Shown here: in pieces, positions 1-64,000 of the stretch
How positions within the stretch are numbered: position 1 is the stretch's first letter
How the letters are laid out: each line of letters opens with the position of its first letter
From: Oidiodendron maius Zn
Taxonomy: Eukaryota > Ascomycota > Leotiomycetes > Myxotrichaceae
NCBI GenBank assembly: GCA_000827325.1
Contig: KN832879.1
Span: forward strand, 1,178,001 to 1,242,000
Direction of reading: 5' to 3'
DNA length: 64,000 bases
Made by a program: the position numbers and the translations under genes
The notes under the pieces: model-generated
What the model was told of the DNA's origin: nothing
Database searches by the model: none
What the model saw: only the letters and a program-made list of their open reading frames with translations

Positions 1-11795: not shown

Positions 11796-12497
11796 CTAGG
11801 ATACTGCAAATAAAATTATCCCAATTCCGACAAAGTAGCTCGTTGACACCCGGCTAGCTGCGCTCTTGACCGCGATCGGGCTAACGGTGATATTTCTCGC
11901 CTGATCCTGGGTGACATTTTGGCTAGAGAACAATAGTATTGGGACTAAATCATTGTTACTTCTGAACGTGGAAGGGGCACAAGCCTGAATAGCTGTACCC
12001 TCCGCAAGAGTGTTGCTGTCACAGCTAGATAAGGTACCATTGGTACAGTTGAGGCCGTACTGGACAGTAACGACTCGCCCGGTATTATTCGAGAAGCAGA
12101 AGTTGCCCATCCCGGCATCCACAATACTATTTATTTTGGCTGTGAAGTCCAGGCCGGTGGCGCCTGCGACGACGCTGTAAACGTCCTTTTCGTCGCTGCT
12201 ACTTAGCGAGAGGTTGAGCGTGGGCTGCATAGGAATGTTGATCGCATCGTTGCCTATGACACAAGAGTTGGTAGGTGAACATGAAGAACCAAATGCGCTG
12301 AAACCCGCGTTAATTCCAGTCCCTGGTTGGTCGCAGAAGAGCGCGGCGCTGGCGTAGAAGATTTGACTATTTATCTGGTAGAGCGCGCCAGATGGTGTAT
12401 ATGTATTGCATTTTCGAGCAGCCAGACGGTCTGCCGGTGATGCCGTGACGGCAGGAGCCAAAAGAGAGAAAGCGATAAACGGGAGCTTCATGGACAA
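11796..12497 (-). CDS. Secreted, probably membrane- or GPI-anchored hypothetical protein
   Basis: A single-exon frame of 233 residues. A hydrophobic signal peptide (MKLPFIAFSLLAPAVTASP) starts at the first or third residue. The mature part carries about ten cysteines and several N-x-S/T sites. The extreme C-terminus (TSYFVGIGIILFAVS) is hydrophobic and follows a small-residue region (KSAASRVS), as in GPI-anchored fungal wall proteins. The family is not recognised and no catalytic motif is seen. Probably displayed at the cell surface. Confidence 0.75.
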   Translation of the reverse strand: MSMKLPFIAFSLLAPAVTASPADRLAARKCNTYTPSGALYQINSQIFYASAALFCDQPGTGINAGFSAFGSSCSPTNSCVIGNDAINIPMQPTLNLSLSSSDEKDVYSVVAGATGLDFTAKINSIVDAGMGNFCFSNNTGRVVTVQYGLNCTNGTLSSCDSNTLAEGTAIQACAPSTFRSNNDLVPILLFSSQNVTQDQARNITVSPIAVKSAASRVSTSYFVGIGIILFAVS

Positions 12498-13101
12498 TGA
12501 TGTGTGATGAACGTGCTCAAGTCTGGCTCAATAAGCAGTGGTATGAAAGACAGTAGATATCGCGGGACAAGGATTTTATTTGCTCAGGGACAAACCAAGG
12601 AGTTTCAGAATGGTAGCTTGTACTGTAGGGGTACAAACTCTCCTTACAAAATCAAGTCTACATACACGTATCTTTGAGTACCTCACATAGCCTCTGTACT
12701 GCCCCACCACTGCCTCGAGGAATATATCAGAGTGGTGGCGCCCCGGCGTGCACCGCCTGGCTGGCATAAATGCTTAGTAGTGAAATCGCTTCATCGTCTT
12801 GCTAGTTTTTCATTTCCTTTCAACTGCCTACAGTAAACTTCCAACCCAGCTTAGCCCAAAATGCATCACTCTCGTCAAAAGCCAGCCCACTTTGTGATTT
12901 AATCCTTGCACTCATCTTGCCGCTTTCAGTAAAGCGTGCCGCAGTCATGCTACGATGTAAGATAACCTCTATGGATAGTCCTCGCTGTCACACTTTATTT
13001 TACCTGTCCGACCTGAGAGCGGGGTCTCGTACAATTCTCGCCATTTTACTTGAGCTGGTAGCTCCCATTGCATTCGGGGCCATCTTATCCTCTTTTCCAA
13101 T
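12498..13101. other. Intergenic interval
   Basis: No supported gene. Short frames on both strands lack family signals. It separates the secreted-protein gene (transcribed leftwards) from the PD-(D/E)XK-like gene (transcribed rightwards) and may hold both promoters. Confidence 0.5.
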
Positions 13102-14662
13102 ATGCCGCTGTCGAAAAGGGCGGAGAACAAATATTATACCCGTATCACCAAGTTTTTTACTTCGCTCAAGTCAGCACCATCGTCCAAAGTAACATCACCT
13201 CATCCTAGCGCAAATACTTTCATTCCAGCCTCATCTGGGTCGCCTTCAATCAATCCACTTCGGCGGAGTAACGAACAGCATAGCATTCAAGATTCTCGCA
13301 CTGAAAGACTGCGTTCTCGAAGAAACTTCAGTCTGGCATACAACCGTCGTGCTCGGGCAAGTGCCCGAGTGAAAACTCCTGCCCAAGTGAAGGCCTTTGT
13401 TACGGATATCACGAAAATTAGCAAGGGCCAGTATAAGAGTAGGGGCAATCAGTTCTTGATCAATAGAAACCTCTCCTGGGCTCAGTCTCAATATTTGCTT
13501 AGCCTTATAAAAGACTCCAGGGATGAAGAACTCCAAGAATATTTCGACTATAAGCTTCGGTAAGCTCTTAATTTGGGAATGATATATGCTCTGATGCTAA
13601 CCTATCAGATTTGACTATACATGTGATACAAAGCAGTTCGTGATCTGTATGCCTTCATACCTTCATGATACTGTAGCTAGGCGGATTGGGAAGGCGATAG
13701 ATCTAGAACTAGGTAGTATTCGGAACAAGAGTTCTGTCGAAGATATTATCAATATACTAGATGATCTCGGTCCTACATCAACTTCTAAATTAACGCTCCC
13801 TGCAGTCGATGGGCATGTCGACAAAAAGGAGCCGGATGAAGCTTGGCGGTACCAGCACTGCAAATTCCCTGGGGTAGTAATGGAAGTAGCATGGTCTCAG
13901 AGAAAATTGGAATTAGAGGATTTGGTAAAGCGCTACATTACAGGATCGAAAGGGGAAATACGAACTGTTATTGGGTGGAATCTAAATGATATCTATAAGG
14001 GAAGGGCGAACATGGAACTGAAGACTAGTTTGCCTACTGCATCTGCTACATTTTCAGTGTGGCAAGCGAAACTAGATGATGACACTAGCGAAGCAACGAT
14101 AGATCATATTACAAGCGTTCTGGACACGGTACTCCATTGCTTATATTACAAGTCAAGGTCACGCTTCTAACATGCTATAATAGACGTTCCGAGATGAAAA
14201 CGGTGAGGCCAATGTTTGGGGGGATTTGACTCTTCTTAAAGGATTTCTTTTGTAAAAACATTACGGACAAAATTGCAGATTTTTGGGAATCAGGAGCTTG
14301 TGATTTCATCGAAACAGCTTTGTAAGATTTACGAGAATGCGCTGGCTTTCTATTTCGAAGACCTGGAGCTCCAAAAGACCAATGATCTGAATATTGCACA
14401 AGCAGCAAAAGATAAGTCGCCGATCGGCTTGAAGAAGTATTTTGGGCCACGACGATCACCAAGCCACCAACGTGAAGAGAGATCTGTCGACAGTGGGCCA
14501 CAGGAATCTGGGTTACTTCACGGCACGACAAATGTAGCAAGCTCGTCTGGACCAAACATACAAACAGTAAGATTACCTGCTGAAGGCCCTCCTTGGAGAT
14601 CTCCTAGATCGCGGCCTAGGAGAGGTGGTACAGGTGCGTCTGGCGCCAACACGGAAGTCTAG
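13102..14662 (+). CDS. PD-(D/E)XK nuclease-like fungal protein, 3' end uncertain
   Basis: Exon 1 is 13102-13559 (MPLSKRAENKYYTR...), intron 13560-13608 (49 bp, GTAAGC...CAG), exon 2 13609-14128, intron 14129-14183 (55 bp), then exon 3 from 14184 (TFRDENGEANVWGDLTLL). The central part EPDEAWRYQH...GVVMEVAWSQ, followed by DLVKRYITGSKGEIRTVIGW, has the layout of a fungal PD-(D/E)XK-like family: acidic residue, then E-x-(A/S) in a strand, then a lysine/arginine helix. FRDENG is a further family mark. The C-terminal part (IFGNQELVISSKQLCKIYENA, in a different frame, to 14662) seems to belong to the same protein. No intron of workable length links it to exon 3, so there is a frame change near 14230-14270 or a mis-read base. 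A nuclease role is a fold-level inference only. Confidence 0.6.
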
Positions 14663-16083
14663 CGTGGCTCTATCGCCCTACGTGTATTAAAGTAGTATCG
14701 TGGAGTTTTAAAAATTGACAGTATCACTCTGTTTTACGCTAGAATCGTGATTAGGTTGTGTTGCAGTAGGCAGGCGAGGGTACAGTACAAGAAACGAAGC
14801 GAAGTGGCCGCCACTTCCCGCTGGACTTGATCGGATAGTTACGAGGAAATAGTAATACTACCTAGATTTATACCACCCTCGTACTTATAATATAAGATAA
14901 GATTTTGTACAAAAAGGGTTATAGTGGCAGCGATGAAATTAATGGGCACTAACGAGCAATGAACTTTAGAGCGCGCGATTTCATGACTACATGTATGTAG
15001 AGGTAGATCAGAACATGACCCCTGCAGCTTGCTTTACTGGAAAACGGCACAGATTCGTGCAAGAATTAGCTAAAGAGTGGGGCCGACTTTTTATTACAGA
15101 GTGTTTAGGGCGAAGCCAGCTTCGAAGTTTACTGTAATATTTACGAACTTCTTGGTAACTTATTCTACCCGTACCAAAAGAATATTCTTCCCCGCGCCAT
15201 GACCCTCGGGAGGAATCACATCCCCGACACAGCGCCTTCCAGCATCATCGCTGTCGCACTGACCTCGAAGCCCCCAACAACAAACATTGAACATATGCTT
15301 CGATGCGGTTATTATTTCGATCCCTGAATCAATTAGCTCTCAACTATGATCTAACGTCTTAGATAACGGTTAACATGATGAAGATTTACCGCCTGCCCTA
15401 CCCAACCTCGCGACTGTACGGAAACACCCAAGACAGGGATGGAACGAGAACAGGCCCATCAGGTGCGAGAGCGAACCTCGTCGTGCTGTTTACAGTACAT
15501 TAAACGATGGGGGTCGTGCACTACAGTAGTATTTAATTAGTTTTAATATACTAAGCATGAGGGGTACATGCAATCACGCAGAAAAAGGTACGGTGGCGGA
15601 GGTACACCTGATGCGTTATCCTGAAGCGGGAAGGTGGCCGCGATTTAGTTGGTCCCAACCCCAACTGTTGGCCCGTAAGGCGGTGCAGGGCAGAGCCGGA
15701 CTGCGCGCAAGAGGCTCAGCGGGAACTAACCGACCACATCGTTTCGAAATATAGCGGGCTATGTGATACAGTTGGCTATTGATGAAGCTCCCCCTCACTG
15801 TGGCTATATAAGGCATTCCAACCAACAAACCTACGTATAAATGTTGATATCTTTGCTTGCAAGATGGGAGCAGAGGTTTATTTCCAACCCGGCTCTCGAC
15901 CGGGCTCTAAGCCAGCCAACATACCAGCACGCTCCGCCGCCTCGACCTCCGCCACTTATTCCAACACCTTGCTTGACAATGCGATCAACAAAGATATATA
16001 ATTCCACGGTTGTTCATCTTATTTTCCTCTTCAGCAAAATCTATTCTACACTCTTCTCGCCCAACATCATCTAGTAATCCACA
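14663..16083. other. Gene-free interval
   Basis: No frame with family signals on either strand. A TATATAA-like word lies near 15,804 but too far from the next start codon to be assigned with confidence. Nothing else is seen. Confidence 0.5.
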
Positions 16084-16548
16084 ATGTCTCTTCCTGCTAC
16101 ATCTTGTGCCCCCAATGCGTATCAGCAACCGACTCCACTGCCTGTCGCATTTTGCGCCGCGGATATGTTCGGCAATCATACATCCGTCCTGAAAACGTGT
16201 TGTGACGATAATGGTGGCACAATATCCTCCTCCGCAGACGGCTGCAACCTCTTCTGCTCCTTAGGCCTGGAGGCATACAATAGCCTATATTCATGCACCC
16301 AGGAGAACAACGGTGCTAGCTTGTGTGAATACAATGATAGCCCGAACGAATTTATATCTATAACTTTATCTACGAGCACTGCGACAAGTTCTGCGATAAG
16401 TTCTGCGACACATTCTGCGACAAATTCTGCGACAAATTCTGCCACAAATTCTGTGCCATCTCTAAGCCAGTCGGACTCGATAAGATTGTTTGCTCCGAAG
16501 AATCTTTTATTGGGGATCGTTTTCTTGCTTACTGTATCTATACTCTAA
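16084..16548 (+). CDS. Small cysteine-rich surface protein with C-terminal anchor
   Basis: A single-exon frame of 154 residues. Eight cysteines lie in the first 81 residues (8, 24, 39, 40, 54, 58, 71, 81), including an adjacent CC pair, the pattern of small disulphide-rich fungal extracellular domains. A Ser/Ala/Thr/Asn linker follows, encoded by six 12-base repeats, and the protein ends in a hydrophobic segment (LLLGIVFLLTVSIL) fit for a GPI or membrane anchor. No signal peptide is visible at the chosen start, so either an upstream exon was missed or export is unusual. Family not recognised. Confidence 0.65.
   Translation: MSLPATSCAPNAYQQPTPLPVAFCAADMFGNHTSVLKTCCDDNGGTISSSADGCNLFCSLGLEAYNSLYSCTQENNGASLCEYNDSPNEFISITLSTSTATSSAISSATHSATNSATNSATNSVPSLSQSDSIRLFAPKNLLLGIVFLLTVSIL
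16381..16452 (+). repeat. Six tandem 12-bp coding repeats
   Basis: Units close to GCGACAAATTCT, each adding four residues of the S-A-T-N type to the linker of the Cys-rich protein. The last three units are nearly identical, so copy number may vary between strains. Confidence 0.85.
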
Positions 16549-18013
16549 GTCGTTACTTTGGGAATTAAGGTGTATAGTGGTGGTGCTGGTTAGCCTGGGG
16601 TGTAGGATGTGGGGAGGGAGGGGGCCGGGCGTTAGTCATTATCGGTATTTGCGTTCTCCTTGCTCTTAGACCATTTAGTGTACGAGATCAATACAATTTT
16701 CTGCGCATTTCTTACTGGACTTGAGTCTAAGTGGTAATTCGTGATATCGCCTCCTAAGATGTAGTACAATGCACCCTCCAACACCATGTCAAAGGATCAA
16801 AGACCTAGAACTCGAGAAGAAATCTTTCCAGGTGAACCCATGCTCTTAAAGTCCAGATTGATGTCCTGGCCTATCAGATCGCGAAACTAACCGACATATT
16901 CTTCGAGGGAGTACGCAGTTATAGCATAGAGGCAATGCGTGAGGGACAGAGATATAATGCATACATAGGACTAATAAGTGCTGGCCAATTCGGCACCTAG
17001 TACTGTATTGCACGACCGGATATTTTAAGCCGATCATATTTGCTGTGTACGTATGTGTCGAGACTCAGAGCTTCTTGGCTTCCATCCACAATTATCGGTT
17101 GAACCCAGGACGGGGAGCGGGTTTTCATTTAGGGGGTATTCAAGTGAATTGCGCGCTCAAAACTTAAGATCTATTTAGGCAATAGTAAGGGACACATATA
17201 AAATCTCCTTAAGGGTTGTGCATACAATATAATAAGAGTTTTAGGTACCTTAGGGTTGAGGTTACACTAGAATCCTACGGTCGGAGGACGATTTTAAGCC
17301 GAAAGATGGTCCGTGGTGAAATTTCGTAAGCTTTAGTACAGAGTAGAGAGAGTGGATTTAGAACAAAAATAGCTAATCTCTAAAGCTGCATAATTAGTTA
17401 TCGTCAGTGCAGCCATTCGGTTAAACGCCCTCAACTACGGATGGAAGGTGCACTTTGGATACCTAGAGAGGCCTTGGACCGTAAATATTTTCCCTGCAAG
17501 GATTGCAAGACACCAAGTAGATATCCTTTGAGTAGCACGTCTGACAGCCTTATGACGGGAAAGAGATGCCGATGGAACTGTGGCATATGTGGCAGGTGTA
17601 CGGGAAGGATGAGCTAGTCTGCGTATTGCGATTGGTGTTAGAGACTAGGGTACTCTACAAAGATGTGGAATGATACGTACGAGTATCAGCCTTTGCAGCT
17701 TTTGCTAGCAGGTGAGAGCAAGGCAAAGATTTGTAGGCTTTGGTTGCGTGTGCTAGGCTACACAGCTGGCTGCGAGGAGACGTGTTGCTGTACAGAATCG
17801 AAGCGCAGTTCTACCTCGCGTGAGTTTCTACAGATGGCACCAATTACTCTTTAATATGGTTAAGGGTTTTCTCGTTTCTCTCTTATACGTGTTACTCTTG
17901 ATAGCCATGTAGTTAGTTTTATCATAGTGGCTTAGTGTGATCGCCCCTCTCGTCCACGGGGCTAGGCAGGCGGGGAAGTGGCTAAGTAAATATTGCTATA
18001 AAGACCATAAAGA
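16549..18013. other. Gene-poor interval
   Basis: Mostly without gene signals. The only item of note is a 58-codon cysteine-containing frame at 17441-17617, listed separately. Confidence 0.45.
17441..17617 (+). CDS. Possible 58-residue cysteine-rich peptide or gene remnant
   Basis: The frame starts with ATG at 17441. It contains CKDC at residues 19-22 and then six further-spaced cysteines' worth of pattern around RCRWNCGICGRC (residues 42-53), a layout that could bind zinc. It is too short to place in a family and may be chance or a relic exon; surrounding DNA shows no other coding signal. Confidence 0.2.
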   Translation: MEGALWIPREALDRKYFPCKDCKTPSRYPLSSTSDSLMTGKRCRWNCGICGRCTGRMS

Positions 18014-20979
18014 CTAGGCAACATGTGATTTAAGTAACTGTACGACGGCCTCGTGCCCTTCCCCAGTGGCCAATAATAGTGGTGTCCTGCCAAAGAAATT
18101 CTTTGACTCGTGATTGGCACCTTTATCGAGTAGTAGCTGTACTACTGCTTCACTTCCACGCTCGGCAGCCCACGATAATGGCGTCTGGCCTGCAATATCT
18201 TTTGACTCTAGGTTGGCACCTTTATCAAGTAGCAGCTGTACTACAGCCTCACTCCCTGCTGTAGCAGCCCGCATTAGTGGCGTCTGGCCAGAACGATCCC
18301 TTGACTCATAGTTGGCACCTCTATCGAGTAGTACCTGTACTACAGCCTCCCTCCCTTCCCCGGCAGCCCACGATAGCGGCGTCTGGCCATTTCTATCTTT
18401 TGACTCGAGGTTAGCGCCTTTATCAAGTAACAGATCCAAAATAATATCGTGCCCAGCCTTGATAGCCCACCAGAGTGATGTCAGGCCTCCACTATCTTTT
18501 GATTCAGTGTTAGCGCCACCATCGAGTAGTAGCTTCACTACGACCTCATGCCCACCCTCCACAGCCCATAATAGTGGTGTCTGGCCTTTACTATCTTTTG
18601 ATTCAGTGTTAGCACCTCTAACGAGTAGCAACTGCACAATAGTATCGTTACCACCCTTGGCAGCCCGTAATAGTGGTGTCTGGCCTTTACTATCCTTTGA
18701 CTCTTGATCGGCACCCTTGTTAAGTAGTAGCTGTGCAACGGCCTCGTTCCCTCCCTCGGCAGCCGATGATAGTGGCGTCTGACCATTTCTATCTTTTGAT
18801 TCTAGGCTAGCACCGTTATCAAGTAGCAACTGCACAACGATCACATACCCACCCTTGGCAGCCCTTAATAGTGGCGTCTGGCCTGCAATATCCTTTGACT
18901 CTAGGTTGGCGCCTTCATCAAGTAGCAGCTGTATAACAGCCTCGCTCTCTGCCTCAGCAGTCCATGATAGCGGCGTCTGACCTAAGTCGTCCTTTGAGTC
19001 AGGGTCAGCGCCTTTAACAAGTAGTAGCCGCATAACAGCCAGATGCCCACCCTTGGCAGCCCATAATAGAGGTGTCTCGCCTCTTTTATCTTTTGACTCC
19101 AGGTTAGCACCTTTGTCGACTAGTAGCGGTACTACAGCCTCGCTCCCTGCCTCCGCAGCCCACGATAGCGGTGTTCTACCGGACATATCCTTGGCATCAG
19201 GCCAAATGTCTGTCCGGGTTAATAACAACTTGACTACCGTCTCATGTCCTCTCTCGGCAGCGTGCGACAATGGAGTCCTTCCTCTGATATCTTCCAGTTT
19301 GTCCTTGGTGTGATTTCGGGCAAGAAACAACATTATTAGGGTCTCCCGTCCTTCCCTCGCAGCATGTGACAGTAGCGTCTGTCCATTTCTATCTCTGTGT
19401 TCGGCTTCGACATCACTTCTTGTTAGTAATAGCCAGACCACTTCTTTGTGTCCCTCAATGATTGCATGTAATAGTGGTGTCCGACCTTCGTTATCGTTGG
19501 AGTTGGCATCGACATTATCGCTCTGAAGTAATAGCCATACCACTTTCACATGTCCATGCCCAGCAGCGTACGACAATGGCGTCCGTCCAGATGTATCGCT
19601 GGAGTCAGCCTCAATATCACTTCGAGCTAGTAGAAGTTGGACTTCTTCATAATCTCCTCGCTCTGCCGCACATGACAATCTCGTCCGTTGGTTCTTAGCC
19701 TCGAACCTGATGTCAATGTCGCCGCCTGACCGTACGTTTGCCGCTTCATCGAGCTCATCTTGCACCGTGAATAAAGATAATGCCTGTTCAGCGGCATCTA
19801 ACTGTGCTGTTTGCACTCCATCGGGGAGCCTTGCATTCGAATGTAGGCTAGTCTTTTCCTTTGATGCTCGAAAATTTGCTAGACGCCGTTGCCGGATACA
19901 TATTTCCCTCGGAGGATATAGTGATTGTTTAAAATTGCTTAGATTGATCTGCTCGAGCTCTTGGCATCTGACTCTCTCAAAGAACTCCATTGTTAGAGAT
20001 AAATCTCGTAAATATATTGCGATCAACTGATCCTCTTTCCCAATCTCCGTGCAATTTAGGATGGCAAGCCCTAAACCATAACGGCCTATACCTATGAAAC
20101 GAAGTGATAACTGGATCCCTCTGTTACTTATAGTTAAAGAGCCGTTAGCAGTGATGAATGGATTAAATGGGACTATATTGGTGCATTCTTTGAATGCACT
20201 TGGGGAAGTTGCCAGAAGTCCGCCGTGATTTTCTTCTTCAGATTTCCAAGCAAAGATGCTCTGGTCATCTGAAACCTTCATAATCTCCTCCTGGAGTCTA
20301 ATAAAGGCCCTCTTCCCTTCTCCATAGATCAACGGCATATTGATACCAAATATGCCCATTAAGCTATAGGCACGATCTTCTGTCTTTGTCGTTACTCTCC
20401 CTGCCGCCCATGACATTCTTTGGGCCACGCTAACGCTATCAAGGTCATTGTTTCCGAGGAGGATATCAACTGGTATGCCGGTAATACGAGACAGAGTGTC
20501 TCGCAGAGTTGACTTTGTTCCTATCTCCTTCCATTCCTTATCAAGAAAAATCACCTCCAATGGCGCGATAAGCTCTTGAAGCGTCCATCCTCTGCTGAAC
20601 CATTTGCTCTGTGACAATTCAGGTTCAATTAAATGAGACAACCGAGGACAAGAATAATGCGCAACATCAGCCAAGCATAGCAAACATCGGCATCTTGATA
20701 CCAACTATACATAGAGTTGATCGCTTCAGAAAGTTCTGCGCTACTTTGATTGTCGATACAGCATGTGTCCATCCAAACATAGTCGTATTGGTGACCCTTA
20801 GCCATGGAGCAACATCTTTTCAGTTTTTCATATCCTTTCTTTTTACTTGCGCCGACTCCTTTCATGTCCTGAAGGGTAATTTCCGCTTCATCCCATGTAT
20901 GTGACAGAATAGCATACCGTGGGATGTTATCGTTTCTGAACTCCTGGATCTCAAGGCTGGTCGTATTTATTAGACGCAT
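18014..20979 (-). pseudogene. HET-ankyrin incompatibility-type gene with a frame change
   Basis: The N-terminus at 20979 begins MRLINTTSLEIQEF. The HET core follows: PRYAILSHTWDEAEITLQD, then YDYVWMDTCCIDNQSSAELSEAINSMY, then YQDADVCYA. The protein continues in another frame with SKWFSRGWTLQELIAP, EDRAYSLMGIFGINMPLIYGEG and a linker, then 17 ankyrin repeats to the stop at 18014. The switch lies near 20,670-20,690, and no intron signals explain it, so a small deletion or a sequencing error is likely. Otherwise about 990 residues are open. The layout is the HET plus repeat receptor type used for non-self recognition. The repeat domain would be the sensing part. Confidence 0.8.
18017..19693 (-). 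repeat. Array of 17 ankyrin repeats encoded by about 99-bp units
   Basis: Five 34-residue units come first, then 33-residue units of the form QTPLxxAAxxGxxAVVQLLL with DKGANLESKD connecting segments. Several units are almost the same, e.g. units ending GANLESKDIAG occur twice. The last unit is cut short at LLKSHVA. High likeness between units points to recent duplication or gene conversion. Confidence 0.9.
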
Positions 20980-21253
20980 GATTCCCTAGGTTTTCGTTGC
21001 AGTGGTTGGAACGACAGAAAGCGAGAGAAGTTTGCCTAACTCACTCACTCGGATGAAACATATGCGCTGTCGAGATCAACGCAGTTTAAAATCAGAAAAT
21101 TCTAGGTTGATTAGTTAGTTAGCATATGATCAGTAATCCAGCCTCACAATTTACCGGCGTAATCCCGTCAGAACAAAACGCTGTCCCTCTTCCATCTTCT
21201 TCCAACCATCTCGAGAAGCCAACGTCACATCTGCGCAGACATGGCCTGGCACT
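20980..21253. other. Short intergenic gap between receptor genes
   Basis: Upstream region of the HET-ankyrin gene, probably its promoter. No element was identified. Confidence 0.4.
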
Positions 21254-21642
21254 ATGGCGAATAAATCTAGATCAGATATCAACAAAGCTAACTTTATTGG
21301 CAATAGGTTAGATGCATTTCTCGATTCTTTCACTACAATTTGTAAGAAGCCTGCATCGAGTGTTCCGCGGATGGGTTGGATCAGATCGACGAAAGTAATT
21401 CAGATCTCCCTAACGTCGCGTTTGACCTTCTATTAGCACTGAAAAATTGTCCGGCTGCTTGTATACTCCGTCCTAACAGTAATAGCAACATCCTATTGAC
21501 CGATTTATCGAGGCTCAGCTCCACCGTCCCCTCCGATGACTTCGACTTTGACCACGTCAAGCCTCTTTTAAGTACCGTTCCCAACAACGAGTCCGCTTAT
21601 CTTGTAATCTATCTTAACTCATTTTGTCTTACGCGATTCTGA
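21254..21642 (+). pseudogene. N-terminal fragment of a fungal protein often linked to FunK1-type kinases
   Basis: The forward strand reads MANKSRSDINKANFIGNRLDAFLDSF in one frame, then DLLLALKNCPAAC ... LSSTVPSDDFDFDHVKPLL in another, ending at 21642. The segment DDFDFDHVKPLLSTVPNNES resembles the N-terminal region of a widespread fungal family commonly found before FunK1-like kinase domains. No kinase part follows. It appears to be a truncated, frame-shifted relic. The family link is from memory of the motif and is weak. Confidence 0.35.
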
Positions 21643-21865
21643 GAAAGTTCTAAAGTATTGAGCGCTTGCAAGAATAGTTAGTAATCATCTACGAAATTCT
21701 AGAGGGGACTTATTTATGATGACCATCACCACTTAAACACAACAATTAACTAGATAACTAAATATTCTCTGACATGATTTCACAACTGAAAATCCAAACC
21801 GATTCGATTTCAAAGAAATCAAATGTCCTAGTGTTATTTGGAGATATATAAAGAAACTGCAGTAG

Positions 21866-24850
21866 CTACAGGGTAGGAAGGTGGAGGCTTGCAAAAGACT
21901 GCAGTAGCTTCGTAACCGCTTCGTGCCCCCCCGCCCTAGCCCGTGATAGCGGCGTCTGACCGTAAGAGTCCTTCAATTCTACATCCACATTACCAGTGTT
22001 AAGAAGCAGCTTTACCACCGCTTCTCGCCCGTACCCCGCAGCCCACGACAGCGGCGTCACACCGCGAGAGTCCTTCGAGTCTGCGTCTACCTTGCTGGTG
22101 TCCAACAGTAGCCTCACGATCGCTTCGTGCCCGTTCCGAGCAGCCCAAGACAGCGGAGTCCAATTATAACTTCCGTCAGAGCCCTTCAAGTCCTCCATAT
22201 TCATAATATCCACAAGCAACGGCCAACCGCAAAATTCGTGACAGCCCTTCGAGTCCCCGTCCACCTTGCCGGTGTCCAGCAGCAATTTCACAATCGTTTC
22301 GTGGCCATTCTGCGCAGCCCATGACAGCGGTGTCCGATCGTAACAATCCTTCGAGTCCACGTTTAACTTGCCGGTGTCCAACAGCAACTTTACGATCGCT
22401 TCGTGCCCGTTCTGCGCAGCCCACGCCAACGGTCAGACCATACCCTATGTAACGGTCCTTTGAGTCCACGTCCACATTGTTGGTGTCCAGCAGAAGCTTC
22501 ACGACCGCTTCGTGCCCATTCCGCGCAGCCCACGACAGCGGCGTCCAACCATAAGAGTCGAAACGGTCCCCCAAGTCCGCATCCACCTTGCCGGTATCTA
22601 GCAGCAGCTTTACGACCGCTTCATGCCCGTTCCCCGCAGGCCATGATAGCGGTGTCCGACCGCAATAATCCTTCAAGTTGGCTCTGATGTTTTTGTCTCC
22701 GTACTGGCCCATTAAAAGCCTCTTTGTCAAGTAAAGAAGCCCATGAATTGCTGTAAGGTGCAGTCCAGTTATAGGATTTGGGGAGTCTCTACTATAAACT
22801 TGATATTTATACTTTAGTATCAGCAGGGCTTGGATAGTAGATTCTACCAAGGCTTTATCACAGAGGAATGCCAGCGCTAAGCAAGAAACAGTGTTTTCTA
22901 CTGGTCGTGTTGTTCACCCAATAACGCGTGGAGTAGTCGAAAAATGCATTCTCCGCAAGCCTCTGTTCGAAAGCTTTAACACTGCTACAGCTGCCGTTTT
23001 GGAACGTGCTGAAGGATAAGTACGTCAGGCAGGTTACTGACATCTCTTTCTGAGCGCCAGGGTTCCATTCCAATCCTACGCGCTTAAAGTACTCTTGTGT
23101 TGTGTGGTGCACAAGGCGGATGATGTTGCCCTTCTCATCCGCTATAACAAGGCCGGCGCAGACAGAGATGATATCATCCACGTCAAAAATGTTATCGGTG
23201 TTTAGACTTTTATCACCTGGCTCGATAGCTAGCGCATGGCATAGCTCTGTCGTCGTAAGTAATCTCTGCGCATAACTTATCCAGCATATAGCTCGCCGAG
23301 CAAGCAGGCGATCTTCATTGAGTTGTCCGTCTATTCGTTTAATCGCCTCATTATAGGCCTCATCAAGCGCTGCTGCCCCTTTAGGGAGTTTGTCCAGCGT
23401 AGAGAGCACTCTGTGCTTTGTCTTTTTATCAAGAAGTGAATCAATATGCAGGCACGCAAGAAGGAACCTAACAATTCTATTAACATTGCTCCGTGCATAC
23501 AGTATAGTAGAGATCACTTACATGCCATCTGCAGCTTTAACAATCTTATCCTGCACAGCCTGCTTGAGTCCATCATCGCGTTGGACGCATTTCGACAAAC
23601 GTGGCATCTGACCTGTCACAAAGCACCTCACGTCCTCTTCACTCGCATGCACTTCCAGTATGAGGGCCGATTGAAACATCGATGTTATTTCGGGGAGAGA
23701 ACGAGAGGTGAAGAGAAGCCGCATGTCTGTACTAACTTGCAAATCACACAATTTATTGACAAGTCGATTTCGCGCACCATCTCTGTTTGCACATTCGTCC
23801 AATGCATCAACTATGATGTAGACTGCAGGATAACTTGAACATATAGACTGTAGAGCACAGAATATCTCGTCGAAAGACGGTCTGCTTCTTTGCCTTGAGT
23901 GGAAGTCATACATTTCCTTCACTGGAGCAGCTATGTTCGGCAGGCTCTGAACTAGCTGCTTTAGAATAGCAGCAAGCAGAGTCGTTGCACTTTGATCGGC
24001 TTGTATCTTGTAGCTGCAGAACAGGTAGGCGACTCTGATGTCATCACCTTGTATTGTTCTGCAGAGATGATCAACGGTGATTGCCGCCATCATCGTTTTT
24101 CCAGCTCCTGGTATACCAGGACAGAATAGCGTCTTGTCAGATCCCTGTAGCCATCTCTTGAACTCAGGAGAGTCTAAGAACCATTGTCCTGTGCCTTCAT
24201 GTCTCCGAGTGATGATATCATGCTGCTGGGCGGGGAAGTCAGTCGGCGAGAGCCACTCTATAATAGCATGGCGTTCTTGGAGTTTCAGAGCATCCCATTG
24301 CAGATTCTGCGTGTCCTGAATCGCGACGACGTGCGCCTGGAGGAGAGGTAGGGTGTTTCGCACAATTAAAGTGTCTTCCTTGATCGCTAAAGACAGTTTC
24401 CTTAACGGGGTGAGTACATAATTTTCGCCAATATTGATGCACATACAGGTGATCCATCTCGAGCGCAATATTCACTAGACTCTTAAGCCGCTCCATTCTT
24501 GCCAGGATGCTTGCTACTTCTTCCTTGCTGAATTTCCACAACAGCCGCTGCTTAACCTTCTGTACGCCATCTTGAATCTCCACTGTTGACCGCAGCTGTT
24601 CAAGGGCCTGCTTGTACTGGTCGAGAGGTCCGTTCTCGACGTTGAGATTCCGAACTGCTGTGAACCAAGCTCCCCCGGTTTGGTCTAGGTTGAGATGATA
24701 CAGAAGATTAATAAGGATACCGTATAAGTTTGAAGCCTCAGTCGCACAATCCCGGCATTCTTTTGGAGCGTATTTGATGTCCTTGAGGTACTTGATCACT
24801 TCGCCTGTGAGCTGTAGGACGGTGATGATGCTGGCAATATCACTGAGCAT
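21866..24850 (-). pseudogene. NACHT-ankyrin receptor (fungal NLR), two frame changes
   Basis: Start at 24850 (MLSDIASIITVLQLTGEVI), the usual opening of the fungal N-terminal STAND domain (Helo-like/PF17111 type). Intron 24401-24446 (46 bp, GTATGT...AAG) joins EMDHL to KLSLAIKED. The NACHT domain follows: P-loop GIPGAGKT, Walker B YIIVDALDEC. Intron 23468-23521 (54 bp) joins ADGM to FLLACLHID. A winged-helix-like region leads to about eight ankyrin repeats ending LLQSFASLHLPTL at 21866. The frame changes twice, near 22,915 (after YWVNNT) and near 22,430 (inside an ankyrin unit), each consistent with loss of one base in a C-rich run. These may be real lesions or base-calling errors. One ankyrin unit is followed by an unusual 24-residue spacer. 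Likely cytosolic immune or incompatibility receptor. Confidence 0.8.
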
Positions 24851-25001
24851 CCATTTCGCGAAACGCAGATGGACTTGCAAATTAGAACACCGCACTTGCG
24901 CGAGCGATGTTGTTTGAGCATGGGCGGCAGCCCTTTATCAAGGTGCTGGCGGTTTCTGCGCCATCGTGTGCCCTGTGCATCTCCTTGACCAGGCACATGC
25001 G

Positions 25002-25114
25002 CAAGGTTTGCACCCCTCTTGGTTTAATAGGCCAATCAGATCATTGTAAATTTTATCCGAACCAATATCATCTCTTATGTTGCTTGCTTTGACAAGGGGG
25101 GGTGCAAACTTTTG
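25002..25114. repeat. Short inverted-repeat unit, MITE-like
   Basis: The left arm (25002-25021, containing GGTTTGCACCCCTCTTG) and the right arm (25093-25114, containing CAAGGGGGGGTGCAAAC) are near reverse complements, enclosing about 70 AT-rich bases. The size and arms resemble a miniature inverted-repeat element. A flanking target duplication was not found. Confidence 0.4.
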
Positions 25115-25123
25115 TCACTGAGT

Positions 25124-25214
25124 CGCTCAGGTTGCTCAGGCAGGGCTCAGGTTTTCTCAGGCGAGCTGACTGAGCCAAGGGTGAGCCAAGGGTGATTAGC
25201 GCCTGAGCAACCCA
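25124..25214. repeat. Cluster of GCTCAGG words in both orientations
   Basis: GCTCAGG or CTCAGG recurs at least four times on the plus strand between 25,124 and 25,165, and CCTGAGC/GAGCC words follow to 25,210. TTGCTCAGG near 25,132 pairs with CCTGAGCAA near 25,202. Clustered short motifs near an end are typical of sub-terminal transposase-binding regions, so this may be the 5' end of the degraded element that includes 25243-26440. Confidence 0.35.
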
Positions 25215-25242
25215 ATGCAATGCAGAACAAAGAGAAAGTTGA

Positions 25243-26440
25243 TTTGCGATACCCAAGTATCATCATACCGTTATCCTAGTCTCACATCAACCAGGTCTTT
25301 CTCCAACGACCGCAAATGCTCAAGGCCCAGCAATTAGGGCCTTGGCAGTCGATCTCCTCAACGAGTTGCATCCAGAAGTGGACGAGTGCCATAGAAACAA
25401 AGCAGGCCAGAAGCTGCAGGAGGAGATAGAAGAGAAGAGCAGGCTGATTGAGGCTAGTATAGCAATTCGCAGGCAATATATGCTTGCCAGAAAAGCCAGC
25501 GAGGACGATGCTATAGAGATGGCAAGCGAGGCCTCTCATCCATCCACAAACAATGGTCGCAAACGGGCATGCCGGCCTCCCAACAGGTTTAGCCTCTTTG
25601 TATACGAAGAAGATGAGGAGTATGTTGTGTTAAGGAGACAAAGGCGAGGCCGAAGGGAGGAAAGTCCCGTTGATATATACGAAATATGCCTCGCTGGGAT
25701 CACGAATGACGTGTCAGCAGGTATCTGAACAAAGTCCTTCCGCAATGCGCACTATAATTGCTACGGTGTCCCCGCTAGGGACCAGCAAGATTTTTTGTAC
25801 GCGCTATGCTTAGAAAGTACTTCCCGTAAGGGCAAGAGGAAGCTGCGTTTTGAAGGCGATACCTTTGAAGACAATGCCTTTGATCCCGACAAAGACTCAT
25901 ATACAGTCATTGAGGACAATTTGGATGATAGCGACTTGACCAGCATAGCATCCTCCGAATTAGTAAACTTGGACCCTACTGGCAAGACAACTACCGGCGA
26001 GAAATCTACAGAGAAATCTGCCGGAAACACTTGCCGGCAGTTGCTCGCTGCAGGGTACGAAGCCACTTTGCGGGGAGAAGCTGCCCTAAGAGACTTTGTC
26101 TCGGAAACACAACCGAATGACGAGACCAGGCATTGGCTTGCGCTGCTGTAAATGCCAGAAGGAAAATCTTGTACCGAGAATGATTGGATGACGAGTTTAC
26201 AATGAAAGTAGGCTTGAACCTGCTATACAATCGGATAAACGACCAGTCCGAGCTTTATTTCGGTAAATCAATCTATATCAAGTACTGAACATTCCCGTCC
26301 GATGTCACTGCTATTGGCAAGTCCAAGTGGGAGGTTAGTGCAGCTTAAAGGAAAGCAGCAAAGCGGTACGCTCAGTGAAGGCCAGCTTTATTGATTTATT
26401 TGGTTAATGTAGTTATATAATATCGAGTGCGCAAGGCGCC
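25243..26440 (+). pseudogene. Unidentified degraded coding region
   Basis: One forward frame stays open over most of 25243-26149. It reads RALAVDLLNELHPEVDEC, then a charged coiled-coil-like stretch (LQEEIEEKSRLIEASIAIRR), a basic patch, and an acidic C-terminal half (DDSDLTSIASSELVNLD). Further coding-like sequence follows in another frame to about 26,440. There are several internal stops, mainly at positions where a tryptophan codon would fit, which suggests RIP and therefore a repeated sequence. Family not recognised; it may be a transposon-borne gene. Confidence 0.35.
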
Positions 26441-27786
26441 ATGTGATATAAATGATCAGCTTATTAGAAAGCTTGCTTTCAGCTTTAAGATATTTCCCTT
26501 GCGCGAGCTGCCCTCCACGTCCCTGTAACCTGCATGCGACTGTATTAATTAATGATAATCCCGCCCGTAACCCTAATCCTCCAAAAAGGGGGGATTGGGA
26601 GGCTAGCCCACATAAAATGCATCAGAATCAGGCTTCCAGGAGAGGAGGAGCGGCAGGAGTGCTGGCAGGTGCAAATGGGACCGCCTGCCCAAATCTCTGC
26701 AAGCTCCCACCCCAAGCCTGCACAATGAGCCACCTCGCCAGTTCTTTCGATCTTCATGATGCTGCGGTAGTCAAATTCATCGCAGCATTTCTCTTCAAGG
26801 CTCCTACACCGTGCATATTGAGTTCACGTTCTCTGTAATCTATGGACACCGTGTGGTGACCCCTACCTTTCGAAATTAAGATTAGTTCGACACATGTTGC
26901 AGGACCGAAAAGTTAACGTCTTGTCGGCAGAATCAGACCACAACACTTCCCCTGGGGATCCAAAGTGAGATATTCAAACGGCACCGCGGTTTTGCAGGTC
27001 CGTGTGCTTAAATTATTCGATGAGTTTGAAGAGTAGGCAGCCGATTCGCTCGTGCCTGTACATCTCTAACATCCAGTATCGCATAGGAGAAAATGATTCT
27101 AATGGGACATCATCGTTCATCATAGTTAACGTGCCTATATCTCTGCCTATAACAGCTATTGTAGGAGATTTCCATCCTTGACAAAGAGCCTAGTTCAGAC
27201 TGATTTAATGCCACCTTTATTAAATTACGCGCTCTGCTTACAGGCATCAAAACCTTGGTTAGATCTTCACCATACTTCCAACCTACATTGGGGGGTTTAA
27301 ATCGTTGCCTGTACTACAATAGTGCAATGGATACAGTTGGTTGCAGGATTAGAGTTTTAACGTAGGTATAGGAGCAGGAGATAGGCAGGACCAGTTGAGA
27401 GGCTATATTTATCGTGTCATCTACTCTCGCTCTGCTAACGCTAGACATCGGCGCTAGATGATGAGATCTTCGCCTTCCCTGGTTCGACCCCGCATCATCT
27501 CCTGCCGAGCTCCGCGGGGTTCTTAGTATGATGCAAAGTTATCCTGGATGTAGCTATTCCGATTTCTTCTAGGCTGCCAAGCTCATTGGTAGGAAATATA
27601 ATTTCTCCGTCTGCAAGGCGTTAATTGTTGACTCTAACGTAAGTGGGATTCAACACCGTGATCTCTCTTCTATATAGCCGCGGGATATTTAGCTACAAAA
27701 GGTACGTCCTCCATGTCAGCCTCAAAAGTCGTCTTCTTTCATTTGCAATATTCGTATCATTGAGTGATGGTATCTTGGAGTACAAG
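26441..27786. other. Gene-free interval
   Basis: A 128-residue forward frame at 26452-26838 has low-complexity composition and no family signal and is not accepted as a gene. The stretch 27,440-27,520 contains a box-B-like word discussed among the rejected items. The last few hundred bases are presumed promoter of the glycosidase gene. Confidence 0.45.
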
Positions 27787-29436
27787 ATGAGATTCTCCCG
27801 AGTCACCTGCTCAGTGCTCCCCCTCCTCTCCTGCCTATACTCTGTCGCGAGTGCGGCTTGGACTGTTCCGAAAGAGTACGCTCTCACTGCATCCCCAGAT
27901 GGCCACTTCTTCCAAAAGTCAGATCGTTCTCCATTCTTTTGGCAGGGCGATACGGCATGGCTTCTCTTCCATCGCTTGAACTTCACCGAGGCGGAAATGT
28001 ACTTGTCCGATCGTGCCAGCAAAGGTTTCACCATAGTGCTCGCAGTAGGCTTGACACAGATCGGCATTGCCAGTCCAAATCGTGCCGGCGATCTACCCTT
28101 CGTAAATCAAGATCCTACCAAGCCAAACGAAGCCTATTGGGCCTACATTGACAGCATCGCCGAGCTAGCCTGGTCCTATGGCATCCGCATAGCCCTCGTA
28201 CCGTGTTGGGGTCAATACATACACGATAGCGCAGGCAATCCCTCCGTTATCAATGGAACAACAGCCTATACCTTTGGTAAATTTATTGGAGATCGATATC
28301 CGTATCTGCCCAAGATACTTGTCGCTGATACCAATCCGTTATGGGAGAACAAGACGGCCGTGATTGATGACTTTGCGGCAGGTGGGGTGATTCCGCAATA
28401 CAAGCACCAAGACTGGCGTCCGATCTACGATGACTTGGCTAATGGAATCGTGGCCGGCGAGCGACAAGTCACAAGTAATAGAGCCTGGAATCCATTGATG
28501 ACCATCCATCCCACAAACCTATGGTTTAATGGCTTGCCTATTGCTCTTGCAAGCGCCCAGATTGGTGACCGAGATTGGCTGACCATGGATGCATGCCAAT
28601 CTGGGCACACAGACTTCCCACCTGACGGACCGATCCCCTGGTGGAATGCACGTCGACCGTGGGAGCCAGTAGGCCTGATGTATGCGACAGGGCAGACCAC
28701 ATCCGGAAAGAAGAGGCCTGCTGTCGACAACGAGGCCCATTATGAGAATAGATATGATGATGGGAAAAGCGCTTACTTCTACTGGAATGCGAGTGATGTA
28801 CGAACCGGTACTTGGCAGTCGGTAAGTCCAGTTTTCCTCGGGAGAAGCATGGACCTTATTGAAGCGTGATGATAGGTCTTTGCTGGAGCAGCCGGCCTGA
28901 CATATGGAGCCGACAATGTCATGCAGATGTATATCCCGGGCATCTACACCCAGGACGGATCTGGCCCTGCGCGAGCCTGGTACGTTGACATCGGTCTTCC
29001 GGGCTCAAGCCAGATGCAGTACATTCAGAAGGCGATTTTTGACCGCGGAAATGGGAGTTACTTCACACGCGTACCCGCCCAAGATATTATTATTACCCCA
29101 GCTGGTATGCATTATCACATCTTTACCCACTCCTCACGCAACTTGAACAGTGAAGACTGATATTTTTCACTCATAGGCACTAATGACCTCCGCGTTACAG
29201 CTTCACGTGATGCCAAAGGTTCATGGATCATGGTGTATACGCCCACAGGTGCCGAGTTCACTATTGACATATCAAGCCTGAAGGTTCGAAAGCTTCAAGC
29301 TAGCTGGTATGACCCCACGACGGGCGTCTACACGACATTCAACATGGCCGCAAGTTCAGTCAAGCAGGCTACATTTACGCCTCCAAAGGCTAGTGGACAT
29401 GCGGACTGGGTTTTGGTACTGGACGGGGAGAGTTAG
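27787..29436 (+). CDS. Secreted DUF4038/GH140-like (apiosidase-type) glycoside hydrolase
   Basis: Exons 27787-28821, 28876-29104 and 29177-29436 give 507 residues. Introns of 54 bp (GTAAGT...TAG) and 72 bp (GTATGC...TAG) keep frame. The signal peptide is MRFSRVTCSVLPLLSCLYSVASA. The frame is open further upstream, but the ATG at 27787 gives the export signal. The catalytic domain (PF13204 type) opens with FFWQGDTAWLLFHRL and includes LVADTNPLWE (Asp about residue 181) and VDNEAHYEN (Glu about residue 316), placed like the acid/base and nucleophile of GH140. The C-terminal TIDISSLKVRKLQASWYDPTTG matches the small beta domain (PF12904 type) that follows such catalytic domains. Probably acts outside the cell on plant rhamnogalacturonan-II-type side chains or related sugars; the exact substrate is unknown. 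Confidence 0.85.
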
Positions 29437-31266
29437 GGGCTGATAATACTACAATGAGTGTAGATCTAGAGCCTATATTTATGGTAGGGAATGTCTACCA
29501 AATTTTAAATATCACGCGAACTATGAGTTGATAGATGTATTCAATATTGCAGACAGTCAAAATTCGTTGATTAAACAGCAGGTACTGTTAGGGCGGGATG
29601 CGAGCCGAAAAGGCTCTGTTTGTTTGCGCTTGAACCTTAAAAACAGCAAACCATGCTCTGCTCCGTCGTGTCAATGGCATGTCTTTTCTATCTGGCCTTC
29701 CTGCTTGGGCTCTAAGCCAGACTGGGCAGAATCCGTCACCAAATAGATATAGTGCTAATTTCAGTACTATAAGCAACTAAGTTTAATTTAAAAGCATTTA
29801 AAAATATACTTAAGGGTGCGTGGCACCCTTGCCACCGGGGTTAATGCACGAGAGTTACCGGTGAGGAGGGACGCTATGCGCAACCCTCAAGGGTAGTCGG
29901 GGTTAGGTGGGTGCAGCTGCCGTCATTGGGGGCTGGATCAGTCATGGCTGGGCAAGTGGCAAGGAGCACAGTCTAATTGCGTAAGTCCCCGCAGCGATGA
30001 TACTAGGCGGGTTAGCCATTTGGATCGCAATCTCACTGCCAATGCCGCGTGATGGCAGCAGGCGAGCGGAGATCATCACGTCGTATATCAACAAGAGGCG
30101 TGGCTAAACTTATGACGGTGTGTAATTGGTAGTGTGTGTGTGAGTGGTACTGTGCTGGACCTGTATATCTCTGCGCCCGTGATGATTCCATTCTTCGGCC
30201 ATGCCACGGACAGAGCTAAACGTTGGCGGTTGGGTGTCGTACAGTGCCACTGCCCTTTGCAGATGTCGGCTCCTCGCAACTTCGACCCTACGTTTGTAAC
30301 GTGTCAATGCCACATTTTTACAGTGCCAAGACCCCATTTTGCTGTGCCGAGGCTACGGATTTACTGTGTCAATAGTTTGTTCGACAACCACTAAGCAACT
30401 AGGCTATGTACGTTCCATATCTAATCGAAGGCCTGCAGGCTGAAACTGCAGGCGCTCTGTAGGGCCTCTGCAACTGTGTGCCAGGAGACTCATCTGTGGC
30501 AGCTGATCGGCACCTATCTCATTGCCGTTCTGTGTAGTGCACGCGCTCTGACCATTCCCGCTGGGTCCGATTCCGAGTAGTCTGGAGACCCATACTGCGA
30601 CTTCACTGCGAAGGTCGACTGTGTGTCGCGTAAGTAGCGCGAATTCCACTTGAAATCCTTCTTGTTCCCCAACCCGGTTCCGTGCTGCTGTTGACACGTC
30701 ACGGCGATGGGCCTCTCTCCAGCGGAACCAAGTAGTAAGACGGACATATTCCCAAGCCCCAAGACCGCCCGCTGGGGCATAAGGAATGGATGGCATCATG
30801 GATTTCTGTGCCGAGATGGAAGACTATCGTACATGTGCAGCTGCAGTACTGGTTGGACTGTACCTTCCGACACCCCAGCATCCACATCGCCGCCATCCCA
30901 CTCCGGGACATCCCTATACTCTGTATAGTTCTCACTGAACACCGTACTGCTATGAAGTTTTTCAAACGAGCTTAGCGTGGTACCTGACATGGGGGTTTTG
31001 CTTTGGGCGGACACGGACTAAGTCATCACCGACCTTCCCTTTCCCCTAGTCCGCTCTCGCCCCCGTAGCCTACACTTGTGGCACTTGAACGCCGAGTACG
31101 TATTGTAATCTTATATCGTAGGAAGCTTCTAACCAATATCTTCGCATCGTAGTCTTCATTACATTTCTGTGACACAAATAGATGACAGTATTTTGGTATT
31201 CATGTCTCGCTTGCTGATGTTACTTATCCCTTTCCCAACCCAATCATTCTTCAATTATTCATCCTC
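29437..31266. other. Gene-poor interval
   Basis: Several overlapping frames exist at 30,400-30,970 on the minus strand (the longest, 131 residues, at 30404-30799). They overlap each other in different frames and lack family signals, so none is accepted. Short words such as CAGTGCCA recur near 30,240-30,340. Nothing else is seen. Confidence 0.4.
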
Positions 31267-31940
31267 GGGATTTTCCTGAATATCCTTTATATGCGTTGTC
31301 AAAATCAAGGCATTTTTGGCCCATGTGATGTAAGTGATTCTGAATACTCTCTCCCGCATTGAAGTATGTGTAAGTTGGATTGGCATTGGTTGGATCTGAT
31401 ATGTACCTCTTTATGGAGTAGGTATAGTCCGTGGCGGACAAGGTGTAGGATGGTGTGCTACATGAAGGATACTGCGTTGACAAGGAGGAGGTGCTTATGT
31501 GACCCCATGCAGAAGTTCTGTGAGGGGCCTATTCAGCATGGAGCTACTTTTGGCTGGGATAGGTGCTATTTGGATGGATCATGGTAGAGACAGGAGTGAA
31601 GGGTTATTTAAGCGATAGTGTCCCAGTGATACTCCATGATCATGACAAATGAGATTGAGTTTGTAGAGAAAGCAGTACATACTTCGTGATTGAGCCTATT
31701 GTTGCTCCAGTTGAGGAAGGACGGGGAGCCATTGTTGCAGGGCCAGTTTGGGAAGAAAGGGAAGAAGGGGAGGTGCACGTGACAGAGCCAGTAGAGTTCA
31801 GAGTAAGGTTAGATTGGAAATAAGACAGGAAAGCCGCGAGGTTTGTTGCCTTTGAATGGGAAGACGAAATAGACTCTGAGCAACATGTCTGCTGGGACGC
31901 GGTATTCTTTATACACCGAAGGTAGAGTAAAGGTATGTAT
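31267..31940 (-). repeat. Dispersed repeat family, copy 1 (main block)
   Basis: About 670 bases align along their length with 41034-41660. Shared landmarks include GATTTTCCTGAA at the left, GATTCTGAATACTCTCTCC, TTGGATTGGCATTGG, and CGGTATTCTTTATA near the right. Read on the minus strand, both copies have a TATAAAGAATACCGCG word followed by an ATG, an open stretch ending in a GTATGT donor-like site, and a second conserved coding-like stretch. This suggests a spliced gene carried on the repeat. The class is not known. Confidence 0.6.
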
Positions 31941-32329
31941 AGAGACTCCAGGAATTTATGTGACAACAGTTTCCCGGAGGAATACTGTAATGACTCGGGC
32001 ACGGCACTGTAAATGACTCGGGCGAATCACGGACGGAGGCCTGTCCGCAAACAGTCGGTGAGGCGGCCTTCATGGGAACACAACTATGCACTCGAATAGG
32101 GGCGGCCGCCAGACTGGTCCTGGAATCTAGACTGTGACAGTCCCGTAACTGGGACTGTGATGGTCCTGTAACCGGGATTGTGGTCTCTCATAATGCTGGC
32201 CAGGTCTGGTGTGTCTTACCAGACAGAGGTAGAGATATACGTGCGAAATGCCGTCCCGCCGCTTGGAACTTCCGTAGTGCGCATTCTGGGTCCTGTGGCG
32301 TATTGTGTGTGCCGTTAATACGCGGCGCA

Positions 32330-32455
32330 TGGTAGGTGCGCAGTACTTTTGTGGTGAGTGCGGTTGGCGTAGTTGCTTCTTCTATTACGGGTAGGGGATG
32401 TCTTGCGGCTGATGGTACTTCTGTAGCGGCCGCTATCTTATTTGACGAGGCCATC
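32330..32455 (-). repeat. Dispersed repeat family, copy 1 (upstream block)
   Basis: This block resembles 41940-42065 and, more weakly, 42900-43015: GTACTTTTGTGGTG, then CTTATGGCTGA/CTTGCGGCTGA, then CTTATTTGACGAGG. On the minus strand of copy 1 it opens an 88-residue frame beginning MASSNKIAAATEVPS. Just upstream, near 32,600, is a TTGGCGCC word of the sort found near retroelement leaders. It may be the start of a gag-like gene of an LTR element, but this is not shown. Confidence 0.4.
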
Positions 32456-34178
32456 TTCCGTCACAGGTTCCCACGTCTTCCGCGCCCGGCCGGTGACCAT
32501 ATCCATCGATAGGGGTTTTGTGAATCGGCAGGCGCGGGGCAAGTGCAGGCCGAAGATTGGCTGGGAAAGTCCTGGAAGTGTCCTTCTGTGGCGCCAAATT
32601 GCGCGAACATTCCCTAATAATCCCTGAATATCGCAACCGGGAGGGGGCGGGATGAGGGAATATGGTACGAAGTTGTGCCGTGCGGATCTCGGAAGCCGAC
32701 ATGGAAAATCAGGGGTCGGCTGGCTTCCCGCATTTAAGTCCTGGCTTCAAGTCCCACCATATCTGATCTCCAGGCACGTGGATGTTCACGCTAGTCATAT
32801 GTAGCTCATGTTAATTCCAATAACCACACGAATACCCTGCATTGGCATTTACTGCCTATGTCATCTACACTGCAATGTTATTAAAAGGGATCAGCTAAGT
32901 CGCTGCAACACTTACCTAAATTACTGCAACCCTTCCTCTTCAGGATAAACGACTCGGCGCATCACATGTACCTACACCATAGTACTTTTTTCCTGCGTGA
33001 TTGCATGTACCCCTTGTGCTCAATATATTAAAACTACCTAAATACTAGTGCCTACCTCAATACAGTCAAACACCTCGCCCTCAGTAAGTGATATACCTAT
33101 AATTGCAGTATCCACTAGACTCTCGAACTAATATATTAATGATATACCATATATATACTCTCAGGGGTTGAATGCAATGAGCCAAAGCAGCAATCAGTTA
33201 ACTGCATTGCAAGAAGGTCTAGCTAAGGAAGGACAACTAATTTACAGACAGTAAGAAATAATATAGCTAAGCTTAAACATAGGCCTCACTATAACCTAAG
33301 CTTAGCTATACAGCTACGAGGAGGATAGTCCGCATGCTCTCTGGTGGGCATTGCAATACGTATATATCAGACACTACTCTGATGAGCCGAGTGTAGGTTT
33401 TAACTCGGAATATTGATACTTCTCCTATCCCGCCTGACTCCTCTGATGCGACGACTAGGAGTACTCAAACATCCCCTGGTGTTTGCTCTGGCAGAGAAGT
33501 TTCGATCAGCTCCTTTATGGCGCTATAAACTGTTGGCAATGGCGAAGAAAATACTGATTATCAGAAACAAGCACTGATATGGCCCCAAGTCACTGATTGG
33601 GATCGTATTTGGTGTACAAGAACCTTTTTTGACGGGCAGAAATGTGCCCTATTCTAATAGTGGGAACTGACCTTGACGCTTAAGTGGCCCTACTATTAAT
33701 GGGTGAATGCGAGTAGTCCCACAAAAGCAAAACCTCTACAAAATCAACAACACAAAAACGACCTCAATACAACAAACATTCACCACCACGAAACCTACCA
33801 ACTATTACTTCAGCGTCAAGCGCAATTTTCAGTCCATGGCTCCTCCTATGCAGCAGCACTCTGCTCTTCAAGCCTCCAACGAGGGGAGTAAAACCACCTC
33901 TTTTAGTTGAAGATCAAGTCGGAGAGAAGCACTGGTAGCCCAAGCGACTTTTCATCGAAACGCTTTGAAAGTTACCGTCTAAGTACAGCATTGAGCCGCA
34001 GTCTAATAACACAAGAGTTAAGCCCCTATCCAAAACTGCGCCAAACAATCCGTGTATCCAGCCGCCCCGGGCAGTCCCTTCTAGTGTACATATGATACTC
34101 AATACTCTGGGATACTCGATCGAAACATTTACTTGTCTGCTTTAGCAATATCTGTCGCTAGCCCCTTGCCTGCCCCGC
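32456..34178. other. Gene-poor interval
   Basis: Contains the leader-like sequence of the repeat copy and the hairpin at 33263-33309. The region 33,700-33,960 has short overlapping frames of Gln/Thr-rich composition that are not accepted as genes. Confidence 0.4.
33263..33309. repeat. Hairpin: 13-bp perfect inverted repeat with 21-base loop
   Basis: ATAGCTAAGCTTA at 33263-33275 pairs with TAAGCTTAGCTAT at 33297-33309. It sits in AT-rich DNA without a gene, and its role is unknown. Confidence 0.6.
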
Positions 34179-37077
34179 CTAGGCTGGTACGGTCTTTGGT
34201 GCTCGACGAGATACTCGACGAGACACCTTTGAAGATTGCTTCTGGTTATCAATGATAGATGAAGGATCATCAATGATGCCGCAGATGGCTTCGAGCTCAA
34301 CCCCTTCCAGGGCGTCGGCCTCGAGCAACTCTGGCGCAAGAAGCGTCACGGCAGCCGTTAATGCGGCAGTGATTTCTCCGCATAAGAAACCGTCCCCACT
34401 TGCATCGAGCGTGACCCCAATGTTCAGGCGGTTTGCGTATGGATCCCCTGCACCAGCCATGACGACGGCTAGAGCAGCTAGTTAGCCCTCGATTCGAAGA
34501 CATGGAGAGGAGAGATATATGACTTACTAACTTCGTTGGGCGCACTGCACATCCGTGCCTCGTAGTGGCAGACTATGGGAGGATCGCAATTATCGAAACA
34601 GCGCTCTGCAAGCCTGCTCTCCTCCTCCAGAAGCCCTCCTCGCTCCCAAAGGACCGCGCCATTATCACGGCGGGCCTTTCTTCGGAGGCGTTTGGTTGGA
34701 ATAGGCCCTTTACCACAGCCGGATCCCGTCTCATCTGCATCAGCCTCATATGTGACATTTTTGCAAAGCTTTAAGGTCGGATCATTGAGAGCAGAGACCC
34801 AGGAAGAGATGCCGACAGATAGCATCTTTTCCAAAACAGCTTGGCTGGTGCTATTAGAAAGAAATGCGTTAGAATTGTTTGGTCCCAAAGACTACGCATA
34901 TATTGCGTGTGAACTCACAATGTGGCATCTTGGAGATACATTGCAGGCTTGAGAGGCTCCTCGCCGTCAGCAATAGCCGCTTCCACGTTGTCCATCTCAG
35001 CATGATCCCCCTTACAGGTCGAACCACTGCACATGGCTTTGAGCTTGCCGAACATCTCAGTAGCAAGATCCTTGCCGCCGTTTCCATCATCGGCATTTCC
35101 AATGTCGATGGTAGACAGATTGCCTACCCATGCGGCGATAGTAGGGGATGGTGCTGCGGTTGGGGTACAGCCGGCGACCGTTGTGCATGTCTCCGCATCA
35201 GCGATACCACCGATAATCGTACATGCGGCACAGTTACTAGTCCACACTTCAGTCTGGGTTGTGACGGTCTCCCTGGCAGTAGTGGCAGTGGGAATGGACT
35301 TGTATGCACAGCTTTCAGATTGTGCGCTCGTTGCAGGCAAGACACTGAGTGTGATAGACTTGTCGCACAAGCAGAACGCTTGGTTAATGCCCTGATCTGG
35401 ATCTTCATTGTGAAGTTCGCATGAAGGCGTCGGCGCTGGTGTGATGCTAGCAGGGACTGAACTTGTTGAGGAACCGATAGCTGCGCCGGTCGCAAAACAA
35501 CTGGCCGGCACATCGCGCTTCTTCCTCTGAGGAGCCTTGGCGAAGGTTTTGTGGAGATCTTGGACAGCCGTGTCTACGTTGCCCATAAACTTTTCGAAGT
35601 CTGTCACCTTAGGGCTGCCGTACAGATCTCTAAATTCGAACAAAGGCACTGAGCGCTGTGAGTTGTACATTTTCTCCGTTGCTGTTTTAAGGCCTCCAAT
35701 AGAACCGTCGATGCTTTCATCAAATACTGAGAGCGCATCCTTATCGCCAGTTCCGGAGCCGATGCCTTGAATCCTGTCCAACAAATTAGCATATAAGACG
35801 GTCATGTCTATCGAGTAAGTTGAGGACTTTAAGAGCTCGAGCTGTCTCGGGAGCTGGCATGCAACTGCCTAGGCTCCTGAAACAACCCGAGCTCCTTAGC
35901 CCCTGTAGGAGGAATAGCATTTTAGTATCAGAATAGGCCTACCAGGTTTTAATGTTCACGCTAGCAGCGGAATTTTTGAACGCCAATCCACCAAACTTAT
36001 TGTTGGAGACTGGCTTCGTTACGGACCCGGAGCAGTAGTCGTTGTCAACCCTACACAATGTTGGTCTGGTGAGCAAGAAGAGTCGGGTTACTTACTCAAG
36101 ACTGCCATCTTCTGTCTTGTAACATGCAAGAGAATTCAAAAGAGCGAATAGGTCGCCCGGAATCTTCGATTTGACTTGTTGAAATATGGTGTTGAACTCG
36201 GTTCGAGGCATGAAGGTTAACATCAGCTTAGGGCTTTGATCCGGTGCCAGGGGGTATTTCGCGCCTTTGGCATAGGATAATACCAAGGAACAAAAGCCGA
36301 GTACATCATCACTGACTTTGGACTGGTCGATGCCATTTGTGTTGGACTGAAAATACTGCTGTGTTACGACAACTAGATTTTCGGCGTCAGGATTCCCTGC
36401 ACCTAGGGTCTCGAAACCGTCCAGAATGTTCCGCTTTGAAACGTCTGGATCTGCTAGCTGTTCTTTCATAAGACTATACAGCGCTTCAAGGGGCATTGGT
36501 GCAGTGACCTGTGCATCCCACTCCACGTCTTCTGGTTTTGTGCCCTTGCCTGGGGCTCCGACACTCCACGGATTGCATTTACTATTCGCAACGTCTATAT
36601 TGTTTGCGTTGGCCCCGTTCCAGGGCTGCCAAGCAATCTGGTGGCATTAGTACGACAGGAAGAGGCAGGAAGGCAACTTCCTGCACTTACAAAGTCCGCA
36701 GCAGCTGCTGCACCTGCCTTAGCAGCATCTCCACTCCCAACTTTGATATTCTGGCCATTCAAAATGTACTCTGCATGGAGCTTCCCCGCGGCGCCAACCG
36801 TGTCTGCTGTCAGCTCGAAGTTCGTCCCCGTACGTCCTGCAATGACTTGTCTCTTTGCCGCATCGGTATCAGTCTTACTACAGGCACCGTTCTGGAGATA
36901 GAACTGGGGAGTCTCGAATTCGGCGCCAATGCCTGCAGATCCATCGGAAGTGGGTGCGGTTAGTTCGTCTCCCTCACTATCCTGGACCGCTGCATCGCAC
37001 GCATCCACTCGTGGCTGTAGAGGCACATGGATTGCAGAAGCACTAAGTAGAATCGATAAGTATAGAAGCAGATGCAT
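34179..37077 (-). CDS. Large secreted multi-exon protein of unknown function
   Basis: Start at 37077 (MHLLLYLSILLSASAIHV, signal peptide). Exons: 37077-36691; 36637-36096; 36050-about 35943; about 35868-34919; 34850-34528; 34477-34179. Clear introns: 36638-36690, 36051-36095, 34851-34918, 34478-34527, all GT-AG. The join between the third and fourth exons (about 35,869-35,942) does not resolve cleanly and may hide a frame change. The total is near 870 residues. Landmarks are GTNFELTADTVGAAGKLHAEYILNG, APMPLEALYSLMKEQL, VSDDVLGFCSLVLSYAKGAKYPL and CQLPRQLELLKSSTYSIDM. The middle has many cysteines and threonines. Dibasic KEX2-like sites (QRKKR-D and RRKARR-D) suggest processing in the secretory route. 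I know these blocks only as a widespread uncharacterised fungal secreted family, and no catalytic motif is seen. Confidence 0.65.
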
Positions 37078-37882
37078 GGTGGGCAACTCCTGTTTCATGT
37101 AAAGACAAGCTGGGCCATGATAATGGATCGAAGACTTTTTGTTTTCTCAAGTATAAACGAGACAAGTACAGGGTTTATATGCTTTCACTTTCCCAACTGT
37201 TATATCAAAAGAAGGCACTTCCTTCATCCTACTTATTTCAAGCCCCCAGGTTGGTATCCTAAGCCTCCTGAGGTAGACATTGCCAGCCGTACAGATTTGT
37301 AAAATATTCAGATATAGATACGTAGTACTTATTTTGTCACTATGCTTGAGGGTTTCAGGATGAACACCTATATAATAGAGTAGTGATGCCAGTACGATAC
37401 TCAGTTCTATTAGGTGAATAGTCCCTTCCGCCCGATCTGAAAAGAGGTTAATGCTGGTGGAAAATAGATGCGGCAATATGAACGACTCTTAGATACCAAC
37501 AATTCGCTGAAGGGATTGAGGCACAGTTAGGTGGCTGATTCGCAGACGAGGATTGGGAGTGAGGCTGTAAAAGCTAAATGGGGAAGAAGCTTGCTCTAAA
37601 CTAAAAGCGTACCATGCCCCCCACTTATCAGCCGACTCGCCAGCTCACCAACTGGTGGCACAGGTATAAGCATAGGCAGACTTTGCAATCGCAAACCTAG
37701 CCGGGTTGCGTTTCTCAGTATTTCACTAGCAATTTGGATCTGAATCATTGCGCATTTCCCACTCGAGCCTTCTACCCCTTAGCGCCTTCAGCTCGATTAC
37801 TCCGTATCTCTCAACATCAACATTTGGAACTCATGATTCGCCTCAGGAGCGTTCCCTCTAATAGTCAAGTGTGACCACTGCC
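37078..37882. other. Divergent intergenic interval
   Basis: Lies between the start of the secreted-protein gene and the start of the F-box-type gene, so it probably holds both promoters. No element was recognised. Confidence 0.5.
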
Positions 37883-39358
37883 ATGGCTACCCCAGCTCTC
37901 ACTGGTTTGCCTACCGAACTGTTGGACAAAATCATCCCACACGTCTTGCCAGAAGGCTTCGAGAGCCTGGCATTAACATGCAGGACAATCTACGAACTAT
38001 GCACACCATTCATCCAGCGTCACAACCACCTTCGCTCGCAGTTCCAAAAATTTAGATACAGGGAAATATCAAGAGACCCGTCATTATCACCCATCAGAAC
38101 AGCGTTCGATCTCATCACACGCATCGCTATCGAGCCAATGGTGGCGTGTTATATTAGGGACGCTGACTTCAACCGTGACAGCTTCCCCCCTCGTGCCAGA
38201 CTCCCTCAGCTTGTACCAGATGTTCATCGTGGTGGGCCTGTGGTCACGCTGCTTGCCGATTCTCCCTACCTAGGACAAGCAGGTCTGGATTGGATGGAGT
38301 ACTATGCTCTAATTGAAGAGGATCTCAAACAAGACCCCCGCTACTCACAACACGCTGCTGCTTTTCTTTTGACGCTCCTGCCCAACGTCAAGACCCTCAC
38401 GCTACCAAGATTATGGAAGCCACTCGACAAAACTGAGAAGCTTCTCGATGTTATTGTTCGCGAAACCAAGCACTCGCATTTCCCATGGGACAAACCTAGT
38501 CTCGCTCAAGTCACCAGATTTGAGTCATTCAGCTCGTTAGGTGCCGGACACCGATTTGACTTGGATAAAGCGGTTCCCTTCCTGGCCTTACCACGCATCC
38601 GGTCATTTCGCGGCCCCAGCTGCGTGTCCATAGGTGATGCCTCCTTGACACTCGCATCCAAAGATCCGTATCTTCGCTACGGTGAGACGCTTGAAACTGT
38701 TCATCTCGTGAGCTGTTGTATCGACGAGGTGGCCATTGCTGACTTTCTCAAACACACCCCACGTCTTAGGACGTTTATGTACTCTCATTCGACTAGGGGA
38801 GATATCGACCACCAGGACTGGAATATCTGCAAATTCGTCACGGCAATCGAACGCGAGGTAGGGAGTTGCCTCGAGGAGCTTTCTATCTCTATACACGAGC
38901 TACGCGGCTCGATTACTCCTGGCAGGGCGTCGATGCGCGGCTTTCGGCGTCTGCAAAAGCTTCAATTCCCTCTCGAGATTGCAATGTGTAACGTTACTAA
39001 TGCTATATCTCGAGTTGCTACACTAAACGAAGGTTTAACGGACCAAGAACTAGGCAAATCTGAGCCATTTATCGGTGACCTTGTACCTCCTTCAGTCTCT
39101 CAGCTATCATTACTATCAAAGGGAACAAATCATCATGAGAAGGCCCTAAAGGTCATGTTTCGTGATTTCGCCGCTAAGAAGGATTCTCAGTTGCCTGCTC
39201 TTAAGGAAATCCATCTTTCCTGCCCCATAAGTCCAAGTGCAGACGATGCGTACAAGGAAGAGTGTATAAAGCTCGTCGCGGAGACCGAGGAGGTGGGCGT
39301 AGTGTTACACTTAGAGGAATGGCCGCGTTCGATAACTATGACATGGGATGGGGCATAG
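37883..39358 (+). CDS. F-box-like protein
   Basis: A single-exon frame of 491 residues from the ATG at 37883 (MATPALTGLPTELLDKI). An in-frame GTG lies four codons upstream but is not a likely start. Residues about 6-45 (LTGLPTELLDKIIPHVLPEGFESLALTCRTIYELCTP, in two overlapping pieces) form an F-box: LPxE, hydrophobic core and LxLTCR. The rest has leucine-rich spacing but no clear LRR units. F-box proteins usually bring substrates to SCF ubiquitin ligases. The target is unknown. No breaks are seen. Confidence 0.75.
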   Translation: MATPALTGLPTELLDKIIPHVLPEGFESLALTCRTIYELCTPFIQRHNHLRSQFQKFRYREISRDPSLSPIRTAFDLITRIAIEPMVACYIRDADFNRDSFPPRARLPQLVPDVHRGGPVVTLLADSPYLGQAGLDWMEYYALIEEDLKQDPRYSQHAAAFLLTLLPNVKTLTLPRLWKPLDKTEKLLDVIVRETKHSHFPWDKPSLAQVTRFESFSSLGAGHRFDLDKAVPFLALPRIRSFRGPSCVSIGDASLTLASKDPYLRYGETLETVHLVSCCIDEVAIADFLKHTPRLRTFMYSHSTRGDIDHQDWNICKFVTAIEREVGSCLEELSISIHELRGSITPGRASMRGFRRLQKLQFPLEIAMCNVTNAISRVATLNEGLTDQELGKSEPFIGDLVPPSVSQLSLLSKGTNHHEKALKVMFRDFAAKKDSQLPALKEIHLSCPISPSADDAYKEECIKLVAETEEVGVVLHLEEWPRSITMTWDGA

Positions 39359-41033
39359 TAACAGAGTTCCTTTTCTTTGAGATAGAATAAGACTTTAATA
39401 CAATCTGGCTCCACTATACCCTTGACTCTTTGACATCAAAGCGACTTGAGTTGTTCAAATTTTTGGTCCTCATTTTGCTGCAACTTACCTCGCGCTTCCT
39501 CCAACGAGGCATTTCAAGAACTGAAATTTCTTTCCTAAGAATGATATCCCGGTTTTGCAGGAAGCCATAATCCAAGCACCCCAAGAACGTTCGGTTTCAC
39601 GATAATTCTTGGGGGGGTTCGGCCGCCAATCATTCGGCAATATGGCTTTTCACTCTCATTTCTGGCGTCGTGGGAAAATAACCCTAATGACAACCCCTTC
39701 ATGACTTTTTGATAAACCTTTCATAAACTCAAATTGACATATCTCATGTCCCCAGTCGTGTAATTCTTTCTCGATAAGAGAGCCAGTGATTGGATTTCTA
39801 AGACTTCTCAGGCTAAGCCAATGCGTATATAAACAATATTCCGTAAGCGTGTGCTCCAGTAATTCTATAATATTCAATACATATAGTGGATGGAGCACAT
39901 TACGAGTCAGTCTCTTACCAAGACAGATATTATTGATACACATGTAGGTGGTTTAAGAGCCTCTCTTGTCATAAACTGTTACGCACAACATAAGCTTTTG
40001 CAGTATGGCTTATCAGATACTGCAAGGCGTAAACCCCTTCTTAACTAGAATAGTATGTAACACACACGTAACCTAAGTTATTAGCTTATTGCTAACACTA
40101 ACTTATCAATTGACTACTTTATTAGAGCAAATAGAGTATTAAGCCACAAAATCTTGTTGACTCTAAAATACACTAGCCTCACCTAGAAGAGGTTATAACT
40201 TCCTTAATCCTTTTTCTCGTTAACTATCGCCCATTGATAGACTAATCCTTTAATGTTATACAGAAGCTATCTTCTAGCTCTCTATATAGCTCATAGGCGT
40301 TGTTGACAACCCAAATTGACTTCCGGGAACTCTGCCTGGTAGTTGGTGCGCCCAGACCCTTATAGAATTTGGATCTTACACTTAAGGAAGTTAGCTTGGA
40401 AGTACAATACCGCCCAAAATTTTCTCAAGACTTATTGCCACGTTCTCTTGCGCGGACACAAACGGACATGAGCAGAAATTCGACGAGATTTCATAGTGTG
40501 CGTCCAGCATTGTCGTCTTTGCGGGGGCATGACAAGCACCCGCGGTCCGAGACGAAGCTCCGGTGGAAACTAGAAGATGATACGAGACTGGTCGAAATAA
40601 AGCATGGCGGAAGCTTATGAAAAGAGATCTATGCTAAGTTTCTGACCCCAGGGACTATTCATGTACAGGTGTTCTGCAAAGCTCAAAAGTCGTCTGGCAC
40701 AAAATGGACCTTAATCGCCCTATGCTACATTAAGCTAGTATAGGAATATCTAATGGAATGAGATAGATAAAGGGCGCTCAAGGGAAAGATTTGGATGTTA
40801 ATCTTCGAGAAGTCTACAATTGGAGCTAACCTCGCAATCCGCATGCTTTAGACATTTAGGCGGCATCTAGTTAAATAGGACTTTTTTTTAGTCAAGAACA
40901 ACTATTACTCATTCGGCTTACACGATATTAATGCATATCCATCCTTCCTCAAGTATTGGTGATAAACAGATAGTCCCCTGCATATGCTTAGAAGCTTTAG
41001 GAGCTGGTGTTCGGCGCCAATCCATTTCCATCA
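39359..41033. other. Gene-poor AT-rich interval
   Basis: Short frames (39656-39943 minus, 95 residues; 40369-40620 plus, 83 residues) carry no recognised domain. The part from 39,960 to 40,320 is TA-rich and decayed-looking. Confidence 0.4.
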
Positions 41034-41660
41034 GGATTTTCCTGAACTTCCTTTGTATGCCTTGTCAAAATTAAGGCATTGTTGACCCATGTGGTACGAG
41101 TGATTCTGAATACTCTCTCCTGTAGTGAAGTATGTATAGGTTGGATTGGCATTGGCTGGATCTAATATATATCTCTTCATTGAGTAGGCATGGTCGGTGG
41201 CGGATGAGGTGTCGGATGATGTACCAGATGAAGAATATGGCGACGACAGGGAGGAGCTTATGTAACGCAGTGTAGAAGAGCTGTAAGAAGCATACTTAGC
41301 AAGGGGTTACATTTGGTTGGGATAGCTGCTATTTGGATATATAATAGTAGAGACAGGAGAGAGGGTTTATTTGAGATGGTGATACTCTATAATCATGACG
41401 AATAAGACTAAGCGTATAGAGAAAGCAGGACATACCTTGTGGCCGAGCCTTTTGCTGCCGCAGTTGAGGGAGGAGGGGGAGCCATGTCACGGGACCAGTT
41501 TGGGAGGAAGGGGGAGGCGAACGATAGATTGGAAGTAAGATAGGAAAGCCACAAGGTTTGTTGCCTTTCAGTGGGAGGACGAAATAAATTCTGAGCAACA
41601 TGACTACTGGCGCGCGGTATTCTTTATATGCCGAAGGTAGAGCAGAGAGCATAGACATTC
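41034..41660 (-). repeat. Dispersed repeat family, copy 2 (main block)
   Basis: Homologous to 31267-31940 by eye along its length. Differences are mainly substitutions and small gaps. In this copy the minus strand reads ERVFRITRTTWVNNALILTR near the left end after an AG acceptor-like site; the same stretch is recognisable in copy 1. Shared coding-like sense supports a real gene on the element. Confidence 0.6.
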
Positions 41661-41869
41661 TGAGAAGGCCAGTTCGTTTAAGCCTGAACGACCAGAAGGC
41701 AGTGAGGTCGACCCGGATCCAGTGCGATCGACCCGGATCCAGTGGTGGTCGCGTGTGGACCGGAAAATAATAACGGGACCAATAAGGAACCCCATACAAG
41801 GATAGAAGAACTGCAAGACAAGTCGCACGCCCCACTCGGCTGTGCAGGCCTGCGGCTCGCGGCCACAGC

Positions 41870-42065
41870 GAAGGCAGATAGGTACTTTCGTAGTCTGCTA
41901 GGGGGTTATTGTATAAAAATGGGGATTTTGAATGCCCAGAGTTGTCGGAAGTACTTTTGTGGTGCTTGACTGGCATGGCTGCCTCCTTCTACTGGTTGTC
42001 AGGCTCTGGCTGTCTTATGGCTGACGGTACTTTTGTATAGGCCGCAACCTTATTTGACGAGGGAA
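41870..42065 (-). repeat. Dispersed repeat family, copy 2 (upstream block)
   Basis: Shares AGATAGGTACTTTCGT and the GTACTTTTGTGGTG ... CTTATTTGACGAGG series with the third copy and copy 1. Confidence 0.45.
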
Positions 42066-42089
42066 TGGCGGAGGAGGGTGGTCGGATGG

Positions 42090-42624
42090 CTCTGCGCCCG
42101 GGGAGTGCGACAATATGATACCCGTCAGACGGTGGTCTCGTCGATGAAGGGAAGATGACCTCAGAGGAAAGGGAAATACACGGCGTCTATTTACAGTCGG
42201 GTGATACCCAGGACAGGGGGAGTCTGGCCGAGGAATTCAAGCAAGTAACCCAACCAGTAGGAAAGCGAAGATAGCTCATTGACTAAATAGAGTAACTCTT
42301 TTACCTCATTCCATACAGTTGCTTGCGATCGAAGCGGGCATTCAGGCAGCTGTGAAAGCCACGTGCATCTCGGTTCCGGGGGACGTCCGACATCTATGCC
42401 GCGCCATGGAGATGAGTTGGCGGGTGACCGAACTCGGCGACAAAGGGGGGCGGTGGGAGGTTCTGCCGGATGGCCTGACTGTGAAGAATTGAAGCCAACG
42501 AATGACGGCACGCAGTTGTGGGGGGGAGCCGACTGTACTGACGGGGTTCTCAGCTATCGCGGAATGAACGTCAGAAGGGGGCTAGCCGTAGGCCGGAGCA
42601 AGGGTTTACTTTTCCTTACCCTCC
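42090..42624. other. GC-richer interval between repeat blocks
   Basis: Two overlapping opposite-strand frames of about 100 residues (42191-42511 minus; 42363-42650 plus) are shadows of each other and show no family signal. Probably non-coding repeat body. Confidence 0.35.
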
Positions 42625-42825
42625 CTCACCTCACTAACCAACCTTCTTAACATACATCACTAGCGTACTTCTAACCTCTTTAACATACCTCCGTCACATA
42701 CCTTCTTAACGTACCTCCATAGCCTGCCTCCTTAACCCACCTTAACTTACCTCGCTAATGTACCTGACTAATGTATCTCCTTAACCTATCTCCTTCGTGA
42801 ACTCCCTCCCTAACCTACCTCCCAC
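42625..42825. repeat. Degenerate tandem repeat around TTAACNTACCTC
   Basis: The words CTTAACATAC, CTTAACGTACCTCC, CTTAACCCACC, CTTAACTTACCTC, CTAATGTACC and CCTTAACCTATCTCC follow each other at roughly 12-18-base spacing. This is a decayed minisatellite lying between two repeat-family blocks. Confidence 0.6.
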
Positions 42826-42834
42826 GGCCTCGGT

Positions 42835-43015
42835 GGTAGCAGATAGGTACTTTCGTGGGGCACATACCGAGTTATCAGCGTGTACATAGCGCTAGCATCA
42901 TGACGGCGCAGGGGGGTGCGCGGTGCGTGATTGGCGTGGTTATGATTTCTTGTGGCTGATGTAAGATTATGCAGTACTCGTGGTGTCTGCTACTTTATCT
43001 GACAAGATGCTTTCC
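42835..43015 (-). repeat. Dispersed repeat family, third partial copy
   Basis: Shares GCAGATAGGTACTTTCGTG with 41,870 and has a more diverged equivalent of the TTATTTGACGAGG end (TTTATCTGACAAGATG). Only the upstream block is present. Confidence 0.4.
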
Positions 43016-44799
43016 CTCTCGGTGCAGGGTCGTGTAAGGCAGGGCGTACAGGCTTCGCAGGAGCAGAATGGAAATGATTGTTAACTAGCCACATTTTCTA
43101 CTTGCAAGCCCAGCAGGAGAAGATAGAAATGCTGTCAAATTAGCTCCTTTTCGATTAAGGCTGTTGTGCAGCGCCTTTCGTAATGGAGCACCAACCACTG
43201 GGTCCGTAGTAGCCATATTTGCCCGATGAGGTGCCTAGTCCTCGATCGCCTTCCTAGTCAAGAGTTTCCCCGCGAGTACTATATCACTATGTCGGCCATA
43301 GGGTGGTGGCAGAGTGGTGTGGAGAGAGAGGGGGAAGTCAGGAACTCAGGAACTCGAGAAGTTGAGTGGTCGAGAGTCGGGTGGTAGATCTGGTCCTGTA
43401 GTACCGTGCTGAGTAGTTGGCAGGAATTTTAAAGCTTGGCGAACTGTTGCTCCGGGAGTGGCGCCCAAAATAATGTCGCTATCCCGATGAAGAGGTATAT
43501 TTGATGCAATTTTAACGATATCTTTGAAGTGATCCTCTATTTCCCTGTTGTCGAAAGGGATGCGATTACCCTGCGACCTTTCTAACGTGCTCGATCCCAG
43601 ATGAAATCGATCGTGCATGACAAATGCGGCGCCCTCCGCTCCGCTTTAGTTGCTTTCGAGTTTGGAAGCTCCGCCAATCCCGCGTAGGACTGAGTCCATG
43701 GCGAACTGTAAGGTGGATGGAGCTGGCCCTATTTAGGACTATACTCGAGTATAGTCCCAAATAGGGTAAATTGTCAAGCTCTTCGTCACCCCCTTCCTTC
43801 CCTGCGCACGATGTTCGCCTCAACTGAGAATATGATTTTGGACTTTGTTCACGAGAACCTGATCTACCACTAGCTGAATACGTGACAATCTCGCTCGAAC
43901 GAAGATGGCTGCAAGTTCCTCTTCTGCCAAGAAGTCCGACCCAGAGCGCTTCAGCCTACGAGCAAGGCGAACAACTCTGCTCGCAATATATGTGAGATGT
44001 AGAGTATAATTAATAGGGAGGATATGCGCAAGCTCGAGGGAGAGAGGAGGTTGTTGTGTCGGATGCATGGCGTCGAGTTGGATATGTCAGGGTCTGTCAT
44101 GTAGCGCCCATCTTCCATTCATCTGTTTATTGGGTTAAACTATCCGAATCTTTATCAAGGTGAAGGCTTCAGTTAAAATTTTATTCTTGAAGCTGTGGTA
44201 AAATATATGAAGATAAAGATTACAAATGGCAAGGCTGGGGGGGGGGGTTACGCAAATAATCGCCAGAAGAATCATGGTTGACTGAGGGCTAAAGTAGGAT
44301 TTCGCTATATATAAGATTAGGTAAGTGTAACCGGACTGTAAGGAGATCAAAATAAGTCCCGCAGGTATTAAAATGGATGTCTTTATAACCGACTGTACAA
44401 CTGTGAATGCTGCGTACACTCTGTACTCTAAATTACGTCTTAAATCCAATCTGAGCTTTCCTAATACATTAGATCCATGCGGTATCTTGACTTCTTGGAG
44501 GTGCGGAGTTTACACACCACAGCGTATCGGCTGAGTGTGATATATGAGTGGGCGGGAAGAGGGAAGCTCATTTTGTACCCGAAGTTCGCCAGGCGACACC
44601 CAAATTTTGGCGCATTGCTACTTATCCTCGCAGGTGTTGAATCCAGTGGTCTACATTTAGTTGGGCCTCAGGGTCATCTTGATCATTGAATTCCCTTGTC
44701 TCCAACCCTCATACGCCATGTCTTATCTGTGTCTTGACGATGGTTGTATCTGCAAATAACGCAATGAATGCACTTCTTATATTTTATATAATCGTAGCT
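43016..44799. other. Gene-poor interval
   Basis: Minus-strand frames at 43346-43618 (90 residues, MHDRFHLGSSTLERSQGNRI...) and 43566-43823 (85 residues) lack recognised domains; the second is crossed by the 40-bp palindrome. A run of ten or more G lies near 44,237-44,247. A 104-residue hydrophobic minus frame (44135-44449) is in AT-rich DNA and is not accepted. Confidence 0.4.
43727..43766. repeat. 40-bp palindrome without loop, one mismatch
   Basis: The arms 43727-43746 and 43747-43766 are reverse complements except for one base pair and meet at CTCGAG. Each arm begins with CCCTATTT and runs through GGACTATACTC. Such a structure can extrude as a cruciform. It may be the join of two inverted element ends. 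Confidence 0.8.
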
Positions 44800-46639
44800 T
44801 CACCCGTCTCTCTTCTCCATTGCCGAGCTCATCTCAATAATCTCTGTATTCTGTATATCTAGTTGGTCCCCCTTAATGTCTGCAGCACTCTTATCTCTCG
44901 AGCCGTATATGCGCAGCATGCGTTTATCCTGCCACCAGACGATGCCAATCCAGATGATGAGCAAGACGGTAATGCAAACCATGGCGATGGTGCCTTTGAA
45001 GAATCCGGTCGAAGCATCAGTGGCAGGGTAGAGGATGATCCCCCAGAAGGAAAAAAGGACAGATGAGGCACCATTCATGGAGTAGAGAATAACAGCACGC
45101 GCCGCATCGTCACCATCGCGCATGAGTACTTGCGTCGCCCAGGCAAAGCAGACAGGCTGGATGGCGTAAGCTGTTCCAGCGAGGTAATACGCAGCCATCT
45201 TGGCGCCGATGCTGATATGATTCCAGCAGAGGAGGATGATACATGACACAATTTGGAGGACACAGGCGACCAGGCCCCAGGGTGCATGTTTGTGGGTTGC
45301 ATCAATGGCAATGGCGGTGAAGAGAGTGGCAACAATTCCGATAGCAGTGAGGCCAAGTGGGTAGTCGTTGTTATTGGCAACGGAGAAGTGGCCAGTCGTT
45401 TTCATCCACAAGAGCATACAAGATTGGGTGGAGAAGGCTTCAAGGGCACCGCCTATGACCCAGAACATGGTGAATATCCAGCTGCAAAGTTGTCAGTTAG
45501 ATTTCATAGCAGAAGAGGAAATGGCATAACTTGCAAGTTCATCTTGAAAAGAACACGTTTGATGAGAGAGAAACCAATGTTGTGACCTTCCGGATTTTTA
45601 GGTGGGAGTCGGCTGATGGCGAGAGCTCTCTCCTCAGACGAGAAGTATGGTGCCTTGGTGTTTTCTGGGAGATCGGGAAAAGATAGGAATCCGAAGATTG
45701 CGATGGGGAGAGTGATGATACCATCGATGATGAAGACCCATCTCCAGCCGGGAAGACCTGCATGGCCGTTCATGGTCGTGTAGACAGCGGTCATCATAAT
45801 ACCTAGTGAAGTGTTAGCATTGTACATATATTGAGCGATTACTTTATGACTGCTAGGCCAACTTTGGGCTAGCATTGGAATGTTGGACGCTTCAGGCGCA
45901 TGCCACACGGAAATCCCTACTCCATCTTTTTTCTTATTTCATGCGGCCACCCTCCCAGGATCCCGGCACCTGGTTGCGCTCACGTCGCATTGAGGATTGA
46001 TTGTGAAGCCATCACTTACCAGCAAACATAGTCCCCGCCATTCCAGAGGCAGCGAAGAGACCAATACGTTTCCCAATCTCATGCGACTTATACCATGAGC
46101 CAATAACATATTGGGTGCCGCTATATGTAGAAGCCTCGACCATACCCTGGAAGAAACGGACAGCAGCAATTTGACTGAAGTTATGCGTTGCAGCAGAGCA
46201 CATGGTAAGACCAGCCCAGATGAGGGTCATAAGGGGAAACCAGATGCGGGGTGGGATGACCTGGATGGCTAAGGCATGAGGGACTTGCCCAATTATGTCT
46301 GTGGTAAAGTCAGTAAAGTTTATCCACTTTTGAGGATATATTGCTGCGAACATCCGACTAGATGAATATTAGTGAGGATTCGAGATCAGAGGGAGAAGAT
46401 TAGATACCAGTAAGACAAGTAACTAGGATGTTATACTCGTTTCCAACAAGATGAAGATCCTCCTTGAGACCAGAGACGTAGGCATTGGCAAGGGCAGCCC
46501 GATCGAGATAATTGAAGAAGAAGGATAGGCAGCAGTATGTAAGAATAAAGAAGTCGATCTTACGGACGAGCTTGCGCTCAGTGGCCGTCGGAGCAGGTTC
46601 ACCCCATACGAGGACCCGGAGGTCATAGAGCCATCCCAT
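44800..46639 (-). CDS. MFS transporter, anion:cation symporter (Dal5/pantothenate-transporter-like) family
   Basis: Exons 46639-46408, 46298-46020, 45802-45535 and 45481-44800 give 486 residues with no breaks. Introns are 109, 217 and 53 bp. The last has a GC donor (GCAAGT...CAG), which is the only way the frame closes. Features of the family: LVRKIDFFILTYCCLSFFFNYLDRAALANAYVSGLKEDL (first helix region, in pieces), IWAGLTMCSAATHNFSQIAAVRFFQGMVEAS (helices 3-4), GWRWVFIIDGIITLPIAIFGF and a C-terminal six-helix half ending with a charged cytosolic tail. Plasma-membrane importer of a small organic acid, vitamin, peptide or sugar acid; the substrate cannot be told. It shares a promoter with the Zn2Cys6 gene to the right, the usual layout of a transporter and its own regulator. 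Confidence 0.88.
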
Positions 46640-47074
46640 GATTGTTATCGCGAAGTTGAAACTCGACCTCCGGAGCTATCTATTACGGAGCGAAGAAAAA
46701 GAATATTCACAAGATGAGGTGAATATCCTGTCGATCTTTGTTCAGTCTCGATGTTGTTGAATGAGATGTTGAATTAACATCAGAGGCAGTATAGGAAGGA
46801 AAGGCAGTGCCTCCAGAATTTATGAACAACTGCTAAGATGGGGCTGGCCAGTTAGGTCAATGTTCCTCCGGTGATGCATCTTACCCCACCCTTTAGATAG
46901 GGGATTTATATGGGGAATGCGGCGAATGTTCACTTCGTCGTGCTAGCAACCAATGAGAAGGCGCTGCACTCTCCGAACCCCCCTCCCACTCAACGACGAC
47001 TTCCGAGCATGCAGAAATGTCACCATAAATGGTTTTACTACCGCGTACTTCCTGACTCGACCAGTACCGATCGA
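46640..47074. promoter_or_regulatory. Shared promoter of the MFS transporter and its neighbouring regulator
   Basis: A 435-bp gap between diverging start codons. It contains CTCCGGAG near 46,669 and other CGG triplets that could serve a Zn2Cys6 factor, but no spacing rule can be confirmed. Confidence 0.5.
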
Positions 47075-49360
47075 ATGTCGAGTTCATCCAGCCCCATGCG
47101 GCCAGGGATGAGCAATCGGCGTACTAGGATCGCCTCGTGCGAGCCCTGCCGGCTCTCCAAGCTGGCATGCGATCATCGCCGGCCGGTGTGCTCTCGCTGC
47201 CTCAACCGCAAGACCGACCCCCAGTGCGTTTACAGGGAGAATCCATTCAAACGGAATCGATCAATCGCCATATCTGAGCTCCTGCCAACGAGGTGAGTCC
47301 CAAATCAGAGCATCCGGTCTCGTTAGGGATTGATGTTTGAAGGCTACGTCTAGCAACTGCAAATTAACTATCGGCCGATAGACCTAGCCTAACCTTTCAG
47401 ATGAAGCCGTATCCGAATCCCGGCTTCCAGGGCTCATCATCTCTCAAGACCGTGTTGGATAACCTGGGTGATCATCTTGCTGTCAGAAACGAGACATCTC
47501 GATCCGATCCCAGCGGGCAGCATTCATCCAGGGATGCAGTATTGCGTGCAGATAGCCGCAAAATGGTTGACGAGGGAGTGCAGTTGCTGGGGTCATTCCT
47601 GGATTATCTCGCTGACGATGCCTTTCGGCAACTCTTCTCCGATTGGAAGAGTAGTGGGCTGCAAGGCCATCTAGGCACATTTCTAATCTACCCGTTTTTT
47701 GGTAGCCTCGCAAACGAGATCAATGTCACCAGGCAACTGCAAAACCGACAAGCCAGCCTTGTTGCGCTTTCCCAGCGTCTATTTGAGAAGGCGAGCGAAC
47801 CGGTGGACATCCACCGGTCGATGACACTGCAGGAATTTTCGGCGCAATACACCAGCTCGAACCTGCGGTGGGAGACGGTGGGTTTAATTATCACCTTAGC
47901 GGGGTAAGTGAGTGCATTAACCAAGGCCGTCGATGCCAAGCTGACAAGTATTAGCATAGCTGTAACTGAAATTCGGGTGCCAAACGCTGTCTGCAAAACC
48001 GAAGAAGAGCGGCAGGTTCTTAGAACAAATCTAGTCCACTACAGCAACAAATGTGTCGCATTCTGCGATTCTCTGGATACTTTGAACGACATCTCCATGA
48101 TCTTCTTGTACGAAAGCTTTCTACTTGCTTCAATGTTCTATGGCGACCAAAGTACGTGTGCTGCCATGATCTCCTTCCTCGATAATGGGCCAGTCTGACA
48201 TTTTGTAAAATTAGGCTTCAAGGTCTGGCGACGGCTCAATCACGTATCCAGCGCCATATTTGCCGACGGCCTCCACGAAGCTGTCAAAGAAGAACAGCAC
48301 TTACCATTTTTCCTGGTCCAGCTTCGCAAACGCCTTTTCGCCCGGATATATGGATCGGACATCAGCTTTGCCGTCTTTCTCGGACGACCGCCGCGGGTAA
48401 GCAAGCGTTTCTGTTTCATTAATATGCCTCTAGATCTCGACGAGGATTCATACCAGCTGGTCGGGGACGCTCTGGATGAAGAGCTTAGCCATTTGGACCT
48501 GAATGGCTGGAACACTAGGGGAGTGGTCAGAAAGAGTGCAGTCATCCGATGGTCCATGATCACGTCGATGATCCGAGAGGATACGTTAGAGGTATTACTC
48601 GGTCGCAATCTATCGAATGTGCTACAGCGAATTAGGTACGTTGTTTCATCAATTATCAATCCTCGAGGTGCGTGCTTAAATTACAACAGTGACCACCGAT
48701 CTAGAATCGAGCATGCATGGAATGATCTTCCCTCCTTTCTCACAGTGCCAAGTCGGGATCTATGGCAGCAAGGGCGTTCTTGTCATGAAGTCGACATTCT
48801 CCACCAAATTCGACTGTTTTATCTTCATACTACATTTTTAATCGAATGGGCGGCATCACGCCATGGCCTCGATCAGACAGGAGAGCTCTTCAAGAAAGCA
48901 AGCGAACTCCTTGTCTGGGTCAACGAGGCTCTGGTACGGCGCGAACAGCTGTGCAACACGGGATTCACCTCTCTTGCTTGGAGGGTATGTATCCTCAACG
49001 TATCCGCTCAGTGAATGCTTTAATGACGAGAAACAGGTGGCCTCGTGTGCTCTTCCCGCTGCCGGGGCACTTGCCTGGTATCTCCTACAGGCCTCTTCCC
49101 GCAACGGATTTAAGCAACTGGACCCTTCATCACGGCGGCATAGCATCGAGAATCTTTTTGTTCTGATAGCCCATATGGGAATTTTACATGACCCAGAGGA
49201 CGGCAATTATCAACTCTTCTGTCAGGCCAAGAATGCGCTGCATTCCGCTATAGACACCATTCTCAATCCGCCGGATACCAGTCAGCCCGAGAACTCGCCC
49301 AGCATGCTGTCGGATTGGATGCTCTCTGACCACTTCGGGTTCGGGATGGATTCCTGGTGA
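47075..49360 (+). CDS. Zn2Cys6 transcription factor with fungal-specific middle domain
   Basis: Six exons: 47075-47292, 47388-47903, 47949-48151, 48215-48635, 48690-48984, 49037-49360. They give 658 residues in a closed frame. Start at MSSSSSPMRPGMSNRRTR. The zinc cluster is CEPCRLSKLACDHRRPVCSRC with a later CVY, and the basic PFKRNR follows. The motif YPNPGFQGSSS lies after intron 1, as in many members of this subgroup. FARIYGSDISFAVFLGRPPRVSKRF is the conserved core of the fungal_trans domain (PF04082). The intron at 48636-48689 is 54 bp and has no in-frame stop, so its retention would add 18 residues. Nuclear regulator, probably of the diverging transporter. Confidence 0.85.
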
Positions 49361-50154
49361 GCCCAACTCTACTCTCGTACGATATGCCGGATATTAATTA
49401 TTTCTAAAGGATTGGTTTGCCTGATCGCGCATCATTTGCCGCACTTGATGATAGTACGAACTAGAGTATTATGGCAGTTTTCACTACATACATAGGGGTA
49501 ATCAGGTCGCGTACGCACCCGCACAATTCAACATCATCAACCTAATCAATTAATACACATATATCGCTACAGTACAACTAGCACAGCCTAGGCATTACTA
49601 AGTCTATCCCTTCACCTGGTACCGCCCACGCTAGTTGCTGCAACGGCTCTAATGGGCTCGTAAAGAAAATTTACAAGCTTATGAAGAGCTATTCCTATTT
49701 CAAACAATTACGGGGTTCGATAACATTAATCTAAGGATTATTCCTGGAGGATATATCCTTACTAGCTTGAGCAGCCACCAGGCGAGAGGATAGCTACTTT
49801 ATATGCAGTTTATATTAGTGGTGTATAGGTTTAGTCAAGTCATCGGGCACGGCTTACTATACAAGGGCAAATATTAGTAGTGCTGCGGTCGAAGTAGGCT
49901 AATCCGCATACTAATAATGACAATGAACTCTACATGAGAGGGAAGAGAGAGGGGTTTTCCTAAGGTGCATATAGTACCTATTTCGTAACTATTATTCTCA
50001 TCTGCTAATACTATCACGCCTCTAAATACAATCTGATACGGCCACCCTGGTTTTACAAGTCTGCCAGTCGTCAAAGAAGAGAGCCCAGACGCCATCGCCC
50101 CTCGTCCTACCAGCCTTCAAGAACCAGATGATGTAAATAGTGACAGCGATTTTG
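49361..50154. other. AT-rich intergenic interval
   Basis: No gene signals. Composition falls toward AT after 49,430, with TA-rich words as in old mutated repeats. Confidence 0.45.
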
Positions 50155-50658
50155 TTACTGACTCCCCCGTTCCTCGTCACAGAATCTTTGGTGACGATCT
50201 GGAATATAATTGAGATAGTGGTGTCCACCTCTGGGAATCCTCCCCACACGACAAAACATGGGCTCCTCGCCTCTACATATGACGCGTTTCTGCATAAGAC
50301 TGCCGAAGCCTATCCAAATTGATTCATCCGTACGAGTTTGGCCCCCTAATAAGTTATTCCTGATAATATTATCGTTCGGCGTTGCTTTTCTTTGCGTTGA
50401 TATTAAAAGATGCGCAACCCTTCTGACTTTTTCATTCCGTTCATAAGTATTGCCTTCAAGGCATTGACGGAAGGTCGCTAAGCTTTCAAGGGCAGAAGGG
50501 GGGGCGAAAAAAGCAAATAGAAAAAGGAGACCATAGTCACTGTGCTTTACCGTATTCGTGGCGTTTTGAGGTTTCAGCTGCCACATGACTTGGGTGGCTA
50601 TCTTCCCCAACTCACTACCATTTCTATTCTCAATTTTCCTCATAATCGTACGGAACAA
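50155..50658 (-). CDS. Hypothetical protein or gene remnant, unknown family
   Basis: A 167-residue frame with even composition and no stops: GKIATQVMWQLKPQ, then DYGLLFLFAFFAPPSALESLATF, then ERNEKVRRVAHLLISTQRK and ESIWIGFGSLMQKR. It looks more protein-like than its shadows, but I do not recognise it. It starts close to and diverges from the NACHT-ankyrin gene (50693). It could be a broken part of a larger gene. Confidence 0.35.
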   Translation of the reverse strand: MFRTIMRKIENRNGSELGKIATQVMWQLKPQNATNTVKHSDYGLLFLFAFFAPPSALESLATFRQCLEGNTYERNEKVRRVAHLLISTQRKATPNDNIIRNNLLGGQTRTDESIWIGFGSLMQKRVICRGEEPMFCRVGRIPRGGHHYLNYIPDRHQRFCDEERGSQ

Positions 50659-50692
50659 TCCGTTTTGCCTTAAAATTCTTGAGCTATTGGCA

Positions 50693-53600
50693 ATGGCTGC
50701 CGTGCTACAAGCACAAGTAACTGTGTCTGGACAGAGGTCAGTGGCCTGTTACTTATCTTTCCCCCGTGCAGCCTTGTACGCCTATTGAGTAACACGTGTG
50801 ACTGACAAGAGGTTGTAGGACACGAGGGGAGAACCTTTGGCAGCTGTCAGTTTCTTCACTCAGCCAAGAGCAGAAAGAGCTTATTGACTTCAACCATTCG
50901 GACAGACTGACGGTCCTGAAAGAAGTGGTGAACTTAGCAGAAGACAAAAAAGAGCAATGCCTTCGGAAACGGTGGACGATTAAGAAGCGAAAAGGTGGCA
51001 CACTCATCCTCAGAGATGTATTCGAGAAAATTGCTGTTTGGGCGCAGAAATTTAGAGAGATTGGAGATATCGCCGTCCAGTATGACCCTGTTCATGCAGC
51101 CTTACCGTGGGCCGGTGTGCGTTTACTCCTGCAGGTGAGTTAACATTGCGTCCTTGTTTTGGATGTCGAGGTCCCAATCTGGTTTTCGGACTTTAGCAGA
51201 GCTGATCATATTTATAGCTCGTGATCAACGAGAGCCAGCCGTTTGGAGCAATGTTAGAAGGCTTAGAATACGTCTCGAATCTCATTGCGCGTTATGCTAT
51301 AGTGGAAGAGCTATACCTGAGCCAATCCTCTGTCGCTATCCATCAATTGAGCAACTCCATCGTCAAACTCTATTCATCCATCTTAATCTTTCTCGGCAAA
51401 GCGCATGGTTTCTTCGATGACAACACAGCCAAGCGCCTCGCGAAGAGCGTTGTCAAGTTGACGGATCAAGCATTTGAAGACTTGGTCAAAGACACGAATA
51501 GGTGCCAGAAAGACGTGGACACAGACGCTCGGCTCGTTGACTCAGAGCGTCAAAGGAACATTGCTTTTACGACAATCACCATGAGCAGCAACCTTTCGAT
51601 AGAGATGGAAAAATTCGCTGCCGGAAACGAAGAGATGAGGAAGCATACAGAACAAATGCTGAAGCTTTCTGAGCATTTAAGCCATCCCGTAAAACGGGTT
51701 GCTGAGCAGCTGTCAGAGATAACTGATTTTCTGGACACGGAGAAACGACTTGGTATTCTGCAGTGGCTATCAACTGTTCCGTATGAGCAGCACCATCAAA
51801 ATGTTCGTAAGGACCGACTGCTGGGAAGTGGAATGTGGCTACTGAGTAAATCCGAATTCACACTATGGAGATCCTCGAGCGTGTCTTCCATTTTGTGGCT
51901 TCACGGGATCCCAGGTTCAGGGAAAACAAAATTGGTGTGAGTCTGTCTTCAAAGTCATATGTTTGTATAAGACCGTTGCTGAATTTGTAGTTCTCTCATC
52001 ATTGACTATCTGATTGAAGAGAGCAAAACCTCGCAAACCCCCGCACCAATCGCATATTTCTATTGTGCAAGAGACAACACCGAGCCGGAACGGGCAGAAC
52101 CAGAAGAGATTCTTCGGAGCATAGCACGGCAACTTTCTGGGCTGGATGCACAAACGCCAGTTCGGGAACCTGCAAGGAAGAAGTACGAAGATGTCAGAGG
52201 CAAAGCCTTCCAAACAAGGAGGCTTGCTTTGGATGAAATCGTCGAACTTATTCTGGTCCTCACGGCTGAAAATCCAGCCACTCTGATCATCGATGCCCTA
52301 GACGAGTGTGATCCACTACGACGGCATGAATTATTGACGGCACTGGACGAAATTATTCGGAGATCCACCAGTGTTGTCAATGTCTTTGTATCTAGTCGAG
52401 ATAATAGTGATATTGTGTGCAGGTTGGATGAGTCACCAAATCTTTACATCAATGCACAAGACAACAGCCAGGACATCAAAAATTTCATCCTCCTGGAAGT
52501 TGAGAACGCTATCCAGCACAAGAGGCTTCTGAATGGACAGGTATCTCTCCAGCTGAAACGGTCGATAGTTGAAACTCTGGAGAATGGTGCTCAAGGAATG
52601 TAAGTGGCCCAAGCCTCGTGGACAATGGTCATCTTTCACTGACCCGGACAGGTTTCGTTGGGTCAGCCTACAACTACAAAACCTATGCGATCCTCGAAGA
52701 ATGCGGATTGAAGCCGATGTACAACAGGAACTTGGCCACCTTCCGAAAACACTCGCGGATCTATACGCTGTCATCTACAAGCAGATCCTCGACTCTGGAC
52801 AGCACAGCAGACAAATTGCAGAGAGAGTGCTTAAGTGGCTCCTCATTGCTCAAAGACCCCTCAAACCCGCAGAGCTTCTAGCAGCTGTATCCGTTGATTA
52901 CTATGGGAACTTCACTAGATTGAATTCCCAAGATATTTTGAACATCACCTGCAATCTTGTGGTTCTAGACAAATTCTCAGACGCATTTCGATATGCACAT
53001 CTGTCAGTCCTTGAATACCTAGAGACCCAACCAGAGTACAGCCGGGATAATACACATCTGATGGCGGCCGAAAGATGCCTACAGATATACCTTCCTTTGC
53101 CCACGGAATGGGTGCAAAAGTCACCAGAAAATCGACTGAATTTTGAGAATACAAGTGAACAAGACGACATCCTCAGAGATTATGGCAAGCATTATTGGCC
53201 AGAACATGCTTCGGCCATTAATCAACTGCTTCGAGAACAACACTTGTACACGCGCCTTGCTACATTTCTTTTTCAAAGCCAGGAGATATTCAGACAATGG
53301 AGGACAGACGTAAAATGGATTTCTCCGGATGCACTGCCTTCACTGCTACATGATGGAATCGTCTCGTCATCGACACCATTCTTTACAATTTGCAACTTCG
53401 GGTTGACGGAGCAATTGAGAATGATGAATAAATCACAGATCAACGCCGAGAACTACTTTGCGGGTGCAATGGACTCATCGTACAGGAAAACTGCTCAAGC
53501 TGGCTTCAATGGGTTCCAAATGGCGATCAGTCGTGGTCATTATGAGACCGCCCAAGTTATTCTCGACGCTGGAATTGATCTTACTAAATGCACCACAAAC

Positions 53601-54317
53601 GGCGAGACTCCCATAGCTCTGGTAGTTGCAAATGACCATGCAAAGTTGATACCTCTTCTGGTGAGAAGGGGAGTGGATCCCAATGCCAAAAGTCACATTC
53701 GTCCCAAAGTTGTTGGCCTTCAGATAGCATATGGAAGGGGAGAGCACCGCCCTCGCTCCAGTGTGGGCTTCCGTCATGCCAAAGAGGGAATCATAAGCGC
53801 CATAGATGAAGACATCGAATGTCCACTCCATACAGCAGCATTTCAAGCGAGAACAGCTTGCGTGAACGCACTTCTCAGCATGGGTGCTGATGTGAACGTG
53901 CGGAGTTCTCTGGGGGCTAATCCTTTGCACAAAGCTTTGGAGGGGTTCCATATACATATTGCAAAGATTCTGCTTGAGCATGGGGCTGATTCAAACGCCC
54001 CACTTCTCTATGGGAGAACACCACTGCACTATGCTGCTGCGCAAGGACAGGTTGAGGCTGCACGTCTTCTCCTAGCCCATGGTGCAAATCCGCTTGTGAG
54101 AGATATGCTCGGCAAAACTCCTTACGAGATAGCTCAGCGGTATGGCAAAATAGAGTTAGCCGATATTCTTAATCCGTCCAGATTTCCTCATATGTCGGCT
54201 CCACAGCAAAGTCAGCTCAATCTCTACGGCGGAGACCCTAATGATATAGAAGAAACAGGGCCTGACATTCCTCCAAAACAGCCGATGAACATTCCATCGG
54301 TGGTTTTCAGCGAATAG
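50693..54317 (+). CDS. NACHT-ankyrin receptor (fungal NLR), intact
   Basis: Exons 50693-50736, 50819-51134, 51218-51936, 51991-52599 and 52652-54317 give 1,117 residues in one closed frame; all introns are GT-AG (82, 83, 54, 52 bp). The N-terminal domain has the DUF7708-type block FEKIAVWAQKFREIGDIAVQYDPVHAALPWAGVR. A helical linker follows, then NACHT with P-loop GIPGSGKT and Walker B LIIDALDEC, then the arm region (KTLADLYAVIYKQIL, RVLKWLLIAQRPLKPAELLAAVSV). The C-terminal third has about five to six ankyrin units (GRTPLHYAAAQGQVEAARLLL, ANPLHKALEGFHIHIAKILLEHGAD). The tail is proline-rich. Probably a cytosolic non-self receptor. Unlike the receptor genes on the left, no breaks are visible. 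Confidence 0.88.
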
Positions 54318-54660
54318 GACCAACTTTTCATCGGGGCAGAGAACATGAGCTTTGTTGCCAGCCACCCATGGAGACAAAATGTTCGGCGTTAGAGTATCGA
54401 AAGGGATCAAAAGCAAGATGAGAGCTCAGATCTATCATAGTTTTCACTAAATCCAACGAAATAAATACCAAGAACTACCAAAGCCCATTCTTAAAGAGCG
54501 CAAATATGTAAGCCCATCATTGCGCACTAGCTTCTCATCGACAAATTCTCGAAACAATGTCATAGCGGTCTACTAAATTCGAAGAGCAAATATAATATTC
54601 TACAGAGCCTAGAAATAATCACCAAATTTGGAGGCTCCTTGCTCTACACTCCTCCTCTCG
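54318..54660. terminator. Convergent 3' ends of the NLR and AnmK genes
   Basis: A 343-bp gap where two genes point at each other, so it should contain both polyadenylation regions. No specific signal was assigned. Confidence 0.4.
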
Positions 54661-56000
54661 TCATTTTATAATAATCCTGCCCAGAACCCCAGCACTCGTG
54701 AATTCTTCAGCTTCCACTACCTTCTTCATTATACTCCTGTAGTTCTCTCCAGGAGTTACTGCACCCAACAACGCTGGCTGTCTATTCTCCGAAAATCCTG
54801 CGATTGAGACTTGGCGTCCACAGATCCCCAAGAATCCTAAGACTGCAAAAAGTACCGCCTCTTTTGCATCTGCCCTCAAGCCGTAAGCGCCTTTCTCCAT
54901 CCTTTCAACCTTTGTTTGAGGCAGTCTTTCCCTCAGCCACTTCATAATATTAGGGTTAAATGCTCCTCCACCGCAAATATACACCTCGTCGATTTTTCCC
55001 ACAACCGGGATGACATACTCCTCGTACGCTCTCACAATGGACTCAGATGTCATTCTGGTGATGGTCGCGACAATTCCGTCCTCCGAGATAGATGGATTCT
55101 TCGATCGCAATATCTCAACCTGCTCACGTGCCAGGTCGTCACTGAAAATTTCTCGCCCTGTAGTCTTTGGTAGCTTCATCCGGAAGTATGCCCTGGACAA
55201 AAACGCTTCCACGGCAGCTTGGTCAATCTCCCCCTCCCCTCTTGATCCAGCTTCACCATCCTTGTCATAGTGAGATTTTCCATTAGAGAGCAGGCGCACT
55301 GTCGCATCAATAAGGACATTTCCTGGCCCAGTATCGAAAGCAAAGTAGGAGGAGTCTAAGTCTTTCGCACAGGGCCTATTGGCAGCAGGGACAATGGTAG
55401 CATTGCCAATTCCACCAATATTCTGGCTTATCCTCGTTAAACTTGGATGAGCCATGACTGCGGTGTCAAAGAATCCAGTTAAGGGCGCACCTTGTCTCCC
55501 TGCTGCTACTTCTGCGGAGCGGAAGGAGGAGATGACAGTCCTTCACGACCGAGTCAGTGAAATATTTCTCACCCCAGCCGTCGACTTCTATCACTGGCCA
55601 GGAATACATACTTCTTCGTCTTGTTAGCAATCACTGCTGGCTCAGCCATCTGCAGCGTCGATAAGCGCTCTCCGGTCGGGGTATGCCACAGGGTTTGCCC
55701 GTGGCTAGCAATAATATCCACGTCTTCCAGGTTAACGCCTCCATCCTTTATAGCTCTGGCAAATTCTTCTCCGAGTGCAAAGTTCAGGTCGCAGATATCT
55801 TCCAGGGTCGTTGGCGCGCCAGGCTTCACCAATCCCAAGATTCTGCATCGCAGGTATGGTGTTACCGGCACTTCTTTGTAGGAGAGAAGTTCGACTGTGA
55901 TGTCGGGAGACGAGAGTTGCGAGGTGATCTTGCATATGGCAATGTCGATACCGTCTATGCTGGTCCCACAGTTCATACCTAGAACATTGAAAGACACCAT
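54661..56000 (-). CDS. anmK: Anhydro-N-acetylmuramic acid kinase homologue
   Basis: Exons 56000-55612 and 55540-54661 give 422 residues; the intron is 71 bp (GTATGT...AAG) and restores TVISSFRSAEVAAGRQGAPL across the join. Family landmarks are the N-terminal ATP/sugar motif GMNCGTSIDGIDIA (bacterial GLMSGTSxDG), ASHGQTLWHTP, QNIGGIGNAT, and FDTGPGNVLID, whose Asp (residue about 199) matches the catalytic base of the E. coli enzyme. YICGGGAFNPNIMKWLRERL is the C-terminal phosphate-binding part. In bacteria AnmK opens 1,6-anhydroMurNAc and phosphorylates it to MurNAc-6-phosphate. Fungi make no peptidoglycan, so the substrate would come from bacteria. It is transcribed away from a MurQ homologue 1 kb off, the next enzyme of that pathway. 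Bacterial origin by transfer is an inference. Confidence 0.9.
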
Positions 56001-57021
56001 TTTGGGCAAGGAACTCGTACGCAATTTCCGCTGCACGAGCTTAAAATAATCAAATTATCAACTATGGGTGTAATCGAGGATTGAAGCAGTTGATTGTGTG
56101 CGTAGCTTTACCAGTCACCTGGTTACCTGATGGTGACATGGACTTTCGGAACATTCGCAGGGGAAGAAAGGTGGACGATTGATATGCAAACCTAGCCTTA
56201 ATTTCCCCACCTCTTGGCCGGACTCGCTATCTTTTCATCTCTACTCTACAGCTGTACTGTAGCTTCGCAACAGCTCTCCTATAGGTAGGAGTCTCGGCGA
56301 GAAATATTGTGGTTCGATCGTGAGAGATGGTCATGAACGTGTCGATCTTTGCGAGGAACGTGGGATTTTGTCCGATATGAACCCCGAGATTAGGACCCAG
56401 ATCCACCACCCCGCACAAAGAGCTGCCTTGCTGATAGTGGGGTTATCATTAACTAGGACAAATGTAATAGTAGCTATGCCTCGGAGTGATCACTAGGTGT
56501 GGCCATTCACGGTACTCCGTTGGCCCGAAAATGGGAGAAAGGTCCACACATTACCCCGAGGCCTGCGGATTCACCAAGACGCTAAACCTGCTGAATAATT
56601 AATTCGAGCCGCCCTTCTCTTAGTACGTGAATGTGTCAAGACAATGTTAGCTTGTGCTTCTTTTTCATGGATGTTCAAGCTCGGAGTAAGAGCGCGGAGT
56701 AGAGACCTTGTCAATTGTTCCGCGAGCGGGAATCTTGCATTCCTCGTAGAGTTCGAATGGATTATTACCAATCGATTTACCGATTTACATCAAAGTTTGG
56801 ATTCACATGGATTTTCGCGCGCTTTCGCTCATAATACGAACTTAGAGTGGCCAGAGCATTCCATTACCGTGATCCACATGTGGACGCTCCTGGAGGAAAT
56901 AGGGCATTGATGCCACGATATTACTCAAATATAATAGCTTTAGCCTCTGCTCTCAGTTACCCCGTTGATTTCCTAGTATTAGAAATAAGTAGGAACACAC
57001 CAGAAGAAGTATCATAACGCC
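56001..57021. promoter_or_regulatory. Shared upstream region of the anmK and murQ homologues
   Basis: A 1,021-bp gap between diverging starts. On the minus strand a 63-residue frame (56227-56418, MCGVVDLGPNLGVHIGQNPTF...) looks protein-like but is not recognised. A second minus frame (56571-56771) and an overlapping plus frame (56644-56910) are weaker. A small third gene between the two enzymes cannot be excluded. Confidence 0.5.
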
Positions 57022-58100
57022 ATGGCGACCAACGATAATACCCTTGATTTATCAAGTTTGCAGACTGAGGCGATCAATATGCGGGCCAATGAGATCGACA
57101 AGGTATCGACTCTGCAGATGTGTACCATTATCAATGAAGAAGATCGCACAGTGGCCGCAAGCGTGACGCCTTGTCTACAGGACATTGCCCGTGCAATTGA
57201 CTGTTTGCTTCCTAGGGTGCGCCGCGGTGGAAGGGTGGTCTATATTGGGGCAGGAACAAGTGGCAGGTGAGTCAGCATCGCTGTTCCATTTTCATGTACT
57301 ATCGAGTCTAATTGATTGTCTGTATGGCAAACATTCAGGCTAGGAATTGTAGACAGCTCAGAGATCCCCCCTACCTTTGCGGTGCCTCCGTCGCAGTTTG
57401 TGGGAGTTATCGCTGGCGGAGATGCGGCGATCCGTCAGGCTCAGGAGGGAACAGAAGACGATCCGGCTGCAGGAATGACCGATTTAATGGTGCTGAATCT
57501 CGATCCAGAGAGTGATAGTGTCATTGGCATTGCCGCGTCTGGTCGTACTCCTTACGTCCTCGGTGCCCTAGAGTATGCAAAGACTATGGGATGCCTTACC
57601 ATCGGAGTGGTATGCGTAGTACCGTCGGTGATAGGTGAATCAGGACATGCGGATATTATGATCTCACCCTTGCCCGGTCCTGAAGTCGTCACAGGAAGCA
57701 CTAGGCTCAAGGCTGGTACGGCAACGAAGCTAGTCTTGAACATGTTGAGCACCGGAACCATGATCAGGGCGGGAAAGACGTGCGGGAATATGGTGAGGCA
57801 TCCTACTATTGAGACTTCTATGAATAAATGTAGGGACTAATTTCCAACGATGGCCAGATGGTTGATCTGAGAGCGTCGAACCAAAAACTGAAGCAGCGAT
57901 CACGCAACATTCTTCGGAAATTGAGCAAGCGATGTCACTGCATGACCGATGCATCCTTGGATGAACTCCTTTCCAGATGCGAGGGCAGTGTAAAACGGGC
58001 TCTAGTCGTTGCAGAGACAGGTCTTGCGATGGATCTGAGTACGCAGCGATTACAGGAGGCAGATGGTGACGGTTCTCTCCGGGACATAACCCAAAGTTAG
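57022..58100 (+). CDS. murQ: N-acetylmuramic acid-6-phosphate etherase homologue
   Basis: Exons 57022-57266, 57339-57792 and 57858-58100 give 313 residues, the usual MurQ length, without breaks. Intron 1 (72 bp) cuts the conserved GAGTSGRLG motif inside the Arg codon; intron 2 (65 bp) lies before MVDLRASNQKLKQRS. SIS-fold marks: VVYIGAGTSGR, then LGIVDSSEIPPTF with Glu at about 90, then AGGDAAIRQAQEGTEDD with Glu at about 121. The two Glu match the catalytic pair known in bacterial MurQ. SASGRTPYVLGALEYAK-type sequence (here IAASGRTPYV) binds the phosphate. The reaction would be MurNAc-6-phosphate to GlcNAc-6-phosphate plus D-lactate, in the cytosol. The product enters normal fungal GlcNAc breakdown. 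The related animal glucokinase regulator is the other possible reading but lacks this short one-domain layout. Confidence 0.92.
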
Positions 58101-58924
58101 CTGTGCGAAGGTTTGTAATGAAGAATTGTGACCAAAGAGATAGGATGGATAAATGAATGAGGGAGTTTTATTCCGCTTGGATGAGCCAGCCATCTCGTGT
58201 CGAGTAGCAATGTTCAAGACCACATCCAAATCCTACTTTAACTTAAACACCGGAGAATGCCAAAATTAGTGACACAGGCGCATACCCAATTTCTTCTTCT
58301 ATATTACTATAACGCGCTCTCCCATCAGATTCTACTACTAATTTATATCGATTAGGCATCTTAGATATACGCGCACGAACTTTTTCCATTTTAATGTTGC
58401 TCCATTGCTAATGTGGTATTTCAGCTAAAGTGGTGCCTGTGCCATCAATTCTGACGCCCCATGGTGAACTATTTGAGTTCGTTACTCAGCACCGAAACTA
58501 GACTAGCTTCTGGATACTGGAACAGAGTCCTTAATCTTGTGCCCTCGCCTTGAACAACATCCCTCTCCAGCTCTGTCCCAGCTCTTGCGCCGTGTGCATT
58601 GAAGTTGTGCCACAAACCCATCTATCAACTCCCGCGCCCCGCCCAGTTCAAATTCGCCCATCCACATTCGCTCCCAATCTGCCAAGTAGTACAACTATAC
58701 CACCAACCGTTTTCTTGCCGACGATATTGTGGATCTCCCATTCCTGATCGAGGTCCGTAGCCAGAGAAGCCGGTTGAGGTTTCTCAATGTCAAAGAGCTT
58801 GAGCGTGATAGCAGTCCGCTTCGGCAAAATCCTCTCGGCTTTCTTAGAAGGAAGTTAAAGCTAGTTGGTTCTATGGCTCTATCGTCACCGTCTCTCATTT
58901 CCATTAAGTACAAAATCCATCACG
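58101..58924. other. Intergenic interval
   Basis: Holds the 3' region of the murQ homologue and the upstream region of the next gene. Proline-rich short frames near 58,550-58,750 have no domain signal. Confidence 0.45.
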
Positions 58925-59889
58925 ATGGGTCACTATTCCAAACAGGTTCAAGTCTTTGTTATCGAAGCCTTATTTGTCTTATGTTGCTTTCCAGTAATCG
59001 TGGCTGGAGTAATCTCACAAAGAAAGCGTCGTCGCGAGTATGTCGAAAACGTCCCATATAATCTGAAAGGGAGAGGACCTCGAAAATCCGATTTACCCAA
59101 CGCAAAACGCCGGCGCAGGCTCACACTTCCATTGTCGGCAGGTTCAAAAGCACTCAGAACTGCTGATCAGTCACAATGCAATCTTCTCAGCAAGCTTCCG
59201 ACCGAGATTCGTCAGTTGATCTGGATAGAGTGTCTCGGTCAGATGACATTCCATCTCAAGATCGAAGATCGCAAGCTTAGACATACTCGCTGCTGCTCCC
59301 CAACCCCAGCCTCCTGCAATGGATGTTACAGGTATCGCAAGGGATCCCAGCAGAATACGCATCTGCTTTCTCTTCCCCTCACGTGCCGCCAGATGTCAGT
59401 CATTGGAAGATGTGTTAGAGTGGTTTTAGTGCGTTGCTAACTCTATATAGATACTCCGAAGCAATCTTCATCCTATATTCCACCAACACATTCGTCACTG
59501 AACAAATCTCCACCGTCGAGTATCTCCCTCTCGTGTTTCTCGCCTCGCGTCACGACGCAATAACCTCCATCAGGCTCGAATGGTACCTGACAGACTACGG
59601 ACCTGGGAGTCTGACCTCCAAAACTAGCTTTCAGATGAAGCAATGGGTGGCCATTTGGCGCATTCTCACGAACATGAAGAGTTTGCAACATCTTCACGTT
59701 ATCATGTGTTACCCAGGGAGCATCTGGGAGGGCTTGTCGAAGATGGATGCTGCCGAAGTGGTGAGGCCGATAATGGCAATCACCAAGCCACAGAACTTCA
59801 AGTTGGATTTACCGTTTACTTGCCCATCGGATGAAGCGCCGTGGGTGGATTTGCCGTGTCAGATTGGGAGGGCTGTCAGTTTTGGATGA
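58925..59889 (+). CDS. DUF7730/2EXR-type protein with an N-terminal membrane segment
   Basis: Exons 58925-59394 and 59451-59889 (intron 56 bp, GTCAGT...TAG) give 302 residues. Near the N-terminus QVFVIEALFVLCCFPVIVAG is a probable membrane helix, followed by a basic stretch. The domain begins LLSKLPTEIRQLIWIECLG and has LPLTCRQIYSEAIFILYSTNTF across the intron, the hallmark of this abundant fungal F-box-related family. The function is unknown. An in-frame ATG 60 bases upstream is possible but less likely. Confidence 0.75.
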
Positions 59890-60611
59890 TTGTTGCTCGC
59901 CGAACAGTTCGGGATGCCCGTCTACCCGAGTTGGTGGATAAACTTGAGAGACATTCCAATTAAAACTACGCTATGTCGTCTACTCGACCCTAATTGCACT
60001 GGTATCTGGCCTATTCGTAATGCGGTTTGATTATTTCTAGCAGCGTCCGTATCCGTGTCCTGATGTGCTCATTTAATTGACCAAGATGAGCAGCAGTATC
60101 GGCAATATCATATGGAGAAGCCGAATTGCTCATCTTCTCTCATTCACACATATAACCGATATAATCAGGGCACGATCGCTGTTGTTGGATGGATGATGAA
60201 GGCAGGTTTGCTTGATCTTGGAGGTTGCTGCGCGAACCAGCCAATGCTGTCTTTCTGTAAAATCTGAATATAAATGTACACCAAGGATGCAGCAGACGAC
60301 AGATGTCACTCAGAATTCCATTCCTCAAAGTTCGCTGGTAATAGTAGAGTCCTACTCTTAAGAAAGGCTTTGGGTCTCCAAGTACTTAATAGGAAAGCTT
60401 TCTTGAACAAACCTTAAAAAGTGAAGGCGGTATTTATAATACAGCTATTCGCGAACCTATACTATACAAGATTTTTTATCAACTAGGTCAAAGACGTATT
60501 CAGCACTATGAATAAAGATTCGTTCGTTGGAATAATGCATAATTTTACATTCAGCTTTACTTGCCACTCGGTAGAGGCCTCGTTCGACTTCTTAAACCTA
60601 TTCCCTGCTAT
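59890..60611. other. Intergenic interval
   Basis: No supported gene. The two flanking genes converge here, so it should hold their 3' ends. It becomes AT-rich after 60,400. Confidence 0.45.
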
Positions 60612-61505
60612 TTATAAAGATATTGCCATCTGAAGAGACCCAAGGAATGTAGCCACCAACACAAATAGTAACGGAACATCATAACTAACAGCAATATTAT
60701 GCTGTGCTGGCGAATATATGCTTGTAGCACTAGCCAATGCAGCACTGGCCGATGCAGCACTAGCCGATGAAGCAGCTGCCGACGCTGTAATAAGGCTCTG
60801 CACGGCGCTCGAGATATTCCCCACCACAGCCTGATCGATAGTGACAGCACAAGAGTCGTTGCTACTACTACTGCTCACCACTACCGAACAGGAGCTGTTC
60901 TTAGCTATCGTGTTGATCTCGTACGCACCGCCCAGCTGGGGACACTGCCCTATTAGGTTCCCCAGATTGGGTTCCGGACTGTTGATGTTGATATTGAAGA
61001 AGAGCTTTCCATACACATCGGGCGGATTGGAATTGCACGGCTCGATAGGGGCATCCCATAATATATACCACTGCAGCCCGTATACGGAGCCGTATGGATA
61101 ATATGGCCCGAACTCCCAATTCTGCACATTTGTTTGGTTGATGAGAATGTAGGGTTCGGTAGTGGTATTAGCAGTAGTGAAGGTGGTTCTCCATACATCG
61201 TTAAGAACGCCGCCAGGCTCCTGGTCCTCACCAACATTTCCCCATGGCATAATGTCCCAAATGAAGGTGAAAGGGCCGAGGGCGGCGGCAGTCGTTAGGT
61301 TCTGTAAAGCGAATACGATGGGAAGTGATTTGGTGATGTTATAGGTTGCGTTGTGAATGGGAAATATAACGTCTACCTCTATACTCGAGGGTATTGAGGC
61401 AGGAGATCGCACGGTCGAGCTGGCGGTACTCGTACCATAAGCTAAGGTGATAGAGGTGATGCCGGCGAGCGCCACAGCGATGATGGATCGTAGCGCACGT
61501 ATCAT
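60612..61505 (-). CDS. DUF7136-type secreted or anchored protein
   Basis: A single-exon frame of 297 residues. The signal peptide is in MIRALRSIIAVALAGITSITLAYG. The domain opens VDVIFPIHNATYNITKSLPIVFALQNL, includes NQTNVQNWEFGPYYPYGSVYGLQWY and has cysteines spread as in DUF7136 proteins. A Ser-rich stretch and an Ala/Ser-rich helix precede a C-terminal hydrophobic segment (LLFVLVATFLGSLQM). Several N-glycosylation sites are present. Surface protein of unknown role. Confidence 0.8.
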   Translation of the reverse strand: MIRALRSIIAVALAGITSITLAYGTSTASSTVRSPASIPSSIEVDVIFPIHNATYNITKSLPIVFALQNLTTAAALGPFTFIWDIMPWGNVGEDQEPGGVLNDVWRTTFTTANTTTEPYILINQTNVQNWEFGPYYPYGSVYGLQWYILWDAPIEPCNSNPPDVYGKLFFNININSPEPNLGNLIGQCPQLGGAYEINTIAKNSSCSVVVSSSSSNDSCAVTIDQAVVGNISSAVQSLITASAAASSASAASASAALASATSIYSPAQHNIAVSYDVPLLFVLVATFLGSLQMAISL

Positions 61506-62502
61506 GTTTGTGATTAGAAATTTAGTAATATCTTCGGTTTCCAGTTGCTAGAATCCAGGCTTGAAGAGCGGAATCTTCTAATAACATGACTTGCGCATAG
61601 CAAGTGTGGGACTCAGGAGCTGAGCCACGTCAGCCACCATTCTCGTGTTCAACCCTGTACGGTACTCTTTAACGTCGTCTGATTCGAACAGGTACACTCA
61701 AGTCACATTGTACACGTGACCTGATAGTTCACGCACACGAGAGGAACCCCGAAGTTGGTTTTGCAAGCGATTGTGTAAAACCACAGTTATCACGCATCTC
61801 AATTAGATGATATTATTTGAGATATCCACCTCACTATGCTCAAGGGATTCTGTCGATGCTCAGTCTCAGATGAGCACAAAGAACGCGAAAGTGGACACTC
61901 AAGAACGATTGGCCTGTTAAGGACAGGGATACTGGCTGACAAGGGGCAAACCAGTAGTGTCAACGGCTCATCACGTGATATTTTTAATCAAGACTAGACT
62001 CTAGTGGGTCTACCACCTTTATTTAGATAACTTTCTCAGTCTTATATTTGACAGGTATCTAGAATATACTGCATGTACACCTACGAATCAAATCTGTGGA
62101 CGTCTCTCCAATGTTGTGAGATCACGTGACTTTTCACAAGCTGTTGAGGGCTCTTAATATTGCGCAGTGCGAATATAAGATGCTAAGAAGGCGCTAAGGG
62201 GTGCAAATGTAATGTATAAGGTGAGAACCTGAGGCCGCGGACATGCAAGGCTTTGGGCGAGGCAGAAAACATGTCCGCATTAGCAATTTTAGTCGCTACA
62301 GATCAGCGTGGCTGTAAGCGCCGCACATCTAGCGTGTCACACAGCCTCGTCCGTCTTGTTCACATCGCCGGCTCTACAACATATTTCCTTCCATATCAGC
62401 TTCATTGTCGACCGCTCGACAAATCTCTACTCAAATCCATCCCAACTACGGTCCTCGGAACCTGGTCTCATCGAAGCCACATACCACCTGTGATCTTCGG
62501 CG
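61506..62502. other. Intergenic interval upstream of two diverging genes
   Basis: Contains the promoters of the DUF7136 gene and the right-end receptor. CACGTGA and TCACGTG words occur several times (near 61,710, 61,970 and 62,124), which are possible bHLH-type sites. No gene is accepted. Confidence 0.45.
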
Positions 62503-64000
62503 ATGGCCGCGGAACAGGCGAGTACCGGTCCTACTGATCCTTGGTCGCTTGCACGGAATCGTTATATGGAAGATCTAAGTGAAGAAGAGAAGAAATTATT
62601 TACGAACGCTTCGCTTGAGAATCTATTCTACAGCGCCAGTATAGCACAAAAAGAACATGAGGAGAGGAGTAAGTCTCGAGCTCTCTATACAAAGCTCGAG
62701 CCTTTTATTGCTCCTATAGACCAGTATGCTGCCGCACTTGACGTATACTCCAATGCCTGCTCTTTCATCATGAGTCCTTTATGGGGCAGCATTAGAGTCC
62801 TATTACATGTCAGCTCTACCCCCTATACATTTCAGCTCTAGCTGAAATAACCTTACTTACACGAACAATATTAGATTGCAAAGGAATTCGAAAAGTACTT
62901 TGAGAAGCTTATCGAAATGCTTGCGCGAATCGGTGATATCCTTCCCAGATGTCGCATCTATGAATCTTTGTTCTACAGTCATGAGCGACTTTTACAGGCG
63001 ATCTCAGTGGCGTACTTGGATATTATACATTTCTGCGTCGATGCGAAGGCAATCTTTCGGAGATTCAAGAAACAAACGACTTGTACAGTATCTAAATTCC
63101 TCCTCTCAATTCCGGGACTAATGTAATCTAATAGTATCCTTACCATTGAAACTCATCTGGAAAAATTTTAATAAAGAGTTTGACAAGATTTTGAGCCAGT
63201 TTCGAAGCCATGTGAGGTGCATCGAGAAAGAAGCCGGGCTGTCGCACATGATAGAAGCTTCAGCCGAACGGTCTCTTACTCAGGCTGACAGAGAGAAAGC
63301 AGATAGAAAGAGAAAGCGTGAGCTCTTGTATATCATGATTACGGCATAGCTGATCTACAGACAGTTGACGAAAGGGACCTGTATCTATCACATCTGTCAT
63401 CTGTTAGATATATTGATAAGCACCTTAGAGAACGGAAAAAAAGATACCGTGGGACCGGACGCTGGTTAACTCAAACTGAGGAATTCAAAACCTGGATGAT
63501 GCAAGATTGTTCGGCATGTCTTTGGTGTTACGGGATACGTAAGCACCCTCAGCATACTCACTTCAAGCTCAACGCCAACATTTTCACTCTTTCTAGCTGG
63601 CTCGGGAAAGACAGTCTTATCGTAAACACCCCAGCGATCTCCGAACTCCTTCGCAACTAACAGGGATATAGGTCGAGCTTGATAGATTTGCTGGCCGAGA
63701 ATATCGGCGAAAACAACATTACTATTCCGAGCATTGCTAGTCAGGATATTATAGCCCAAAATATCGTGAGTCAAGAAACGGCCGTCACTTACTATTACTG
63801 TGACTTCTCTGATATGGAGTCCCTCGAGACATCAAACATCCTTGGATCAATAACTAGACAGCTCTTAGAGAAAATAATCATCCCTCATAACGTGGGGGAA
63901 CAGATTGATTCCTTCTATAAGCTCGGTAGCAGGACTCCAGCAGATAATGAATTGGTCTCCATCCTTACTTCCACCCTGAAGCACTTTTCTAAAGTGTTTA
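62503..64000 (+). CDS. NACHT-type receptor (fungal NLR), cut by the window edge
   Basis: Exons 62503-62808, 62875-63082, 63135-63317, 63365-63538, 63597-63621 and 63672 to beyond 64000, all in one closed frame. Start MAAEQASTGPTDPWSLARNRYMEDLSEEEKKLF. The N-terminal domain resembles that of other fungal NACHT proteins (YAAALDVYSNACSFIMSPLWGSIRVLLH; FEKLIEMLARIGDILPRCRIYESLF; VAYLDIIHFC). RGTGRWL precedes the P-loop, which is split by an intron: YGIP + GSGKTVLS, followed by a very short 25-bp exon. The start of the NACHT core YYYCDFSD follows and runs off the window, so Walker B and the repeat domain are outside. A spacer of about 30 residues between the P-loop and YYYCDFS is longer than usual. 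Confidence 0.8.

What the first reader, a model, noticed from the sequence alone, without database searches (positions are those of the whole stretch)
54661..58100. Divergent anmK-murQ pair: a peptidoglycan-sugar salvage route in a fungus
Seen: two intact spliced genes, back to back, whose products carry the defining motifs of AnmK (GMNCGTSIDG, SHGQT, DTGPGN) and MurQ (GRLG, both catalytic Glu). Known: in bacteria AnmK then MurQ turn anhydroMurNAc into GlcNAc-6-phosphate and D-lactate during wall recycling. Fungi have no peptidoglycan. Inferred: the fungus scavenges MurNAc from bacteria it lyses or lives with, or uses the pair to sense bacterial wall fragments. Two consecutive steps kept together with shared promoter space argue for function, not for chance remnants.
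Basis: partly seen in the sequence, partly recalled or inferred. Interest (0 to 1): 0.85.

Follow-up and report, generated by a model that had tools for sequence, protein, structure and literature searches.

The report
Fungal genes for eating bacterial-wall sugar
A fungus carries two neighbouring, intact, intron-bearing genes that look like the enzymes bacteria use to turn a sugar of their own cell walls into ordinary food sugar, which suggests that the fungus eats bacterial-wall debris.

Summary
A spliced AnmK-family kinase (54661-56000, minus) and a spliced MurQ etherase (57022-58100, plus) lie head to head in a 45.9-Mb fungal genome.

MurQ passes the curated etherase cut-off and keeps both catalytic glutamates. 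The kinase needed a harder test: its closest solved relative is a yeast levoglucosan kinase (345 bits against 144 for bacterial AnmK). Trees split fungal kinases into a levoglucosan-kinase clade and a second clade with the window gene; joining it to the first is rejected (AU p 1.3e-7). At three positions beside the SHGQT motif the second clade keeps the residues of bacterial AnmK (His/Thr/Gln); most of the levoglucosan clade has Leu/Ala/Thr.

AnmK-MurQ neighbours occur in other fungi (consecutive locus tags in two Fusarium species, single gene models in two more), but with a different MurQ lineage, so pairing probably arose more than once. The genome has a second MurQ fused to a MurK-like kinase; its 120 listed homologues (of 7235) all carry both domains. 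Chloroflexota, the nearest bacteria found, have anmK-murQ(-kinase) clusters.

Best reading: a horizontally acquired salvage route from anhydroMurNAc to GlcNAc-6-phosphate. No activity was measured.

The parts
55612..56000 (-). AnmK-family kinase gene, exon 1 (ATG at 56000; GTSIDG, SHGQT, and the H106/T115/Q117 signature)
55541..55611 (-). AnmK intron, 71 bp, GT-AG, CTGAC branch-like motif
54661..55540 (-). AnmK-family kinase gene, exon 2 with stop (DTGPGN, PKTTGRE, CGGGA)
56001..57021 (.). intergenic space between the two divergent ATGs (1,021 bp)
57022..57266 (+). MurQ gene, exon 1
57267..57338 (+). MurQ intron 1, 72 bp, GT-AG
57339..57792 (+). MurQ gene, exon 2 (SGRLG completed across the intron, Glu90, Glu121)
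57793..57857 (+). MurQ intron 2, 65 bp, GT-AG
57858..58100 (+). MurQ gene, exon 3 with stop; ends about where the kinase part starts in its fused relatives

Best explanation
The pair is a peptidoglycan-sugar salvage module. The AnmK-clade kinase phosphorylates and ring-opens 1,6-anhydro-MurNAc (released from bacterial walls by lytic transglycosylases) to MurNAc-6-phosphate; MurQ cleaves the lactyl ether to give GlcNAc-6-phosphate and D-lactate; the fungus's NagA-like deacetylase and NagB deaminase carry the product into glycolysis. Free MurNAc would enter through the second locus on contig C3, a MurQ fused to a MurK-like kinase. Shown here: intact predicted genes, families, conserved catalytic and signature residues, neighbouring of the two families in some other fungi, presence of downstream genes. 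Inferred: substrate, reaction, uptake and the nutritional role.
For: MurQ over the curated cut-off with both catalytic Glu. The window kinase falls outside the levoglucosan-kinase clade: 98/92 support for its own clade, 100/98 for the LGK clade, AU p 1.3e-7 against joining the LGK clade. His106/Thr115/Gln117 are H-T-Q in 77 of 80 bacterial relatives and 34 of the 50 listed hits with 46% identity or more (12 of those 50 have gaps there), whereas 64 of the 70 hits under 46% are L-A-T. Neighbours elsewhere: consecutive locus tags in F. nematophilum and F. lateritium; one gene model holding both in F. decemcellulare and Paramyrothecium. Window MurQ and the Fusarium-type MurQs are different lineages (AU p 1.0e-5 against uniting them), so linkage probably arose more than once. 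37 of 80 bacterial loci fetched by AnmK also hold MurQ; four encode both in one reading frame. nagB (over cut-off), a nagA-like gene and two GH25 muramidase genes are in the genome.
Confidence: 0.7

Rival explanations
1. The kinase is a levoglucosan (or other 1,6-anhydrosugar) kinase like its yeast relative, and its position beside MurQ is accidental or serves another purpose.
For: Best PDB hit is Lipomyces levoglucosan kinase, 345 bits against 144; for the model of relative P0001, Foldseek and VIA-align rank it first. Six fungal proteins, four of them named AnmK, were tested as levoglucosan kinases in yeast: the Rhodotorula AnmK gave 10.65 U/mg, the Scheffersomyces AnmK 2.98, the other four (Lipomyces enzyme included) 1.67-1.89, empty vector 1.25 (PMC9476349, section 14 read).
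Against: Separate, well supported clade, AU p 1.3e-7 against joining the LGK clade; keeps the bacterial AnmK signature that most of the LGK clade lost; lies beside MurQ here and in some Fusarium-type fungi, and levoglucosan chemistry has no use for MurQ (established chemistry).
Confidence: 0.13
2. The pair is decaying: window MurQ is a truncated copy of a MurQ-kinase fusion and the real MurNAc enzyme is the C3 fusion, so the window locus contributes little.
For: Window MurQ nests inside the fusion clade (99/96, 99/95, 98/92) yet ends near the domain boundary, with no kinase remnant detected in the window (best E 1.2). A paralogue of the kinase on C11 appears to have an interrupted frame, so the family does seem to decay in this genome.
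Against: The etherase part is complete by alignment and has both catalytic residues; stand-alone MurQ is the usual bacterial form; the AnmK partner could supply the phosphorylation step; both predicted frames are open.
Confidence: 0.11
3. The products act as regulators or sensors (a GKRP-like regulator, or detectors of bacterial wall fragments) rather than as a catabolic route.
For: MurQ shares the SIS domain of vertebrate GKRP; an NLR-like NACHT-ankyrin gene lies next to the kinase.
Against: Only one SIS match in 313 aa against 619-638 aa for GKRP chains; catalytic Glu kept; a second NACHT-ankyrin stretch lies elsewhere in this window, so the neighbour is weak evidence.
Confidence: 0.05

Closest known systems
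Bacterial peptidoglycan recycling, AnmK then MurQ
   Same: Same two enzyme families, same order of chemistry, catalytic residues kept; 37 of the 80 bacterial loci fetched by AnmK also hold MurQ.
   Different: In a eukaryote without peptidoglycan, with introns, divergent orientation, and a MurQ of fungal fusion ancestry; would be scavenging rather than recycling.
Levoglucosan kinase of Lipomyces starkeyi (PDB 4yh5, 4zlu)
   Same: PF03702 fold, 43% identity to the window protein (P0112), sister clade within fungi.
   Different: Has L/A/T in place of the His/Thr/Gln of AnmK and of the window clade. A link to MurQ was not looked for in its clade outside this genome; here neither LGK-clade copy lies beside a MurQ hit.
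MurK, MurNAc/GlcNAc kinase of Clostridium acetobutylicum (PDB 8zo3)
Glucokinase regulatory protein (GKRP)
   Same: SIS domain family shared with MurQ.
   Different: PDB chains of 619-638 aa; the window protein is a 313-aa protein with one SIS match and the etherase Glu pair.

Membership tests
AnmK (anhydro-MurNAc kinase) | Match to Pfam PF03702 with the family motifs | tested here: met
   248 bits against cut-off 24; GTSID, SHGQT, DTGPGN, PKTTGRE, CGGGA present
AnmK (anhydro-MurNAc kinase) | Curated NCBIfam AnmK equivalog score | tested here: not met
   14 models match, all under their cut-offs; best 346.3 against 387. NCBI made these models for prokaryotic annotation, so I file the gene only as a member of the PF03702 kinases, in a fungal AnmK-like clade, not as a certified AnmK equivalog.
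AnmK (anhydro-MurNAc kinase) | Residues invariant in bacterial AnmK beside the SHGQT motif (window H106, T115, Q117) | tested here: met
   H 43/43, T 43/43, Q 43/43 in the bacterial rows; 77 of 80 bacterial loci are HTQ; the window has all three
AnmK (anhydro-MurNAc kinase) | Kinase activity on 1,6-anhydro-MurNAc | not testable with these tools
   no assay
Levoglucosan kinase | Grouping with the characterised Lipomyces enzyme | tested here: not met
   Lipomyces LGK lies in a clade of 12 rows (100/98) that excludes the window gene; AU p 1.3e-7 against inclusion
Levoglucosan kinase | Kinase activity on levoglucosan | not testable with these tools
   no assay
MurQ (MurNAc-6-phosphate etherase) | Curated equivalog score TIGR00274 | tested here: met
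   331.7 against 302 bits
MurQ (MurNAc-6-phosphate etherase) | Two catalytic glutamates (roles recalled, positions aligned) | tested here: met
   Glu90 and Glu121 align with Haemophilus Glu89 and Glu120
MurQ (MurNAc-6-phosphate etherase) | Etherase activity | not testable with these tools
   no assay
GKRP | Two SIS domains in a protein of about 600 aa (two domains recalled) | tested here: not met
   313 aa, one GKRP_SIS_N match at 55-162; PDB GKRP chains are 619-638 aa

The most novel reading that the evidence does not exclude
Fungi hold an old, widespread MurNAc catabolic system, acquired from Chloroflexota (Ktedonobacteria-like) as an anmK-murQ-kinase operon: the kinase fused to MurQ in filamentous ascomycetes, AnmK duplicated into a MurNAc-type enzyme and today's levoglucosan kinase, and AnmK was re-paired with different MurQ lineages more than once. 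Fungi would then be direct consumers of bacterial-wall muramic acid, the molecule used to count bacterial necromass in soil.
Probability: 0.4. Interest if true: 0.82.

Novelty: new variant of a known kind. Interest (0 to 1): 0.64.

Why it matters
Muramic acid is treated as a bacterial sugar and serves as a marker of bacterial necromass in soil (general knowledge; one search lists such papers, none opened). A fungal route that turns it into GlcNAc-6-phosphate and D-lactate would mean that fungi can feed directly on bacterial-wall sugars, with consequences for soil carbon accounting and for bacterial-fungal ecology. It would also explain a large set of fungal genes named only by similarity ('glucokinase regulator family', 'N-acetyl-D-glucosamine kinase', 'AnmK') and give levoglucosan kinase an evolutionary source. 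In the passages I read, fungal AnmK or MurQ genes were list entries or annotation labels, or enzymes tried on levoglucosan; a MurNAc route in fungi was not described in them. My ten searches cover open-licence papers only.

Tried and rejected
Levoglucosan kinase was the serious alternative and was tested by tree, AU test and residue counts. Fold comparison could not decide between LGK and AnmK, as both share the fold (model of relative P0001, not of the window protein). GKRP rejected by length, domain count and catalytic residues. Contamination rejected by introns and contig size. A kinase remnant behind window MurQ was sought and not found (best tblastn E 1.2). A search for FAD_binding_4 (PF01565), meant as a lead to D-lactate dehydrogenase, gave 55 matches and told nothing. 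Papers on AnmK and LGK structure and on MurQ distribution were not held, and one search for AnmK structure papers found none. An S66 LD-carboxypeptidase match is only a fragment with a stop inside. Two papers listed for 'etherase' and 'fungal' were opened and concern bacteria or hosts in the passages shown. Of the nine and nine papers listed, I opened three and three; the rest I saw as listings only. Quick trees held long-branch rows; conclusions rest on the careful trees with fewer rows, where own C6 (branch length over 2) was left out. The two AU groups were chosen after seeing the quick trees, so those p-values are optimistic. Bacterial AnmK rows come from the 80 best of 579 matches to a fungal query in one collection of prokaryotes (43 with Shewanella used, 18), so the donor inference is limited to that sampling; no other eukaryotes were sampled. 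The protein listings show the best 120 of 5823, 7999 and 7235 hits, so absences from them mean nothing. The first C3 fusion model had a 39-bp third intron (664 aa; its letters were also used as a row); a donor a few bases upstream gives 661 aa and was used.

Full report
What is there. The window is positions 1178001-1242000 of contig C10 of an unnamed 45.9-Mb fungal assembly of 58 contigs. Among named hits its AnmK and C3-fusion proteins are closest to Pseudogymnoascus (71% and 68% identity); unnamed metagenome pieces of the kinase reach 95%. Two genes stand head to head with 1,021 bp between their ATGs. The minus-strand gene has two exons and codes for 422 aa; the plus-strand gene has three exons and codes for 313 aa. 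All three introns are GT-AG and 65-72 bp long. GC is 0.496 and 0.524 for the two CDS against 0.469 for the window, so composition does not single them out. With an assumed 13,000 genes, three AnmK-family loci and two MurQ loci, about 0.001 adjacent pairs would be expected by chance; this is my rough estimate.

The etherase. The 313-aa protein passes the curated TIGR00274 MurQ model (331.7 against 302 bits). Its best solved relatives are bacterial MurQs (4s12 246 bits, 1nri 237, 4lzj 236), well above GKRP (77 bits or less). Glu90 and Glu121 align with Glu89 and Glu120 of Haemophilus MurQ; that these are the catalytic pair is recalled knowledge.

The kinase and its main rival. The best solved relative is levoglucosan kinase of the yeast Lipomyces (345 bits) rather than bacterial AnmK (144 bits). 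Of six fungal proteins tested as levoglucosan kinases in yeast, four are called AnmK; only the Rhodotorula one was clearly active (10.65 U/mg against 1.25 for empty vector; Scheffersomyces 2.98; the other four, the Lipomyces enzyme included, 1.67-1.89) (PMC9476349, passages and section 14 read). I could not place those proteins in my tree. In the careful tree of 49 rows all fungal kinases form one clade (100/100), sister to Ktedonobacteria (99/92). They split into a clade with Lipomyces levoglucosan kinase (100/98, 12 rows) and a clade with the window gene (98/92, 19 rows) that also holds Pseudogymnoascus, Lachnellula, Coniochaeta, Fusarium, Naematelia, Saitoella and yeasts. Holding the window gene together with the levoglucosan-kinase rows costs 92 log-likelihood units (AU p 1.3e-7; group chosen after the quick tree).

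The pair in other fungi. In the listings, consecutive locus tags join AnmK and MurQ in Fusarium nematophilum and F. lateritium. One gene model holds both in F. decemcellulare and Paramyrothecium foliicola, MurQ first, which suggests a tandem order there; such models can be annotation errors that join two genes. Yamadazyma tenuis, Dactylonectria and Clonostachys rosea have both on contigs of the same length, which shows only that they probably share a contig. The listings are the best 120 of thousands of hits, so no rate can be given.

The pair was probably not inherited as one unit. In the careful MurQ tree of 51 rows, window MurQ sits inside the MurQ-kinase fusion clade near Monascus and Aspergillus fusions (99/96, 99/95, 98/92); its two nearest rows, P0122 and P0123, are unnamed proteins of 267 and 294 aa whose full architecture is unknown. 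The fusion on C3 of the same genome groups with Pseudogymnoascus and Xylogone fusions (98/93). The Fusarium-type MurQs form another clade (99/96, 10 rows, 6 of them linked to AnmK), and Yamadazyma lies in a yeast clade. Uniting the Fusarium type with window MurQ is rejected (AU p 1.0e-5, group chosen). The window kinase, in contrast, groups with Pseudogymnoascus and Lachnellula. So window MurQ looks like a fusion-derived copy without its kinase half (no remnant found) that came to lie beside a native AnmK. Recurrent pairing is indirect evidence for joint function. Loss from an older cluster with two MurQ copies is not excluded.

Origin. Of 80 bacterial loci fetched by AnmK, 37 also hold MurQ and 13 a kinase like that of the fusion. 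In five of them (L026, L034, L043, L050, L051) the order is anmK, murQ, kinase; in L046 the kinase lies between the two. Four (L028, L038, L043, L092) encode AnmK and MurQ in one reading frame of 681-707 aa. Many loci are cut by contig ends. Fungal MurQ is also one clade (99), with mainly Chloroflexota among the nearest bacterial rows (93). Transfer of an anmK-murQ-kinase cluster from Chloroflexota-like bacteria would explain this; I made no tree of the kinase half, which is only 24-31% identical to most of the bacterial hits.

How it would work. AnhydroMurNAc from bacterial wall turnover enters the cell (importer unknown; an MFS gene at 44800-46675 and a Zn-cluster regulator at 46901-49360 lie 5-10 kb away). 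AnmK gives MurNAc-6-phosphate, MurQ gives GlcNAc-6-phosphate and D-lactate, and NagA-like and NagB enzymes finish the route: nagB on C6 over its cut-off (a second match on C37 is not), a nagA-like gene on C2 (177.6 bits in its main exon, under the 225.65 cut-off for whole proteins). Two GH25 muramidase genes, one with a signal-like N-terminus, could release MurNAc-ended fragments for the C3 fusion. The reactions are established bacterial chemistry; their operation here is inference.

Literature. Searches for MurQ with AnmK and fungi, and for MurNAc kinase, fungi and etherase, found no paper. Annotated single genes appear in Ophiostoma (AnmK higher in mycelium, logFC 3.67, PMC4632067, passages), Aspergillus nidulans AN3499, listed next to an MFS transporter (PMC8762651), Zymoseptoria, where a listed cluster also holds an MFS sugar transporter and a transcription factor (PMC7317419), and Monascus murQ, placed under chitin synthesis (PMC9159588). 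Related hints are LD-carboxypeptidases in some Dikarya (PMC5567314, passages) and enzymes said to be of peptidoglycan recycling in Mucoromycotina (PMC7928374, passages). A 2009 study of GKRP and MurQ evolution is recalled only, and a 2008 review of MurQ distribution was not held; either could bear on this.

Noticed in passing
L015:3383-5524 (contig C3 of the same genome): A MurQ fused to a MurK-like BadF/BadG kinase, divergent from an MFS/UNC-93-like gene; the 120 listed homologues (of 7235) all carry both domains.
   Followed up: yes
L028, L038, L043, L092 (Chloroflexota): AnmK and MurQ encoded in one reading frame of 681-707 aa, apparent bacterial AnmK-MurQ fusion proteins.
   Followed up: partly
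L014:4509-5667 and L013:4657-6151: Paralogues of the window kinase: the C11 copy (levoglucosan-kinase clade) appears to have an interrupted frame, the C6 copy has lost the GTSxDG and SHGQT motifs.
   Followed up: partly
window 50802-54317 (+): NLR-like gene (DUF7708, NACHT, ankyrin repeats; NACHT_N below cut-off) directly beyond the 3' end of the kinase gene; further NACHT and ankyrin stretches at 18014-24934 and a HET gene at 8848-10473.
   Followed up: no
window 44800-49360: An MFS transporter gene (minus) divergent from a Zn2Cys6 regulator gene (plus), 5-10 kb from the kinase; possible but untested members of the same cluster.
   Followed up: partly
window 8041-8694 (-): Fragment with weak helix-turn-helix and Tc3-type transposase matches, all below their cut-offs, perhaps a transposon remnant.
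   Followed up: no
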